A stretch of DNA of 64,000 bases, from assembly GCA_013791935.1 (NCBI GenBank), contig VMSV01000238.1:1-64000 (forward strand), read 5' to 3'. Origin of the DNA: Desulfobacteraceae bacterium. GTDB lineage: Bacteria > Desulfobacterota > Desulfobacteria > Desulfobacterales > UBA5616. Both the position numbers and the translations under genes were made by a program. Numbering within the stretch: the stretch's first letter is position 1; each line of letters starts with the position of its first letter. Below, in pieces: positions 1 to 64,000 of the stretch. The notes under the pieces were generated by a model. That model worked only from the letters and a program-made list of their open reading frames with translations, had not been told where the DNA came from and did not search any database.

Positions 1-279
1 GGCCTTTTTACCGGTGTCATAAAACTCATGGATATCGAAACCGTGGCCAGGAAAGACGGTTATGCCGCTACGGAAAGAAGGGTAAAGCTCACCGTGGATA
101 TGGAATTGAAAGACCCGGCGGGAAGGATTTTGTGGGTGGGAAAAAATATCACGGCATCCGAGACCTATCTGGTGGTCCCTGAAAAACCGGGCACTGAATA
201 TAACAGAAAAATCGCCGTGGCAAAGGTTTCCAAAAAGATTGCGCAGAAGGTGTTTCAGCAGTTGAACTGGAACTTTTAA
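1..279 (+). CDS. lptE: LPS-assembly lipoprotein LptE-like, C-terminal part (5' end outside window)
   Basis: The reading frame is open to base 1, so the listed ATG at 28 is internal and the gene starts before the window. The visible 92 residues are a beta-rich segment followed by a C-terminal amphipathic helix ending in QQLNWNF. This fits LptE, the outer-membrane lipoprotein that plugs LptD and delivers LPS to the cell surface. The position just before rpsT and murJ is where deltaproteobacteria often carry lptE. The lipobox is not in view, so the family call rests on the C-terminal half and on context. Confidence 0.6.
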   Translation, partial: GLFTGVIKLMDIETVARKDGYAATERRVKLTVDMELKDPAGRILWVGKNITASETYLVVPEKPGTEYNRKIAVAKVSKKIAQKVFQQLNWNF

Positions 280-301
280 TTCCGTTGATGGGGCAGAAAG
301 G

Positions 302-341
302 AAAAGGCATTTTTCAAAGAACCCATTGAAAAATGCCTTTT
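302..341. terminator. bidirectional intrinsic terminator between lptE and rpsT
   Basis: A perfect 16-base stem, AAAAGGCATTTTTCAA pairing with its complement at 326-341, surrounds an 8-base loop. The stem ends in A4 on one side and T4 on the other, so it can end transcription from lptE (+) and from rpsT (-), which converge here. Confidence 0.85.
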
Positions 342-382
342 CCATATTTGAAAACAGGGCCTTGACGGCATGCCTGCAAAAA

Positions 383-652
383 TTACTGGACTTTTGCCTT
401 ATTGAGCTGTTTAGTGAGCCTGGAGATTTTTCTTGAAGCCGTATTTTTTTTGATGACGCCTTTTTTGGCTGCCTTCTGAATAGCTGATTTGGCTCCATCA
501 AGCATTTTTGAAACCTCTTCGGTGACATTGTTTTCTATGGCCTGCCGAATTTCTTTGACCACACTTTTAATTCTGGTTTTGACGGTTTTGTTTCTCAATC
601 GTCGAACTTCATTCTGGGTTGCGCGTTTTATTTCCGATTTATGGTTTGCCAA
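383..652 (-). CDS. rpsT: 30S ribosomal protein S20
   Basis: S20 binds 16S rRNA early in assembly of the 30S subunit. The protein is short, basic and helical, with the family start (M)ANHKSEIKRATQ and many Lys/Arg residues. The ORF track starts at an ATG at 700, but that ATG lies inside the likely -10 box. I place the start at the TTG at 652, preceded by AAAGGAG about 8 bases upstream, giving an 89-residue protein of normal S20 length. A TTG start is known in some rpsT genes and weakens initiation. The gene is alone on the - strand, divergent from murJ. Confidence 0.93.
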   Translation of the reverse strand: MANHKSEIKRATQNEVRRLRNKTVKTRIKSVVKEIRQAIENNVTEEVSKMLDGAKSAIQKAAKKGVIKKNTASRKISRLTKQLNKAKVQ

Positions 653-697
653 ATGCCGATCTCCTTTCAAACTGTTTAAATCTATCAGAGAATCGTT

Positions 698-726
698 CAT
701 ATATATATTTGCCCCGGTCTTGTCAA
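698..726 (-). promoter_or_regulatory. sigma70-type promoter of rpsT
   Basis: On the - strand a perfect TTGACA (726-721) is followed after 17 bases by TATATG (703-698), with overlapping TATATA choices. The start point would be near 691, giving a leader of about 40 bases before the TTG start codon. This excludes the upstream ATG at 700 as the start of rpsT. Confidence 0.75.
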
Positions 727-806
727 GGGATTTTAAACGATCTTTCTATAAAAGATTTTAGAGGATTGGGTTGAATTCATTTTAAAAGACGGCTAATAAC
801 CGGAAC

Positions 807-2363
807 ATGGGGAACATGACAAGAACAGCCGGAGTTGTGGGGGCGCTGACGTTCGTCAGCCGGGTGCTCGGGTTCGCAAGGGATGCTTGTATTGCCTGGT
901 TTTTCGGAGCAGGCGTTTCTTCCGACGCCTTTTTCGTGGCATTCCGGATTCCGAATCTGCTTCGAAGGCTCTTTGCCGAAGGGTCCCTGAGCATGGCTTT
1001 TGTTGCGGTTTTCACCGAAACCCTGGTGAAAAACGGCAAAGAGGATGCGTATGGATTTGCAGGGTCCGCGTTGAAATGGCTGTCCCTGGTTCTGACCGGG
1101 GTAACCCTCGGAGGCATTCTTTTGGCTCCCTGGATCATCGGAATTCTGGCGCCGGGTTTTACCCAGGATCCGACCAAATTCGCCCTGACGGTACTCATGA
1201 CCCGAATCATGTTTCCCTATGTGTTTTTCATCGGACTCGTGGCGGTATGCATGGGGATTTTGAATGTGCTCGGGCATTTTGCCGCCCCGGCCCTGGCCCC
1301 GGTATTGTTGAATCTTGCCATGATCGGATCCATGCTCTGGGTGTCCCCGCGAATGGACGAGCCTGTTTTGGGGCTTTGTTTCGGGGTGGTTTTCGGGGGA
1401 GCGCTTCAGCTCGCGCTTCAGGTTCCCTTCCTGGTAAAAAAAGGGTTGAGGGTTTTCAGGAAAGTCAGCCTGTATCATCCGGGTATTAAAAAAGCCGCCT
1501 TCCTTTTGATTCCAACCATATTCGGGGCCGCGGCCTACCATGTGAATATGCTCACGGGAACCTTCCTCGCATCTTTTCTGGATGAAGGAAGCATATCCTA
1601 TCTTTATTATGCGGAGAAGTTGATCGAATTTCCCCTGGGAATTTTTGCCGCCACAGCCACCGCCACCATCCTGCCGGTCATGTCGCGCCAGGCCGCAAGC
1701 GGGGATCTCTCGGCCATTAAAGATACATTTTGTGCTTCCCTTCAACTCCTTCTTTATGTTACCATACCGGCCATGGTTGGGCTTCTGGTGTTAAGGGAAC
1801 CCATTGTTTCGATACTGCTTGAAAGAGGTGAATTCAACCAGGCCGCAGTTAAATTTACAGCGGATGCCTTGAAATACTACGGAATCGGCATTTGGGCTTT
1901 TGCTTCCGAGAGGATTCTGGTTTCCACCTTTTACGCACTGCAGGATGCCCGAACCCCGGTCCGTGTGGCGCTCATCTCCGTGGTGGTGAACATCGGAGCC
2001 GCCTGCCTGCTCATGATTCCCATGGGATTTTGCGGCATCGCCCTGGCCGCATCCCTGGCCTCGACCCTGAATTTTATTCTGCTTTTCAACCGGCTAAACA
2101 TCAAGCTTGGGGGCATTGAATTGAAGGGCATGGTGACGTCCGCGGGGAAAACCATTCTCGGATCTCTGGTCATGGGTCTTACGGTCCATGGGTTTTTCCG
2201 TTTTCTTGTTTCTTCCGGGGAAGAATCCAATCTTTCCAAAACCATGGATTTGGCCGCTGGTATTTTTACAGGCGTGATTTCCTATGGCTTATTCTCTTTG
2301 TTTGTGAGGCAGCCGGAATTCATGGCGGTTTGCGCTTCCATTCGGAAAAGGATATCAAGATGA
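807..2363 (+). CDS. murJ: lipid II flippase MurJ (MviN)
   Basis: MurJ moves lipid-linked peptidoglycan precursor across the inner membrane. The 518-residue protein has the usual length and many hydrophobic segments (about 14 expected). Family motifs seen are the N-terminal SRVLGFARD, FFVAFRIPNLLRRLFAEGS near residue 45, and LIEFPLGIFAATATATILP. The start is at 807 or three codons later (MTRTAG); the ribosome-binding site is weak for both. It begins a run of overlapping genes: the last bases overlap ftsB by ATGA. Confident family assignment. Confidence 0.95.
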   Translation: MGNMTRTAGVVGALTFVSRVLGFARDACIAWFFGAGVSSDAFFVAFRIPNLLRRLFAEGSLSMAFVAVFTETLVKNGKEDAYGFAGSALKWLSLVLTGVTLGGILLAPWIIGILAPGFTQDPTKFALTVLMTRIMFPYVFFIGLVAVCMGILNVLGHFAAPALAPVLLNLAMIGSMLWVSPRMDEPVLGLCFGVVFGGALQLALQVPFLVKKGLRVFRKVSLYHPGIKKAAFLLIPTIFGAAAYHVNMLTGTFLASFLDEGSISYLYYAEKLIEFPLGIFAATATATILPVMSRQAASGDLSAIKDTFCASLQLLLYVTIPAMVGLLVLREPIVSILLERGEFNQAAVKFTADALKYYGIGIWAFASERILVSTFYALQDARTPVRVALISVVVNIGAACLLMIPMGFCGIALAASLASTLNFILLFNRLNIKLGGIELKGMVTSAGKTILGSLVMGLTVHGFFRFLVSSGEESNLSKTMDLAAGIFTGVISYGLFSLFVRQPEFMAVCASIRKRISR

Positions 2364-2662
2364 ATTCATATAAAGAAAAAATCATTTATTCCTCGGCTAT
2401 TTTGTTGATGTTTTTCATGCTTTTGTTTATCTTATTCGGCGATAAGGGCCTCATGGAATTTAATCACCTGAAACAGGAAAAGGGCCTGATCATTCAGAAT
2501 AATAAAGACCTGAACCAGAAAAATCTCATCATGTACCGTCATATCGAACGTCTGAAAAAAGATCCGGCCTATATTGAAAGTGTTGCCAGAAAAGATTACG
2601 GCATGGTGGGCGTGGATGAAATCGTGGTGAAGCTGAATCCCGGCGGGGAGGGGTCGCCATGA
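2360..2662 (+). CDS. ftsB: FtsB/DivIC-like septum formation initiator
   Basis: A short single-pass membrane protein. From the ATG at 2360 it has a cytoplasmic MNSYKEK, one membrane helix (about residues 9-27), then a coiled coil with the conserved end DPAYIESVARKDYGMV. FtsB joins FtsL and FtsQ in the divisome and helps activate septal peptidoglycan synthesis. The ORF track starts at 2330, but the 2360 ATG overlaps the murJ stop as ATGA, which fits translational coupling. The overlap with murJ groups a flippase with a divisome part. Paralogues share this fold, so the symbol is probable rather than certain. Confidence 0.8.
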   Translation: MNSYKEKIIYSSAILLMFFMLLFILFGDKGLMEFNHLKQEKGLIIQNNKDLNQKNLIMYRHIERLKKDPAYIESVARKDYGMVGVDEIVVKLNPGGEGSP

Positions 2663-2898
2663 GCATGGATGATGTTTTTAAAACCAGAACCATGGCCGGA
2701 ATCCTTACTTCCCAGGGACAGTTGAAAAAGGCTGAAGAAATTATCACCCATTTGCTGGAACAAAATCCCCATCAGCCTGACCTTGAGGTTGAGCTTGATC
2801 TTCTGGGCATGAGGATGAACCCGAAAAATTCCAATCCCCGGGAGAGGTTGAACGAGCTTTACAGGATATGGATCAACGCGGCCAGGAAGGTTCTTTGA
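2659..2898 (+). CDS. small TPR-like protein
   Basis: A 79-residue soluble protein overlapping ftsB by four bases. Residues 12-36 (ILTSQGQLKKAEEIITHLLE) read as one tetratricopeptide-like helical hairpin, and the rest is a charged tail. One TPR unit usually serves for protein contacts. The tight coupling with ftsB suggests a role with envelope or division proteins, but that is inference. I do not know a named family for it. Confidence 0.65.
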   Translation: MSMDDVFKTRTMAGILTSQGQLKKAEEIITHLLEQNPHQPDLEVELDLLGMRMNPKNSNPRERLNELYRIWINAARKVL

Positions 2899-2946
2899 AT
2901 CGATAAAACTGAACCCTGCACTTCAAAAACAGAAACGGCGGTTTCC

Positions 2947-4143
2947 ATGACATTGAAAAATAAACGAATCGTACTGGGGGTCTGCGGTGGAATTGCGGCC
3001 TATAAAAGCATTCTGCTGCTGAGGCTTTTGAAAAAGGAAGGGGCCCATGTCCGGGTGATCATGACAAAAAACGCCGGGTATTTTGTGGGTCCCACAACCT
3101 TTGAAGCCCTGTCTGAAAAACCCGTGTGCATGGATCTGTTTGAAAAAACCGATGATGCCGCCATCAGCCATATTAAATGGGCAGATGAGGCGGATGCCGT
3201 GGTGGTGGCTCCTGCCACGGCCAACATGATTGCCAAGATGGCAAACGGCCTGGCGGACGACGCATTAAGCACTTTCCTGTTGGCGGTCACCACCCCGGTT
3301 CTGGTGTGCCCTGCCATGAACACCAATATGCTTCTGCATCCCGCCACCCAGCGCAATCTTGAGACCCTCCGCTCGGATGGATTCGAGGTTCTGGAAACCG
3401 ATTTCGGGAAAATGGCCTGCGGAACCACCGGACCCGGAAGGCTGCCGGATGCGGAATATATCCTGGATCGGTTGAAAGCTTGTTTGTTCTCTAAGGATTA
3501 TGAAGGAAAAACCGTTCTGGTGTCCGCAGGGCCCACCCGGGAATTCATAGACCCGGTTCGGTTCATCAGCAACCCTTCCTCCGGGAAAATGGGCTATGCC
3601 ATCGCAAGGGCTGCGGAACAACGGGGCGCCTGTGTGATTCTGGTGACCGGTCCAACCGCGTTGGAGGCCCCTTATCATGTGGAAGCCCTTCCGGTGGATA
3701 GCGCCCGGGACATGGCCAAAGCCGTGTTTGAAAACATGGACCGTGCGGATGTAATTATCAAAACTGCGGCCGTGGGAGATTACCGGGCCAAAACCCAAGC
3801 CGATCAAAAAATAAAAAAGCAAAATGAAGAACTGGTCCTTGAACTGGTCCAAAATCAGGATATTCTTAAGGAATTGGGAGCCAGGAAAACAAGGCAGTTC
3901 CTGGTGGGATTCGCCGCGGAAACTCGGGATCTTGCAGCCAATGCCGGTGAGAAACTGAAAAAAAAGAACCTGGATATCATTGTGGGCAATCTTGTGGGCA
4001 GCCCGGATTCGGGTTTTCAGGCAGATACCAACAAGGTGACCCTGTTTTTCAAGGACGGGTCCAGCGAGGCATTGCCCCTTCTGGGCAAGGATGAAGTAGC
4101 CCATATCCTTTTAGACAGGATACTAGAGAAAAATGGCAACTGA
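2947..4143 (+). CDS. coaBC: bifunctional phosphopantothenoylcysteine decarboxylase/synthetase
   Basis: This enzyme makes 4'-phosphopantetheine from phosphopantothenate and cysteine (CTP-dependent ligation, then FMN-dependent decarboxylation) in CoA synthesis. The CoaC half (residues 1 to about 185) has the N-terminal GGIAAYK, catalytic His75 in SHIKWAD, PAMNTNM and the [11 protein letters not shown] flap with its Cys. The CoaB half has [26 protein letters not shown] and VGFAAET. At 398 residues it is the normal fused length. The end overlaps the next gene by 11 bases. Confidence 0.97.
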
Positions 4144-4882
4144 CCGGAACATCATAACCGACATTTCCGATTACCTTCAGTTTCTCAAGGAAGCGGGGGT
4201 TTCCGGGTTTGATTGTTCGGAACAAACCCTGAAGACGATTAGCACCTGGGGAACCTCGCAACAGAAAAACCCGACCCCACCGGTTGAACCGGGGGATTCC
4301 GAAAGCCTGGCCCAAATCCTTGCCGACCTTTCGGATTGCCGGGGCTGCAAGCTTTGCGGGACCAGGCGAAATATCGTTTTCGGATCGGGAAACCCCGATG
4401 CAAAGCTGGTTTTTGTGGGGGAGGGGCCCGGAAATGACGAGGACATGGCAGGCGAGCCTTTTGTGGGCAAAGCCGGCCAGCTTCTCACCAAAATCATTGA
4501 GGCCATTCAACTGAGCCGGGATCAGGTGTACATCTGCAACATCGTCAAATGCCGGCCCCCTGAAAACAGGAACCCTGAGCCGGACGAGATCAACGCGTGT
4601 CTGCCCTGGTTAAAAAGACAGATCCGGGCCATCCAACCGGAGTATATCTGTGCCTTGGGAACCGTAGCGGCCCGGGCCCTTCTTCACAGCCAAGCGCCCA
4701 TTTCCGGTTTAAGAGGCCGCTTTTTCGATTTTGAAGGAATTCGGGTTCTGCCCACCTTCCATCCGGCCTACCTTCTCCGGAATCCCGATAAGAAAAGGGA
4801 GGTCTGGAAGGATATGCAGCTGCTGATGAAAACCATGGGGGCCGAAGGTTCCCAAGAACCGGTTTTTCCACCGAAAGGGTAA
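4133..4882 (+). CDS. family 4 uracil-DNA glycosylase (4Fe-4S)
   Basis: It removes uracil from DNA at the start of base excision repair. Motif 1 GEGPGNDEDMAGEPFVGKAG is typical of the iron-sulfur UDGs. The cluster ligands are likely the Cys pair in CRGCKLCG near residue 65 plus Cys residues in KCRPPENRNP and the INACLPWL segment. The FHPAYLLRNP motif carries the active-site His. About 60 residues before the first Cys pair form an extra N-terminal segment. It overlaps the end of coaBC. Confidence 0.93.
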   Translation: MATDRNIITDISDYLQFLKEAGVSGFDCSEQTLKTISTWGTSQQKNPTPPVEPGDSESLAQILADLSDCRGCKLCGTRRNIVFGSGNPDAKLVFVGEGPGNDEDMAGEPFVGKAGQLLTKIIEAIQLSRDQVYICNIVKCRPPENRNPEPDEINACLPWLKRQIRAIQPEYICALGTVAARALLHSQAPISGLRGRFFDFEGIRVLPTFHPAYLLRNPDKKREVWKDMQLLMKTMGAEGSQEPVFPPKG

Positions 4883-4887
4883 ACAAA

Positions 4888-6165
4888 ATGAAGCATAAAA
4901 TCTTAATGATATTATTGTTTATTTTGTGCATAGGCTTTCCTTTGAAAGGGGATGCCGATGAAAAAGCAATTTATATCATCAAAGTTTCCAGTGCCATCAG
5001 CCCGGCCACGGCGGATTTTATTCAAACCGGAATTGTAAAGGCCCAAAAGGCCCACGCGGCCTGTTTTGTGATTCTGCTGGATACCCCCGGCGGACTTTCC
5101 GAATCCATGCGGGATATCGTCATTAATCTTCTCGCCAGTGACGTCCCGGTGGTGGTCTATGTATCTCCATCCGGGGCCAGAGCCGCTTCCGCCGGGGTAA
5201 TGATCACCATGGCGGCGGACATTGCGGCCATGGCGCCGGGAACCAATATCGGTGCCGCCCATCCGGTGGGGATCGGTGGGAAAAGCATTGAGGGGCACAT
5301 TTCGGACAAGGTGGTGAACGACATGGTGGCCCAGGCCAGAAGCGTTGCGGAAAAACGGGGAAGAAACGCGGACTGGGTGGAAAAGGCCATTCGGGAGAGC
5401 GTTTCCGTAACGGAGAAGGAAGCCCTTGAAAAAAAGGTCATTGAAGTCATTGCCGACAACCTTGACGATCTTATCGTGAAAATCCATGGCAGAGAGGTGC
5501 AAGGCAAGGGAACCCTGAATGTGAAAGATGCTGAAAGAATCGTGATTGAGGAAGGGATTAGAACCCGGATACTCAAAGCCATCAGCGACCCCAATATCGC
5601 CTATATTCTCATGATGATCGGCTTTGCCGGACTTTATTTCGAGCTCTCCCATCCCGGTGCTATATTCCCCGGGGTCGTCGGCGGAATCGCCATCATTCTT
5701 GCGTTTTATTCCTTCCAGAACCTTGAGGTGAACTATGCGGGAATCCTGCTTATCGTGCTCGCCATCATCTTTTTCATTATGGAGATGAAGGTCGCCAGTT
5801 TCGGTCTATTGAGCATGGCCGGCGTGGTTTCCTTGTTGCTGGGGTCCCTGATGCTATTTGACCGGGATAATACTGAAATGCGGATTTCCTGGCAGGTGCT
5901 GATTCCAACCCTTGTTCTTGTGTCGGGCTTTTTTGCGACGGTGGCGGCGCTTGTGTTCAAGGCCCAGGTATCCAAACCCATGACCGGAGAAAAGGGCCTG
6001 GTGGGGGAAATCGGCGTGGTGAAACGAAGGATCGCCCCAAACGGTAAAGTTGCGGTCCATGGCGAGATCTGGCAGGCCACAGCGGACCGGGAAATTGAAG
6101 AAGGAAAGCGAGTGAGAGTCGTCCGGGTGGAAAACCTGGTGATTGTGGTTGAGGAAATGAATTGA
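4888..6165 (+). CDS. NfeD-type membrane serine protease
   Basis: A long-form NfeD protein (425 residues). It has a signal peptide (MKHKILMILLFILCIGFPL), then a ClpP-like protease domain with the nucleophile Ser in ARAASAGVMI and a likely general-base Lys further on. Several membrane helices follow (about 225-350), and a C-terminal OB-fold starts near KGLVGEIGVV. These proteases cut the hydrophobic tail of partner stomatin-type proteins, and the next gene is such a partner. Start and length are normal. The co-location of the pair supports both calls. Confidence 0.93.
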   Translation: MKHKILMILLFILCIGFPLKGDADEKAIYIIKVSSAISPATADFIQTGIVKAQKAHAACFVILLDTPGGLSESMRDIVINLLASDVPVVVYVSPSGARAASAGVMITMAADIAAMAPGTNIGAAHPVGIGGKSIEGHISDKVVNDMVAQARSVAEKRGRNADWVEKAIRESVSVTEKEALEKKVIEVIADNLDDLIVKIHGREVQGKGTLNVKDAERIVIEEGIRTRILKAISDPNIAYILMMIGFAGLYFELSHPGAIFPGVVGGIAIILAFYSFQNLEVNYAGILLIVLAIIFFIMEMKVASFGLLSMAGVVSLLLGSLMLFDRDNTEMRISWQVLIPTLVLVSGFFATVAALVFKAQVSKPMTGEKGLVGEIGVVKRRIAPNGKVAVHGEIWQATADREIEEGKRVRVVRVENLVIVVEEMN

Positions 6166-6254
6166 GAAGGGATTTTCACCTAATTTAGGTTTCAATCGGC
6201 GTCCTATAAAAGCGTTTGGCTCATCGCAGGTTAACCCAAAAAAAGGAGTCTCGA

Positions 6255-7004
6255 ATGTTACCTCAGCTCATCGCAATAATTGTTATTGTCATTTTCTTTC
6301 TCATCGCAGCCATCAAGATTCTGAATGAATACGAACGGGGGGTTATTTTCAGGTTGGGCCGTGTGATGAAAGCCAAAGGCCCGGGAATCATCATCCTCAT
6401 CCCCGTAATCGACCGCATGGTGCGGGTGAGCCTTCGGCTGGTGGTCATGGATGTGGACCCCCAGGATGTGATCACAAGGGACAATGTTTCGGTGAAAGTC
6501 AATGCGGTGATTTATTTCCGGGTGATCGACCCTACCAAAGCCATTGTGGAGGTTGAAAATTACACCTATGCCATGTCCCAGCTCGCCCAAACCACGATTC
6601 GGAGCGTCTGCGGCCAGGCTGAACTCGACGATCTGCTGTCGGAAAGGGATAAAATCAACATGGAACTTCAAGAAATCCTGGATACCCATACGGATTCATG
6701 GGGTGTGAAGGTGTCCAATGTTGAGCTCAAACACATTGATCTTCCCCAAGAAATGCAAAGGGCCATGGCAAAACAGGCGGAAGCCGAAAGGGAGCGGCGG
6801 GCGAAGATCATCAATGCCGAAGGCGAATTTCAGGCTGCGGCCAAGCTTGCGGAAGCGGCCTCCATCATCGGCGACCATCCCATGGCCCTTCAACTCCGGT
6901 ACCTCCAGACCATGCGGGAAATGTCCGCAGAGAACAATACCACCACAATTTTTCCGGTTCCCCTTGACCTGTTTGCACCGTTTTTAAAAACCAAGGAAGG
7001 CTGA
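6255..7004 (+). CDS. slipin (SPFH/stomatin-like protein)
   Basis: The ATG at 6255 has AAAAGGAG upstream, so I prefer it to the TTG at 6216 in the track. The 249-residue protein has an N-terminal hydrophobic hairpin anchor (residues 2-20), then an SPFH domain ([13 protein letters not shown] onward), and a coiled coil [16 protein letters not shown]. Slipins form oligomers in membrane microdomains and are the usual partner and substrate of the NfeD protease encoded just upstream. Confidence 0.93.
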
Positions 7005-7039
7005 TCCTGAAAAAAGGTTGTGCAAATTCCGGCAAACTA

Positions 7040-7067
7040 TTGACATAATAGTTGGAAATATATTAAT
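7040..7067 (+). promoter_or_regulatory. possible sigma70 promoter before the Rho_N-like gene
   Basis: A perfect TTGACA lies at 7040-7045 and an AT-rich ATTAAT stands 16 bases downstream. The -35 is good and the -10 is poor. It would drive a transcript through the hairpin at 7143-7168 into the gene at 7203. Confidence 0.4.
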
Positions 7068-7142
7068 TTCATTTCCCTTGATTCCAAGGGGCTCGATTGT
7101 TTTTATAAACGCTGAATCCAACCACGGGTTTAAGCAAAAATA

Positions 7143-7168
7143 AAGCGGAGGCTCAAAGGCCTCCGCTT
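7143..7168 (+). terminator. GC-rich hairpin, terminator or attenuator
   Basis: A perfect 10-base stem AAGCGGAGGC with loop TCAAAG and the complementary arm, followed by ATCGTTTT. The T tract is weak, so it may end the nfeD-slipin transcript or modulate the transcript starting near 7070. Confidence 0.5.
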
Positions 7169-7202
7169 ATCGTTTTCGACATTTGAAAGGAGAGGATTTA
7201 CC

Positions 7203-7529
7203 ATGGGAAAGAAAAAGCAGGACACCAAAGAAAAACCGCTGGAGAAGATGACTTCCAAGGAACTCAGGGTTGTGGCCCTGACCCTTCCTGAAATTACAGG
7301 CGTTCACGGAATGAACAAGGTTGAGTTGATTTCCGGGGTTAAAAAAGCCAGGGGTATTGTGGAGGCACCAAGCAATGACAAGGCCACCGGACGTGAAATT
7401 AAACAGAAGATGCGCCAGGTTAAAGTGGCCCTTACCAAAGCGGTGGAAGCCAGCGATGAAAAAATGGCCGCCATCTATAAAAAAAGGGTGGTTCGATTAA
7501 AGAAGAGAACCAGAAGGCTTGCTACCTGA
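7203..7529 (+). CDS. Rho N-terminal-domain-like small basic protein
   Basis: A 108-residue protein. Residues 15-52 (MTSKELRVVALTLPEITG onward) resemble the Rho_N/SAP-like helical fold that binds nucleic acid. The C-terminal half is strongly basic (KKRVVRLKKRTRR). I infer an RNA- or DNA-binding role. GAAAGGAGAGG upstream gives a strong ribosome-binding site. The exact family function is unknown to me. Confidence 0.7.
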   Translation: MGKKKQDTKEKPLEKMTSKELRVVALTLPEITGVHGMNKVELISGVKKARGIVEAPSNDKATGREIKQKMRQVKVALTKAVEASDEKMAAIYKKRVVRLKKRTRRLAT

Positions 7530-7590
7530 AAATAGGCGGGGAATTGAAGGACCTGCTTCCTGATGCAGAAAAAAAAGAGGGGGCTTACCC

Positions 7591-8505
7591 ATGCTTGTCC
7601 TGGGAGAGCATATCGCGCGTTTTGTGGAATCCCTGGCCTCGGAAAAAGGGTATTCTCCTAATACCTGCAGGGCCTATGACCATGATCTCAGAGAATTCTT
7701 TGCCTATATCAGAGGTGTTGAAAGCCCGGAAAGATCTGACAAGGAAGAAGAGGTCCTGCCGGATACTCTTGTGATCCGGGGTTTTCTGGGGGTTCTGCAC
7801 AAGAGGAACGACAAGGCCAGCATCGCCAGGAAATTATCCGCCCTGAGAACGTTTTTCAGGCACCTGGTGAAGCGGGGTGTGATCGGCGAAAATCCGGCTG
7901 ATTTTATCCACACCCCCAAGCAGGGTCATAAGATCCCCACGGTTTTTTCCGTGGATGATATGTTCAGGCTTCTGGATTCCATTGAAAAGGATTCGCTGCT
8001 TGGTCTTCGGAACCGGGCCATGTTCGAGACCCTGTATTCTGCAGGATTGAGGGTTTCCGAACTTTCGGGGATGAACGTGGCCGATGTGGACAGGAGCGGA
8101 AAAACCATCAGGGTTCGGGGAAAGGGGAACAAGGAAAGGGTGGTTCCCGTGGGTGAAAAAGCTTTGCGTGCCATGGGGGACTATCGTTTGGCGCTTGCCA
8201 AAGCCAAAAAAGATGGAGCGGAACGGCTTGAGCCCATGTTTTTAAACCGGAACGGGGGTCGGATCACGTCAAGATCCATCGCCAGAATTCTGGATCGACT
8301 GGCTGTGGCCTGCGGCATTCCCATTCCCATGTTTCCCCACGCGGTCCGGCATTCCTTTGCGACCCATCTGCTGGATGCCGGAGCGGATTTAAGGGCGGTT
8401 CAGGAACTTCTGGGACATAAAAGCCTTTCCACCACCCAGAAATATACCCATGTGAGCATGGATAAGCTTATGGAAATCTATGATAAAACACACCCCAGGC
8501 GGTGA
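7591..8505 (+). CDS. xerC: tyrosine recombinase XerC
   Basis: XerC with XerD resolves chromosome dimers at dif during division. The 304-residue protein has an N-terminal SAM-like core-binding domain (HIARFVESLASEKGYSPNTC) and a catalytic domain with Arg in SAGLRVSEL, HAVRHSFATHLL, LGHKSLSTTQKYTHV (His and nucleophile Tyr). It lies directly before hslVU, a classic xerC-hslVU order, which favours XerC over XerD or a phage integrase. Confidence 0.93.
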   Translation: MLVLGEHIARFVESLASEKGYSPNTCRAYDHDLREFFAYIRGVESPERSDKEEEVLPDTLVIRGFLGVLHKRNDKASIARKLSALRTFFRHLVKRGVIGENPADFIHTPKQGHKIPTVFSVDDMFRLLDSIEKDSLLGLRNRAMFETLYSAGLRVSELSGMNVADVDRSGKTIRVRGKGNKERVVPVGEKALRAMGDYRLALAKAKKDGAERLEPMFLNRNGGRITSRSIARILDRLAVACGIPIPMFPHAVRHSFATHLLDAGADLRAVQELLGHKSLSTTQKYTHVSMDKLMEIYDKTHPRR

Positions 8506-8509
8506 ATGA

Positions 8510-9058
8510 ATGAATAAAGACGATTCAATGAAGTTCCATGGAACCACCATTCTGGCGGTCCGGCACAAGGATCGATTGGCTGTGGCCGGAGACGGCCAGG
8601 TCACTCTGAATAACACGGTGGTGAAGCACAAGGCCAGAAAAGTCAGAAAAATCTACAATGAAAAAATCATCGTGGGTTTTGCCGGGGCCACGGCGGATGC
8701 CATGCACCTTTCGGAACGCCTGGAGGCCAAGCTCGAGCGCCATAACGGCAATCTCACCCGGGCTGCGGTTGAACTGGCCAGGGACTGGCGCACGGATAAA
8801 TTTTTAAGGCGCCTGGAAGCCATCATGATCGCAGCGGATAAAACCAGCATGTATTTGATTTCAGGCAGCGGGGATGTGATCGAGCCCGACGAGGGCGTGA
8901 TGGGCATCGGGTCCGGGGGAACCATGGCCCAGGCTGCGGCCATGGCTTTGGTCCGGCATACGGATCTCTCGGCCTCAGACATTGTGAAAGCAGCCATGGA
9001 AATTACCTCCTCCCTATGTATATACACCAATCCTTCAGTGACCCTGGAGGAACTTTAA
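8510..9058 (+). CDS. hslV: ATP-dependent protease peptidase subunit HslV
   Basis: HslV is the proteasome-like peptidase of the HslUV machine. After autocatalytic removal of the propeptide, the N-terminal Thr of TTILAVR is the nucleophile, followed by [21 protein letters not shown]. The ATG at 8510 has a fair ribosome-binding site (AGGCGGTGA) and gives an 11-residue propeptide. An ATG at 8528 would give a five-residue propeptide but lacks a clear site. The C-terminal CIYTN is typical. Confidence 0.96.
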
Positions 9059-9089
9059 AAAGGGTTCAACGGAATCTGGAAGCAGTGAT

Positions 9090-10463
9090 ATGAGTGATTT
9101 AAAACCTTTTGAAATCGTCCGGGAATTGGATAAATACATCATCGGCCAGGAAAAGGCCAAGCGATTTGTGGCCATTGCCTTGAGAAATCGCTGGCGCAGG
9201 CGTCATGTGGAGGAATCCCTCCGGGATGAAATCGCACCCAAAAACATTATTCTCATCGGCTCCACCGGGGTGGGGAAAACGGAAATTGCAAGGCGGCTTT
9301 CAAAACTCACCGATTCCCCGTTCAACAAGGTAGAAGCCTCGAAATTCACCGAGGTGGGGTATGTGGGCCGGGATGTGGAATCCATGGTGAGGGATCTGGT
9401 GGAACTGACGGTGGCGGCGGTGAAATCCGAAGAACAGGAAGCCGTGAAGGAAAAGGCCCACGCCCTGGCCGAAGAAAAACTCCTGGATCTTTTGCTCCCC
9501 AAGCAGAACTTGCCGGCAAAGCCCATGGAAACAGAGGAGTCCGATTCGGATGTTTATTTGCTTGAGGAAGAGAAAGAACCCATCTCCTCCACCCGGGAGA
9601 AGCTAAGATTGTTGCTTCTGGACGGAAAGCTGGATCACCGCTTCGTGGAGATGGAGGTTCAGGAAAGGTCCATGCCGGTGGTGGAGATATTCTCCAATGT
9701 GGGCATGGAAGAGATGGGGGTCAATTTCAAAGACATGCTGGGCGGACTGATGCCCAAAAACACCCGGAAAAAGAAACTCACCGTGGCCGAAGCCAGAGAA
9801 ATCATCACCCAGGAAGAAGCCAGCAGTCTGGTGGATATGGACAAGGTGGTGAAAACCGCACTGGAAAAGGTGGAACAGTCCGGAATTATCTTCCTGGATG
9901 AAATCGACAAGATCGTGGGCAAGGATGGAGGCCACGGGCCGGATGTATCCAGGGAAGGGGTCCAAAGGGATCTTCTGCCCCTGGTGGAAGGATGTGTGGT
10001 GTCCACCAAATACGGATCACTGAAGACGGACCATATACTCTTTATCGCATCGGGAGCCTTTCACGCGGTGAAACCGTCGGATTTGATCCCCGAGCTTCAG
10101 GGTCGTTTCCCCATTCGGGTGGAGTTGGACTCCCTGGGGGAAAAGGAGTTTAAACGGATACTGGTGGAACCCCGAAACGCCCTGCTCCTTCAGTATCAGG
10201 CCCTTTTGAGAACCGAAGGGGTTGAGATCGTGTTCAGGGAAGATGCCATTGACGAGATTGCAAAAACCGCCCAGGAAGTGAACACGTTAACCGAAAATAT
10301 CGGTGCCAGAAGACTGCACACCCTGCTGGAATATCTTCTGGAGGATATCCTTTTCAGCGCGCCGGACGTGGAAAATAAAACCGTTGTCATTGATGGCGAA
10401 CATGTGCGGGAAAAATTCAAGGACATCAAGAGCAATGAAGACTTGAGCCGGTATATTTTGTAA
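9090..10463 (+). CDS. hslU: ATP-dependent protease ATPase subunit HslU
   Basis: HslU is the AAA+ unfoldase that feeds substrates to HslV. Seen are the N-terminal [22 protein letters not shown], Walker A GSTGVGKT, the inserted I domain (about 110-240, acidic), Walker B FLDEIDKI, and the C-terminal tail ending SRYIL that docks into HslV. At 457 residues it has normal length. It lies 31 bases after hslV in the same operon. Confidence 0.97.
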
Positions 10464-10475
10464 GGACGAAAAGGC

Positions 10476-10503
10476 GTGAACGGTGAACGGTGAACCGTGA
10501 ACG
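10476..10503 (+). repeat. four tandem 7-base repeats (GTGAACG)
   Basis: GTGAACG is repeated four times head to tail in the hslU-argB spacer, with one base changed in the third copy. No gene covers it. Confidence 0.9.
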
Positions 10504-10511
10504 GGGGGTAG

Positions 10512-10532
10512 GGGCGAATCTTGTATTCGCCC
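10512..10532. repeat. short palindromic element
   Basis: GGGCGAAT and ATTCGCCC pair around the loop CTTGT. It sits directly after the GTGAACG repeats and 24 bases before argB. From memory, similar GGGCGA-type palindromes are dispersed in many genomes. It could also act as a weak RNA hairpin. Confidence 0.6.
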
Positions 10533-10555
10533 GATAAACAAGACAGGATGAAATC

Positions 10556-11434
10556 ATGAACAATCCGAGTGTTGCAGACATTCTCATTGAATCTCTGCCG
10601 TATATTCGAAAATTCTACGGCATGACCATCGTGATCAAATACGGCGGACACGCCATGGTGGATGAAGATCTTAAAAGGGATTTTGCCCGGGACATCACCC
10701 TGATGAAATTCGTGGGACTCAACCCGGTGGTGGTTCACGGGGGAGGGCCCCAAATCAACGCCACCTTGGACCGCATGGGTATTCGTCCCCAGTTCGTCCG
10801 GGGCATGCGCCTCACGGACGAGGAAACCATGGATGTGGTGGAAATGGTCCTGGGGGGCAAGGTCAACAAGGACATTGTGGCGCGAATCAACCGCCAGGGG
10901 GGAAAGGCCGTGGGCCTCTCGGGAAAAGACGCCGGGCTGATTCTGGCCAAAAAAATGCAAATCGTTTACCAGGAAACCAAAAATACACCCCCGGAGATCA
11001 TTGATCCGGGCCTGGTGGGGGAAGTGGTGAGCATCAATGCAGACATCATTCATACCCTCACGGAAAAAGGGTTCATCCCGGTGATCGCCCCGGTGGGCAT
11101 GGGGGAAAACGGGGAGACCTTCAACATCAATGCGGATCTTGTGGCCGGGAAAATGGCCATCGCCCTTTCGGCCCGCCGGCTGATTTTCATGACCGACGTG
11201 GACGGGGTGCTGGATGATCAAAAGAATCTGGTGAGTTCCATTCAAACGGATCATATTCAGCAGATGATTGAAGACAAGGTGATCACCGGCGGCATGATCC
11301 CGAAAATCGAATATGCCCTGGATGCCTTGAACCACCGGGTGGAAAAAGTCCAGTTGATCAACGGCACCAAACGACATGCTCTGCTGTTGGAGCTTTTCAC
11401 CGACAGCGGAATCGGAACGGAAGTGACAAAATGA
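10556..11434 (+). CDS. argB: acetylglutamate kinase
   Basis: Phosphorylates N-acetylglutamate, the second step of arginine synthesis. The 292-residue protein has the amino-acid-kinase motifs [23 protein letters not shown], the Arg-rich [10 protein letters not shown] and the C-terminal GGMIPK. It heads the argBDFGH cluster and overlaps argD by ATGA. Transcription may start in the repeat-bearing spacer; I see no clear promoter there. Confidence 0.97.
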
Positions 11435-12618
11435 AAACATCCATCATTGAAAAAGCCGACCGGGTGATTGCGAAAACCTACAGCCGGTTTCCCGTGGTCA
11501 TGGAAAAAGGCCTGGGGTGCAAACTTTGGGACATTAACGGAAAAGAATACACGGATTTCGTGGCAGGCATCGCCGTCTGCAATCTCGGGCATTGCCATCC
11601 CGCAGTGACCGAGGCCATTTGCGACCAGGCGGCCAGGCTTCTCCATGTGTCCAACCTGTACTACACCCTTCCCCAGGTGGAGCTGGCGGAACTGCTGGTG
11701 GAGAACAGTTTTGCCGACCGGGTGTTCTTTGGAAACAGCGGCGCGGAAGCCAATGAAGCCGCTATTAAACTGGCCAGGAAGGTTTTCCAGGACAAGGGAG
11801 AAAGCCGCCGCTATCGCATCATCTCCATGGAGAAGTCCTTCCATGGGAGGACCATGGCCACGCTTTCCGCCACCGGCCAGGAGAAAATCCGGAAAGGATT
11901 CGACCCGGTGCTTCAGGGGTTTGATTTTGTGCCCTTCAACGATATTCAGGCTTTGGAAAATGCCCTCAATGACAGCATCTGCGCGGTGATGATGGAACCC
12001 ATTCAGGGGGAGGGGGGCATTCGGTGCCCTGATCCGGAGTACCTGGCCGCAGTGAGAAAACTCTGCGATGACAAGGGGATTCTTCTCATTTTTGACGAGA
12101 TCCAGACGGGCATGGGAAGAACCGGCAAACTCTTCGCCTATGAGCATTATAACATGACCCCGGATATCATGACCCTGGCCAAGGCCCTGGCCAATGGACT
12201 ACCCATGGGTGCCATGCTGGCCAAAGAATCCGTGGCAGAGGCCTTCGGACCCGGAGCCCATGCCTCCACCTTCGGCGGAACCCCCATTGTGGCCTCGGCG
12301 GCCGTGGCCGTGATGAAAGCCATACAATCGGATAAGATTCTGGAAAATTGCCGGGCCATGAGCGCTTACTTGACGGAAAAACTTCTGGCCCTGAAAGAAA
12401 AGCACCCGGTGGTGGTGGATGTTCGGGGAAAGGGTTTACTCCTGGGCATGAAACTCAACCGGGAAGGCGGAGACATGGTCAAGGCCTGCATGGAGAGAGG
12501 ATTTCTGATCAACTGTGTGCAGGGGGACATCCTTCGGTTCATTCCGCCCCTCACTGTGACGGAAAAGGACATTGACGGTCTTGTGGCCTGCCTGGACCAG
12601 GTGCTGGCCTTGGGATGA
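11431..12618 (+). CDS. argD: acetylornithine aminotransferase
   Basis: A class III PLP-dependent transaminase making N-acetylornithine from N-acetylglutamate semialdehyde and glutamate. Seen are [42 protein letters not shown] and the PLP Lys in [15 protein letters not shown]. At 395 residues it is of normal length. It overlaps argB by four bases, so translation is probably coupled. Confidence 0.96.
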
Positions 12619-12661
12619 ACGGGAAAAGGGGAGTTCTTGCCCCTTGAAAAGGTGAAACAAC

Positions 12662-13579
12662 GTGAAAAAAGACCTATTGACCCTGCTGGATCTATCCAAG
12701 CAGGATTTTGATTTGATATTACACCGGGCCCTGGACCTGAAAAAAGCCCTGAAGACCAACGGGGAAAGCGCGCCGTCGTTAAAAGGCAAGATTCTCGGCC
12801 TTATTTTTGACAAGCCCTCCACGAGAACCCGCGTGTCCTTTGAAGCTGCCATGATTCAACTGGGTGGAACTTCGGTTTTCATCAGCGCAAAAGACACCCA
12901 GATTGCAAGGGATGAACCGGTCCGGGATACGGCAAGGGTTCTCACCCGGTATCTGGACGGTTTGGTGATTCGAACCTTCTCCCAGGAGTTTCTCAACGAA
13001 TTCGCAAGGTATGCGGATATCCCCATTATCAATGCCTTAACGGATCTCTATCACCCCACCCAGGTTCTCTGCGATATCATGACGGTCATGGAGTATAAGG
13101 GTAGATATGATAAGCTGAAAATCGCCTGGGTGGGAGACGGTAACAATGTGGCCAATTCCTGGATCAATGCCTCGGCGGTTTTGGGGTTGAACCTTTCTTT
13201 TGCTTGTCCCGACGGCTATGAGCCGGACCCGGAAATCATCAAAAACGCCAAGAAGAACAAGAAGAGCCGCATCATGGTCACAAACAATCCTTTGGAGGCT
13301 GTTGTGGATGTCGATGTCATCTATACCGATGTTTGGGCCAGCATGGGGCGAGAGGACGAGCATGCCCATCGCAAGCTGATTTTCAAGGCCTTTCAAGTGA
13401 ATCAGGACCTGGTGAAAAAAGCGGCGCCCGATGCCATCGTGATGCACTGCCTGCCGGCCCATCGAGGGGAAGAGATTTCCGAAGAGGTACTGGAAGGCCC
13501 CCAATCGGTGGTATGGGATCAATCCGAGAATAAGCTGCATATGAACCGGGCGATTCTGGATGTCCTCATGGCTTCCTGA
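12662..13579 (+). CDS. argF: ornithine carbamoyltransferase
   Basis: Joins carbamoyl phosphate to ornithine to give citrulline. The carbamoyl-phosphate loop is STRTRVSFE (about residue 50), followed by DGLVIRTF, LTDLYHPTQ and HCLPAHRGEEI for ornithine binding. The start is a GTG with AAAGGTG upstream. It has 305 residues, as expected for anabolic OTC. Confidence 0.96.
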   Translation: MKKDLLTLLDLSKQDFDLILHRALDLKKALKTNGESAPSLKGKILGLIFDKPSTRTRVSFEAAMIQLGGTSVFISAKDTQIARDEPVRDTARVLTRYLDGLVIRTFSQEFLNEFARYADIPIINALTDLYHPTQVLCDIMTVMEYKGRYDKLKIAWVGDGNNVANSWINASAVLGLNLSFACPDGYEPDPEIIKNAKKNKKSRIMVTNNPLEAVVDVDVIYTDVWASMGREDEHAHRKLIFKAFQVNQDLVKKAAPDAIVMHCLPAHRGEEISEEVLEGPQSVVWDQSENKLHMNRAILDVLMAS

Positions 13580-13591
13580 CCGGGGGGAGTA

Positions 13592-13619
13592 AAATTTGAA
13601 ATTTGAAATTTGAGAATTG
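13592..13619 (+). repeat. tandem 7-base repeats (AAATTTG)
   Basis: Three exact head-to-tail copies of AAATTTG and a degenerate fourth (AGAATTG) lie in the argF-argG spacer. The layout of four heptamers is the same as in the hslU-argB spacer, though the sequence differs. Confidence 0.85.
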
Positions 13620-13672
13620 AAATAAAAAAGAAAGATTCAAACCCAAAGACTGCACAATATAGGTGAATCAAG

Positions 13673-14875
13673 ATGAAAAAAAATATTAAAAAAGTGGTTC
13701 TGGCCTATTCCGGCGGACTGGATACTTCCGTGATTCTGAAATGGCTGATTGAAACCTACGGGTGTGAAGTCATCACCTTTTCAGCGGACCTCGGCCAGGA
13801 GGAAGAACTGGACCATCTGGATGAAAAAGCCAAAAAGACCGGGGCGTCCAAGGTCTATATCGATGACCTGAGGGAAGAATTCGTCAGAGACTTTGTATTT
13901 CCAGCATTCCGGGCCAATGCCATTTATGAGGGCAAATACCTGCTGGGAACCTCTTTGGCCCGGCCCTTGATTGCCAAGCGGCAGATGGAAATCGCAAAGA
14001 TGGAAGGGGCCGATTCGGTAAGCCACGGGGCCACGGGAAAAGGCAATGATCAGGTGCGGTTTGAACTCACCTACCTGTCCATCGACCCCCATATCAAAAT
14101 CGTTGCGCCCTGGCGGGAATGGGATTTGACTTCCCGGACGGCCTTGATGGCTTTTGCTGAAAAGCACGGGATTCCGGTCCCCACCACCCAGGCAAAGCCA
14201 TACAGCACGGATAGAAATATATTGCATATCAGCTATGAAGGCGGGGTTTTGGAAGATCCCTGGGCCAGCCCCACGGAAGACATGTTCACCCTGTCCGTCT
14301 CCCCACAAAAAGCGCCGGACCAGGCAGAAGACATGGAAATCGTTTTTGAACAAGGGAATCCGGTCGCGGTGAACGGGGAAAAATTATCCCCTGCGGCTCT
14401 GCTCAAACGGCTCAATGTGATAGGCGGAAAACACGGCATCGGCAGAGTGGACATTGTGGAAAACCGGTTTGTGGGCATGAAATCCAGGGGCGTTTATGAG
14501 ACCCCCGGAGGGACCATCCTGCGGACGGCGCACATGGCCATGGAGTCCATCACCATGGACCGGGAAGTCATGCATTTAAGGGATTCCCTGATTCCCCAGT
14601 ACGCCAGGATCATTTATAACGGGTTCTGGTTTTCGCCGGAAATGCGGTTGCTTCAGAACATGGTGGACGAGTCCCAGAAAACCGTTTCCGGGGTTGTGCG
14701 TCTTCAACTTTACAAAGGAAACTGCCAGGTCATGGGCAGAAAATCAGACCACTCCATTTACAGTGCCGATTTTGCAACCTTTGAAGATGAAAGTGTCTAC
14801 CATCAGGCCGATGCCGAAGGGTTTATCCGGTTGAATGCCCTTCGATTACGGATATTGAAACTGCTTTCGAAGTAA
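13673..14875 (+). CDS. argG: argininosuccinate synthase
   Basis: Condenses citrulline and aspartate using ATP. The PP-loop [10 protein letters not shown] is at residues 10-19; other family motifs are [15 protein letters not shown] and [15 protein letters not shown]. The length of 400 residues is normal. It lies seven bases before the first possible argH start. Confidence 0.97.
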
Positions 14876-14902
14876 GCTGGTATGGCTGAAAGGAAAAACA
14901 CC

Positions 14903-16300
14903 ATGTCCGAAAAAGCCTGGGGCGGAAGATTTGTTGAAGCCACAGCCCGGAGTGTTGAAACATTTACCGCTTCCATTGATTTTGACCGGCGGCTCTATGC
15001 CCAGGACATTGCCGGCAGTATTGCCCATGCCCGGATGCTTGCAAAAATCGGAGTGATTGGCCCGGAGGAAGCAAAAACCCTTGAAGCCGGGCTTTTAAAG
15101 GTCAAGGCGGATATCCAGCAGGGAAAAATGAAATTCTCCCATGCCGCGGAAGACATCCACATGCATGTGGAAGCGGCCCTGGAAAAAAAGGTGGGAAAGG
15201 TTGCCCTGAAACTGCACACGGCCCGAAGCCGGAACGACCAGATCGCACTGGATGTGCGCCTCTATCTCAAGGAAGAGACCGTCACCATCATTTCCATGCT
15301 GCGGCATTTCAGAAAGGTTCTGGTGGATTTTGCCAAGGCCAACATGGATGTCATTCTGCCGGGGTATACCCATTTGCAGCGGGCCCAGCCGATTTTGCTG
15401 GCCCATCACATTCTGGCCTATTATGAGATGTTTACCCGGGACTCCGAGCGGCTTTCCGAAGCCCTGAACCGCATGGATGTCATGCCTCTGGGTGCCGCTG
15501 CTCTTGCAGGAACCACCTATCCCATTGACCGGGAGTTTGTGGCCAAGGAGCTGGGATTTAAAAAAGTTTCAGCCAACAGCATGGACTCGGTTTCCGATCG
15601 GGATTTTATCATTGAATTTTTATCTGCCGCCACCCTTTGCATGCTGCATTTTACAAGGATCTCCGAGGAGCTGGTTCTCTGGTCGTCCTCGGAATTTGGG
15701 TTTATTCACATGCCCGATGCCTTTTCCACGGGCAGCAGTATTATGCCCCAGAAGAAAAACCCGGATGTTCCGGAGCTGGTGCGAGGAAAATTCGGAAGGG
15801 TTTTCGGCAATCTGGTGGCCCTGGTGAGCCTGATGAAATCCCTGCCCCTGGCCTATAACAAGGACACCCAGGAGGACAAGGAACCCATGTTTGACACGGT
15901 GGACACCTTAAAAGCCTGCATTGATATCTATTGCCAGATGATGCCGGAAATCAAACCCAACCGGAAGGTGATGTTTGCTGCGGCCACTACCGGGTATTTG
16001 AATGCCACGGATCTGGCCGATTATCTGGCCACCAAGGGCATGCCCTTTAGGGAAGCCCACCACTGTGCGGGAAAAGCCGTGGCCTATGCCATCGACCGGG
16101 AAAAAGAGCTTGAGGCATTGGGTCTTGATGAACTCAAGCAATTTTCCAATCTGATTGAAGAAGATATTTATCAGGCATTGGAACCCTTGGCCGGGGTTAA
16201 TCGAAGAATTTCCCCAGGGGGAACGGCCACGAAAAATGTTCTCAAGGCTGTAAAAACAGCGGAAAAAAGACTTGAAAAAGAGGACAGGACCAGGGGATGA
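14903..16300 (+). CDS. argH: argininosuccinate lyase
   Basis: Splits argininosuccinate to arginine and fumarate, the last step of the pathway. Signature GSSIMPQKKNPD holds the flexible loop, and TARSRNDQIALDVRLYL is also present. I choose the ATG at 14903 (MSEKAWGGRF), which has AAAGGA at good spacing; the track's ATG at 14882 adds seven residues and lacks a clear site. Product of 465 residues. Its stop overlaps the small lipoprotein gene by ATGA. Confidence 0.95.
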   Translation: MSEKAWGGRFVEATARSVETFTASIDFDRRLYAQDIAGSIAHARMLAKIGVIGPEEAKTLEAGLLKVKADIQQGKMKFSHAAEDIHMHVEAALEKKVGKVALKLHTARSRNDQIALDVRLYLKEETVTIISMLRHFRKVLVDFAKANMDVILPGYTHLQRAQPILLAHHILAYYEMFTRDSERLSEALNRMDVMPLGAAALAGTTYPIDREFVAKELGFKKVSANSMDSVSDRDFIIEFLSAATLCMLHFTRISEELVLWSSSEFGFIHMPDAFSTGSSIMPQKKNPDVPELVRGKFGRVFGNLVALVSLMKSLPLAYNKDTQEDKEPMFDTVDTLKACIDIYCQMMPEIKPNRKVMFAAATTGYLNATDLADYLATKGMPFREAHHCAGKAVAYAIDREKELEALGLDELKQFSNLIEEDIYQALEPLAGVNRRISPGGTATKNVLKAVKTAEKRLEKEDRTRG

Positions 16301-16446
16301 AAATGTTTTCCGGTGAATATTTTAAAATTCTGGCGGTTCTGATTCTTGGGACTTTATTGGCTCTGGGCTCCGGGGGGTGCGGGAAAAAGGGACCCCCTGC
16401 TCCTAAATATCCTTTCGGGAATTATGGCACAGCGGATACAAGATGA
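16297..16446 (+). CDS. small LptM-like lipoprotein
   Basis: A 49-residue ORF too short for the ORF track. It starts with ATGA overlapping the argH stop and ends overlapping folK in the same way. The protein has a hydrophobic signal (ILAVLILGTLLALGSGG), a Cys at residue 28 and then GKKGPPAPKYP. This CGKKGPxxxP pattern after the Cys is that of LptM (YifL), an outer-membrane lipoprotein that helps LptD oxidation. The lipobox SGGC is acceptable but not ideal. Confidence 0.75.
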   Translation: MKMFSGEYFKILAVLILGTLLALGSGGCGKKGPPAPKYPFGNYGTADTR

Positions 16447-16940
16447 AACAGCACACCGTCTATCTTTCCGTGGGGTCCAATCTGGGGGACAAAACCGCCA
16501 ACTGCCAAAACGGCATTGAGGCGGTGGCCGATGAAGAAAACACTCTGCTGGTGGACCAATCCCCTTATTACAAAACCGAACCGGTGGGTTTTGAAGACCA
16601 GGACTGGTTTATCAACGGCGTGTTCTGCATTCAAACCCTTCTGGCGCCTGAGGATCTACTGGCAAGGCTTAAATCCATTCAGGAAAAAGCCGGGCGAAAA
16701 AAGAGCGTGATCCGCAACGGCCCCAGAATCCTGGACTTGGATATCCTGCTTTTTGATGACCTTGTGGTGGATACAGGGGATCTTGTGATTCCCCATCCGA
16801 GAATGCATGAAAGAAGATTTGTATTGCAGCCCTTTTGTGATATAAGCCCGGACAGGGTCCACCCGGTGCTGAAAAAAGACATGCAAACCCTGTTGGCAGA
16901 GCTTTCGGGTCACGGCCAGGAGGTGGAGAAAGTGGTATGA
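16443..16940 (+). CDS. folK: 2-amino-4-hydroxy-6-hydroxymethyldihydropteridine pyrophosphokinase
   Basis: HPPK transfers pyrophosphate from ATP to the pterin in folate synthesis. Motifs seen are YLSVGSNLGDK, YKTEPVGFEDQDWFINGV and GPRILDLDILLFDD, whose Asp pair binds magnesium. At 165 residues it is a stand-alone HPPK. It is joined by overlaps to the lipoprotein before it and the YHS-like gene after it. Confidence 0.95.
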   Translation: MKQHTVYLSVGSNLGDKTANCQNGIEAVADEENTLLVDQSPYYKTEPVGFEDQDWFINGVFCIQTLLAPEDLLARLKSIQEKAGRKKSVIRNGPRILDLDILLFDDLVVDTGDLVIPHPRMHERRFVLQPFCDISPDRVHPVLKKDMQTLLAELSGHGQEVEKVV

Positions 16941-17200
16941 TTTTAAGGATATTGGTCTATTCCTTTATTTTTTACATGGTCTATCGTATCCTCAAGTCCC
17001 TGGTGGGTAAAAATTCTCAAAAAGGGAACGCTGGTTATGATTATGGGCGGCCTGAACCTGAAAACGTTCTGATCAAGGACCCGGTTTGCGGGGTTTACTT
17101 TCCCAAAAAGGATGGAATTTCCCTGAGGGAAAAGGGCAAAGAGATCTATTTCTGTTCCCAGGAATGCAAAGATAAACATGTGGGGCAACGCAAAGATTAA
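16937..17200 (+). CDS. small membrane-anchored protein with Cys metal-binding motif
   Basis: An 87-residue protein with an N-terminal membrane helix (about 1-20), a polar linker, and [14 protein letters not shown]...[11 protein letters not shown]. The spacing of Cys residues and aromatic positions matches YHS/TRASH-like metal-binding domains, and this layout resembles the PP0621-type family. A metal-sensing or binding role in the envelope is inference. It overlaps folK by four bases. Confidence 0.75.
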
Positions 17201-17238
17201 TATTTAAAACGAAAAAATATCGAAAGGGAAGGATCGAA

Positions 17239-17883
17239 ATGAAATTTTTTATTGATACGGCGAATATCGCAGAAATTAAAGAAGCCAACGACATGGGCAT
17301 GGTGGATGGCGTGACCACCAACCCCTCCTTGATTGCCAAGGAAGGTCGTGATTTGGAGACGGTTTTAAAAGAAATCTGTGAAATCGTGGACGGGCCGGTG
17401 AGTGGCGAAGTCATCGCCCTGGATACCGAGGGCATGGTCAAGGAGGGCCGTCAGTTGGCAAGCATCCACAAAAACATGGTGATTAAGATCCCCATGACCG
17501 TGGACGGTTTAAAGGCCGTTCGAATCCTTTCAAGGGAAGGGATTCGAACCAATGTTACCCTGATCTTCTCCCCGTTGCAAGCGCTCATGGCGGCCAAGGC
17601 GGGCGCATCCTATGTGAGCCCCTTTGTGGGCAGGCTCGATGATATTTCCCAGGATGGCATGGTTTTGGTGGAGCAGATCATCGAGATGTATGACAATTAC
17701 GGGTATGAAACGGAAATCATCGTGGCCAGTATTCGAAACCCGCTGCATGTGTTGGATTCCGCCCTTATGGGTGCGGACATTGCCACCATTCCGTTCAACG
17801 TGCTTTCAAAACTGGCGGCCCATCCTTTAACAGACAAGGGGATCAAGGCCTTTTTGGATGACTGGAACAAAATGAAAAAATGA
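17239..17883 (+). CDS. transaldolase / fructose-6-phosphate aldolase family protein
   Basis: A short (214-residue) TalC/FSA-type enzyme. It has [30 protein letters not shown], the Schiff-base Lys83 in VIKIPMT, and [11 protein letters not shown]. Members act as transaldolase in the non-oxidative pentose phosphate path or as fructose-6-phosphate aldolase; the sequence alone does not settle which. A good ribosome-binding site (AAGGGAAGG) precedes the ATG. It overlaps pgsA by ATGA. Confidence 0.92.
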
Positions 17884-18428
17884 AAAAGATGGCCATCTCT
17901 CCCAATCATTTGACTTTATTGAGGATCGCCTCAACCCCGGCCATTGTGCTGCTGTTGCTGATTCCCAACCGGCTCACGGCGTTTCTGGCGGCCATGATTT
18001 TCAGCGCAGCCGCCATTACGGACTATCTGGACGGCTATTACGCAAGGCAGATGAACATGGTGTCCAGTTTGGGAAAGATTATGGACCCCCTGGCGGACAA
18101 GCTTCTGGTTTCCTCCTCTTTCATCATGTTGACGTCCCTGGGATGGATTCCGGCCTGGATCGTCTGCATTATCATCGGCAGGGAGCTTGCCATCACAGGG
18201 TTCAGGAATATTCTCGCGGAAAAAGGCAAGGATGTTTCGGCCTCCGAGCTGGGAAAATACAAGACAGGGTTTCAGATCGCCGCCATCATTCCCCTGATGA
18301 TCCACTATTCCTATTTAACCATTGATTTCCATGCCATCGGGTTTTTCTTCCTGTGGGGCGCTCTGGTGTTGACCGTATGGTCTGCCGTGGATTACTTTGT
18401 GAGGTTCAGGAGCCTGATCGATTTCTAA
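17880..18428 (+). CDS. pgsA: CDP-diacylglycerol--glycerol-3-phosphate 3-phosphatidyltransferase
   Basis: Makes phosphatidylglycerol phosphate at the inner membrane. The CDP-alcohol phosphotransferase signature is complete: [19 protein letters not shown] followed by MDPLADK. Several membrane helices fit the fold. At 182 residues the length is normal. It is the last host protein gene before the tRNA and prophage. Confidence 0.95.
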
Positions 18429-18436
18429 ATTTTTTG

Positions 18437-18465
18437 TTGACAAAAAGATCATAAAAAATTAGATA
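18437..18465 (+). promoter_or_regulatory. strong promoter of tRNA-Gly
   Basis: Perfect TTGACA (18437-18442), 17-base spacer, then TAGATA (18460-18465). The tRNA begins 45 bases after the -10 box. It starts within nine bases of the pgsA stop. Confidence 0.8.
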
Positions 18466-18509
18466 AACGTCTCCCGTGCGGGAAAAGCGAGCCCACGGGA
18501 ACCCATAGA

Positions 18510-18584
18510 GCGGGAATAACTCAGTGGTAGAGTGCGACCTTGCCAAGGTCGAAGTCGCGGGTTCAAATCCCGTTTCCCGCTCCA
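18510..18584 (+). tRNA. tRNA-Gly (GCC)
   Basis: Folds as a full cloverleaf: acceptor GCGGGAA/TTCCCGC, D stem ACTC/GAGT, anticodon stem CGACC/GGTCG with loop TTGCCAA (anticodon GCC at 18542-18544), T arm with GTTCAAATC. The discriminator T and CCA are encoded. The prophage integrase lies just downstream, so this is the integration target, and its 3' part has been kept or restored. Confidence 0.97.
18540..18584. other. probable left attachment site (attL core) in the tRNA-Gly 3' half
   Basis: The tyrosine integrase gene is the first gene after the tRNA, and phages of this type usually use the anticodon-to-CCA part as the crossover core. The matching attR copy would be at the far end of the prophage, outside the window, so the exact core length cannot be read here. 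Confidence 0.6.
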
Positions 18585-18598
18585 ACTTATCAATATAA

Positions 18599-18633
18599 AA
18601 TCGGGGATTTACGTTCATCCCCGATTCGTTTTT
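18599..18633. terminator. intrinsic terminator after tRNA-Gly and integrase
   Basis: AATCGGGGAT pairs with ATCCCCGATT around an 8-base loop, followed by CGTTTTT. On the - strand the stem is followed by TTTTAT. It can stop the tRNA transcript and the integrase transcript coming the other way; the integrase stop codon lies inside it. Confidence 0.85.
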
Positions 18634-19826
18634 GGTGGCACCACCGTGGCACCACCCTTGAGTGGCACCACCTTCCCTTTTTTCTCAGCGGTAGCCTTCA
18701 CAATATCAAAGGAAAAATCATCCACCTGGCAATATCGGTCAAAGGCTTTGTTCGTTTCATGGCCGGATGATTCCTTAGCTTTTTCGCGGCCAAATTCCAC
18801 CGCTCTCCATGTTGTGGTACTGTGCCGGGTCCCGCCATAAAGATCCACACCTTCAATCCCGAGATTCGTGCAAGCCTGCTTCCAGTATTTCCAAAAAAAG
18901 TGGACCCCGAAAGCCTGGTCAGCTTTTACACCCCTGGTCTTTGTGGTGTGCCGGAAAAAAGGCATATCGGGATGGCCGGGGAATTCGGCTTTCATGTTTG
19001 AGATTTCGTCAATGTGGTAATCGAGCAAGCGGATACGGATTACCTTGTTTTTGTCTTTCTTCTTGGTAGGGCGCCAAAAGGTGATAATCCCGTTTTTGTG
19101 GTCAACATCTTTTTCTTTGATTTTTAGAAGATCACCCGGGCGGATGTTGGTATGCAGACTCAGGATATCAATACCAAGCCATATTTTAGGATTGTCCACA
19201 TAAGATATCGCGCGGACCTCTTCAATAATTTTAGCCTGGGTATCCATATCAACCATATTTCGATAGGCAAGCTGGTATGGGATATCCGGAATTTTCGGAG
19301 CCTGGGACAGCGTGATTATTTCAAGATCATCCACCAGGAAGTTGAAAAAGAAATCATGAAGGGCACTGGCGTGATTGTGGCGGGTCTTTTCGGAGATTCC
19401 TTTTATCATATAAAGGAACTCTTTAATATCGGCCTTCTTGATCGATTTGACGTTTCTATCCTTAAAGAATTCTAGTGCCCGGACCATGTAATTTCGGATG
19501 TTACCGATGGATTTCATGCCGGTGCGTTCTTTTTCTTCAAGGAATTGTTCAGCGAGGCCCGCGAATCCGAGTGGATTATCGGCTTGATAATCCCTCATGT
19601 CAAAAGATCCTTTGTCAGTTTCAAATCTGAGGCCCATCAGAAACCGGCTTGCGGCCTGATAATGTTGAAACTGCCTTCTGACATTGCGCCCGAATTTAAC
19701 TATGAAACGACGGGACGCTGCAATGGTTCGATGTTCCGGACAAAAAAGACCCTGCCTGCGTTCGTCATGCTCAAATGCAGAGCCACAAACAGGGCATTTA
19801 TCTTTTGAATAAATTGACCCAAGCAT
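18615..19826 (-). CDS. int: phage tyrosine integrase with N-terminal zinc ribbon
   Basis: Integrates the prophage into tRNA-Gly. I start it at the ATG at 19826, which has GGGGGGAT upstream; the track's start at 19886 adds 20 residues. The 403-residue protein opens with a zinc-ribbon-like C11-C14-C29-H32 (CPVCGS...FCPEH), then a SAM-like core-binding domain (about 85-170), then the catalytic domain. Arg in NIRPGDL, TRHSTTTW, and GHETNKAFDRYCQ (His, nucleophile Tyr) are visible. The usual HxxR box reads GGTR. The C-terminal tail is encoded by the 11-base repeats. Confidence 0.93.
   Translation of the reverse strand: MLGSIYSKDKCPVCGSAFEHDERRQGLFCPEHRTIAASRRFIVKFGRNVRRQFQHYQAASRFLMGLRFETDKGSFDMRDYQADNPLGFAGLAEQFLEEKERTGMKSIGNIRNYMVRALEFFKDRNVKSIKKADIKEFLYMIKGISEKTRHNHASALHDFFFNFLVDDLEIITLSQAPKIPDIPYQLAYRNMVDMDTQAKIIEEVRAISYVDNPKIWLGIDILSLHTNIRPGDLLKIKEKDVDHKNGIITFWRPTKKKDKNKVIRIRLLDYHIDEISNMKAEFPGHPDMPFFRHTTKTRGVKADQAFGVHFFWKYWKQACTNLGIEGVDLYGGTRHSTTTWRAVEFGREKAKESSGHETNKAFDRYCQVDDFSFDIVKATAEKKGKVVPLKGGATVVPPKTNRG
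18635..18672. repeat. three 11-base direct repeats (GTGGCACCACC)
   Basis: Exact copies at 18635-18645, 18646-18656 and 18662-18672, the first two directly adjacent. They lie inside the 3' end of the integrase gene, about 50 bases from the tRNA. The place and spacing suit arm-type integrase or excisionase binding sites. Confidence 0.8.
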
Positions 19827-19882
19827 ACAATCCCCCCATGTTTGGTTTATGGGGGCCATATTATATTTATGGGGGGATGGTG

Positions 19883-20083
19883 TCAAATCGGTTTAATCTC
19901 ATTAAGAGTTGTCAAAGCCAATTCCATGCATTGTTTTGCGTCAAGCCCATGGCTGGCAATAGATTCAAGGGCGTCTTTCATTTTTCTAAATTTATGCTCA
20001 AGAACCCTTGTTGAAAACGCTTCGCACTGATCAAAAACAACCGGGGGCATTTCATCCCAGGTTTTAACTATTTTGGGTCCCAT
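19883..20083 (-). CDS. small phage protein, unknown
   Basis: 66 residues, mostly helical and charged. It starts ten bases after the stop of the gene before it, in the leftward operon just ahead of int. No clear ribosome-binding site, so translation is probably coupled. The place next to int would suit an excisionase, but no helix-turn-helix is evident. Confidence 0.55.
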   Translation of the reverse strand: MGPKIVKTWDEMPPVVFDQCEAFSTRVLEHKFRKMKDALESIASHGLDAKQCMELALTTLNEIKPI

Positions 20084-20092
20084 TTTTTTAGC

Positions 20093-20512
20093 TCAAGCCG
20101 CCAAATCAAAAGTTCTGAAAGATATCCCAGCCCCTTTAAAATCAATTAAATATTGCCTCCGTAAGGCATCAAAAACGGTCTGAAGTTGCCTTCTCAATTC
20201 TGAGAAATCCCGAAATAAAATATCGCGGTAAGCGTTATCAACTTCAAAAAGTGAAAGCTGCTTGGGCTTCTTTTTCTCATTCGGGTCATACAGTAACATC
20301 CCCTTGTCCTTCACCTTATCAGCTACGAAAGTGATTGATGTCTCAACTTTCATACAGTTTTTTTCTTCCGAAAACTTGGCACTGAGATTTACGGTTAGAA
20401 TTCCTTCTTCAATATTCAGATAGGCGTGATTTAGCGCCGTTTCATAATCCAACAAGTGGCCGGTTAATTTTTCTCCTGTTAACTTCAGCACAGTTTTATT
20501 GATCGTTGTCAT
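20093..20512 (-). CDS. phage protein, unknown
   Basis: 139 residues with a perfect ribosome-binding site (AAAGGAGGG). The N-terminal half looks beta-rich; the C-terminal half (QLSLFEVDNAYRDILFRDFSE onward) is helical. I recognise no family. It belongs to the leftward early operon. Confidence 0.7.
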   Translation of the reverse strand: MTTINKTVLKLTGEKLTGHLLDYETALNHAYLNIEEGILTVNLSAKFSEEKNCMKVETSITFVADKVKDKGMLLYDPNEKKKPKQLSLFEVDNAYRDILFRDFSELRRQLQTVFDALRRQYLIDFKGAGISFRTFDLAA

Positions 20513-20548
20513 TTTCCCTCCTTTGATTAAGATTTAGGCTGTTTATAC

Positions 20549-20588
20549 GGCTTGCACAGAGCCGCGACCGTTGAGACCTGTGCAAGCC
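20549..20588. repeat. 11-base inverted repeat between two leftward genes
   Basis: GGCTTGCACAG and its exact complement CTGTGCAAGCC are 18 bases apart. The element starts five bases after the stop of the ASCH-like gene. No T tract follows on either strand, so it is a stable RNA hairpin or a protein site rather than a plain terminator. Confidence 0.65.
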
Positions 20589-20592
20589 AGGG

Positions 20593-20937
20593 TTAAAGGT
20601 ATTCAAATTCAATTCGTGTAACCGGCTGAAGAACACCTAATTTTGTATTCATTTCATCGATAAAAAACTTTATAAATTCACTCCTGTTTATGTCTGGAAA
20701 TCCCTCTTTCACAACATCTTCATCTGTAATCTGATTAAGCCGTTCGCTACGAACATCAGTTACGCGAATCAAGCCAAGTCGTTCTATTTTCTCACCATGC
20801 CTTAATCCCATACATTTTTTGCAACCCATGAGGACATCGCCGGGTTTAAGAAATTTCCACCCAAGACGGCGGGTGACAGTTTTTGACTTGTTAATAAACT
20901 GCTCAGTGGTGAGCGCAAAACTTATATTTCTTGGCAT
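20593..20937 (-). CDS. ASCH-domain-like phage protein
   Basis: 114 residues. The pattern SFALTTEQFINKSKTVTRRLGWKFLKPGDVL, then GEKIERLGLIRVTDV and a short helical tail ending IEFEYL, is typical of small ASCH/PUA-like proteins of phages, which are thought to bind RNA or modified bases. Its substrate is unknown. The start ATG lacks a strong site. Confidence 0.75.
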   Translation of the reverse strand: MPRNISFALTTEQFINKSKTVTRRLGWKFLKPGDVLMGCKKCMGLRHGEKIERLGLIRVTDVRSERLNQITDEDVVKEGFPDINRSEFIKFFIDEMNTKLGVLQPVTRIEFEYL

Positions 20938-21011
20938 TCTGATACCTATAAATTATTAAACACTTGCCCGTGTGGTTGCTCTGTATAGGTGGAAAATCTT
21001 TCGAGCCTCAT

Positions 21012-21422
21012 CTATTGCTTAAGCCCGAACCTGCCCCACTGAACCACAAACCCCAGGCACTTCCATATCGTATTTTTGATTCGGTTGAGGGCTATCTCCC
21101 TGCCTACAACTTCATCATAATTGGCAGGGTCCACACATGAAGCGGTTTCGTATTGCGTGAAACCGGTCAGCATTTTTGATTTAACCAGCGTGGTTTTTCC
21201 ATCTTCAAGGTTCCGAGCTTCAGCAGTTCCAAGGAAGCTATCCACCATGACCGGGTTAACCTTTGATGGATCTTCGCCCATGGGGAAAAACGCCCTTTCA
21301 AACGCTTCTTTCGGTCTCCATGAAACATGGTCGTCTTCATATTTCACTCCATAACCGGGTATGTCCCCTTGCATTTCCGGCCATGCCTCTACGATTTTCA
21401 CACCTAAAAAAAATTGAGCCAT
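21012..21422 (-). CDS. phage protein with N4 gp49/Sf6 gene 66-like C-terminus
   Basis: I start it at the ATG at 21422 (MAQFFLGVKIV), with GGAAGGAG 12 bases upstream inside the end of the gene before. The N-terminal half contains GYGVKYEDDHVSWRPKEAFE, common in small phage proteins. The C-terminal part ASCVDPANYDEVVGREIAL resembles the N4 gp49/Sf6 gp66 family. The function of both parts is unknown. Confidence 0.7.
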   Translation of the reverse strand: MAQFFLGVKIVEAWPEMQGDIPGYGVKYEDDHVSWRPKEAFERAFFPMGEDPSKVNPVMVDSFLGTAEARNLEDGKTTLVKSKMLTGFTQYETASCVDPANYDEVVGREIALNRIKNTIWKCLGFVVQWGRFGLKQ

Positions 21423-21429
21423 TTTTGTT

Positions 21430-21612
21430 TTATTCTCCTTCCAGGTTGATGTTAAGTTCATTTATAAAATCTTGCGCCAAACAGTAGCCGTCACAGGTTG
21501 TTTCATCGTAATCCACTGTGCATTCTGCGGCTATTCCATTTTCCTTAATGAAGGCGTGAAGGACCCTTGCCAAATATTCAATCCTTGGTTCGTCCTCGCG
21601 TGGTGTAATCAT
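21430..21612 (-). CDS. small acidic phage protein, unknown
   Basis: 60 residues, overlapping the gene before it by ATGA. The sequence is acidic with two Cys residues. It is placed by operon context and coupled start; no family recognised. Confidence 0.6.
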   Translation of the reverse strand: MITPREDEPRIEYLARVLHAFIKENGIAAECTVDYDETTCDGYCLAQDFINELNINLEGE

Positions 21613-21794
21613 GATTCACGCCTGTTCGCTCTCCGGGATGCCTTGACCATCTTCCGTTTATTTTTCCTGTCCACGGCATCCCCCTTTTTTTTAGAATGAA
21701 GGGCTTTCTTCGGTTTATTTTTTCGTGGTCTCCGCATATTCATTTCGGTAAGAGCGTCATACATCTGTTGTAAAGCCGCCAATTTTCGATACAT
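21609..21794 (-). CDS. small basic phage protein, unknown
   Basis: 61 residues with a strongly basic C-terminal half (RRPRKNKPKKALHSKKKG). It has a strong ribosome-binding site, AGAAAGGAGATAAA. Nucleic-acid binding is likely by charge only. Confidence 0.65.
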   Translation of the reverse strand: MYRKLAALQQMYDALTEMNMRRPRKNKPKKALHSKKKGDAVDRKNKRKMVKASRRANRRES

Positions 21795-21806
21795 TTTATC
21801 TCCTTT

Positions 21807-21980
21807 CTATTTGGCCGCAAGCGTCAGAATCACAGGGACCGCCATGGATACAATAATAAGAACGGCCAAGATGATCCTTTTCATCCACTCCCGCATTTCC
21901 TTCGCCCGTCTAATTTTCTGCATCTCAACGACGGTATGACGGATAAAATACAAATCCCCGAACTTCCAATATTGCTCCAC
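21807..21980 (-). CDS. small single-pass membrane protein
   Basis: A 57-residue ORF below the track's length limit. It starts with GTG and has GGGAGGTG upstream. The sequence MEQYWKFGDLYFIRHTVV leads to a basic stretch and one membrane helix (IILAVLIIVSMAVPVILTL) at the C-terminus. It is the first gene after the leftward early promoter. Small membrane proteins here may affect superinfection or membrane state, which is only a guess. Confidence 0.65.
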   Translation of the reverse strand: MEQYWKFGDLYFIRHTVVEMQKIRRAKEMREWMKRIILAVLIIVSMAVPVILTLAAK

Positions 21981-22100
21981 TTGGCACCTCCCTTTTTATT
22001 GACTTACCTTTTTGGCCTTCGTGCCTCCCGCGTGAGCAGTTCTCGCATGGCCGATCCCCTAACCGCACCCCAGCCATTCAAGGCGGGTTTGTTGATTAGG

Positions 22101-22119
22101 TTGTGTAGATGATACACAA
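22101..22119. promoter_or_regulatory. candidate phage operator 1
   Basis: TTGTGTA-N5-TACACAA is a perfect inverted repeat covering the -10 box of the leftward early promoter. It shares TTGTG-N9-CACAW with a second site between repressor and cro, so both are probably bound by the same regulator. Confidence 0.65.
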
Positions 22120-22137
22120 ATATAATTGAATAATCAA
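22109..22137 (-). promoter_or_regulatory. leftward early promoter
   Basis: On the - strand TTGATT (22137-22132), 17-base spacer, TATCAT (22114-22109). It drives the operon from the 57-residue membrane protein to int. Upstream of it is the hicBA terminator. Confidence 0.7.
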
Positions 22138-22179
22138 TAAGAAAAATACAAATAAAGATGTATTATGGGAAACAAAAAA

Positions 22180-22201
22180 AACCCGGTCAAAAGACCGGGT
22201 T
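22180..22201 (-). terminator. terminator of the hicBA operon
   Basis: AACCCGGTC and GACCGGGTT pair around AAAA. On the - strand a T7 tract follows the stem. It lies 20 bases after the hicA stop and insulates the early promoter from hicBA transcription. Confidence 0.88.
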
Positions 22202-22220
22202 CAATTATTGGGGGTGGGGC

Positions 22221-22454
22221 TTATTTACATTGGTTTAGATATTTGAAATATTTTTCACGGCTCATGTTTGCCGTGCGCATGTTGGATTTGATTATTTCTG
22301 TGTCAATTTCGCTATAAACCGGAATTATGACAGGGCGAGCAATTCCCTTTTTGGAATAAGAGCGATGGCTGCTGCTTTGGCGGACAAAAACAAAACCATC
22401 CTTAAAAAATACACATTCTAAAACCTTCCATCCTATGGGGGTTATGCGTGGCAA
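22221..22454 (-). CDS. hicA: HicA-family toxin (mRNA interferase)
   Basis: HicA toxins cut mRNA through a small double-stranded-RNA-binding-like fold. The 77-residue protein has MPRITPIGWKVLECVFFKDGF, the catalytic His in SSSHRSYSKKG, and IIPVYSEIDTEIIKSNMR. All fit the YcfA/HicA family. Its start overlaps the end of hicB by 13 bases, as expected for a coupled pair in the order hicB-hicA. Confidence 0.9.
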   Translation of the reverse strand: MPRITPIGWKVLECVFFKDGFVFVRQSSSHRSYSKKGIARPVIIPVYSEIDTEIIKSNMRTANMSREKYFKYLNQCK

Positions 22455-22762
22455 GCCTTTGTTCCAAGTTGATTCGCAAGGAGGTGGATGGGGATATTTA
22501 TATAATCTTCTTGATTGGTGCTTGATGCAGGCGCTTCAGACGTTCTGAACCCGCACTGTTTTAAAACCTCGTTCAGGGTGCCCATCTCGATACTTGTGCT
22601 CAAAAACAAGGTCAAGGCATCTATAAGGCTATCACGGGCCTTTTTTTCTGTATCTCCCTGAGTCACTACATCAAGAATGGGGCATGATGCAATATACCAC
22701 TTTCTTTTTTTTAAAAGCTTCACAGGCAGCCTAAACTTTAATTCAATTGTTAATTTTTGCAT
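22442..22762 (-). CDS. hicB: HicB-family antitoxin
   Basis: 106 residues. The N-terminal part, KKRKWYIASCPILDVVTQGDTEKKARDSLIDAL, is the HicB partial RNase H-like fold that covers the toxin active site. No clear C-terminal DNA-binding domain is seen, so self-regulation may differ from HicB types with a helix-turn-helix. It lies between the 71-residue gene and hicA. Confidence 0.87.
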   Translation of the reverse strand: MQKLTIELKFRLPVKLLKKRKWYIASCPILDVVTQGDTEKKARDSLIDALTLFLSTSIEMGTLNEVLKQCGFRTSEAPASSTNQEDYINIPIHLLANQLGTKACHA

Positions 22763-22765
22763 AGC

Positions 22766-22981
22766 TTATTCCTGTGTTTCATGGACATATTGGTACGCTG
22801 TAAGGGTGTTTCTCATGTCATCGCCTATCGCATTCCAGTCTTCTTGAAATGCGCGCATATCGGCTAAATTCCCAGAAGCATATAAATTATAATTATTAAG
22901 GGTTCCGCCAAGATCAAACAGTTTTGACAGTCCGCCAAGGAAGCTTGGTTTCGTAAATAAAAGGCAACTGTATCTGTTCAC
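22766..22981 (-). CDS. small protein linked to the hicBA operon
   Basis: 71 residues, GTG start with AAAGGGG upstream. Similar short proteins (LLFTKPSFLGGLSKLFDLGGTL...DWNAIGDDMR) are, from memory, widespread and often sit beside toxin-antitoxin genes. Function unknown. It is three bases from hicB, so the three genes form one unit. Confidence 0.7.
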   Translation of the reverse strand: MNRYSCLLFTKPSFLGGLSKLFDLGGTLNNYNLYASGNLADMRAFQEDWNAIGDDMRNTLTAYQYVHETQE

Positions 22982-23292
22982 TTTTTACACCCCTTTATTT
23001 ACTTGAATCCTAAAGTAATATCGGTAAGTTCAATAATTTCTTTAATTGGGCATAATTTATTATGCGTAACTAATGCTCCAAACGATAGTTGTTCAGGGCA
23101 AAATTGTCAACTGGAGATTTTGCTGAGAGCCAGCCTCCGGACACTGCAAGACCTTTAACACGATAGAAAATATTATTTTTACGAAAAAAAGTGCCATTGT
23201 TGAAGAAATTTTAATAAATGCCGATCATTTTAATTTTTAACTATGGCGCATCAAAAAACGCACACCGGATAAAATCTCGAAGGTGTATGATT
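22982..23292. other. gene-free stretch between repressor and hicBA unit
   Basis: Three hundred AT-rich bases with no convincing ORF. It holds a 7-base inverted repeat, GCATAAT-TT-ATTATGC at 23050-23065, which may be an operator for the hicBA unit. I see no clear promoter, so hicBA may be read from here or through from the repressor gene. Confidence 0.5.
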
Positions 23293-23727
23293 TTACACTG
23301 TGCCGGTTCGTTTTTTTATATCATACAGCCGGACCTCTTTTTCCAGCGACGCTTTTATTTCCGCCACCAGCTCCGGGAACGGTCTTTCCACCTCGGCATT
23401 CTCATTAATTTCCGCAATGCATTTCTTCAGCTCCGGGTATTCCTCCATAGCCTTTGTGGATAGGGTCCACTCGCCAGGGGCAGCGGTTGCTGTTGTGGAG
23501 GCTGGGGCTTTTTCACCAGTTAAAATCCAATCTACAGAAACGTTGCCAGCCGTAGCAATCTTTAACAACATAATCCCACCAGGAATCGATCCAGCTATAT
23601 ATTTTCTAAATAATTGATCTGATATCCCGGATTTTTTTGCAAAAGCGGCTATCGACTCATCTTTGTCGGCAAGGAGCTTTATTCTATCTGAAATTTCCAA
23701 TGCTAAATTATAGTTGTATTTTTTCAT
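23293..23727 (-). CDS. CI-type phage repressor without peptidase domain
   Basis: 144 residues. The N-terminal helix-turn-helix (about 10-70: LADKDESIAAFAKKSGISDQ...GGIMLLKIATAGNVSVDWILTG) is of the Bacteriophage CI repressor type. The C-terminal part is a short helical segment, with no S24/LexA Ser-Lys peptidase. Induction therefore probably does not use RecA-driven self-cleavage. It is divergent from the cro-like gene with 36 bases between starts, and lies beside a candidate operator. Confidence 0.85.
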   Translation of the reverse strand: MKKYNYNLALEISDRIKLLADKDESIAAFAKKSGISDQLFRKYIAGSIPGGIMLLKIATAGNVSVDWILTGEKAPASTTATAAPGEWTLSTKAMEEYPELKKCIAEINENAEVERPFPELVAEIKASLEKEVRLYDIKKRTGTV

Positions 23728-23757
23728 TTGACATATTCAACTTTAATTGTGTATTAT
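23728..23757 (+). promoter_or_regulatory. rightward promoter of the cro-like gene
   Basis: Perfect TTGACA (23728-23733), 18-base spacer, TATTAT (23752-23757). The predicted start point falls on or next to the ATG at 23764, so the transcript may be leaderless. On the - strand TATAAT (23758-23753) overlaps it and can serve the repressor gene. Confidence 0.7.
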
Positions 23758-23765
23758 AACCACAT
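23747..23765. promoter_or_regulatory. candidate phage operator 2
   Basis: TTGTG-N9-CACAT, the same half-sites and spacing as operator 1. It covers both overlapping -10 boxes between repressor and cro, so binding would block both promoters. Confidence 0.6.
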
Positions 23766-23952
23766 GAACAGCATACCAGCATATATCAAAAATATTAGGA
23801 GCCGCCTGGGTCTGACGCAAACCGAATTTGCGGCGATGATCGGAAAGCGGCGCTATGTCATTTCCGATTACGAAACTGGTAGATCAAGCCCTCCAGGCAA
23901 GGTTCTTGTTAAGATTCAAGAGATCGAGAAAAAGGAACTTAACCCGGTGTAA
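23764..23952 (+). CDS. Cro-like helix-turn-helix protein
   Basis: From the ATG at 23764 the 62-residue protein is one XRE-type helix-turn-helix: IRSRLGLTQTEFAAMIGKRRYVISDYETGRSSPPG. The track's start at 23728 would place the -35 box inside the coding part and adds an unlikely N-terminus. There is no ribosome-binding site before 23764, which fits a leaderless message. Probably the switch partner of the repressor. Confidence 0.85.
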   Translation: MNSIPAYIKNIRSRLGLTQTEFAAMIGKRRYVISDYETGRSSPPGKVLVKIQEIEKKELNPV

Positions 23953-24067
23953 AGCAGTTTTTAAATGGCTCGTAAATCGTAAGGCATACGAATTCTGAAT
24001 TTTCATAATATTTAAACTCTTAAAAATCAAGCGATATCCCCAAAACCATTTTTTATGAGGTTAAAAA

Positions 24068-24271
24068 ATGCCAGATTTCGACATCGACAAATGCACGGAA
24101 GTTTTCAATATCCGCATCCCGGAAATTACGAAAAAGAATCTTGATTCACTCCCACAAAATTTAAAGTCAAAACTCAAAGATTTGATTCTGAACGACATGG
24201 AATTGATCATTCACGAATCAAAGTTCAAGCCTGGGCAATATCTTAAAACGAACATTGAAGATTGTCTATGA
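24068..24271 (+). CDS. small early phage protein, unknown
   Basis: 67 residues, GAGG before the ATG at suitable distance. Contains SLPQNLKSKLKDLILNDMELI, a helical segment. No family recognised. First gene after cro in the rightward early region. Confidence 0.6.
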   Translation: MPDFDIDKCTEVFNIRIPEITKKNLDSLPQNLKSKLKDLILNDMELIIHESKFKPGQYLKTNIEDCL

Positions 24272-24296
24272 ATACAATGTCATACTTTGTATTCAT
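24268..24296. repeat. 10-base inverted repeat, operator or weak terminator
   Basis: ATGAATACAA and TTGTATTCAT are nine bases apart and overlap the stop of the gene before. There is no T tract. Placement just ahead of motif A (24336-24362) suggests a regulatory site. Confidence 0.5.
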
Positions 24297-24335
24297 CAAC
24301 ATATTGATTGAATCATTGGTTTAATCACAAGATGC

Positions 24336-24362
24336 GGGAAACCTTGACTTTTCATGTAGGGA
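24336..24362 (+). promoter_or_regulatory. early-region motif, copy A
   Basis: This block matches copy B at 24867-24893 in 21 of 27 bases without gaps (GGAAAC...TTTT.ATGTAGGGA). It ends 35 bases before the ATG at 24398. It contains no good -35/-10 pair, so it may be a promoter needing a phage activator. Confidence 0.55.
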
Positions 24363-24397
24363 GATCCTGACAAGGGAGAATGTTGAAAGGAGTTGAT

Positions 24398-24565
24398 ATG
24401 AAACAGGACAAAGAACGAGCGTGCGAAGAAATAGCGAAAATAATAAAAACCTTATGTAACAAGCATGGTGTGGCCCCATTCTCGTTGAAACTTGGGAACC
24501 AGATAGACCACAGTCAAGGCGGCACCCAATGGGATGGAACTGTTAAGCTGACCATCGGTTGTTAA
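24398..24565 (+). CDS. small early phage protein, unknown
   Basis: From the ATG at 24398 with AAAGGAG six bases upstream; 55 residues. Helical N-terminus (RACEEIAKIIKTLCNKHG) and a short beta-like end (GGTQWDGTVKLTIGC). No family recognised. Confidence 0.65.
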   Translation: MKQDKERACEEIAKIIKTLCNKHGVAPFSLKLGNQIDHSQGGTQWDGTVKLTIGC

Positions 24566-24726
24566 TCCGAATTCGCTTGAATATATGTTTTCTCTGCCCA
24601 TTTAAGGCTTAGTAATATTCTTAACTGTAGGATGTCATTTAAGGACACGTCGAATTCTTTAGTTAAATTTCTACATTCTAATAATAATTCTTTAAAGGCT
24701 GAATATTCGTTTTCGTTCATTAACAT
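24562..24726 (-). CDS. small helical protein on the opposite strand
   Basis: From the ATG at 24726 with AAAAGGAA six bases upstream; 54 residues, all helical (NEYSAFKELLLECRNLTKEF). It runs against the rightward early operon and overlaps the end of the gene at 24398 by four bases. A palindrome cluster lies about 65 bases upstream of its start. Real but unrecognised, moderate confidence. Confidence 0.5.
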   Translation of the reverse strand: MLMNENEYSAFKELLLECRNLTKEFDVSLNDILQLRILLSLKWAEKTYIQANSD

Positions 24727-24790
24727 GATGGATTCCTTTTCTTTACTAATAAATGGGCACATTTTACTTATCATTCATATCGGTCATATT

Positions 24791-24831
24791 GTCTAAAGGT
24801 TTAGACTATTTCTAAAGCACCTTTTTTAGAC
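24791..24831. promoter_or_regulatory. cluster of GTCTAAA half-sites
   Basis: GTCTAAAGGTTTAGAC (24791-24806) is a perfect inverted repeat, and a second, looser pair (TCTAAA and TTTAGAC) follows at about 24811-24831. It lies between the 54-residue - gene and motif B, so it can regulate either direction. Confidence 0.6.
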
Positions 24832-24866
24832 CAGGGATCTGAAGAATGCCAAAATCAAATATTTTC

Positions 24867-24893
24867 AGGAAACACTGTATTTTTATGTAGGGA
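24867..24893 (+). promoter_or_regulatory. early-region motif, copy B
   Basis: Second copy of the motif at 24336-24362; it ends 34 bases before the ATG at 24928, almost the same distance as copy A. The GTAGGG at its end pairs with CCCTAC at 24898-24903. Confidence 0.55.
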
Positions 24894-24927
24894 ATCGCCC
24901 TACACACTTTTAACCCTGGGAGGAAGC

Positions 24928-26142
24928 ATGTCGAATTTGCCAGCAATACGAAATGACTCTATTAATCAAGCTCTTTCGAGCATTAAAGAGCTATCGCCGG
25001 AGGCCTATGGTGTCTTAGCGGCAGTTGTGAGCCAAAATGTTGTTGTTCTTGGAGAGGATGAAGCATTTACCTTGCGGGATAAAGACGGTGAGATCCGGGC
25101 TTTCAGGAAAAAATTAACCTTGTCCGCAAAAAATGGCGGTTTGATTAAGCCGACCCATGATGGACCTCATGTGATATCGGCGCAGGGATATGAGATATGG
25201 GCTGAATCCTCCGGGACCTGTGTTATTTTCCCTAAAGAGGTTTTGGTGGGCAGCGCATTTCTACCCAATCCCTACGCCGAGCGTGATCCTCAAAACCGGC
25301 GTATCCTTGCCGTTCATGCCAGAGCTGTTGCTTTCCGGTTTTCTTCTGTCGGTATCCCGCAGGTAAGCGACTGGACGACAATTTTTGATACCCCTTCCTA
25401 CAGACTGATTGATTTACTGGCCAAGGCCAAAAAGTTTCCCCAGGCCTTTCAGCTTCTTCCCCAAGGGATGACACCCAAAGAAGATGGAACATGGGCAAGT
25501 TACCCTTTTGATGAAAGCACAAGCCTTTTTGTGAATACTCAGCACGAAGAAGCCCTTCAATGGTTTGCCCAGATCCTGAATCGTGAAAAAAAAGCCATGG
25601 ACTTTGCTCAGACTTTCGCCAAAAGAAACGCCCTGAAACATTTATCCGGCCTTCAGAAGGTCCCTGGCGGGGGTGCTGAGTGGACTATTAGCGTTCTTTG
25701 CTGGCGTCCGACTTCCGGTAACATCATTAAATGGGATGGGACCGAATACGCCAATCTTCAGAAGCGTATCGGAAACATGATTGATGGGGATGGAAAAGAG
25801 TTTGATCAGATCGAATATCACCACGGCAAAGAGGCTGTGAGCGACGAACCAGGGTTCGAAGTTCATGAGGCTGAAACAGACCCGGAAGATCAAACACCCA
25901 TTGATACCAAAAATGAACCTCCTGAAGCCGAGCCTGTTCTTGAAAAACAAAATGACCTGCCTGTTTTGTCCGAAGAAGACACCAAACTTATGATGCAGTT
26001 TTCACAACTGGAAAAGGACTTCCCGGATGAAACCGCCCAGGCCCTAAAAGAAATGAACATCCCTGGAAAACCAAAGCCCAATCAAATGAAGCTGGTCTTT
26101 AAAAAGGTCAATCAAATTGTTGACCAGGCAGGGGGTGAATAA
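24928..26142 (+). CDS. unknown phage protein heading the recombination operon
   Basis: 404 residues, GGGAGGAAG before the ATG. The first 270 residues look globular (ending about AKRNALKHLSGLQKV and a Trp-rich segment), then an acidic, Pro-rich linker (about 290-345) and a short helical tail. The operon that follows encodes an SMC-like ATPase, a helicase and SSB, so a single-strand-annealing or recombination-mediator role is possible. I see no RecT, Erf or Bet signature and leave it unnamed. The stop overlaps the next ATG by one base. Confidence 0.75.
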   Translation: MSNLPAIRNDSINQALSSIKELSPEAYGVLAAVVSQNVVVLGEDEAFTLRDKDGEIRAFRKKLTLSAKNGGLIKPTHDGPHVISAQGYEIWAESSGTCVIFPKEVLVGSAFLPNPYAERDPQNRRILAVHARAVAFRFSSVGIPQVSDWTTIFDTPSYRLIDLLAKAKKFPQAFQLLPQGMTPKEDGTWASYPFDESTSLFVNTQHEEALQWFAQILNREKKAMDFAQTFAKRNALKHLSGLQKVPGGGAEWTISVLCWRPTSGNIIKWDGTEYANLQKRIGNMIDGDGKEFDQIEYHHGKEAVSDEPGFEVHEAETDPEDQTPIDTKNEPPEAEPVLEKQNDLPVLSEEDTKLMMQFSQLEKDFPDETAQALKEMNIPGKPKPNQMKLVFKKVNQIVDQAGGE

Positions 26143-27071
26143 TGCCGATCACCAGCATCATGGTCAAAAACTTCAAGGGGGCCACATTTGAACAACCCCT
26201 TGGGAAATTAAACCTTTTCATCGGTCCGAATGGTGCCGGGAAATCCGCCCGGTCCGGCGCGATCCTTTTAACCCGGCTTGGCTTTGTTCCTGGATCATCA
26301 AAGGCGAACCCTGAAATATATTCCGCATACGCAGGCAATGCCAAAGATCAAATGTCTGTGGGTTTTACGGCAAACGGTCTTTCCTTTGAGCGGATTTTTA
26401 TAAAGAAAAGAGGCGGTGCTGTCAGTCAGAAATTCACCATCGGAGGAAGCCACAACCAGACCAAAGAGGACTTTGCATCATATCTGAAGACCAAGGCCCC
26501 ATCAATTTTTGACCTTGAAAATTTCTTTTCTCTTTCTGACCAGAAAAAAATTGATCTGATTTTTGCCATGTTCCCGCCTTCGGGAGACCCGGTAAAGCTC
26601 ACGAACGAGATTGAAGATAAATCCGAAGAGGTAAAGAGAAAACAGAAGACCAGTACTGAGCTTGAAGGGATTGTCTCCCGCCTGACGAAAAGCAGAACCG
26701 AATTAAAGCTACCGGCCGGGAACCTTGCCAGTGTCAAAGAAGAGATTTCCAAAATTGAGGAAGCCTTGGCCAATGCCAGGGCCGAGCTTACCAAAGTTGT
26801 AAAAGATCGGATTGAGTCCGAGGCAAAATTAAAAGCTGAAGCCGCAATACAACCCGCTATTGATTCCCTGGAAGCCACCCGCCAGCAAGCGGAATCCTCC
26901 TTGAAAGCCAAAACCGACCGAGCCGGTCTTATTCCCATGGCATCAACCGCCATTTCAAGCATTACTCGCATATTGGAAACCCTGAAAGGAGCTGGTTGCG
27001 ATACTTGCGCGGCGGTAATGACTGCAAAGGCTGAATTTAAAAAGCATAAATCCCAGGAAATGAGGTTTTAA
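26142..27071 (+). CDS. SMC/Rad50-like ATPase, N-terminal half
   Basis: 309 residues. IMVKNFKGATFEQPLGKLNLFIGPNGAGKS has Walker A at 28-35. A coiled coil (about 165-255) leads up to C286-x-x-C289 (GCDTC), like a Rad50 zinc hook. The protein stops 20 residues after the hook. The next ORF, in the +1 frame, carries the other coiled-coil arm, the LSGGQ signature and Walker B. Alone, this half cannot form an ATPase head. It may pair with the next product or be joined to it by frameshifting at TTT TAA. Confidence 0.85.
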   Translation: MPITSIMVKNFKGATFEQPLGKLNLFIGPNGAGKSARSGAILLTRLGFVPGSSKANPEIYSAYAGNAKDQMSVGFTANGLSFERIFIKKRGGAVSQKFTIGGSHNQTKEDFASYLKTKAPSIFDLENFFSLSDQKKIDLIFAMFPPSGDPVKLTNEIEDKSEEVKRKQKTSTELEGIVSRLTKSRTELKLPAGNLASVKEEISKIEEALANARAELTKVVKDRIESEAKLKAEAAIQPAIDSLEATRQQAESSLKAKTDRAGLIPMASTAISSITRILETLKGAGCDTCAAVMTAKAEFKKHKSQEMRF

Positions 27072-27072
27072 A

Positions 27073-27642
27073 ATGGAACAGATGCTTACACAGCAAATCG
27101 AAGGACTCAGGGCCAAAAAAAAGGAACTTGAAGGCGTTGAAAAGCTTTTTATCAAAGCCCAGGGGATTGATGAAGAGATAGAAAAAAGCCGGTCCGAAAT
27201 TTCGGATCTTGGCCCGGAAATTCAAGCCATTAAAGAAACCATATCCGAATTGAAAGCCAAAAAACGGGAGTCCCTTTCAAAGACCATGGAGTCCTTGGCC
27301 GGTAAAATGAGCGAGGTCATGCCTGTGGGCAAAGCCCTGTTTGATATTGACGAAGATGGAAAGGTTTTCATTGGAATACAGACCGAGGCTGGGGCCGTCC
27401 CTTACGCCGGGTTATCCGGGGGGCAGAAGGCGGCGTTTGATTCTGCCTTATCCTATGCCCTTCTTGGTGCCGGTGAAAAATTGATCATCATCGAGGCCGC
27501 TGAAATGGATTACACCCGGCTGATTGATACCCTGAAATCCATTGAGGAAAACGTGGATGATCAAACTCAGTATATCGTCAATACTTGGACCCGGCCCCGC
27601 CCCGGAGCTGTGTCTGAGAAATGGGTGGTGGTGACCCTATGA
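27073..27642 (+). CDS. SMC/Rad50-like ATPase, C-terminal half
   Basis: 189 residues: a coiled-coil arm (1-75), then a head half with LSGGQ at 114-118 and a Walker B-like IIIEAAEMD (138-146). It starts one base after the stop of the N-terminal half, with GAGG eight bases before its ATG. Together the two ORFs equal one Rad50-like chain of about 500 residues with a single CxxC hook. SbcC/Rad50-type phage proteins act in recombination or end processing. No SbcD nuclease is next to it. Confidence 0.85.
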   Translation: MEQMLTQQIEGLRAKKKELEGVEKLFIKAQGIDEEIEKSRSEISDLGPEIQAIKETISELKAKKRESLSKTMESLAGKMSEVMPVGKALFDIDEDGKVFIGIQTEAGAVPYAGLSGGQKAAFDSALSYALLGAGEKLIIIEAAEMDYTRLIDTLKSIEENVDDQTQYIVNTWTRPRPGAVSEKWVVVTL

Positions 27643-27824
27643 AAATGCCATACGGAAAATTCAAGGGGCAAGATATTGATAAACTTCCTTCAGGATATTT
27701 GAAATGGGTTGCAGAGAATTTTGACGAAAGTAGAGGCCAGGGCAAGGCCATTTGCAAGGAAGCAGATGAGGAATATCAATTTCGAGAAAAAACAGGAACC
27801 CATTTTTATGAGGAAATGCCATGA
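27639..27824 (+). CDS. DUF3820-family small protein
   Basis: 61 residues from the ATG at 27639, which overlaps the stop before it as ATGA. MPYGKFKGQDIDKLPSGYLKWVAENF is the DUF3820 signature, a short domain often near or fused to exonucleases. Function unproven. It overlaps the helicase gene by four bases. Confidence 0.8.
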   Translation: MKMPYGKFKGQDIDKLPSGYLKWVAENFDESRGQGKAICKEADEEYQFREKTGTHFYEEMP

Positions 27825-29557
27825 ACCTTGAAAATCTTGATTTACAACAGCGCATAGCGGTTACCACCGACTCCAAAAAGGTCATGGTTATTGCCGGGGC
27901 AGGGAGTGGTAAAACGAGGGTCCTGACTTCCAGGGTCGAATATCTGATCCATGAAAAGAAGGTGAGCCCATTTGAAATCATGTGCTTTACCTTCACCCGG
28001 GCAGGCGCAAACGAAATGAAAACCCGGCTTGAGAAGTCCATCGGGAGCGATGTTTACAAACTCCACATCGGAACCATGCACAGCCTCGCTTTAAACTATA
28101 TCCGGCGCTTTGGTGAAGTCCTGGGGATTCGGCCGGCGACCGTGACCGTGTATAACGAATGGGAAAGTCAATTTCTCTTGAAAGAGGTTGCCAAGGATTT
28201 GGGCGTCTACAACGGCAAAGCGTGGAAAATCCCCAAAAAAGAAATCGATGAGATATTCAACGATTATTATGCTGCGGGTATTGAGCCATGGGAGTCCCAC
28301 AAGGCTTTCATTCTTTTTAAAGCCTTCCTTCAGCGGTGCCGGGAGAATAACGCCCTGACTTATGGAGGATTGATCCTTGGTTTTCGGATGCTGATTCCTG
28401 AGCTTAAAAAACGCCTGCATGTTCGGCATATCCTCATCGATGAGGTTCAAGATATCGACATGCTTCAGCATGACATTATTTCTCTGTTATCAGGGGCCTT
28501 TGATGCTTCGGTTTTCATGGTGGGTGATTTAAGCCAGTCCATTTTTGCATGGCGGGGGGCTGTCCCGGAATTCATGCTGGACCTGCAGACTCATTTTGAC
28601 GTTCACAAACTCGAAACGAATTATCGATCTGTCTCCGGGATCGTTGAAGCCGCAAACCGCGTGATCCGGCATAATGAGATCCGGATACCCTTGGATATGA
28701 GGCCTACAAGAATCGGTGTCGGGGTTCAGGAACTTTATGACACTGATTCAGAAGCGGTCATAAAATTTATTCAAACTCTTATCCCCTATGCTGCAATCCA
28801 GCCAAAAGATATTACAATCCTTGCCCGGAATCACGTTTTATTAAAGCGCATTTCGTCCCTGATGGACGAACAGGAGATAAGGCACCAGTATGTAGGCCGG
28901 AAGTCTGACCTTGCCCATTCTGAGGGTTTAAGGCGGTTCATTGCCTTCTTTAAACTGCTTTTGAACAAACAGGATAATTTCAGCTTTCTTTTGATTAAAG
29001 ATATCCTCGGTCTGGATAGGCAGCAATATGGCCAGATCAGAAAAAACGCTGTTGAAAGTGGCGTCAGTCATTTTGAAGCCTGGTTTAATTCTGATACCGG
29101 AGACTTTAAAAATTTGTTTTCGGCGGAGTATTCAGATTTCGACGAAATTATTGACGCGGTTGATTCCGCAACCTCATCCCCTGAAAATCAAGAAATCACC
29201 TCGTTTATCAGAGCCTCCGAAACCAGCGACTTAAAATCTTTCCTGGACTGGATAACCACATACGACATCAGCGACGAAGCAGCAGAAACCTTTGAAGGTA
29301 TCCGCCTTATGACCATCCATGCGGCCAAGGGCCTTGAGTGGCCCGTGGTTATTCTTGCCGGGTGCAATGAAGGGCTTTTACCCTCCAAAAAGGCTGTTGG
29401 AAGCGGCCAAATTGAAGAAGAAAGAAGGCTTTTCTATGTGGCCATGACCAGGGCCAGAGACAACCTTGTTTTGACGATCCGGCCAGAAAAAAAGGAAGCT
29501 GATTCCGGCAAGATTTATGAAAGCCCGGTGTCGAGATTTATCCATGAATTATCTTGA
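27821..29557 (+). CDS. UvrD/Rep-family superfamily 1 helicase
   Basis: 578 residues with the full SF1A set: Q-like motif LQQRIAV, Walker A GAGSGKT, motif II LIDEVQDID, motif III VGDLSQSIFAWRGA, motif V MTIHAAKGLEWPVV and motif VI FYVAMTRARDNL. It probably unwinds DNA 3' to 5' in phage replication or recombination. It is shorter than host UvrD (about 720), with a smaller 2B region. Coupled to the genes before it. Confidence 0.93.
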   Translation: MNLENLDLQQRIAVTTDSKKVMVIAGAGSGKTRVLTSRVEYLIHEKKVSPFEIMCFTFTRAGANEMKTRLEKSIGSDVYKLHIGTMHSLALNYIRRFGEVLGIRPATVTVYNEWESQFLLKEVAKDLGVYNGKAWKIPKKEIDEIFNDYYAAGIEPWESHKAFILFKAFLQRCRENNALTYGGLILGFRMLIPELKKRLHVRHILIDEVQDIDMLQHDIISLLSGAFDASVFMVGDLSQSIFAWRGAVPEFMLDLQTHFDVHKLETNYRSVSGIVEAANRVIRHNEIRIPLDMRPTRIGVGVQELYDTDSEAVIKFIQTLIPYAAIQPKDITILARNHVLLKRISSLMDEQEIRHQYVGRKSDLAHSEGLRRFIAFFKLLLNKQDNFSFLLIKDILGLDRQQYGQIRKNAVESGVSHFEAWFNSDTGDFKNLFSAEYSDFDEIIDAVDSATSSPENQEITSFIRASETSDLKSFLDWITTYDISDEAAETFEGIRLMTIHAAKGLEWPVVILAGCNEGLLPSKKAVGSGQIEEERRLFYVAMTRARDNLVLTIRPEKKEADSGKIYESPVSRFIHELS

Positions 29558-29584
29558 ACGACTTTAAGTCAAAAGGATGAACAA

Positions 29585-29845
29585 GTGGCCTTTTATCGTT
29601 CACAAAAATACCATGTGTGGTTAAAAAAACAAGAATGCATTAGATGCGGAAACCCGGATACTACACCGCACCATATTAAAGGGATAGGTCATCTTTCCGG
29701 GTGCGCTTTACGGGCTCCTGATTGGGCTCAAATGCCTCTTTGCATCCCATGCCATGAAGAAGTCCAAAAAATGGTTCCGATTGAGCAATGGGAATGGGCG
29801 CTACGAACCCTTGGACAGGCTATCGAGCAGGGTGTTTTTAAATGA
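29585..29845 (+). CDS. HNH-type phage protein (DUF968/Ref-like)
   Basis: 86 residues, GTG start with AAAGGATG upstream. It contains IRCGNPDTTPHHIKG and then PLCIPCHEEVQ: two Cys pairs and a His pair as in zinc-bound HNH nucleases of phage recombination regions. Whether it cuts DNA is not known. Confidence 0.8.
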   Translation: MAFYRSQKYHVWLKKQECIRCGNPDTTPHHIKGIGHLSGCALRAPDWAQMPLCIPCHEEVQKMVPIEQWEWALRTLGQAIEQGVFK

Positions 29846-29890
29846 ACCTATATCCTGAAACCATCCAGATGAAGCCGAAGGGTCTATGAT

Positions 29891-30679
29891 ATGGCAAGAA
29901 GCAGAATGATACGCCCTGAGTTTTTCGATGATGAAAAGCTCAGTGAGTGCTCACTGAGGGCTCGATTACTATTCATTGCATTGTGGGTGAATAGTGATGA
30001 TTACGGTGTTGTGAAGGGAAATCCCGCATGGTTGAGAGCGCAAGCGTTCCCCTATGACAATGTGGGTCCGAAAGATATCCTGGAGGATTTGAAGTCCCTC
30101 CAAAAAATAAAGAGCATTGCTCCATTCACACATAGCGGTGAATCGTACTACTACATAAGGCATTGGAAAAAGTATCAAAAAGTAAACAGACCTTCCAAAG
30201 AAAATAGAAATCCCGCCCCCCCTCACGAACTACTCACTGAGCCTTCACTGAGCCCTCACGGAATACTCATTGACCAAACAGAAACAGAAACAGAAACAGA
30301 AACAGAAACAGAAACTGAAACAGAATATGATTGCTCGGAGCTGAAAAACAACTCCGAGCCGGAACCAGTTCTCCCTGTCATTGAAATTCCCCTAATTCCA
30401 AAGCATGGAACATATCAGATTTTTCGAAAAGACATCGACGAATGGGAAAAAGATTTTCCGGGTATAGATGTCCATCAGTCCCTGAGAAATTTGAAACAAT
30501 GGAATCTCTCAAGCCCCAACAGGAGAAAGACCAAAGCTGGTATCAGAAAGCACATTACCGGTTGGCTTGCCCGTGATCAGGATAACTCCAAGTGCCAAAA
30601 AAGGGGATCGTTGTTGGAAAATAACATGCAGGCGGCGGTAGAGGCGGAAAGGTTGTTATTTGGCCATGAACCAGAATGA
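29891..30679 (+). CDS. phage replication protein, winged-helix type
   Basis: 262 residues. MARSRMIRPEFFDDEKLSECSLRARLLFIALW and YIRHWKKYQKVNRPS are typical of the N-terminal part of phage replication initiators. A (Glu-Thr) repeat linker (about 130-146) follows, then a C-terminal helical domain resembling DnaD-like parts. It probably binds the origin and recruits the next protein. The linker is coded by eight hexamers. Confidence 0.75.
   Translation: MARSRMIRPEFFDDEKLSECSLRARLLFIALWVNSDDYGVVKGNPAWLRAQAFPYDNVGPKDILEDLKSLQKIKSIAPFTHSGESYYYIRHWKKYQKVNRPSKENRNPAPPHELLTEPSLSPHGILIDQTETETETETETETETEYDCSELKNNSEPEPVLPVIEIPLIPKHGTYQIFRKDIDEWEKDFPGIDVHQSLRNLKQWNLSSPNRRKTKAGIRKHITGWLARDQDNSKCQKRGSLLENNMQAAVEAERLLFGHEPE
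30278..30325 (+). repeat. eight hexanucleotide repeats (ACAGAA)
   Basis: Eight head-to-tail copies, one with a single change (ACTGAA). They encode a Glu-Thr linker in the replication protein. Changes in copy number would keep the frame. Confidence 0.95.
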
Positions 30680-31175
30680 TTTTAAAAAGTTTTCCCATGA
30701 TATCGTTTTGCTGGCTGAAGTCCACGGGAAAACGGTTACCGCTGGTATGGTCGGGATCTATTTCAAAGTTCTGGAAGAATATAACACCGAAGCCGTCAAC
30801 ATGGCCATGACAGTCGCAGTTAAGACCCTGAAGTTTTTTCCAAAGCCTGCGGAGCTTATTGAAATCATCGAAAGCAAAAACCAGACTTTGAACATTGAGG
30901 ATCGTGCGCTCATGGTCTCAACTCGGATCATCTCTCACATGCGGGCCTATGGCGGGACAAAGCTTCCTGATTTGGAAGATGATCCCATTGCCAGGGATTT
31001 AATGACCAGAAGATGGCCGTATCTGAACTTTGCAAGCTCTGTTTTGGAGTCAGAATTGAAGTGGTGGCAGAAGGAGTTCATGGAGGCATACAGGGTTTTT
31101 TCAGAAACGAGCCTTCAGATCACAAGTGAATCTCAAAAATTAAAACAAATCGTGGACGGAATTTTCGGAGGATAA
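30666..31175 (+). CDS. replisome organizer / helicase-loader-like protein
   Basis: 169 residues from the ATG at 30666; a TTG at 30660 is the alternative and has the better spacing to [43 protein letters not shown] and the helical rest look like small phage proteins that sit after an initiator and deliver helicase. It overlaps the initiator gene. No DnaB-type helicase is encoded in the window, so it may load the host enzyme. Confidence 0.6.
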
Positions 31176-31176
31176 A

Positions 31177-31596
31177 ATGTCAGGAGTAAACAAAGCAATA
31201 ATTTTGGGGCGATTGGGGAAAGATCCTGAAGTCAGATATACCCAGGATGGACGTGCCATCGCAAATTTCAGTGTAGCCACATCGGAAGAATGGAAAGATA
31301 AGTCCACCGGTGAGAAAATGGAGCGAACCGAATGGCATCGGATTGTTGCGTTCAATAAACTCGGGGAAATCTGTGGTGAATATCTGTCTAAGGGTTCGCA
31401 GGTATATCTGGAAGGCAAGATCCAAACCCGCGAATGGACCGACAAGGACGGCAACAAGAGATATACCACGGAGATTGTGGCTTCATCGATTCAATTCATC
31501 GGTTCAAGGTCTGAAGGCCAGGGATCATCGGAGAGAGGAAACCACGATCAAGGGCAATCTTATTCAGACATGCCGGATGATGATATCCCGTTTTGA
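31177..31596 (+). CDS. ssb: single-stranded DNA-binding protein
   Basis: 139 residues. The OB-fold starts [22 protein letters not shown] and includes [16 protein letters not shown]. The acidic tail ends DDDIPF, the peptide that recruits host repair and replication proteins. A phage copy beside replication genes. Confidence 0.96.
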
Positions 31597-31611
31597 GAAG
31601 GAGGTGAAAAA

Positions 31612-32031
31612 GTGATTCGAATAGGCATTGATCCTGATTTGGAAAAAAACGGTTATGCGCTCATGGTGAATGATAAAATAGTGGCCTTGGATAATCTTCC
31701 ATTCTTCGATCTGTGTGAACGGCTCAGAGTTCACAACCAGAAGTCAAATCGGCTCATGGTTGTCATCGAGGGCGGTTGGATCATTAAAAAATCCAACTGG
31801 CACGAGGCTCAGGGGCGGGGCATGGCGGAGCGGATAGCAAAGAACGTCGGAGAGAACCACGGAGCCGGGAAATTGATCGTTGAATGGTGTAAGCGCATGA
31901 ATATCCCGCATGAGATCGTGAAGCCCAAGGGAAAATTAGATTCAGATCATTTTAAAAAAATGACCGGATGGAACGGTAGGACAAACCAGGAGCAGCGAGA
32001 CGCTGCAATGCTGATCTGGGGGAGGCAATAA
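31612..32031 (+). CDS. RuvC-like Holliday junction nuclease
   Basis: 139 residues, GTG start with AAGGAGGTG upstream. RNase H-fold acidic residues are visible: IGIDPDLEKNGYA (Asp), VVIEGGW (Glu), and EQRDAAMLIWG (Asp). It probably resolves phage recombination junctions, doing the job RusA or RuvC does elsewhere. Just before the stop it overlaps the next ATG. Confidence 0.85.
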   Translation: MIRIGIDPDLEKNGYALMVNDKIVALDNLPFFDLCERLRVHNQKSNRLMVVIEGGWIIKKSNWHEAQGRGMAERIAKNVGENHGAGKLIVEWCKRMNIPHEIVKPKGKLDSDHFKKMTGWNGRTNQEQRDAAMLIWGRQ

Positions 32032-32492
32032 TGGCAAACCGAGAAGCGTGCGAACTGTATATCGAGCAAGAAATCAAAGAAGGCTTGGCAGAGGGGAAAA
32101 AGCCCCATTCCATCGGCAAAGACTTGTCTGCGTGGGTTGGGAAGATGTTTGAAGTGAATATCAGCCCAAGAACTCTTGAAACGAGGGCCAGGCGAATAAA
32201 GAAGGTCACTTCAAATGGAGTGAAAAAATCAAAGCCAACTGAAATCATTGAAAATCCAACCCCTGAAATTATTAAAAATCGGCATCCTCAAGGCGGCGGT
32301 GCAAGAGAAGGTGCCGGGAGACCCCCCGTCATTCCCCCCGTCGAAAAAGAGTATGTGAGAACAGATACCGAAGCAATGCAGATGGTAACAATCGCTATTT
32401 TACAGCTTGAGAGAATAAGGATCGAAGACCCTAAGCGGATCGAGGGCCTGAATAAAGTCAAATCATGGATAGAGGATCAATTAAAATTATAA
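32031..32492 (+). CDS. phage protein with GGAREGAGRP motif, unknown
   Basis: 153 residues. An N-terminal helical region (ELYIEQEIKEGLAEGKKPHSIG) could hold a helix-turn-helix, followed by a linker and GGGAREGAGRPPVIPP, a motif common in phage DNA-binding and terminase-like proteins. Function unknown. Confidence 0.65.
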   Translation: MANREACELYIEQEIKEGLAEGKKPHSIGKDLSAWVGKMFEVNISPRTLETRARRIKKVTSNGVKKSKPTEIIENPTPEIIKNRHPQGGGAREGAGRPPVIPPVEKEYVRTDTEAMQMVTIAILQLERIRIEDPKRIEGLNKVKSWIEDQLKL

Positions 32493-32503
32493 CGGAGGCT
32501 AAA

Positions 32504-33277
32504 ATGACACAGAAAATTCAAGAGAGCAAAAATTATGGGATGTTTCAATTGCATGAGTTCAACCGGGATGTTTTCAATACTATAAAACTTGAGGTGTCCA
32601 TGAAAAAACATGGATGGATAGATGCTTATCCGATGCACGTTACAAGAAATTATGATGGCAAACTGAAGATAAAAGAAGGACATCACAGGTTTGAAGCCGC
32701 CAAAAAGATAGGAATAGCAGTCAAATATGTGGTTTGCTCCGATAGCTCGACTCTTGCAGAATTGGTCGATTCAACAAGGGCATGGATCATGTTGGATCAT
32801 TTGCGGTCAAAGACCAGATCAGGCAACCCCAATTATATCGCTATCAAGGATTACTGTGATGAAACAGGCATCCCCGTGGGCTTATCAATATCGTTGATTG
32901 CTGGTCAAAACGCTGGATCATCCAACCACACAAAAGCTTTTAAGTTGGGAACCTTTAAGGTAGGTGACCCATTACATGCAAACCAGGTCAAGAATATTGT
33001 ATTGCACATGAAAAAGATCGGTATCAGGTTCGCGTCAACCTCGCTTTTTATACAAGCCCTTTCAAAAGTCCTTCGAGTAGATGAATTTTCAATTATTCGG
33101 TTTAAAGAGAAAATCTCCGCCCATGCAACCCTTTTTGACAGGCAACCAAATTTGCGAGGTTATTTAAACGCGATAGAATTGATTTACAACCGGCAAAGTA
33201 AAGAGAAGATCCCCCTTGCATTTTTAGCGGATGAAAAAAACAAAGAACGGCAGATTAATTTTGGAAGACGCGAATAA
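32504..33277 (+). CDS. ParB-like nuclease-domain protein
   Basis: 257 residues from the ATG at 32504, with ACGGAGG eight bases upstream; the track's start at 32465 lies in the gene before. KIKEGHHRFEAAKKIGI is the GxxR-type core of ParB/Srx-like domains, here with HH before R. No ParA partner is seen. Such phage proteins may act in DNA modification, regulation or partition; the role here is open. Confidence 0.75.
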   Translation: MTQKIQESKNYGMFQLHEFNRDVFNTIKLEVSMKKHGWIDAYPMHVTRNYDGKLKIKEGHHRFEAAKKIGIAVKYVVCSDSSTLAELVDSTRAWIMLDHLRSKTRSGNPNYIAIKDYCDETGIPVGLSISLIAGQNAGSSNHTKAFKLGTFKVGDPLHANQVKNIVLHMKKIGIRFASTSLFIQALSKVLRVDEFSIIRFKEKISAHATLFDRQPNLRGYLNAIELIYNRQSKEKIPLAFLADEKNKERQINFGRRE

Positions 33278-33291
33278 AAGCGGGGGAAAGG

Positions 33292-33708
33292 ATGAAAGAA
33301 ACGTCATACCCTCAATACGTTTTTTCGTGCGGTTGCATTACCGAAACGGCCCGGAAAACTTACCTTACAAATTATCGCATGACCTGCCCAAAGCCTGAGC
33401 ACCTTGGCGCGACCCTGGAAGAAAGGATCATCAAGTGCCAATGCGGGACGATTTTTAGAGTGCTTCCGAAAGACAACCGGTCTTTATGTGACAATTGCAG
33501 AGAGGGCAAACTCCCTGTTGAGTTGGTTCCCAAGCGCGGGAATAGAAACGGGGGCTCTGTGTGGCACGATCCTGGACTCGAGGTTAAGCGATTGGAAAGA
33601 AACCCATGTTTGGACTGTCCGAACGTGGTGAAATCAAAAATAGTTGAACCTTGTAGGTCATGTGCTTATCCAGGAATCTGGGATGACCAAATCAGATTTG
33701 GCGCATAG
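33292..33708 (+). CDS. Cys-rich zinc-binding phage protein
   Basis: 138 residues with many paired Cys: SCGC, IKCQCG, CDNCREG, CLDCPNVV, CRSCAYPG. Probably two or three zinc ribbons. Last gene of the rightward early operon. A late regulator role would fit the place but is a guess. Confidence 0.7.
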   Translation: MKETSYPQYVFSCGCITETARKTYLTNYRMTCPKPEHLGATLEERIIKCQCGTIFRVLPKDNRSLCDNCREGKLPVELVPKRGNRNGGSVWHDPGLEVKRLERNPCLDCPNVVKSKIVEPCRSCAYPGIWDDQIRFGA

Positions 33709-33805
33709 AAAGATATTTCTAAGTCCACACTAAAAAACCACAATATGAGGACAAAACCATTTTTTTACATGCTACCATTATGCCTAATTATCCTCCTGTC
33801 CCATA

Positions 33806-33840
33806 GTATCGCCTGCCCACCGCCCAGGGGCAGGCGATAC
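33806..33840. promoter_or_regulatory. 13-base-pair hairpin at the early-late boundary
   Basis: GTATCGCCTGCCC pairs perfectly with GGGCAGGCGATAC around a 9-base loop. It is followed by an A9 tract rather than T, and then by the ribosome-binding site of the next gene. It may be a terminator lacking a U tract, or a site for late control. Confidence 0.75.
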
Positions 33841-33862
33841 GCCTCAAAAAAAAAGGTGGTTT

Positions 33863-34351
33863 ATGGCATACAACAAAATTCAATTCGAAGCCCTGATCCG
33901 CAGGGTTCTCGCCAAGATGGAAAAATATGTCCCTAAAGTCAATTCCCCCTCAGCTTTAAATCTTCTCCTTGGAACCGCAGCCGTTGAATCCGAATTCGGA
34001 ACCTTCCTTCAACAACTTGATAATGGCCCTGGACTTGGCCCATTTCAGATGGAACCGAATACCGAGGCCGACAACTGGTTAAATTATATTCAGTTCCGGA
34101 AACCTCTGAAAGAGTGCCTTTATGATCTATGTGAGGCCACAGGACCCCAGCCGGAAAAGCTTGAGACTGATCTTGTCTATGCCATCGCCATGGCCCGGAT
34201 CAAATACCTCAGAGCCAATGGGAATATCCCGGCTTCGGATAATGTCTCTGGATTGGCTGTCTATTGGAAGGTGCATTACAACACCGTCAAGGGCAAGGGC
34301 AGGGTGGAGGATTTTATCCGAAAATATAATGCCTTTGTGGTGGGGGTGTAG
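33863..34351 (+). CDS. lysozyme/transglycosylase-like muralytic enzyme
   Basis: 162 residues, AAAGGTGG before the ATG. LLLGTAAVESEFGTFLQQL gives the likely catalytic Glu, and GLGPFQMEPNT the substrate-binding segment of lysozyme-like folds. No signal peptide is seen, so it could be an endolysin needing a holin, or a virion-borne enzyme. No clear holin gene is next to it. Confidence 0.8.
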   Translation: MAYNKIQFEALIRRVLAKMEKYVPKVNSPSALNLLLGTAAVESEFGTFLQQLDNGPGLGPFQMEPNTEADNWLNYIQFRKPLKECLYDLCEATGPQPEKLETDLVYAIAMARIKYLRANGNIPASDNVSGLAVYWKVHYNTVKGKGRVEDFIRKYNAFVVGV

Positions 34352-34972
34352 ATGGCCGCTCAAGTTAAGATAGATTGGGACAGAATAGAACCCGGATGGA
34401 GGGCAGGGGTATTAAGCGTTCTCCAGCTTGCCGCTGAATATGAGGCCGCAACAAAACAAAGCGTGTCCCACACCGCGATCAACAAGCATTTCAAGGCGCT
34501 CAACATCCCCAGAGACCTCAAGGCCAAAATTAGAGCCAGGGCAGATGCCAAGGTTTCAGCTTCCATGGTTTCAGCGAAGGTTTCAAAGGTGAAGGAAAGA
34601 GACATTATTGAAACCAATGCCGACATCCTGGCAGGCATTCAGATAGCCCACCGTAAGGACATTCCGCTTAAACGTGCGTTGGTTTCAAAACTGTTTGCAG
34701 AGGTCGAGGCCTTGACCGACAACAGCGACATGATCAAGGACCTTCTCAAAGCACTCAAAAAAAATGACAACACACTCCTTGCTTCCATCGCCCAGAAAAT
34801 AGCCTCCCTCCCTCAACGGATCAAAGGGGTTGCTGAATTGGTCACGGCTTATAAATCCCTCATCGGTTTGGAGCGTGAGGCGTTTGGGTTGAATGACCCG
34901 GGTGTGAGCGATCCCAATGCGCCGGATGCAATTTCAGTCACTTTCAGAAGGGCCAGCTTTGAAAAAGATTAA
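34352..34972 (+). CDS. terS: terminase small subunit
   Basis: 206 residues directly after the lysozyme-like gene. A helix-turn-helix region (VLSVLQLAAEYEAATKQSVSHTAINKHFKAL) for DNA recognition, then KIRARADAKVSASMVSAKVS and a long helical oligomerisation part. It precedes and overlaps the large subunit. Confidence 0.85.
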   Translation: MAAQVKIDWDRIEPGWRAGVLSVLQLAAEYEAATKQSVSHTAINKHFKALNIPRDLKAKIRARADAKVSASMVSAKVSKVKERDIIETNADILAGIQIAHRKDIPLKRALVSKLFAEVEALTDNSDMIKDLLKALKKNDNTLLASIAQKIASLPQRIKGVAELVTAYKSLIGLEREAFGLNDPGVSDPNAPDAISVTFRRASFEKD

Positions 34973-36479
34973 CATTGACGATATGGCAGGATTTCAACCG
35001 AGGCAATTGACCGCCTTGGAACTGCTGGATTCTGGCCTTATCAAGTTTCTGCTATATGGCGGAGCCCTTGGGGGTGGAAAGTCCTATTTCCTTCGTTGGT
35101 ATGCAGTCCGCCGTCTCGTTTTGCTTTTTCATTTGTGGGGTATCCGTGGAGCCCAGGGAATGCTTGCTTGTGAGAATTACCCCGCATTGCAGGACCGGCA
35201 GCTATCCAAGATCGGCATTGAGTTTCCCCCATGGCTTGGAAGAATGTACGATTCCCACCGGATGTATGGCAGATGCTTTATCCTTAAACCAAAGTGGGGC
35301 GGCGGCGTGATCTGTTTTCGAAACCTGGACGATCCCTCAAAATATGCTTCTTCCGAATTCGCCTTCATCCTCGTTGATGAGCTCACAAAAAACCCCCTGG
35401 ACACATTCACCCACCTTCGGACCCGGTTACGATGTCCCGGGTTGCCCGATATTGAATGCCAGTTTGTAGGAGCCACAAACCCCGGTTCAATCGGCCATGG
35501 TTGGGTTAAAGCCCTTTGGATGGATAAAGTCTTCGGGGAGGAATGGATAACCCCCGTTGATTACCGGGGATCATTTGCCTATGTGCCATCGACTGCCCAG
35601 GACAATAAGTTTTTGGGTCCTGATTATTGGGCGGTCCTGGCCACACTTCCGGAAAACCTTAGAAAAGCATTCCGTGATGGTAATTGGGATGTCTTTGTCG
35701 GTCAGGCATTTCCTCAATTCTCGAAGGAGATCCATGTTTGTAAGCCTTTCCCGGTCCCGCGAGAAGCCCCGCTCTATTTAACATTTGATTGGGGATACGG
35801 AAAACCTTTCTCTATTGGATGGTGGTTTATCGATGCAGATGGCCGCTGTTTCAGGTTTTCAGAGTGGTATGGATGGGCCAAGGTGCCGGACGAAGGACTC
35901 AGAATAACAGACCCGCAGATTGCCGAAGGAATCAAGGAGCGCGAAATCAAGCTTGATATTGCCGGTAGGCATATCACCCACATCACCCGTCTTGCCGGAC
36001 CGGATTGTTGGAACCGCAAACCGGATTACAAGGGCGGCGGTCAAGGTCCATCGACCGCGGAGGTTTTTGCAGAGTATGGCATCTATCTCACCCCGGGAGA
36101 TCCGAGCAGGGCTTTAAAAATCAGACAATTCCGGCAAAGGTTGGATGTCCCGGGTGATGGTTCCATGCCCATGATGATGATTTTTGAGAACTGCCATCAG
36201 TTTATCCGGACCATCCCGAACATCGTCATGGACAAGAACAACGTCGAGGATGTGGATACGGACACCGAGGACCATATCTATGATGAGGCTTGCCATATTT
36301 GCATGGCCAGGCCCATCGCCATGCGATTACCGAAACCGGAAGGATCGAAGTTCGACAAGAGGATTGAAGATCTGTACCGGAAACCTCCGGTCCCAGGCGC
36401 CGATACATGGGATTACGGTCCCCAGGATGATTTTAACCGGCAGGCCCGGGGAGACGTTTTTGACACGATAATGGAGTGA
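34959..36479 (+). CDS. terL: terminase large subunit
   Basis: The packaging motor ATPase and nuclease. Walker A GGALGGGKS (residues 34-42), Walker B FAFILVDEL, coupling motif ATNPGS; C-terminal nuclease part begins at TFDWGYGKPF with its Asp. I place the start at the TTG at 34959, with AGAAGG seven bases upstream, giving 506 residues; the track's ATG at 34917 has no site. It overlaps terS by 14 bases. Confidence 0.95.
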   Translation: MKKINIDDMAGFQPRQLTALELLDSGLIKFLLYGGALGGGKSYFLRWYAVRRLVLLFHLWGIRGAQGMLACENYPALQDRQLSKIGIEFPPWLGRMYDSHRMYGRCFILKPKWGGGVICFRNLDDPSKYASSEFAFILVDELTKNPLDTFTHLRTRLRCPGLPDIECQFVGATNPGSIGHGWVKALWMDKVFGEEWITPVDYRGSFAYVPSTAQDNKFLGPDYWAVLATLPENLRKAFRDGNWDVFVGQAFPQFSKEIHVCKPFPVPREAPLYLTFDWGYGKPFSIGWWFIDADGRCFRFSEWYGWAKVPDEGLRITDPQIAEGIKEREIKLDIAGRHITHITRLAGPDCWNRKPDYKGGGQGPSTAEVFAEYGIYLTPGDPSRALKIRQFRQRLDVPGDGSMPMMMIFENCHQFIRTIPNIVMDKNNVEDVDTDTEDHIYDEACHICMARPIAMRLPKPEGSKFDKRIEDLYRKPPVPGADTWDYGPQDDFNRQARGDVFDTIME

Positions 36480-36480
36480 G

Positions 36481-36711
36481 ATGATGATTAAAGACACGAT
36501 GCTTATTGTTTCGTTTCATATGATTTGGGCTCTTGTCTGCGTCGCTTTCGGCTTCTACATGGGCCGGAAGACACGGACAGATGAACCCCTGATCAAGATC
36601 AAGTTACCAGAACTCAAGAAGGATTCACCTTATATCGATAACGGCGGAAGCCCCTTCAATGATGCCCAATGGGATAGTAAAGGTCCAGAGAGGATTGATA
36701 CAATCAAATGA
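36481..36711 (+). CDS. small membrane protein, unknown
   Basis: 76 residues with one N-terminal membrane helix (LIVSFHMIWALVCVAFGFYMG) and a charged tail. Lies directly after terL. A lysis role (holin or spanin part) is possible but not shown. Confidence 0.6.
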   Translation: MMIKDTMLIVSFHMIWALVCVAFGFYMGRKTRTDEPLIKIKLPELKKDSPYIDNGGSPFNDAQWDSKGPERIDTIK

Positions 36712-37172
36712 TACCTGTTTATTGCGAAGTTTGCGAAGCCCAATTTGCACAAGCCGACCATGAAGAACTGAAGGCCCCGATGAAGGGAGCCATGTTCATT
36801 TCTCACCTGGCCAAAAATGGAGTACCGGCCCCGTTTCATCCGAACGCTGAATGGCAATACATGAGATGTCCGTATTGCAAGTTTAGGCCATTCACGTTTG
36901 AGGACCGGGTTTTGATTTTTCCCCCTGCCAGGAAATTCTATGTTTTCGGTGAACCCTTGGATAAGCCAGACAGCGAGAAGACGCTGTATGATCGGAATCA
37001 GGAGACCATTAACAAATTTATCGAGAACTTCGACTCGCAAAATGATTTTGTTAACAATTCTGACGAAGAGGGTTTGAAATTGACCTGCTTTCAATGCAGA
37101 CATTGCGGGAAGCCTTATAAAACTCTAATTCGAATGATGAAACACGAAGCGGATTGCAGCCATGGAAAATAA
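36708..37172 (+). CDS. zinc-finger phage protein, unknown
   Basis: 154 residues with YCEVCE, RCPYCK and CFQCRHCGKPY...HEADCSH, the last like a C2H2/zinc-ribbon pair. Coupled by overlaps to the membrane protein before and the portal after. Function unknown. Confidence 0.65.
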   Translation: MIPVYCEVCEAQFAQADHEELKAPMKGAMFISHLAKNGVPAPFHPNAEWQYMRCPYCKFRPFTFEDRVLIFPPARKFYVFGEPLDKPDSEKTLYDRNQETINKFIENFDSQNDFVNNSDEEGLKLTCFQCRHCGKPYKTLIRMMKHEADCSHGK

Positions 37173-39351
37173 ACCAAGTACGGAATTGGTTCCGCCTAAA
37201 AATGACTTGAAAGTCGGTCTTGTCATCTTTTCTATATTGGATGAGATCCTGAAATACAGAGATTCCCAGGGCATGCCTGAAAAATGGAATCGGTATTATC
37301 AACTCCGGAGAAATAATCACTGGAAGAATAAGGCCGCCGCAACCGTCTCCCTGGTATCTGCCAACCTTTTGGGCTCACACCATGTAAAAACGGTGAACAC
37401 CCTCACCGATAACAACCCCACGTTTGATGCTACCATCGTGGGGAAAATTGATGATGAAGAGCAGCTTAGGACCGTGATCCGCCTTTGTGAACATTGGTGG
37501 AATGATCAGGAGCAGCAGCACGTCCTTGAAGAATCCGTCTCCGAGGGCGAAATCAACGGCACCACGGTTGAGAAGGTGTCTTTCAACCTGGACCTGGAAT
37601 ACCCCTATGGAGAGGTTGAGACCGAGACCCTATCCTTGTTCAATTTTGGATGGTACCCGGTCAAGGCGAAGAAGTTGCAGAAATGCGAAGCCACTCTTCA
37701 CTTCTGGCCCATGTCATTAAGGGAAGCACGAAGGCGCTGGCCTGATTGCGCTGATAAACTCGTTGCTGATGATGAGTATATCAAGGCGATCAATGACCAG
37801 CGCAACGAACTGACCGGAGCAAATAAAGGGGAGCAGGGTTTCATTACCAAGATTTCCAACGTGATAAAAAATCTTATTGCCTCCAAGGGTATAAATTCAG
37901 AATCAAACCAGGAAACCGTGGTTGTCGAGGCCTGGGTTAAAGATTATTCAAAAGATAAAGATGGCAATAATTTATACACCGGGAATATCCGCCGTATCCA
38001 ATGCGGGTGTTGCGGTAATGTTGTTTTTTCGGATGAAAACAATCCGAGTATCAACCCTCTATTGGCCAAAAAAGCCGCGAATACCTACCTGTATGACAAA
38101 TTCCCTTTTTCCGTTACCCAATCGGTCACAGATCCTACCTGCATGACCGGTATGCCAGATTTCGAGCAGTTGGAAGGGATGAATATCGAGATCAACAAGA
38201 CGATCAGCCAGATGACCCTGGTGAAGGACAAGGCATCCACCCCGAAATTCATCAACCCCAAGGATTCAGGGGTTCACAATGATGATCTGACGAACTATCC
38301 CGGCATTTTAAACCCTACCGATTCATTCAAAGCCCAGGCCCTGAAATACGTTGACCCGATGAAGATTGATCCCCACATGATGACCGTCCTTGAAATCTAT
38401 AAGGACTTCTTCTTCATGGTTGCCGGGACCTTTGACATGGAATCCGCACAGACACCCGGGCAGAATGTGATTGCATACAAGGCCATTGCTGCTGTCCTGG
38501 AAAACGCTGCCCGAATGCTCAAAGGGAAAACCCGGAACTATTCTAAAATGATCAGGGAGCGGGGCCGGATGTACCTTTCCCATGTCCAAAACTGGTACAC
38601 GGAAGAGAGGTGGATATCATTTTCCGATGAAACCGGAAGCAACCAGGCAATGCCGATCAAGGGAGAAGAATTGATCCTCCCAATCAAATTGACCGTTGTG
38701 AATGGCTCCACTATGCCCAGGTCTCAGATCCAAAGGCGGGAAGAAGCCTTGGCCGTTGCAGACAAAGGGCATATCGACTCTGAAGAACTTTTGAAAGCCC
38801 TGGATTGGCCGGATTACATGAACGTGGTGAAGAGGATGCAGGCCGGTCCCCTTGGAAGCTTCTTTGACAAGCTTATGGGTGTTGGAGTCCCCGAAGAGTT
38901 GATTCAATATTTCCAAGAACTGTCCCAAATGAAGGATACAAAGGAAGTCGATAGGGCCGTGAAGTCCGGTGACGTTTCAATTTTCCCCGAGGTCATCCAA
39001 TCCATGATGGGGGACCAGCCCGAGCCCCAAGGCGATCCCGGCATGGAGGCAGAGGCGCAATTGAAAGGCGCTCAGGCACAAAAGACCATAGCAGAAATGG
39101 AGCTAATCCGGGAGAAAGTTCTCACCGAGCGGGTTATGCAGTTGGTGAAAACCAAGGGGGTCGATTTCGATGAAGAGAAGTTGCGAATATTGAGGGCTCA
39201 GGTTGTGTCAGAAATGGAAGCAAAGGGCCGCGAGCTGGATAACAAGACCGTTGAGACCGAAGCCAAGGCCAAAGCCCTTACGACTTCAGATAAAAGCAAA
39301 GTTCCAGGCCCGTATAGAGAGAAAGGTTTGAAATCTAATAATCAGGAGTAA
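37162..39351 (+). CDS. portal protein
   Basis: 729 residues, close to P22 gp1. It forms the dodecameric ring for DNA passage. Features are the long alpha/beta core, KFPFSVTQSVTDPTCMTGMPDFEQLEGM with the following DKASTPKFINP, and a C-terminal helical barrel (AEAQLKGAQAQKTIAEMELI). The position after terL and before the capsid genes supports the call. Confidence 0.9.
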   Translation: MENKPSTELVPPKNDLKVGLVIFSILDEILKYRDSQGMPEKWNRYYQLRRNNHWKNKAAATVSLVSANLLGSHHVKTVNTLTDNNPTFDATIVGKIDDEEQLRTVIRLCEHWWNDQEQQHVLEESVSEGEINGTTVEKVSFNLDLEYPYGEVETETLSLFNFGWYPVKAKKLQKCEATLHFWPMSLREARRRWPDCADKLVADDEYIKAINDQRNELTGANKGEQGFITKISNVIKNLIASKGINSESNQETVVVEAWVKDYSKDKDGNNLYTGNIRRIQCGCCGNVVFSDENNPSINPLLAKKAANTYLYDKFPFSVTQSVTDPTCMTGMPDFEQLEGMNIEINKTISQMTLVKDKASTPKFINPKDSGVHNDDLTNYPGILNPTDSFKAQALKYVDPMKIDPHMMTVLEIYKDFFFMVAGTFDMESAQTPGQNVIAYKAIAAVLENAARMLKGKTRNYSKMIRERGRMYLSHVQNWYTEERWISFSDETGSNQAMPIKGEELILPIKLTVVNGSTMPRSQIQRREEALAVADKGHIDSEELLKALDWPDYMNVVKRMQAGPLGSFFDKLMGVGVPEELIQYFQELSQMKDTKEVDRAVKSGDVSIFPEVIQSMMGDQPEPQGDPGMEAEAQLKGAQAQKTIAEMELIREKVLTERVMQLVKTKGVDFDEEKLRILRAQVVSEMEAKGRELDNKTVETEAKAKALTTSDKSKVPGPYREKGLKSNNQE

Positions 39352-39356
39352 CAGCC

Positions 39357-39656
39357 ATGGCATTGATAGACATGAAGTTCACGAAAAGCGAAAAGAAAAA
39401 ACGGTTGATGGACTATCCCTGTTCAATCGGGAGTAAGCACAAAGGCCCTGAATACCCATGGGGACTGGATATCAACCTTGAGAAAGAACAGATAGACAAG
39501 CTCGGGCTTAATTTAAAAAAGCTGAAGGTCGGGGATGAAATCCCGGTTGATGCAGTCTTGAAGATCCGGAGCCTTTCTGAATCCGAAGGCGAAAGCGGGA
39601 AGTCCCAGAATCTCAGCCTTCAGATGATCAAGATTGCCGTGAAAAAGAAAGGGTAG
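39357..39656 (+). CDS. capsid staple-like protein
   Basis: 99 residues, CAGGAG before the ATG. MALIDMKFTKSEKK, YPWGLDINLEKEQIDKLGL and VGDEIPVDAVLKIRSLS match, from memory, small proteins annotated as capsid staple that strengthen podovirus heads. Confidence 0.75.
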   Translation: MALIDMKFTKSEKKKRLMDYPCSIGSKHKGPEYPWGLDINLEKEQIDKLGLNLKKLKVGDEIPVDAVLKIRSLSESEGESGKSQNLSLQMIKIAVKKKG

Positions 39657-39659
39657 ACC

Positions 39660-40016
39660 ATGCCAGACCATTTCGATGAAGAAATAGTGTCACGGTTAGA
39701 ATATGAAAATTTTCAGGACAGATATTATAGAATGGGGATTTTGCTTGAGAAATACGTCAATCAAGACCCTGAGAAGGCGGTCATAGAACTTGCCAAGGTT
39801 AAAAAACGAAACGAGAGACTTCAATTTGCATTATCCGGACGGCCCGGAAAAATCCGTGTTTTAAGGGGGGAGATTCTAAGCCTTAAAGCGCAAGTCCAAG
39901 CACTTCAACAGGAGAATCGAAAATTTAAGATTAAGCTGAAGCAACAGCACAAAGCCACGATAAAGGTTAAAAAAGCTGCTGAAGCCCTTATGGAGATAAA
40001 CGATGCCAGTATATGA
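39660..40016 (+). CDS. coiled-coil phage protein, unknown
   Basis: 118 residues, with a long coiled coil from about 70 to 110 (LRGEILSLKAQVQALQQE). Overlaps the next gene by 14 bases. Could be a head-assembly accessory; no family recognised. Confidence 0.65.
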   Translation: MPDHFDEEIVSRLEYENFQDRYYRMGILLEKYVNQDPEKAVIELAKVKKRNERLQFALSGRPGKIRVLRGEILSLKAQVQALQQENRKFKIKLKQQHKATIKVKKAAEALMEINDASI

Positions 40017-40395
40017 CCATCTATGTAAAAGCTGTGAGACCGTCACCGAGAGCATTCAGCCCATTAATAAAAAGTCCATCAAATGCCCTCATTGTGGGAA
40101 ACGGGCCGTCCGGATTATCTCATGCAATGGCGTTTATACCGGCAATGATGATGCAACCTGGTTAAAGTCCGTTCGTGACGTTGTTGAAAAGAACTCTGGT
40201 AAGCCCCATGCAGAAGAGTTTTTGAAAAACCCAACCCGGACCAATCTGAAAAACTGGATGGAAAAAGAGAATTTGCGAAACCTGGAACCCGGTGAAGGGA
40301 ATCGAGATCCTACACCCTGGAAGCCGGATGCAAGGTTTACCGACAAGCTAAGGCAGAAGCACATGGAACGAAACGCAATTTCTATTTACCGATGA
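40003..40395 (+). CDS. FmdB-type zinc-ribbon protein
   Basis: 130 residues. MPVYDHLCKSCETVTES...IKCPHCGKRAVRI is the FmdB-type zinc ribbon, which is common in late phage regions. The rest is charged and probably flexible. Its role in the phage is unknown. Confidence 0.8.
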   Translation: MPVYDHLCKSCETVTESIQPINKKSIKCPHCGKRAVRIISCNGVYTGNDDATWLKSVRDVVEKNSGKPHAEEFLKNPTRTNLKNWMEKENLRNLEPGEGNRDPTPWKPDARFTDKLRQKHMERNAISIYR

Positions 40396-40411
40396 CATAT
40401 TTTACTTTAAA

Positions 40412-40609
40412 ATGCAGACGATTCTAAAAAAACAGGAACACAAAATCCACTCTGATATGGAAACTGTTTTTGCATCCATCAGAGGCATTCTTTTAAAGAA
40501 GCATCAGGAGAAATCAAATGTAAGCATCACTTTTAGCGTTGATATGGTCAATGGCGGCATTGGCCCGGTGAACGCAGATATGAAAGAAAAGATAACCATC
40601 AAGAAATAA
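40412..40609 (+). CDS. small phage protein, unknown
   Basis: 65 residues, helical N-terminus and a beta-like end (NVSITFSVDMVNGG). Weak ribosome-binding site. It lies between the FmdB-like gene and a strong terminator. Confidence 0.5.
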   Translation: MQTILKKQEHKIHSDMETVFASIRGILLKKHQEKSNVSITFSVDMVNGGIGPVNADMKEKITIKK

Positions 40610-40648
40610 AATCGGATACGATTTAGCCCCGTAAGTTTTGGGATACTG

Positions 40649-40695
40649 AAAAGCCCGGTTGAGAGTGGGAAACCACTCTTGGCCGGGCTTTTTTT
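40649..40695 (+). terminator. strong terminator inside the late operon
   Basis: Nested stem: AAAAGCCCGG with its complement, and inside it AGAGTGG-GAAA-CCACTCT with a GNRA tetraloop, then T7. It is one of the best terminators in the window, yet it lies between portal and scaffold/capsid genes, all read the same way. Confidence 0.9.
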
Positions 40696-40751
40696 ATTTG
40701 GCGCTACCGAAGACTCGCCTCCTTCACAACTTTCAAGAACGGAGATCACCC

Positions 40752-41651
40752 ATGCAAGAATCAGGAACGACGATAACAGACGCCGGAGCCCCGTCAGCAT
40801 CGGCAGGATCACAGATCGAAGAAGGCAATGTTGATTTTGGTGTTGGACTTTTTGAAACCATTGGAATTCAGGAAGCCCCAAAAACTGACAAGCCTGAAGA
40901 TCAACCCGGGAAGACTCAGGAGACTCCCGAAGAAAAAGCGGCAGCAGACAAGGCAGCAGCAGACAAGACCCTTGAGGATACCGGTCGTTATGACCAGATC
41001 CCCCGCTTTCAAGAGCTTCTTCAAAGGGCTGTGGCAGCGGAAACCAAACTTCAAATGTTGGAGCAAGGGACTGGTAACCCTGATGCTGGAAAAGCTGAAA
41101 CCGGTGCAGCGCCTGCCAAGAAAACAGCCGAAGAGCTTGGATTCAAGGACATCTCCGAGATGGATGCTCAGGAGATTCAGGACTGGCAAGATGAGGACCC
41201 CAAGGGCTACGCGGCCAATCTCCTGAAACAGGCCAAGTACGAGATCAAGCAGGAAATGGCAACAGAGACGGCAGCCAAAACACAGGAGCAGGAAGTCGAG
41301 AAAACCTACCAATCCTATGCGGATTCCAACCCTGATTTTCTGAAAAAGTGGGAGGCCGGGGAGATCCAAAATTTTATGGCCAAGAACCCCGGAGTCATTG
41401 CCGCGCATATCGCCATGTCTACTGAAGACCGCATCAAAGAGGCCGTGGCAAAGGCCGAGAAAGACACGGAAACAAGGATTTACGAAACATTGAAGGCGAA
41501 AGGAACCGCCAAAACCCTCAGCGCAGGGCCAGCAGACGCGGGACACACCGTGGATTCTGAAACTGACGAACTCAAAAACCCAGACAAGTACGGGGGGGCC
41601 GATAAAGTTCTTCTTGACCGAATGTTAAGAAGGCAGCGAGGCACCACGTAA
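40752..41651 (+). CDS. probable capsid scaffolding protein
   Basis: From the ATG at 40752 with CGGAGA upstream; the track's earlier start at 40659 lies in the terminator. The 299-residue protein is acidic, low in hydrophobic residues and helical, with Ala/Glu/Lys-rich coiled segments. It sits between portal and major capsid genes, the usual place for scaffold. The call is by place and composition. Confidence 0.75.
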   Translation: MQESGTTITDAGAPSASAGSQIEEGNVDFGVGLFETIGIQEAPKTDKPEDQPGKTQETPEEKAAADKAAADKTLEDTGRYDQIPRFQELLQRAVAAETKLQMLEQGTGNPDAGKAETGAAPAKKTAEELGFKDISEMDAQEIQDWQDEDPKGYAANLLKQAKYEIKQEMATETAAKTQEQEVEKTYQSYADSNPDFLKKWEAGEIQNFMAKNPGVIAAHIAMSTEDRIKEAVAKAEKDTETRIYETLKAKGTAKTLSAGPADAGHTVDSETDELKNPDKYGGADKVLLDRMLRRQRGTT

Positions 41652-41669
41652 AAATTAAGGAGTAAAATC

Positions 41670-42662
41670 ATGGACGTAACTATAGGACAAGTTTTAAGCC
41701 AGATGGATGCCGTTACCAACGATTATTTTATGATCGATAATGGTAAAGCGGCGGATTTGTATTTTCAAACCTCATTTCTGCTCAATTATCTGTTGAAGCA
41801 GAAAAAAGGCCTTTTCAAACGCCCTGGTGGAGGCCGTGATATCCGAGTTCCCTTCCGGTATGACGGCAACGAATCCGGGTTTTACCGGAGAGGTGGAACC
41901 CTGTCTTCCGACAAGAGAGACGCGATCACAGCGGTATTTTATCGGTGGATTCATGCCTACGGCAATGGAACCATTTACCGGGTTGATGAATTGGAGAACT
42001 CCGGCGCGGCTGCAATGATTGACCTCGTAAAAGAAGAAGCCTACGGAGCACAGGAATCAATCACAAAGACCCTGGCCGAAAGCCTTTTCGATGCTCCTTC
42101 CGGGAGCACTGACAGGTTGACCGGCATTCGTGCGATGTGCAACGAAAACGCGGACCTGGATTTCGGAAACATTTCAGAAAATGACGTGGTTGCCCAGGAC
42201 GGGACCAAACCATGGGCCGGGTATCTCAACAGCACCCCCGCTGCCATTTCCCTGGATATCATCAGAGACCTGAAAACGGCTGCTGATTACGGCAATGGGA
42301 AGAAAGAAGAGCCGGACCTGGTTGTTACCACCAAAACGATCTTCAACAAGATCCTGAGTATCCTTCAGCTTCAGCAAAGGTTTACGGAAAAAGACTCCGA
42401 GCCCGTGAAAGTCGGTTTTGTCGGCGTCCATTTTGAGGGATCTGATATTTTCCCGGATCGTTTTTGCCCGGCCACTTTTATGGCCGCATTGAATACGAAC
42501 CATTACGGGTTTGCGGTCCACCAGAAGGGTATGTTTGTCCGAACCCCATGGGAAATCATTGCCAATTCTGCACAGGATAAGACCTTTAAGATCCTGTTCG
42601 ATGGCAATACGATTTGCAACAACAGACGCGCACAGTCTGCAAGAACTGGCCTGACCGTATAA
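41670..42662 (+). CDS. major capsid protein
   Basis: 330 residues with AAGGAG before the ATG. MDVTIGQVLSQMDAVTNDY, FKRPGGGRDIRVPFRY, and the C-terminal AVHQKGMFVRTPWEII fit HK97-fold capsid proteins of podoviruses. It follows the scaffold. The order supports the call more than any one motif. Confidence 0.88.
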   Translation: MDVTIGQVLSQMDAVTNDYFMIDNGKAADLYFQTSFLLNYLLKQKKGLFKRPGGGRDIRVPFRYDGNESGFYRRGGTLSSDKRDAITAVFYRWIHAYGNGTIYRVDELENSGAAAMIDLVKEEAYGAQESITKTLAESLFDAPSGSTDRLTGIRAMCNENADLDFGNISENDVVAQDGTKPWAGYLNSTPAAISLDIIRDLKTAADYGNGKKEEPDLVVTTKTIFNKILSILQLQQRFTEKDSEPVKVGFVGVHFEGSDIFPDRFCPATFMAALNTNHYGFAVHQKGMFVRTPWEIIANSAQDKTFKILFDGNTICNNRRAQSARTGLTV

Positions 42663-42711
42663 CCAGGATTTTCAACAGCAATCAACATTCTCATAAAGGA
42701 GATTATAGAAA

Positions 42712-43446
42712 ATGAGTGGAAACAGACCTTTAAAAACTCACGGTTGGACCCAAGGCCTTTATCAGGTCTCCTCAACCATCAAGGAAGTCATTGGCCAGAA
42801 ACGGGAAACCGATGATGGTCGTATTTTCCGTTATGCAAAAGCTGGCGCTGCTGCCCTCGCAGCCGGGAAGCTTGGGATTGCGGCGAATATCGCGGCTGAA
42901 CATCTAAATCAAGCAATCCTCGCGGCTGTGGCTGCTGGTGAATACTGTTTGACTCTGGTAGTCACCGCAGGCACTGCAATCGCGGAAAACGCGCTTAGAG
43001 GCGGTCAATTTCAAATCAATGATGCAGTCGGAGAAGGTAGCATCTATGGCATTGAAAGCAACTCCGCCATTTCCGCTTCCGGAACCGAGATCGTGATCAC
43101 CCTGACCGATCCCATTAAGGTTGCATTAACCACAGCATCGGAATTTACCCTGGCTCACAACCCCTGGAATGGCGTGGTTGAATCCACCACCCTGGGTAAA
43201 GCTTGCGGCGTTCCCTTGGTAGCCGTCCCGGAGAGTAATTTCTATTGGGCTCAGACCGGAGGGCTTGGGATTGGGTTGATTGATGGCACCCCGGCAGTAG
43301 GTTCTTTGCTGCAACAGTCCAATGCCACTGCGGGAGCAATGGAAATCTATGCGGCAGAAACCATTGTTTTTAAGCCGGTAGCTGAAATCTTCGGGACCGC
43401 AGGAATTTCGACGGAATACAAGCCCGTTGTGTACTGCATAGACTAA
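42712..43446 (+). CDS. virion structural protein, possible head decoration
   Basis: 244 residues, AAAGGAG before the ATG. Ala/Gly-rich, beta-type sequence without signal peptide; directly after the major capsid gene, where decoration proteins are often found. Call by place and composition. Confidence 0.6.
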   Translation: MSGNRPLKTHGWTQGLYQVSSTIKEVIGQKRETDDGRIFRYAKAGAAALAAGKLGIAANIAAEHLNQAILAAVAAGEYCLTLVVTAGTAIAENALRGGQFQINDAVGEGSIYGIESNSAISASGTEIVITLTDPIKVALTTASEFTLAHNPWNGVVESTTLGKACGVPLVAVPESNFYWAQTGGLGIGLIDGTPAVGSLLQQSNATAGAMEIYAAETIVFKPVAEIFGTAGISTEYKPVVYCID

Positions 43447-43461
43447 AGCGGAGCATAAAAG

Positions 43462-44121
43462 ATGATCACCATAAAAGAGATTTCAGCGGAAGTTTTAGGG
43501 ATCATTCAGGATAATAGTTATAACGATACCGATGTCTTACGGCTTTGCAACAATGCCTTGACTGAGATATCCGGGATCATTCTATTGCCTGAACTGCAAG
43601 CCGAGGATACCGTCGATACCGTTGCCGGTGTCAACTTTACGGCCCTTCCATCGGACTTCCAAAGAAATCTCTTTTATTGTTACAGCGAAGCCAATCTTAG
43701 GCGGGTGACGATCTATTCTGATTTTCGGAAGATCCTTGCCATGGCCGGGGTGATTGATCAACCTGGATATGTCTATGGCGTGGCCACCAGGGGGAGCAAT
43801 CTTCATTACCAAAGAATTCCTGGGACTGCTGAAACTCTTCAGATCCATTATTACCGGAATCCCACGGTTTTAACTTCGATTGATAATTTGCCATCCTGTT
43901 TGCCTGTTCATTTGGCCAGGCCCCTGCTTGTCAACTATTGCAGCAAAGAGCTTTACGACTTGATTGAGGACGGAGCAGACGGAAAAACCCCGAATACCGA
44001 CAAGTATACTGGAAGGTTTACAGGGGACATGGCCCTTTTAGAGGCCTTCATTGGCCCCGAGCCTCGTTTGCCGGAAGAAATCCCACAAGCGATAGACTGG
44101 AATTTAATGGCCAATGACTAA
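43462..44121 (+). CDS. head-tail adaptor protein
   Basis: 219 residues. The helical start TIKEISAEVLGIIQDNSYND and the later YYRNPTVLTSIDNLPSCLPVHL...LVNYCSKELYDL resemble P22 gp4-type adaptor proteins that bind below the portal. Overlaps the next gene by eight bases. Confidence 0.75.
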   Translation: MITIKEISAEVLGIIQDNSYNDTDVLRLCNNALTEISGIILLPELQAEDTVDTVAGVNFTALPSDFQRNLFYCYSEANLRRVTIYSDFRKILAMAGVIDQPGYVYGVATRGSNLHYQRIPGTAETLQIHYYRNPTVLTSIDNLPSCLPVHLARPLLVNYCSKELYDLIEDGADGKTPNTDKYTGRFTGDMALLEAFIGPEPRLPEEIPQAIDWNLMAND

Positions 44122-45427
44122 CAGCATCAAAATAAACGCATTCACCGGAATGAATAACGTCCGGACTGCAAGCGACAACCTCAAAACCCCGTCTCTTATC
44201 CTGAATGCGGACACGACCGCAGAAGGACGATTGACCCGAAGGGGAGGCCATACCAAGGTAATCGATTTGGCCGGGGCATATAGTCTCTGGGCCTGTAAAT
44301 TTGCCATGCTGGTTGCTGCTGGCGGAAGCCTTTACCGGATCAGCCAGGGGGTTGCTTCTTCCCTTGGGAGTCTTTCCGGGCCTGAAGCCCCATTGTCCTA
44401 TTCAGAAGCCAACGGCAAGGCCTACATTTCAAACCAGCACTGGAACGGTGTCTTCAACCCTGGAACTCTTTTGCTTGAGCCCTGGGGAATACCCTTGCCG
44501 GAAGCCCCGAGGCTTTCAGCTGTTGCCGGGAACCTGCCGGGAGGGATTTATCATGTTTGTTTTACGGTTTCGAACGGGGATGAGATCAGTGGGAATGGAC
44601 CGATATCCCGAATCGTACTTGAAGACAATGAAGGAATTGGGATCAGTAATTTACCTGAAAATGGACTGGTGTGGGTCACAGATCCGGACGGGGAGAAGTT
44701 TTTCTATGCCGGGAACGCAAGCTCAATCGTTTCCTTGATCAGTGTTGAGCCCTTGCCGACCTTCCTTTGCTACCCGCCCGAGCCCATGGGCAATATTTGC
44801 TTTGCCTTTGGGAGGATGTGGGGAAGCCGGGATAATGTTTTAATCTACACAGAGCCCTACCAGCTTGGATTGACCCAGAACACGAACCGGTTTGAGCTTG
44901 ATCAGAAGATTACCATGATTGCCCGGGTGACCACCGGCCTCTTTGTGGGACTTGAAAACAGAACCGTATTTTTCGCCGGTACAGAGCCCACAAAGATGAT
45001 CCAAATGGATGCAGGCTCCGGCGCCGTGAAAGGTACCCTTTGCTACTGCAATAACCTTGGAGAATTAGGGGATGTCCTGGGAACCAGCGAGAAGGTTTAT
45101 GTCGATGTTCCCGTTTGGTTATCTCAAGAGGGGATAGTGGCCGGGAACCCGAGCGGAAGGCTGTTTAATCTGACCAACAACAAGGTCAAGTTCTCCCCGC
45201 CTGAATCCGGGGCAGCTCTTTACCGGGATGTGAACGGGGTTTTTCAGTTCTTGACCAGCTTCCCGAGCGGCCAGACCGGTTCAGGGGTCCGGGCCAATGA
45301 CCCCAAAGTACTCGAAGCTTTTAAGAATGGGCACCTCCGGGGAACTCAGACCGGGGGTGATGTGGATATCGCGGCATTTTCAGACAATGCCGTTTGTGAA
45401 GTTTATCGCGCTGGACAATTAATTTAA
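44114..45427 (+). CDS. propeller-like tail hub/stabilization protein
   Basis: 437 residues. It opens with INAFTGMNNVRTASDNL and RLTRRGGHTKV, then repeating beta blades with YSEANGKAYIS, LCYPPEPMGNICFAFGRMWGS and similar segments. This resembles P22 gp10-type and other podovirus head-completion proteins. Follows the adaptor gene. Confidence 0.65.
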   Translation: MTNSIKINAFTGMNNVRTASDNLKTPSLILNADTTAEGRLTRRGGHTKVIDLAGAYSLWACKFAMLVAAGGSLYRISQGVASSLGSLSGPEAPLSYSEANGKAYISNQHWNGVFNPGTLLLEPWGIPLPEAPRLSAVAGNLPGGIYHVCFTVSNGDEISGNGPISRIVLEDNEGIGISNLPENGLVWVTDPDGEKFFYAGNASSIVSLISVEPLPTFLCYPPEPMGNICFAFGRMWGSRDNVLIYTEPYQLGLTQNTNRFELDQKITMIARVTTGLFVGLENRTVFFAGTEPTKMIQMDAGSGAVKGTLCYCNNLGELGDVLGTSEKVYVDVPVWLSQEGIVAGNPSGRLFNLTNNKVKFSPPESGAALYRDVNGVFQFLTSFPSGQTGSGVRANDPKVLEAFKNGHLRGTQTGGDVDIAAFSDNAVCEVYRAGQLI

Positions 45428-45438
45428 CAGGAGAAAAC

Positions 45439-45786
45439 ATGCCAGATTCAATTCAAGCCGAAACGAGTTTTTCTTACAGCCGAGCACTTTTCAGCGACAG
45501 TTTTGACCTTCATGCAGAGAAAGAAGCATCTTTTGTAATAGAGTTCAACAGCATAAAGGATGGAGAAGTCTCAACTATTCTTCATAAAGAGTCCGGTGAC
45601 GGCAAAAAAGAAACGAAGTCTCTGACTTTAATGGAGGGCGACACGCTGCACTTAAACCATGTTTTTCATGTAGAAGCCGAAACAGAAGTTAGGGATGATC
45701 ATCCATTTCCGATCAAGTTGGAGTTCAAAGGCCAGACCTATTTCTTAAAAAGAACAAAAGCCGACAAGCTGATTTTAACAAAATAA
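45439..45786 (+). CDS. small virion-region protein, unknown
   Basis: 115 residues, AACAGGAG upstream. Beta-type sequence (FVIEFNSIKDGEVSTILHKE). No family recognised; probably structural by place. Confidence 0.6.
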   Translation: MPDSIQAETSFSYSRALFSDSFDLHAEKEASFVIEFNSIKDGEVSTILHKESGDGKKETKSLTLMEGDTLHLNHVFHVEAETEVRDDHPFPIKLEFKGQTYFLKRTKADKLILTK

Positions 45787-45858
45787 TTTCAAATGACCTA
45801 CCAGCCAGAACGCATTTGCGATCCAGCCATAGGAATAAATCCAAAAGGAGATAAACCA

Positions 45859-46476
45859 ATGCCGGATATCAAATGCGTTAAGAACAAGATCATCAACCCC
45901 TTTGCTGAGAATAAAGAGCTTGCCTATGCGGCAAAGCATCATCGTGACGGGGTTATCTTCACCGGGAATGTCCGGTGTGAGCAGTTCAGAGGTGGTCAGA
46001 TCATCGGCCCGAATGGATGGGAGCCCAAACCCAACACCTTTACCACGGAAGGCATGGCCAGGCTTTTGAATATCATGTTCCACGATATCACAAAGCCAGC
46101 TTCGGAAATCTTCTATGTTGGTATTTTCAAGAACAATGTTACCCCGGCGCTGGCGGATACAGCAGCGGCCAAGCTGGGAGCGGCAGGGTCTTACGGTGAG
46201 TGCCAGGATGCAGACTATGACGATCCGGCTACCAATAAGCCAGGTTACACAACTGCCGACACCGCAACGGCGGTTATCACCAATGCCGTTGCCGGTAAAG
46301 CTCATTTTGTCATGGCGGACGCTTTGACAGTTTACGGAGCCTTCCTGTCCACGGAAGCGGCCAAAACTGCGACAACCGGATATCTGATGGCGGCTAAGAA
46401 GTTCGCCACCGCACGGGCGGTTATTGCTGACGATGAGCTTTATGTAACCTATCAGATCACGGCTTCCACGTCCTAA
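45859..46476 (+). CDS. virion-region structural protein, unknown
   Basis: 205 residues from the ATG at 45859, with AAAGGAG eight bases upstream; the track's start at 45793 is less likely. Ala-rich with beta segments (TTADTATAVITNAVAGKAHF). The stop overlaps the next ATG by one base (TAATG). Possibly a tail or decoration protein. Confidence 0.6.
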   Translation: MPDIKCVKNKIINPFAENKELAYAAKHHRDGVIFTGNVRCEQFRGGQIIGPNGWEPKPNTFTTEGMARLLNIMFHDITKPASEIFYVGIFKNNVTPALADTAAAKLGAAGSYGECQDADYDDPATNKPGYTTADTATAVITNAVAGKAHFVMADALTVYGAFLSTEAAKTATTGYLMAAKKFATARAVIADDELYVTYQITASTS

Positions 46477-47540
46477 TGCCGAAATTCAACCATCAGAATT
46501 TCGGAGATATTCAGAAGTATGTTTATCTCCTGGCGCGGGTGTTGTCTGTCAATGGGGCGGATGACACCGCGAGCCTTGCCCTTACCGATACAGCCCTGGT
46601 TGCTTCGGGCATTCCTATTTTCTTTCATTGCGCCATGGATTCGGAACAGCGGGAGAACGGGGCTCTGGTTGGAGCAGCAGGGGCTTTCCGGGAAGAAGAT
46701 TCGGTGATTGTACGATGCCGCCTTGACGATTCGGGGGCGACCATTACACCGGTTTGCGTTGTGGCCAGGGATCAGGGCCCTAGAACTTGCTGTGAGTGGT
46801 TTGAGGAAATAGGCTCTACGATCTGCCAGAATCATAACTGGCGGGTACCCTATGCCATTCCTTATTATCAATTGAATCCCCCTGGTGATGATGGCTGGTT
46901 TGCGATGTGCGGAACTCTCCCATACTATAAACTTTGGACCGCAACATTGGGAGGGCTTGGGCTTTTTCTCATTGAAGTTGATTGTAGTCTTTCAGACGGG
47001 AAGTATCACGCTAAAAACAAGGTTAACATTCTTCGGGAAAGCGACCGTTTCTTTGAAGAATATCCCTATGGACTTTACTGGAAAGCTTCCGACAACCCAG
47101 GGGATCTACCTCAGAAAGACGGTGTTCTGAAATTCAATTTCAGCAATGTTCAAACAGAGGTTTATCGAGGTGAGGGGGCTATAGATCATGTCGATTATCT
47201 TCGAGGGCAAGTTTACATAAAGATTTTTTGGGACTCGGGGCTTCCTGTTGAGATTATTGTGTCAAGGTCTATTTATTCGTACCATGATCCTTATATGCCT
47301 CCTGAAATGGTTGACAGGACCATTATTCTTTCTCATGAAAACGGCAAAGAATATTCAATCGATCTATCTGATTACTATGATGAAAGCATGGGGGAGATCA
47401 GCAGAATGCTTGTCGGTTGTGCTGCAATAGCTGAACAGCCACTTACGTCAACCTTTGGCTGGACCATCGCGGGGGACCCTGTGGACCTTTGGGCCTTGGC
47501 TGAATATACTCTCGATTATTTTAAAATTTGTTCTACATGA
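46476..47540 (+). CDS. virion-region protein, unknown
   Basis: 354 residues, mixed alpha/beta with several Cys and Trp. DGVLKFNFSNVQTEVYRG suggests a beta domain. Coupled by a one-base overlap to the gene before. I recognise no family; tail or baseplate role is by place. Confidence 0.55.
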   Translation: MPKFNHQNFGDIQKYVYLLARVLSVNGADDTASLALTDTALVASGIPIFFHCAMDSEQRENGALVGAAGAFREEDSVIVRCRLDDSGATITPVCVVARDQGPRTCCEWFEEIGSTICQNHNWRVPYAIPYYQLNPPGDDGWFAMCGTLPYYKLWTATLGGLGLFLIEVDCSLSDGKYHAKNKVNILRESDRFFEEYPYGLYWKASDNPGDLPQKDGVLKFNFSNVQTEVYRGEGAIDHVDYLRGQVYIKIFWDSGLPVEIIVSRSIYSYHDPYMPPEMVDRTIILSHENGKEYSIDLSDYYDESMGEISRMLVGCAAIAEQPLTSTFGWTIAGDPVDLWALAEYTLDYFKICST

Positions 47541-47549
47541 GGTGATTAA

Positions 47550-48242
47550 ATGGCTGAGACTATTTATTTTGCGGATAGGATAAAAGAAACCACCCTAACT
47601 GTCGGAACCGGGGTTTTGGTTTTGGAAGGCCCATCAACGGGATTCATGTCGATAGATGATGGCATGGGCTCTGGAGATGCTTGGTTTTGCTGTACTGATG
47701 GAGTTGATTGGGAAGTGTTCCAAGGACATCTTGATGTGAATGGTGATCTGACAAGGGATTACTGTTCATATTCTTCAACCTACGGGGATTTCATCGATTG
47801 GGGAGCGGGAACAAAAGAAGTATTTAATGTTTTCCCGGCTGAGTTGATCGCGGAAATGCTCAGATTATCTTCGGGCATAAAAACTGAAATTTTTGCATCT
47901 TCAACCGGCGAACTTACCGTTTCAGACTGTTTAGGCAAACTTATTTCCAACCGAGGGCAATCAGCAGAAAATACGCAAACGCTCCCGGATTGTGAAGAGG
48001 GATTGAGCGGAACAATCGTTATCGCTACGGCAGGCGCAGGGGCTTTTATATTAGAGCCAGGTACAAACGATCAAATATATTACAATAGTGTTGGACTTGG
48101 TGATGGGTTCTCTATTTCCATTGATACGCCTGGAATAGGCAATTACCTGACTTTCTTTTCCTTTCTTAATGGCTCCAATGCGTGGGATTGGATCGTTGCC
48201 CCCGGACCAGGAACAACAGTGAATACCGGAGGGGGTCCATAG
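47550..48242 (+). CDS. tail protein, unknown
   Basis: 230 residues, GAGGTG upstream. MAETIYFADRIKETTLTVGTGVLVLEGPSTGFMS is typical of small beta-type phage tail proteins, and the C-terminal half has Gly-rich beta repeats ending TVNTGGGP. Exact role unknown. Confidence 0.6.
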   Translation: MAETIYFADRIKETTLTVGTGVLVLEGPSTGFMSIDDGMGSGDAWFCCTDGVDWEVFQGHLDVNGDLTRDYCSYSSTYGDFIDWGAGTKEVFNVFPAELIAEMLRLSSGIKTEIFASSTGELTVSDCLGKLISNRGQSAENTQTLPDCEEGLSGTIVIATAGAGAFILEPGTNDQIYYNSVGLGDGFSISIDTPGIGNYLTFFSFLNGSNAWDWIVAPGPGTTVNTGGGP

Positions 48243-48306
48243 TAACATCGCAAGAAACTGGCAAGGGGAACTTCCATAATTGATTAATTTTAGGGGCCAT
48301 TAATAA

Positions 48307-50484
48307 ATGATATCTCAGCATCCCATATCAGGAGCGCCCATAAGCGCAGCAGAAGAGGCCCCAGGGTCTTCAGGGTCACAAACCTATGAACTTGAGATCA
48401 ATGACGGGCTCGGTCTTTCTGAATATATTGCTGACCGCAATCCTGATACGTTTGAAGATATCATTGAGGAATCTTTAGGGGTTGAAGACCTTCCATCGGT
48501 GCCTTCTGCCTATAATGAGATCATTGATGAATCTTTAGCGGTTGAAGACACTCATGCAAATGGGAACCTTCCCGTAGAATTCACAAAACTCCCTTATGGA
48601 GACCATCTTGTTACTATAACCTTGGAACTCCTGGAAGGGTACTCGGTTATTATCAATTGGGGGGATTTATCAAGTGTTGAGATTGAGGGGCCTTCAAGTG
48701 AATCTTTTACACATGAGTATGTAAACCAAAGCCAGACTTATAATATAAGCATAGTCGGAGATGTTGACCAGCTTACGGGCTTTTTCATTTCCGGCAATGG
48801 GACGCTTGTCAGTTTCGAGGCATTATCCCAGATGGTGAGCCTGTTAAACCTTGGCTTTTCGGGAAGTTATATTACCGGGAATTTGACGGCGATAGAAAAT
48901 ATGATTGGATTACAGGGCTTTCAGTTATGGGGCGTGACTTGCTCGTTAATTGGTTTTTCTGCTAATATATCGTCTCTTGCAAATTTCCCGGATCTTAGGA
49001 AAGTCGTTTTTGGGGGTAATGGAGCAAAGTTATCTGGGGACGTATCTGATCTGGCAGGATTAACTCAGCTTTCTCAGCTAATTTTTGCGGATAGCTTTGT
49101 AGAAGACCTAAGATTTACACCATCATTGTTATCGTGGGACGTAAATACAGATAACCCTGAAGGGTCGGAAGCTGATTGTACGCTGTCTTTTGATACCACA
49201 CGCTTTCTTGAATCAGAAGTTGACGCTATTTTAAATAATCTCGATAGCATTTCTGAATCCCTGCCACTGTTAAGCAGGAACATATATTTTTCTGGCACAA
49301 ACGGCACTCGATCATCAGCAAGCTCTGACGCTGTAATCTCTTTGAGGGAAAAGGGATGGGTCATCACTTTTGATTTAGAGGAAATGGTAGTTGATTCCGC
49401 CGTTTTTTCTGATTATTCACTTTGGGTAACTGGATATTCCAAGGTTATCATCGAAACCCTCCGCATGCTGGACACTGGCAAGATCGGGTTTCACCTTCAA
49501 GTGGCGGAGAGCCTTGGGGTTGCGGAGCAGCTTAAAGAGGCTTTGGGTATCCTTGCCCATGACTTTCTGAACCTTAACCCTGGTCTATTCTCAAACTGGA
49601 AAGGATCTGAAGGAGTAGGCTCCGGGCTTTCCATTTCCGATGTGTCTTCTTTTGGGAAACAGTTCCTTGATTCCCTGGACGAAAACATAGGCCTTTCTGA
49701 TTTCTCAATGTTCTCGTTTCATCTTTTGATTCTGGATTCCATTACATGCTCATCCTCAGTCGAAGCCGCTGGTCTTTTCCAAAGACAGATCATGGAAGCC
49801 ATGGCCTTGACGGATTCAGCTTTGAAAGCCTGGGAAAGCCTGATTGAAGATGTCTTCAGCGTGGTTGAATCTGCATCGCTTATCTACGGTGTCATGGCCA
49901 CGGTGGAAGAGTCGGTTTCCCTTTCTGGAAATTCCGCCTACTTGCTTTTTGCAAATGAAGCCATCAACGACAGCTTTCAACTTCAGCCATCCATTGCCCT
50001 CCGCTCTGTCCTGGGCGCTATTGTTCAAGAGTCCTTGGGTCTTTTTGGTCAGGTATTGATTGACGGAGAAGTCTGGGAATGTTGGGTCTTGAACACGAAT
50101 AAGTTTCACCCTTCCATTTATTCCGGATTCGATTTCAACTCCTACGCCATCTTTGAGGGCAGGGCCTACGGGGCAAAGGCTGATGGCATTTACGAGTTGT
50201 CCGGAGACACGGATAACGGTTCCGGGGTTCGCTCGGGGGTTGCTTTTCCTGAAACAGATTTCGGGACAACCGCAGGGAAGCGATTCAGAAAAGCCTTTTT
50301 AGGGGTTTCGGGCGATTCAACAGTTTTAAAAGTTGAGAATGAAAATGATTATGGGTTCTATTCTATTGAAAAAGACAAAACGACCATAAACAGAAGCCTG
50401 TACGGCAAAAAATGGAAACTTTCCGTTCTTGATTTTGAGAACCTGCATTTCATTGAACTCTTTCCGGTAATTTTAACGAGGTAA
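48307..50484 (+). CDS. tail/adhesin-type protein with repeats
   Basis: 725 residues. After a flexible start come two copies of an IIxESLxVED motif (50-80), a PKD-like domain (about 88-160, YSVIINWGDLSSVEIEG), a leucine-rich-repeat-like part (about 165-275), about five to eight 20-residue repeats of the form hxESLxL (370-600), and a C-terminal beta domain (NSYAIFEGRAYGAKADGIYEL...TDFGTTAGKRFRKAFLGV) that recurs in phage tail proteins. Likely receptor-binding or tail-tip part. Confidence 0.75.
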   Translation: MISQHPISGAPISAAEEAPGSSGSQTYELEINDGLGLSEYIADRNPDTFEDIIEESLGVEDLPSVPSAYNEIIDESLAVEDTHANGNLPVEFTKLPYGDHLVTITLELLEGYSVIINWGDLSSVEIEGPSSESFTHEYVNQSQTYNISIVGDVDQLTGFFISGNGTLVSFEALSQMVSLLNLGFSGSYITGNLTAIENMIGLQGFQLWGVTCSLIGFSANISSLANFPDLRKVVFGGNGAKLSGDVSDLAGLTQLSQLIFADSFVEDLRFTPSLLSWDVNTDNPEGSEADCTLSFDTTRFLESEVDAILNNLDSISESLPLLSRNIYFSGTNGTRSSASSDAVISLREKGWVITFDLEEMVVDSAVFSDYSLWVTGYSKVIIETLRMLDTGKIGFHLQVAESLGVAEQLKEALGILAHDFLNLNPGLFSNWKGSEGVGSGLSISDVSSFGKQFLDSLDENIGLSDFSMFSFHLLILDSITCSSSVEAAGLFQRQIMEAMALTDSALKAWESLIEDVFSVVESASLIYGVMATVEESVSLSGNSAYLLFANEAINDSFQLQPSIALRSVLGAIVQESLGLFGQVLIDGEVWECWVLNTNKFHPSIYSGFDFNSYAIFEGRAYGAKADGIYELSGDTDNGSGVRSGVAFPETDFGTTAGKRFRKAFLGVSGDSTVLKVENENDYGFYSIEKDKTTINRSLYGKKWKLSVLDFENLHFIELFPVILTR

Positions 50485-50486
50485 AC

Positions 50487-51695
50487 ATGGGAACCCTTGA
50501 TGAAAATGCCCTTTGGTTTAAAGGGAAAAGGCCGATTATCGCGGAATATGAGAAAGGCCGGGAAGCTGTCCTGTCCACCATTGCCGGCCAATCTTTTTGC
50601 CGGATGCCGGGTTTCGTGAAGAAGGTTTTGACCAGCCTTGAAATCGGGACCAAGGAAAAACTTACCGCCCTGAACTATGACATCCTGCAATCGGCCATTG
50701 AGCGTGAGCTCCGGCAAGCCGGAATCGCCTATGATCTTTCATACCGTCAGGCCGCGCTAAGTTGGGAGATTGAACGCCAAGGCCTTCTTGATGCACTTGA
50801 TAGAGAATTTGCAGGGATGAAAAGAGCACAGGCATTCACCGAGGAAGCCTTGAGCCGGATGGATATCGAAATCGGGCTCCGGGCCCTAGTGGTTGAAGCG
50901 GCCAAGCTGGCCTTTTCTCAGACCGAGGAAGAATATAAGCGCAGGGTCCTTGTTTCTGATTCAACCGTGAACACGGCAGAAACCAGCTTGATCAATGAAA
51001 AATTGTTCACGGCCCAGAAACGCCTTGCCTTGATCACCTACCTGGAAGAGATCCTTGAAGCCGAGCAACGGGTTTTGATTGCAGAAACGGCCAATATCGT
51101 CCTGGAAACCGATCTGGTGGAGGCCAAGGGCGAACTTATTGCCAAAGAGGCCACAAAGATACCCGCCATGATCGAACTTGCCGCACAAAAGACCCTACTG
51201 GCTCGGTCGATCATTGACCGGATAGAACACGAAAGGCAAATCCTCCTTCTTGCCCTGGCGCGGGTTTTTCTGGAACGGGATAAAACCGATGCAGGTCTTT
51301 CCATCATGGCAGCAGATACGGCCCTCAATACCCTCCGGAGAACTCTGAACGATGAAAAAGTAAGCCTGTCCATCCTGAAATCAAACAACATGATTGCCAT
51401 CGAGCGCCAGGAGAACCGGAACAAGACCCAAATCATGATGGATACGGAAGCATCCCAGGTCATCACCATGAACGCCGATGGTGCTGCCGTTGATCAGGTT
51501 CTTTCCATCAATGTCCAGGAAAACAATATTGCCCATCAATCCGAGCGGGAAAGTTCAGCCCGGATGATGGCAGAAAATAAAAAATCGATTACCTACCAAA
51601 TGGCTGATACGATCAGGGAGATAGAAGACTCCGCAGAGATATCGGCCAATCAAAAGATTACGGCACAATTAACCCACCTCTTCCTTGCGGAGTAG
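50487..51695 (+). CDS. long helical coiled-coil virion-region protein
   Basis: 402 residues, almost all helical, with few aromatic residues after residue 70. The start GTLDENALWFKGKRPIIAEY looks like a short docking segment. It may be an ejected internal virion protein. Its partner follows three bases after its stop. Confidence 0.65.
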   Translation: MGTLDENALWFKGKRPIIAEYEKGREAVLSTIAGQSFCRMPGFVKKVLTSLEIGTKEKLTALNYDILQSAIERELRQAGIAYDLSYRQAALSWEIERQGLLDALDREFAGMKRAQAFTEEALSRMDIEIGLRALVVEAAKLAFSQTEEEYKRRVLVSDSTVNTAETSLINEKLFTAQKRLALITYLEEILEAEQRVLIAETANIVLETDLVEAKGELIAKEATKIPAMIELAAQKTLLARSIIDRIEHERQILLLALARVFLERDKTDAGLSIMAADTALNTLRRTLNDEKVSLSILKSNNMIAIERQENRNKTQIMMDTEASQVITMNADGAAVDQVLSINVQENNIAHQSERESSARMMAENKKSITYQMADTIREIEDSAEISANQKITAQLTHLFLAE

Positions 51696-51698
51696 AAT

Positions 51699-52856
51699 AT
51701 GAGCATAGACGCTTTTAACAGGGCCATGGTTCGGGAACTTGCAGCCTGGAAGCCCTTCACGTCGAATAACCTATTTCTGAATGCTGATGACAAGACGGAA
51801 CGGGCCATCATCCTTGGCCTGTATGCCGGGGTTTATAAGTTTGGCCATAATTACCTTGAAGTGATCGAAGCGGAGCAGCTTCAGGCCGTGATCGACGAAT
51901 TCACCCAGAACATGGCACAGCTTTCCAATGAAAGCGCAAAGCTTGTGCTTGAAATCGCAGCAAAAAGGTATCTGGCCTCAATTGATCAGCAGATTTTTGA
52001 CGAAAAGGTTTTAACAAAGCAAGGTGCCCTCGATGCTGAAAACCAGAAATGGGATTCCAGAATCGCAGCACTGTCAGCAGACAGGGAAGCCCTGGAAACC
52101 CTTCGGCAGAGGACAGTCTTGTCTGAAGCCCAAGCCGTGAACCGGGTCAATGAGATATCCGCCCAGGTTAGAAACGAGCAATACACCCAATCGGAATTGG
52201 ACAATGAAGAACTGAAGCAGCGCCTTGAAGTCTCAAAAGCTGAATTGCGAATTTTGCAATCTGCAAATCGTGGTCTTGAGATCCAGGCCCAAATCAATGA
52301 TGCAGCTTTCCAACTATTCGCCGTGGATGCTGATATCGCCGGGTTGAATGCCCAGGTTGCCGGGACCCTGGCGGATATTGCCCGGAACCAGAGGGTTGAA
52401 GAAGAACTCACGATAGAGCGGCAAAAGAATTCAAACCTGGAATATGAGATTGCAGAAGAGACCGCGGCAAAACTTGCAGGTATTTTATCCCATGAAAGGT
52501 TGATCCAGGATGAAATTGATTCAATGGATGATTTCGAGCGACAAGAAGCAAAAGAACACGCCGAAAAACTGAATGGATTGAATGTCGATAATACGTCAAA
52601 GCAGAAAAACATAGAGCTTTCCATGGAAGAAAGTTTGTTCCGTTCAGGAATGAGAGTTCGCGCCCATGCCAATGATATCGCTTTTGTGACTCAGAATAAG
52701 CAAACCACTGTGCTAAAAGACGCGGATGAAACCATTCTCATCCAGCAAAGGGTATGGGCCAAGGATCAAATTGTTGACGCCTCCATTAAAGCCGCCCAAT
52801 TCATCGCGGATGCAAACATAGCGACAAGTCTCCTGCACAAGATTGGTTCTGAATGA
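51699..52856 (+). CDS. second long helical coiled-coil virion-region protein
   Basis: 385 residues, of the same helical character as its neighbour (long EIAAKRYLASIDQQIF...TLRQRTVLSEAQAVNRV stretches). The pair may have arisen by duplication, but clear sequence identity is not obvious by eye. Overlaps the next gene by ATGA. Confidence 0.65.
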   Translation: MSIDAFNRAMVRELAAWKPFTSNNLFLNADDKTERAIILGLYAGVYKFGHNYLEVIEAEQLQAVIDEFTQNMAQLSNESAKLVLEIAAKRYLASIDQQIFDEKVLTKQGALDAENQKWDSRIAALSADREALETLRQRTVLSEAQAVNRVNEISAQVRNEQYTQSELDNEELKQRLEVSKAELRILQSANRGLEIQAQINDAAFQLFAVDADIAGLNAQVAGTLADIARNQRVEEELTIERQKNSNLEYEIAEETAAKLAGILSHERLIQDEIDSMDDFERQEAKEHAEKLNGLNVDNTSKQKNIELSMEESLFRSGMRVRAHANDIAFVTQNKQTTVLKDADETILIQQRVWAKDQIVDASIKAAQFIADANIATSLLHKIGSE

Positions 52857-54052
52857 ACTTTGACTTAGAAAAAATCCTCAGCAAGGCCTCTATCACAATC
52901 CCCAAGGGGGTGATGCCAACTTCTGGCTTGACGCAAAGAATCAACCAGCTACGGAACCTTTCAAGGGAGGGATTGAGACCCAATTCCGTAACGATGATCG
53001 ATCCCGGAGACTTTGCCAGGCTTGGCGGAAAAAATACACCCGATATCCAAATATCAGCACCTATTGCTTCTGACATTTGGTATCTTTGGAAAACAAAAAG
53101 CATTCTTCCTGAAGATCCGGAGGACTCTGAAGAATTTGTCACTGAAAGAATGACCTTTTTAGAAGAACTTTTTGGCGGGATCAAGCCTTTACGGACGGTT
53201 AACCAGCGCAAGGATTTATTGCTTTACCCGGAAAGCTGGTCTTCCAAGGGCTTTTTTGAGAACAACGGGCCGTACTGTATCAAAGAGATGAGATATGAAA
53301 TGGCTTTTGAGGGAAAATCAATCTTGAACGTATCCCATGGGCAACCAGAAGGCTTTTTCCCTGCCTTCCTGGCTTTTCCTGTTGGTCAGTTGGGGGTTAT
53401 GCGCGTCCTTTCCATCATGTCTGAATCCATGGCTGAAGCTGAAGGCTTTGAGATAGAAGACGATTTTAAGCCGGTTACCGGTGGAGAGTTCTTCCCCCCG
53501 GTTCATACCAACGGCAATAGATGCCTTGGCCTTCATCTTTACGAGAACTGTTACCAGAAAAAAGATCCGGGCCGGGTTGAATACCCTGCCGGGAAATGCG
53601 GGGATGATGTTCTTCCTCATCTTTGGATGAGATATTACATCAAACCAGAAGATACCTGGCCGGTTCCGGGTGAGTTCATAGGCCTGCTTTGCAAGCCCTT
53701 GAGCGTACCGCCTCATGTTTGGTGGTTCCAAGAGACTTCCCCTCTTCTAACGGTCGGCAATTGGTTCGAGACTTCATGCTATACGTCCGGAATCATCACG
53801 GAAATCATGGAACCGCAGGGAGAGGAAGCATTCAGCCGTTATAAAATCAAAGTTCAAGGTGCTGAAATCGTTTTGGCGCCATCTGATTTCTATGAGTATG
53901 CCGTGGGGGAGAGGGTTACTGTCATTCGCTCCATGGATGCAGACATTCAAGGTTTCTCATGGCTCGATCTTGTTGCCCTGGAAGCATCCGGGGATTTAAA
54001 TTTAACCATGTTCATTGCGCCGGTATCTTTTTACTCGGAAGGAGGGGTTTAA
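52853..54052 (+). CDS. virion-region protein, unknown
   Basis: 399 residues, globular alpha/beta, with many Pro and Trp residues (HVWWFQETSPLL). No family recognised. Coupled to the coiled-coil gene before it. Probably structural by place. Confidence 0.6.
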   Translation: MNFDLEKILSKASITIPKGVMPTSGLTQRINQLRNLSREGLRPNSVTMIDPGDFARLGGKNTPDIQISAPIASDIWYLWKTKSILPEDPEDSEEFVTERMTFLEELFGGIKPLRTVNQRKDLLLYPESWSSKGFFENNGPYCIKEMRYEMAFEGKSILNVSHGQPEGFFPAFLAFPVGQLGVMRVLSIMSESMAEAEGFEIEDDFKPVTGGEFFPPVHTNGNRCLGLHLYENCYQKKDPGRVEYPAGKCGDDVLPHLWMRYYIKPEDTWPVPGEFIGLLCKPLSVPPHVWWFQETSPLLTVGNWFETSCYTSGIITEIMEPQGEEAFSRYKIKVQGAEIVLAPSDFYEYAVGERVTVIRSMDADIQGFSWLDLVALEASGDLNLTMFIAPVSFYSEGGV

Positions 54053-54053
54053 A

Positions 54054-55142
54054 ATGGCTCTGAATAATAATTTCATGCAAGAGGCTTTACGTATGGCTCA
54101 AAGGGAAGCCGAGGCAAGGCGAAGGGATAAGGCGGCTTTGGATAAAGTTTCAGCGAATTCAGCCAAACTTGATCGCTCCAACGCCATTTGGGATCAACAG
54201 CAGGGGCAACAATTCGCCCAGAAACTTGAAGGGACTCAGCAGGCCGGTCGTGAAAACCTTGAAAGGATTCAGCAGGCCGGGGCCTTGGATGTTGCGAAGG
54301 TCAATGCTGATGCTTCTACCAAGGCCAAAGCAAGTGCCGGGGCTTTCACCCCGAATCAGGTTGCAGACTTGCGCCGAAACTCTTTAAACGATGCCAGGGA
54401 GGAAGTTCTTGGAATGGCCGATGCCAGTGGAAATATTCCGAATCCCATGTATTTGGACAAAGACGGCAAGCCCAGTGCCGGTCAACCTCAGTTTCTTGAC
54501 CAGGCAGGGGTTCAGGAAATGATAGACCGAAGATCAATGGACCTTTACCAGAGCTATACCAATGGCCTGATGGACACGGGGCAGGCGGCGGCACCGCAGG
54601 CAGCAGCAGCCCCAGGAGTTGCCCCGATAACACCAGAGGCAGAACAATTGAAAGGCTTCACCGGTCTTAACGCAGGAAATGATGATTATCAAAAAAACAT
54701 TATCCGTTCCATGGTGAATGCAGATGGCCAGCCGGGGGGAGATTTCAAGAAATTTTCAATGAATGGAGCTCCACAAGCCCCTGTTGTTCCGGTAGCGGCA
54801 CCGATTTTAAATCCTGGTAATGCCCAGGCGGCACCAGCGGGAGGAACAGCGGGAGCAATCAAAGCTATGGCCAATACTCAAGCGGTACAGACCGCAGAAC
54901 CAGCAATCCCGCAATCGCTGTATTCAAGATTCATGAAGCCTGTGGTTGCAGGGGTTAAAACCCAGGCCAGCAATATCCGGGATGTCATGTCCTGGCATGG
55001 CGGAGACACCCCTCCACCGGAATCCGTGGTCAAGAAGAAAAAGCCCTTCACCATTCCCACAACGACAATGACGAATCAAGAAATCATGGCCAAAAGGGGA
55101 AATAAGCCCATTGATAGAGCATTTAACCTGTTTGCACGATAA
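54054..55142 (+). CDS. Ala/Gln-rich virion protein, possible ejection protein
   Basis: 362 residues from the ATG at 54054, GGAAGGAGG upstream; the track's start at 54015 is less likely. Helical Gln/Ala-rich start (REAEARRRDKAALDKVSANS), Pro/Ala-rich middle, basic tail. It is the gene before the giant ORF, a usual place for internal virion proteins. Confidence 0.6.
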   Translation: MALNNNFMQEALRMAQREAEARRRDKAALDKVSANSAKLDRSNAIWDQQQGQQFAQKLEGTQQAGRENLERIQQAGALDVAKVNADASTKAKASAGAFTPNQVADLRRNSLNDAREEVLGMADASGNIPNPMYLDKDGKPSAGQPQFLDQAGVQEMIDRRSMDLYQSYTNGLMDTGQAAAPQAAAAPGVAPITPEAEQLKGFTGLNAGNDDYQKNIIRSMVNADGQPGGDFKKFSMNGAPQAPVVPVAAPILNPGNAQAAPAGGTAGAIKAMANTQAVQTAEPAIPQSLYSRFMKPVVAGVKTQASNIRDVMSWHGGDTPPPESVVKKKKPFTIPTTTMTNQEIMAKRGNKPIDRAFNLFAR

Positions 55143-55156
55143 AGGGGATTCCGGCC

Positions 55157-58100
55157 ATGGGTCTTTTAGATTTCCAAAGTACTTACACCCCGAAGAAAAA
55201 AACCTTTTATGATGAAGATGAAACAAAGGTTGCGCCCGACATAAAAAAAGCTTTCCAGGAAGGTAAAAAGGTTTTGAAGTCCCAGGTTGAACGGGTCGGA
55301 GATCCGCTTATGCCTATTTCTCAAGACCAGATTGTTGAAATGGGCAAGGCCAGCATCCAGGACCAAAGGGGATATGACTTTCTTGGAGGCGCAAAAGTTC
55401 TTGCAGCCGGGTTGCCACGGGTCCCGGTTCACATGGTAGGCAAAGCAATTGAAACGGTCCAGGGCCAGGCCGGGGCCGATGTGGTGAATCCGGATTTCTT
55501 TGAGCGGATATCCCAAGGGGTCCGGAAGTGGGAATCTGATAAGCAGGCTGAGATAGGGGAAAAGTACAAGGACCGGAAGTTTCTGCCGGGAATTAAAGTT
55601 TCTGATGTTGGTTCTTTGCCGGAAAACCTTGCCTATTCCGTGAACTCAGCCGGGGCCGGTATCGGTGCGGGTATGGCTTCTTCAGCGGCCACCGGTGGAA
55701 ACCCGGTCGCTGGTTATACGGCTGGTATGGCCGCAGCCGGTGAGGTTGCCTATCGTGGTACGACTTATGATTTCATGAGAGAGGTCTTGACCGAGTTTGA
55801 TAATAACCTAAAGACTGAAAGAGGAAGCGGCCTTACTGAGGAAGAACAGACGGTTGTTAAAAATCAGTTTGAAAAAGAAGCCACGGAAACGGGCCTTTGG
55901 GAAGCTTTGCCGGAAGCCATCGGCGGCGGGATAGGGTTTAAAATACTGACCTCTCCACTCAAGGGTATCATGACCAAGATCCTGGGGGAAAAACTCGGGG
56001 AGAAGGCAACCACCAATATCCTTGCCAAAATAGCCGGTAGTCAGATTGAAGAGCTTTCCACGGAAACCATTACGCAGATGGGTCAAACCGATGTCCGGGG
56101 GAGGGCAGGGCTCGAAGGCGGGAAGAAGGTTGACTGGACAAAAGCCGGGGATTGGATTGAAGCTTTAAAAGAAGTCGCTCCCCAAACTGTTCTATTATCC
56201 GCCGTCATGGGCGGAGCAATTGCCGGAGGAAACCGGGTCCACGATAACCGGAAAATCAGGGCCTTGGATAAGTCCATCAAAGACGATGAATACAAGAAGA
56301 TCCCCAATGATGAATTCGGGAATGAGGTTTTAGCCAGGACCCTTGATTATGCCACTGAGCTCCAAAAGACCAGGCCCAAAGAACAGCGGGTTCAAAATGC
56401 CGTCCAAAAACTTACCGATGAGATTGCTTTCCGGAAACAGAGCCCGGATGCAGCCATTGCACCTGAAGAACCGAAAGCGGTTTTTGTTGCAGAGGTTGGC
56501 CGGAAGCTGGCCACGGATGAAATTTCCATAAGTGACATTCAGGAATTAAAGAAAGATCCCAATGTCCAAGGCCTTGGGGTCGATGATGATTTAAACAAGA
56601 TCATCATTTCCAAGAAGGGAGAGGCCCTGGCACCGAAGCCAGAGGAAGAACCTGCCCAGGCTGTTGAAACCCAAGCCCAAGCCGTGGAGCCGGAACAATC
56701 CGCCCTACCTGTGACCCCTGAAGAGGTTCAGGCTCAGGAACCGGAAGCCAATGGCATGCTCCAGATGGAGAGTGAAGACATTGGAGGCCTGGTTCAATGG
56801 GCTGATAGGTTTAATTCCGGACTGGATCAAAAAAGCCAGCGTCAGCTATCCAGTGTGATCGATGGCGCGAAGAAGGGCAACCCGGAAGACATCGAAACCC
56901 TTTGGAAGAATTTTGAGTTTACAACCAACTCTGAAACCGGGGTTTCTCCGCCTGTACCCGAAGATATTAAATCGCTTACGATTTCCACAAATGGAACCAA
57001 CATAGAAAGCTCCGGGGATGAAACCTTTGTTCGGTCTCCCTCAAAGGCTGAGAATGTTGGAGGGAAAGCAAGGCAAACCGGTTTCAACAAGATCCCGGAT
57101 GCCCCTGAAGGATTTGAGAAGGTTTACAAGCCGTATGGGGCTCAAGGGGCTGGTTATTATTATGCGAGAATAGCGGAATCCTCCGTTAACGATATTTCCA
57201 CAAATACCCCTGAAATCGTGAACGCAGAAAGTGTCGGTCAAGGGGAAGTCCCAACTGACAAGGAAACCTTAACAGTTGAAAAACCTCAAGACGAACTTGT
57301 TCAAAAAATTGATTCAGCTATTTCTCTTCCAACCGGACTATCAGGAGCAAAGCCACGTTATTCCTATGGCAATAAGCAATTTGACTTAACTTTCAAAAAC
57401 GATATTGACAAGGCGGCATATATCGCCGCTCAAGAAAAACCATCCAAAAAAGATGCCGAATACCTGAAATTTGTCGCAGAGAAAACCGGATTATCAGAAG
57501 ATGAGATCCGCGACCATGGGCGATCTGTGAAGCAGACAATCAAGGATATTGCGGCGAAGTCGAATGACATCGAGATTATTGTGCCTGGGCACCCAATCGT
57601 TAAAAAGACCGAGGCTGCCCCCTCAACTCCCAAATTAACCACGAAAGAACTAACACCCGTTGATAAAAGCGAAAAAGAACCTCATGGCAAGCGTGAAAAG
57701 GCCATGGCTGAATATAATGCTTTTATTGCCAGCATCCCGCAACACCTGAAAGATAAAGTAGGGGATGTCATAAAAGAAAACCCGATTTCTCCTTCTTCTC
57801 AAAAATTGAGGGTTGCCAGGGCTTTGGCCAAGGCCACAACGGGAGCACAGGCCGAAACCTCAGTTTCAGCAGCCGAAGCACCGGCAGTGCCAAAACCGGT
57901 TGAAAAAAAGGCCGAGACCTCGGAGCCGGTAACCCGAGAAAGCTTCCAGAAAAGCCTTGAAAGAAAAGGGACCGCCATCGGCCCGAACGGTCAAACCTAC
58001 TCTATTCAGGAGCAGGGAGAGGGAAATTATTATGTCCGTACCGTAAAAGACGGTATCAGGTTTGAAAATGGTGGAGGGTATCCGGCCAAGTGGAGCATGG

Positions 58101-61100
58101 AATATGCTAGGCAGAAAGCCGTTGATGAGGCCTTTGGTATAGAATATGAATTCACTTCTCTTGAAACAGGTAAAAAAACCACGGAGACCATTCCGGATAT
58201 ACCGAGTGGAAAGGCTCCTATTGAGAAGGCCGTGGAACCAGCAGTAGAACCGGAGCCCACAGCAGCAGCAGAACCAAAAGCCAAGCCTACCTATGGTGAA
58301 GGAAACAAAGTCTTTACCAAAGAAGCAGCAGACGCAGCCAGGGAACTTTTAAGGAAGAAATTGAGCCGGGTGAGCACCGGGCTTGATCCTGAACTCGTTC
58401 AGGCAGGCATTCAGCTTGCCGGTTACCACATCGAGGCCGGGGCCAGATCCTTTGTGAATTATGCAAAGGCAATGCTTGAAGACCTGGGGGCAGCAGCAAA
58501 ACCTTATCTTCGATCATGGTATGAGGCGGTTAGGTATTATCCTGGATTTGAGAACAAGGACATGACGGAGGCCGCCGATATAGAAAAAGTTGACATTGAC
58601 GATATAACAGACTATAATAATAAGGAAACAGCAGTTAACAAAGGAGGGCAAGATGAACAGATACGCCCAATTAACGAAAGACTTCCTGAAAGAGAAGGCT
58701 CCCAAGAAGGTCAAGGAGATGTCCAGCGACCAATTGAATCAGCTTTGCCAAGCCAAGGCAGAACAGGCGATAAAACAGAAAGAAAGCCTGATAAACGCCG
58801 GGTGGATGGATCACGAAGCCGAGGAAATGGTGAGAGCGGACCTTCTGACTATTCCATAACCAATGCTGATAGCCTTGGTAAAGGTGGACCGAAGCAGAAG
58901 TTCAAAGACAACCTTGCCGCGATACGTCTATTAAAGCAGATCGGAGACCATGGGGATTCACTTGGTTATGATCAGGCCAGACCTGAAGAGCAATCAATCC
59001 TTGTAAAATATGTTGGGTGGGGAGGTCTTCAGCAGGCCTTCAGAAGACCCGATGGCTCCATAGCCAAAGGATGGGAATCTGAGGTTGCAGAACTTGAGGA
59101 TCTTCTTTCCGAAAAAGAATATGCCGCCGCAATCAAATCCACACGAAACGCCCATTACACCAATCAACCTATTATCAAAGCTGTTTATTCTGCCCTTGGG
59201 AGACTCGGGTTCACCCATGGGAAGATTCTTGAGCCTGCCGTAGGGACTGGAAATTTTATAGGGTTAATGCCCAAAAAAACAAGGTCCAAGTCAAGGATAA
59301 CCGGCATTGAGCTCGAACCATTGACCGCTTCAATCTCTAAACAGCTTTACCCGAATCAAAATATCGTCCAGTCCGGATTCCAAAACGTCACCCTCGCACC
59401 GAATTCCTATGATCTTGCAATAGGCAACCCGCCTTTCGGGGATGAGAAGCTTTTCGACCCGGAAAACAAGGATCTCAAAAACTTCTCCATTCATAATTAT
59501 TTCTTTGCCAAATCCCTCAAAGCCATTCGCCCGAATGGTCTCCTTGCCATGGTTGTTTCTTCATCCATGATGGATAAGATCAGCGATTCCCAAAGGTCCT
59601 GGATCAATGACCGGGCTGAATTCCTTGGAGCCATAAGGCTTCCCAATAATGCTTTCAGAGGGAGCGCCGGAACTGACGTTACCACCGATATCGTTTTTTT
59701 GAGAAAACTTGAGGAAGGCGAAACCTCCAAGGGCGAAGCATGGTTGAATTTAAAACGGGTTAAAGGCAATGGGAATGATTGGCGGATAAATGAGTACTTC
59801 GCCAATCATCCGGACATGATGCTTGGAGCATTGGCTCCGAATAAATTGTTTCCTGCCGAGATCGTTGATGGGGTTTACGATGCCGTTCCTGGAATGACGG
59901 CCATTGAGGGAATCGATTTTGAAAAAGCTCTGGCTGAAGCAGTCCAAAGGCTCCCGGAAAAAGTATATAAAGCAGGAAAAACCTTTGAAGAGGTTCAAAA
60001 GGCTAAAATCCTTGTTTCTGATCCTGGATTTGCCATGCCGTTTGGATACACGCTCGACAATAAAGGGCAGGCTACACGGCGGTTACCCGATGTGAATGGG
60101 GAACGGCAATATGAGATGGTCGAGTATGCAGGTGCGCCCATTTCCGGGACTCGCCTTGAACGTTTTAAAGGGTTGCTCGGGTTAAGAGACGATGTCCGTA
60201 GGCTTATCAGGGCTGAAATAGCCGATGATTCTTCCATGGATTCTTTGAGGGCCAAATTAAACAAGGATTATGATGCCTTCATAAAGGAGTTCGGATTCAT
60301 TTCCCAAACCGTCAACGCCAGCGTATTGCAGGATGATCCTTCCGATCTTCCCCTGCTTCGGTCTCTTGAATCGAATTTTGATAAAGGTATTTCAAGGGCG
60401 GTAGCAAGAAGCACGGGCCAAGCGCATAGAGAGCCATCAGCCAAAAAATCAGCCATATTTACAGTAAGAACCAGGGAGCCCTATCGGGAAGTGACAAAGG
60501 CGGATAATGCAAAAGATGGCCTCTTTATCGTTCTCCGGGAAAATGGGTTTGTTGATATCGACCGTATTGCTTCTTTGACCGGGAAAACGGTTGAAGAGGT
60601 TTCTCGGGAGCTGGAAGGAGACATTTTTCAAAATCCGGAAACAGAATCGTGGGAAACGGCTGAATATTATCTTGCCGGGAATGTAAAACAAAAGCTGAAA
60701 GATGCCCAGGCCGCAGCACAAAAAGAACCGTCTTTCCAGGTGAATGTTAAAGAGCTGGAGAAAGTCCAGCCTGAAGATGTCCCACCGGATTTGATTACGT
60801 TTAAAATTGGTGCTTCATGGATGCCGAGCGAAGTGTATGAGGCCTTTTCCAGAGATGTTTTAAAAAGTGATATTCAGGTTCGGCACATTGAAAGCACTGG
60901 AACATGGTCAATAGGGGTTAATTCTTCGTCTCCCACAGAACACGGAACGCCGCAGATATCAGGCATAGAGCTTTATTCAAGGTTGCTTCAGGGCAAAGAA
61001 ATAGCCATCTATGAAAGAGACAAGGACGGGAACCGGTTCTTAAACCGTGACTATACCCAGGCAGCTAAGGATAAGGCTTCGGATCTCCACCAGGCGTTTC

Positions 61101-64000
61101 TGGATTGGGCTTTGTCGAACCAGAGATACAGGGATGTGATCGCCAAAGAATTTAACGACAAAGTCAACACGACAATTGAAACCAAGGCCAACGGTAGCCA
61201 CATGATTTTTCCCGGCATGGGGATCATAAATACAGGGGCAAAAAGAGATGAACAGTTAAGGCCACACCAGAAAAACGCAATATGGAGATTCATCCAGAAA
61301 GGCAAGGGCATTGCAGATCATGTTGTGGGATCAGGTAAGACCTTCATATCGATAGCGACAGGGCTTGAAATGAAGCGCATGGGCCTTGTTAAAAAGCCTA
61401 TGTACGCTGTTCCCAATCATTTGGTGGGGCAATGGGCTTCAGACTTCCAAAAGCTTTATCCCGGGTCAAATGTGCTTGCCGTTACAAAAAAAGATTTTAC
61501 GAAAAAGCGTAGGCAGGAATTTCTTGCCAGGATTGCAACCGGAGATTGGGACGCTGTTTTGATTGCTCATTCTTCTTTCGGCTTTATCAAGATGCCATAT
61601 GAGCATGAATATAAATTTTATCAGGAACAAATCAAACAATACAAGGAGGCTATTGTTGAAATCCGTGCTGCTGAAGGTGCAAAAAGCTTGACCGTAAAAC
61701 AAATGCAGGATGCTCAGGGCAAGCTTGAAGAAAAGCTGAAGAAGCTTTCAGAAAAAGAGAAAGAAAATGTGGTCGATTTTTCAGAATTGGGAGTAGATGC
61801 CCTTTTCGTCGATGAGGCCCATGAATTCAAGAACCTGTTCTATGTGACCAAAAAGACGAGAATCGCAGGTTTGGGGAACCCTGAAGGCTCTAAGAAGGCC
61901 TTTGATATGTTTGTGAAAACTCAATACCTGTTAGATGCGAACAATGACAAAGGAGTCTTCTTTTTAACCGGAACCCCCGTGTCAAATTCAATCTCAGAAA
62001 TGTACACCATGATGCGATACCTGGATTACTCGAAAATGAAGAAGATGGGTATCACGCATTTTGACCAATGGGCCAGCATGTTTGCTGATGATATCACCGA
62101 TTGGGAGGTGGACCCGACCGGAACCAGATACAGGCTTCAAACCAAGCTTGATTTTATGAATGTCCCTGGAATGATGGCTTTCTACAATGACTTTGCGGAT
62201 ACCGTTTCAACCAACGATTTGAAACAAATTTCCAAAGACAATGGCGCGATCTGGCCGATTCCGGAGATTGAAGGCGGTAAACCTGAACTTGCGGTTGCTG
62301 AGAGTTCAGATTTGCAAAAATCTTTTGCCGATTATGTGGTTCATCGATTTGACAACATGCCTAAAGATCCCAAGATCGATAACCCCCTGAAAGCCACAGG
62401 TGAAGCCATGAAGGCCGCTTTGGATATTCGGCTTATAAATCCTTCATTGCCTGATCATCCTGGTTCTAAGGTCAATAAGTGCGTAGAGAATGTTTTCAAG
62501 ACGTATCAGGATTGGGCAAAGAAAAAAGGTACTCAGTTGGTTTTCTGTGATCTTTCGGTGCCGAAAAAAGGCCGGGGAAAACACGCCGCCGAAATCATGG
62601 CGGTTAAAGATGAAATGCGAGAGCTTGAAAAAAGAATGGCCGATGAGACGGACGCAGAAGCTTCCGCAGAACTGGAAGAACGCTATTCAAGCCTGGCTGA
62701 TCAATTTGAAAAATATTCGCCTGCTGAATTGATGGCAGCGGATTCCGAATTTTCAGTTTATGACGATATCAAGGCCAAGCTGATCAAAAAAGGTATTCCT
62801 TCAGATGAAATCGCCTTTATTCATGATGCCAATACCGATATCCAGAAAGAAACCCTGTTCGGAAGCGTGAGGTCCGGCAGTATAAGGGTCCTTATCGGAT
62901 CGACCTCCAAGATGGGCGCGGGTATGAATGTACAAAACAAGTTGGTTGCCCTGCACCATTTGGATGCCCCATGGAGACCTTCAGACCTTGAGCAGAGGGA
63001 GGGCCGAATTGTAAGGCAGGGGAATGAATTTTTCAATGATAGCATGAAAACAGGGGAGCCTTTTAAGGTTAAGGTTTTAAGGTATTCAACCAAGGAATCC
63101 CTTGATACCCGGCGCTGGCAAATCATTGAGAGAAAGGCTTCGACAATTCAACAGCTCCGAAGTGGTGAAACGAAGTGGGGTGAAAAAATAGAGGACGTTT
63201 TAGGGGAGGCTGCAAACGCGGCGGAGATGAAAGCGGCCTCTTCCGGGAACCCTCTTATCCTTGAAGAAATTCAGACCAGAAAAGCTATCGAGAAGCTGGA
63301 AATCAAAAAGCGCAATGACCGCGGAATTCGTTTCAAATATGAAAGAGATATCAGCGCAGCCAACAATATGGAAGGCAGGCTTGAAGACATACTCAAGGAC
63401 ATTGAACGGGATGCCGAGCTTGTGGCAGCCAATCCGAAAGACAAGACCCCTCAAGGATGGGCGGTTCAGATTGATGGTCAGGTCTATAAGGCCAAAGTCG
63501 TTGATGTCCCGACAAATGACAAGCAAGCCGCCAAGGAAGCTGAGGAAAAGAACGCAGAGGCGTTAAAAACTGCCAAGGGAAAATTCGCTAAGGATCTTGG
63601 CAAAGCTTTAAAAAGGTTCGATCAACCGGGTGCCGTTGAAAGCTTTGATGTGGAATACCGTGGCTTAATCTGGAATGTGGACCGAACTGTTTGGGGTGAC
63701 ATAAAATTTATTCCGGACCTGAACGGTTTAGGGCTCCATAATAGAACCCCCAATATCCATTATAACCTGAAAGACGTAGTTTCTCCTGAAGGGCTGCTTG
63801 TCAGGATGGATAATGCCCTGGACGCGATTGTTGAAGGCAAAGATAGGTCTCTTGGAATTCATAAGCGTGAAGCCGATTTTGCTTTTAAGAAAAGAGCAAT
63901 TGCCCAGGCTGAGCTGGCAAAGAAGTCAAATAATTTCGACCAACAGATTGCTGAATTAAAACTTCGTCATTCTCAGATCATTGCAGAGCTGCAAGCCGAT
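55157..64000 (+). CDS. giant polyvalent protein with DarB-like methylase-helicase (3' end outside window)
   Basis: Not in the ORF track because it runs off the window. I read it codon by codon from the ATG at 55157 (AAAGGGG upstream) to 64000: 2948 codons, no stop. N-terminal Gly/Ala-rich hydrophobic segments (about 155-210, 345-360) suit entry into virion or membrane. A conserved helical domain AARELLRKKLSR...AGYHIEAGARSF lies at about 1055-1135. An adenine-methylase-like domain follows, with EPAVGTGNF near 1359 and NPPF at 1424-1427. Then an SNF2-type helicase: VVGSGKT 2056-2062, DEAH 2219-2222, QREGRIVRQGN near 2613. Order and content match DarB-type antirestriction polyvalent proteins that are injected with the DNA. 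A small gene is nested at 58653. Confidence 0.92.
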   Translation, partial: MGLLDFQSTYTPKKKTFYDEDETKVAPDIKKAFQEGKKVLKSQVERVGDPLMPISQDQIVEMGKASIQDQRGYDFLGGAKVLAAGLPRVPVHMVGKAIETVQGQAGADVVNPDFFERISQGVRKWESDKQAEIGEKYKDRKFLPGIKVSDVGSLPENLAYSVNSAGAGIGAGMASSAATGGNPVAGYTAGMAAAGEVAYRGTTYDFMREVLTEFDNNLKTERGSGLTEEEQTVVKNQFEKEATETGLWEALPEAIGGGIGFKILTSPLKGIMTKILGEKLGEKATTNILAKIAGSQIEELSTETITQMGQTDVRGRAGLEGGKKVDWTKAGDWIEALKEVAPQTVLLSAVMGGAIAGGNRVHDNRKIRALDKSIKDDEYKKIPNDEFGNEVLARTLDYATELQKTRPKEQRVQNAVQKLTDEIAFRKQSPDAAIAPEEPKAVFVAEVGRKLATDEISISDIQELKKDPNVQGLGVDDDLNKIIISKKGEALAPKPEEEPAQAVETQAQAVEPEQSALPVTPEEVQAQEPEANGMLQMESEDIGGLVQWADRFNSGLDQKSQRQLSSVIDGAKKGNPEDIETLWKNFEFTTNSETGVSPPVPEDIKSLTISTNGTNIESSGDETFVRSPSKAENVGGKARQTGFNKIPDAPEGFEKVYKPYGAQGAGYYYARIAESSVNDISTNTPEIVNAESVGQGEVPTDKETLTVEKPQDELVQKIDSAISLPTGLSGAKPRYSYGNKQFDLTFKNDIDKAAYIAAQEKPSKKDAEYLKFVAEKTGLSEDEIRDHGRSVKQTIKDIAAKSNDIEIIVPGHPIVKKTEAAPSTPKLTTKELTPVDKSEKEPHGKREKAMAEYNAFIASIPQHLKDKVGDVIKENPISPSSQKLRVARALAKATTGAQAETSVSAAEAPAVPKPVEKKAETSEPVTRESFQKSLERKGTAIGPNGQTYSIQEQGEGNYYVRTVKDGIRFENGGGYPAKWSMEYARQKAVDEAFGIEYEFTSLETGKKTTETIPDIPSGKAPIEKAVEPAVEPEPTAAAEPKAKPTYGEGNKVFTKEAADAARELLRKKLSRVSTGLDPELVQAGIQLAGYHIEAGARSFVNYAKAMLEDLGAAAKPYLRSWYEAVRYYPGFENKDMTEAADIEKVDIDDITDYNNKETAVNKGGQDEQIRPINERLPEREGSQEGQGDVQRPIESALPSQGRTGDKTERKPDKRRVDGSRSRGNGESGPSDYSITNADSLGKGGPKQKFKDNLAAIRLLKQIGDHGDSLGYDQARPEEQSILVKYVGWGGLQQAFRRPDGSIAKGWESEVAELEDLLSEKEYAAAIKSTRNAHYTNQPIIKAVYSALGRLGFTHGKILEPAVGTGNFIGLMPKKTRSKSRITGIELEPLTASISKQLYPNQNIVQSGFQNVTLAPNSYDLAIGNPPFGDEKLFDPENKDLKNFSIHNYFFAKSLKAIRPNGLLAMVVSSSMMDKISDSQRSWINDRAEFLGAIRLPNNAFRGSAGTDVTTDIVFLRKLEEGETSKGEAWLNLKRVKGNGNDWRINEYFANHPDMMLGALAPNKLFPAEIVDGVYDAVPGMTAIEGIDFEKALAEAVQRLPEKVYKAGKTFEEVQKAKILVSDPGFAMPFGYTLDNKGQATRRLPDVNGERQYEMVEYAGAPISGTRLERFKGLLGLRDDVRRLIRAEIADDSSMDSLRAKLNKDYDAFIKEFGFISQTVNASVLQDDPSDLPLLRSLESNFDKGISRAVARSTGQAHREPSAKKSAIFTVRTREPYREVTKADNAKDGLFIVLRENGFVDIDRIASLTGKTVEEVSRELEGDIFQNPETESWETAEYYLAGNVKQKLKDAQAAAQKEPSFQVNVKELEKVQPEDVPPDLITFKIGASWMPSEVYEAFSRDVLKSDIQVRHIESTGTWSIGVNSSSPTEHGTPQISGIELYSRLLQGKEIAIYERDKDGNRFLNRDYTQAAKDKASDLHQAFLDWALSNQRYRDVIAKEFNDKVNTTIETKANGSHMIFPGMGIINTGAKRDEQLRPHQKNAIWRFIQKGKGIADHVVGSGKTFISIATGLEMKRMGLVKKPMYAVPNHLVGQWASDFQKLYPGSNVLAVTKKDFTKKRRQEFLARIATGDWDAVLIAHSSFGFIKMPYEHEYKFYQEQIKQYKEAIVEIRAAEGAKSLTVKQMQDAQGKLEEKLKKLSEKEKENVVDFSELGVDALFVDEAHEFKNLFYVTKKTRIAGLGNPEGSKKAFDMFVKTQYLLDANNDKGVFFLTGTPVSNSISEMYTMMRYLDYSKMKKMGITHFDQWASMFADDITDWEVDPTGTRYRLQTKLDFMNVPGMMAFYNDFADTVSTNDLKQISKDNGAIWPIPEIEGGKPELAVAESSDLQKSFADYVVHRFDNMPKDPKIDNPLKATGEAMKAALDIRLINPSLPDHPGSKVNKCVENVFKTYQDWAKKKGTQLVFCDLSVPKKGRGKHAAEIMAVKDEMRELEKRMADETDAEASAELEERYSSLADQFEKYSPAELMAADSEFSVYDDIKAKLIKKGIPSDEIAFIHDANTDIQKETLFGSVRSGSIRVLIGSTSKMGAGMNVQNKLVALHHLDAPWRPSDLEQREGRIVRQGNEFFNDSMKTGEPFKVKVLRYSTKESLDTRRWQIIERKASTIQQLRSGETKWGEKIEDVLGEAANAAEMKAASSGNPLILEEIQTRKAIEKLEIKKRNDRGIRFKYERDISAANNMEGRLEDILKDIERDAELVAANPKDKTPQGWAVQIDGQVYKAKVVDVPTNDKQAAKEAEEKNAEALKTAKGKFAKDLGKALKRFDQPGAVESFDVEYRGLIWNVDRTVWGDIKFIPDLNGLGLHNRTPNIHYNLKDVVSPEGLLVRMDNALDAIVEGKDRSLGIHKREADFAFKKRAIAQAELAKKSNNFDQQIAELKLRHSQIIAELQAD
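58653..58859 (+). CDS. small gene nested in the giant ORF in another frame
   Basis: 68 residues (MNRYAQLTKDFLKEKAPKKV onward), preceded by AAAGGAGG five bases before the ATG, the best ribosome-binding site in this part. From memory, short proteins starting MNRY...A are found just before DarB-like genes in other phages, which supports a real gene. The giant frame here encodes a low-complexity, charged linker (residues about 1166-1235), unlike the domains on both sides. Function unknown. Confidence 0.65.
   Translation: MNRYAQLTKDFLKEKAPKKVKEMSSDQLNQLCQAKAEQAIKQKESLINAGWMDHEAEEMVRADLLTIP

Follow-up and report, generated by a model that had tools for sequence, protein, structure and literature searches.

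Gene order and promoters in the early region of the prophage

The stretch of DNA that we analysed (64,000 nucleotides, hereafter the window) contains a temperate phage inside a bacterial contig. Its integrase-like gene and the features of its early region are as follows.

18615-19886, minus strand: integrase-like gene, assigned by reading
23293-23727, minus strand: CI-like repressor gene
23706-23748: imperfect inverted repeat of 43 bp between the CI-like and Cro-like genes, overlapping the PR-like promoter including its -35
23728-23757, plus strand: PR-like sigma70 promoter, TTGACA-18-TATTAT, before the Cro-like gene
23764 (start), plus strand: Cro-like HTH gene
24068-24271, plus strand: 67-aa gene, following the Cro-like gene
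24263-24301: palindrome surrounding the 67-aa gene's stop codon, 5' of copy 1
24305-24327: imperfect palindrome TGATTGAATCATTGGTTTAATCA, 9 nt 5' of copy 1
24337-24362, plus strand: copy 1 of a 26-nt block, GGAAACCTTGACTTTTCATGTAGGGA, before the 55-aa gene (direct reading and repeat search)
24398-24565, plus strand: 55-aa early gene with Shine-Dalgarno AAAGGAG (list of open reading frames)
24562-24726, minus strand: 54-aa open reading frame between the two units (list of open reading frames)
24791-24806: perfect palindrome GTCTAAAGGTTTAGAC, 61 nt 5' of copy 2
24868-24893, plus strand: copy 2 of the block, GGAAACACTGTATTTTTATGTAGGGA, before the 404-aa gene (direct reading and repeat search)
24886-24904, plus strand: perfect 7-bp hairpin TGTAGGG-AATCG-CCCTACA, the left arm of which is the end of copy 2
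24928-26142, plus strand: 404-aa gene (phrog_32428, function unknown), first of a DNA-replication/recombination operon

The run of genes opened by the 404-aa gene includes an SbcC-like pair and genes for a UvrD-like helicase, a replication initiator, SSB (by reading) and a Holliday junction resolvase. (Between the two SbcC-like genes there was no sign of a frameshift, and the two are separate in most of the relatives checked too.) The 55-aa protein could be assigned to no family, and neither viral contigs nor 194 genomes of the order contained a detectable relative of it. Among the proteins scanned, the CI-like and Cro-like proteins were the sole transcription regulators recognised, and no activator gene was found.

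The PR-like promoter scored 12.1 bits in a weighted scan, and no other forward promoter of the early region is strong; the 43-bp inverted repeat that overlaps it is probably the CI/Cro operator. The palindromes in the two downstream intergenic regions, one of which (24791-24806) reads GTCTA-N6-TAGAC, are distinct from the 26-nt block and themselves look like operators. The presence of separate operator-like palindromes in each intergenic region makes separate control of the two units plausible, and the minus-strand open reading frame that lies between the units makes it plausible that the second is transcribed separately.

A 26-nt block is paired at near-constant distance from two start codons

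The two copies of the block are identical at 21 of 26 positions, differing by five substitutions and no indel. A preliminary description had reported a 27-base motif with 21 ungapped matches, and direct reading bears this out if the preceding base (24336 or 24867) is counted. It had also placed the motif 35 and 34 bases before the start codons, and these distances, from copy 1 to the ATG at 24398 and from copy 2 to the ATG at 24928, were confirmed. The edges of the block are sharp: in the same register, identity is 21/26 inside, 11/30 upstream and 5/35 downstream, so that the flanks of both copies are at background identity. The block is asymmetric, with no inverted repeat inside, and it ends 24-25 nt 5' of the Shine-Dalgarno sequence. 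Each copy contains two GGA motifs and an AUG-UAG start-stop.

The preliminary description was likewise right that the block lacks a good sigma70 pair. With the hexamers spaced at 16-18 bp, no plus-strand sequence between 23757 and 25966 matched at 9 of 12 positions, and in a weighted scan of both intergenic regions the best scores equalled those of shuffled sequence (p 0.54 and 0.64).

How often a likeness of this kind would arise by chance depends on what is compared. With shuffling confined to the two intergenic regions or to the 70-nt leaders, the score was never reached (0 of 1000 and 0 of 2000 shuffles). In a family-wise shuffle test, in which the upstream regions of 45 prophage genes were compared at the same offset (within 1 nt) from the start codon, a same-offset pair this similar turned up in 8 of 1500 shuffled sets (all 990 pairs of the 45 gene starts). 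With the offset ignored, one other pair scored 17 vs 16 for the block pair (2926 ORF leaders). The similarity of two leaders alone is thus neither unique nor decisive; it is the shared offset, together with the adjacency of the genes, that indicates that the repeat is probably no accident. At a family-wise rate of about 0.5%, the repeat is probably not due to chance.

The block is private to the prophage

Exactly two copies, neither of them in coding sequence, were found in the window; with up to 3 mismatches allowed, the 4.7-Mb genome as a whole added none. A profile HMM built from the two copies found no third across the window (next best E = 2.7). A relaxed pattern gave extra matches in the 4.7-Mb genome, mostly in long open frames and in numbers similar to those of controls. 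Exact-pattern scans of IMG/VR with 21 and with 17 fixed bases gave zero matches, and in a survey of 390 genomes of the order no copy was found apart from a single unrelated 2-mismatch match (G319/L017); this match consists of tandem GGAAACAATTCTTTTTA units upstream of an unrelated host gene and was rejected as a copy. A position with a good profile score in L009 (958) lies inside coding sequence.

Homologues of the 404-aa protein, 43-59% identical, were collected from viral and genome contigs. The block was absent within 130 nt of the start at 35 of 35 loci of these homologues, two of which (L003 and L005) have TTGACA-type sequences upstream of the start instead. Several homologues (L008, L010-L012, L021 and others) share CTCCTGCGGGGAGCAAAAACAAGC before the gene; by eye, this looks like the end of a small cysteine-containing protein, and we dropped it as a regulatory candidate. 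The block was also absent at homologues of the 67-aa gene (L057/L013, and L058 and its copies). At the level of DNA, nothing genuinely matching the region came up among 390 genomes of the class, phage records or plasmids, and searching for relatives with the 55-aa, CI-like and terminase proteins yielded nothing of use for the early region.

The block is private to this prophage. The preliminary description had proposed, as a check on its reading, that further copies be sought in the prophage; the pattern searches of prophage and genome gave none, nor did the profile HMM in the window. It had also tied that reading to conservation in related phages. None was seen, which counts against the reading weakly, as the downstream protein of these relatives is no more than 59% identical and the genes preceding it are different ones.

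Possible roles of the paired block

The block is a small, real repeat private to the phage, where it probably serves as a control site. The reading that we favour, tentatively and at a little under even confidence, is that the two blocks are instances of the same short cis-acting site, one confined to the prophage and standing at the head of two early transcription units. Such a site would head the single 55-aa gene on the one hand and the DNA-replication/recombination operon starting at 24928 on the other. The block lies about where a promoter core or a regulator binding site would be expected, and it would set the 5' end of a short leader before each Shine-Dalgarno sequence; because of this position, a promoter core or activator site is the best single guess. 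A DNA-binding factor, encoded by the phage or by the host, would most likely act at the block, together with the upstream palindromes, and so set the transcription of both units. Action on DNA, a start of transcription at the block and a joint response of the two units are what we infer.

In favour of a cis-acting site are the same-offset similarity, the sharp edges, the restriction to two copies, and the presence of palindromes without a sigma70 promoter. Against it are the fact that there are just two copies and none at the homologues, that no known promoter or activator consensus fits, and that the proteins scanned included no recognisable activator. Moreover, transcription reading through from PR could supply both genes, with no need for a second promoter, and two copies without a counterpart in related viruses cannot establish a role. 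Thus, where the preliminary description had seen a phage-specific promoter or activator site, what stands is a real, prophage-private block with fixed spacing, with palindromes nearby and no sigma70 promoter; nothing shows that it acts as promoter or activator. The further suggestion that the site switches on both units together found no support.

Alternatively, the pair may be functionless, either a piece of leader that was copied by recombination in a mosaic phage genome or a chance similarity. We regard this as somewhat unlikely. The confinement of the repeat to two copies in the genome, its lack of conservation in relatives and the existence in the prophage of another ORF-leader pair that scores as high with the offset ignored are all compatible with it, and a family-wise chance of about 0.5% is not negligible, given that the pair was picked out by a reader scanning the whole window. 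The two genes are, however, adjacent, on the same strand and at equal distance from the block, the edges of which are sharp, and the copies differ by five substitutions but no indel.

The main functional rival to a promoter or activator site is a role in RNA, in which the block would be part of a 5' untranslated leader that sets translation or stability, like the start-associated sequences discussed below, a site for a GGA-binding protein or a hairpin leader. This we consider unlikely. The constant distance to the start codon would suit such an element, as would the GGA motifs and AUG-UAG start-stops of both copies, and copy 2 ends in the 7-bp hairpin (-10 kcal/mol). Copy 1, however, forms a weak hairpin only, nothing of the strength of that of copy 2, and folds no better than shuffled sequence; the pairing arm of the hairpin lies outside the shared block, and the distance from the block to the Shine-Dalgarno sequence also argues against an RNA element. 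An Rfam scan of the region gave no match beyond one sub-threshold chance match elsewhere in the region. Similar T-tract/ATGAGG strings in the leaders of the 67-aa and UvrD-like genes would extend the likeness to four leaders. (The corresponding pattern, TTTT(C/T)ATG(T)AGG, was found four times, at 24050, 24349, 24880 and 27803, vs 0.2 expected.) We rejected this family, which was drawn up post hoc and was not recovered by an unbiased search; the instance at 27803 is in coding sequence.

It is very unlikely that the block is an operator for the phage's own CI-like or Cro-like repressor: the genes for both lie 0.4-1.6 kb upstream and temperate phages normally keep their early units repressed in the lysogen, but the block has no inverted repeat and does not significantly resemble the CI/Cro intergenic region (p 0.7-1.0, both strands), and the separate palindromes are better operator candidates.

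The most far-reaching version of the favoured cis-acting site, in which a phage factor that escaped recognition, either a regulator or one that modifies the polymerase, would bind the block and turn on both units as an early regulon without a sigma70 core promoter, making this a new promoter class in phages of the order, is a speculation to which we give very little weight. A search for a single-subunit phage RNA polymerase (PF00940) had no match in the genome, but control genomes were silent too. (A T7-like promoter was considered and rejected; copy 1 reads TAGGGAGA, and copy 2 does not.)

If functional, the block would serve as a compact handle for studying how early genes are controlled in a prophage group whose transcription has received little study. 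If functionless, it would be a reminder that a matching pair of leaders is weak evidence without relatives.

Comparison with known systems

The nearest known kind of element is the start-associated sequence (SAS, with ESAS) of the Cluster K mycobacteriophages, which has the consensus GGGATAGGAGCCC, lies 3-7 bp from the start and overlaps the Shine-Dalgarno sequence (PMC3203893, PMC12699233). SAS occurs in many copies and is conserved across subclusters, and its function is unproven (PMC3203893, PMC12699233). Like the SAS, the block is a short, asymmetric, phage-private repeat in one orientation at a near-constant distance before non-structural genes; unlike it, the block is 26 nt long, lies 34-35 nt from the start, has two copies and is unconserved. 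An SAS follows its consensus with up to 2 deviations and lies a few bp from the start codon, and the block differs in both sequence and distance; in place of many copies conserved among related phages there are two, absent in relatives.

In the middle promoter Pm of phage Mu, the phage activator Mor recognises a 16-bp element made up of two 5-bp inverted repeats (PMC4390567). The proposed role of the block, a phage-specific site that replaces a good -35 element, is similar, but a Mor site would show such an element ahead of a -10, and the block contains no inverted repeat. The palindrome GTCTA-N6-TAGAC (24791-24806) does have the geometry of a Mor site; no suitable -10 was found for it, and no Mor-like gene was found among the proteins scanned. 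Note that this palindrome is found at one place in the window and at one in L013 (1335-1350), in the latter directly after the homologue of the 67-aa gene, with a third match in L042; the recurrence may reflect a shared operator or chance.

The arrangement as a whole resembles a lambda-type early region, in that CI-like and Cro-like genes diverge, an operator-like repeat and PR are present, and early genes and a replication/recombination operon follow. To our knowledge, a paired 26-nt block of this kind is no standard part of such regions.

Other features of the prophage

Small proteins of other viral contigs (L013, 1366-1557; L058, 2986-3177) share about 51% identity with the 67-aa protein; their genes, as here, always directly follow a small HTH gene, but the genes after them differ from those here. 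The two thus form a conserved early gene pair of unknown function. A HicB-like gene (22442-22762, minus strand; phrog_497, E 0.002) overlaps a small open reading frame (22221-22454) that resembles HicA by reading, and together these are a probable toxin-antitoxin pair adjoining the immunity region. Within the replication initiator gene, tandem AAACAG units (30276-30323) encode a (TE)n run and may be iteron-like or just low-complexity. In the late part of the prophage, a giant open reading frame (55157-64000, plus strand) is at least 2948 aa long and is cut short by the end of the window.
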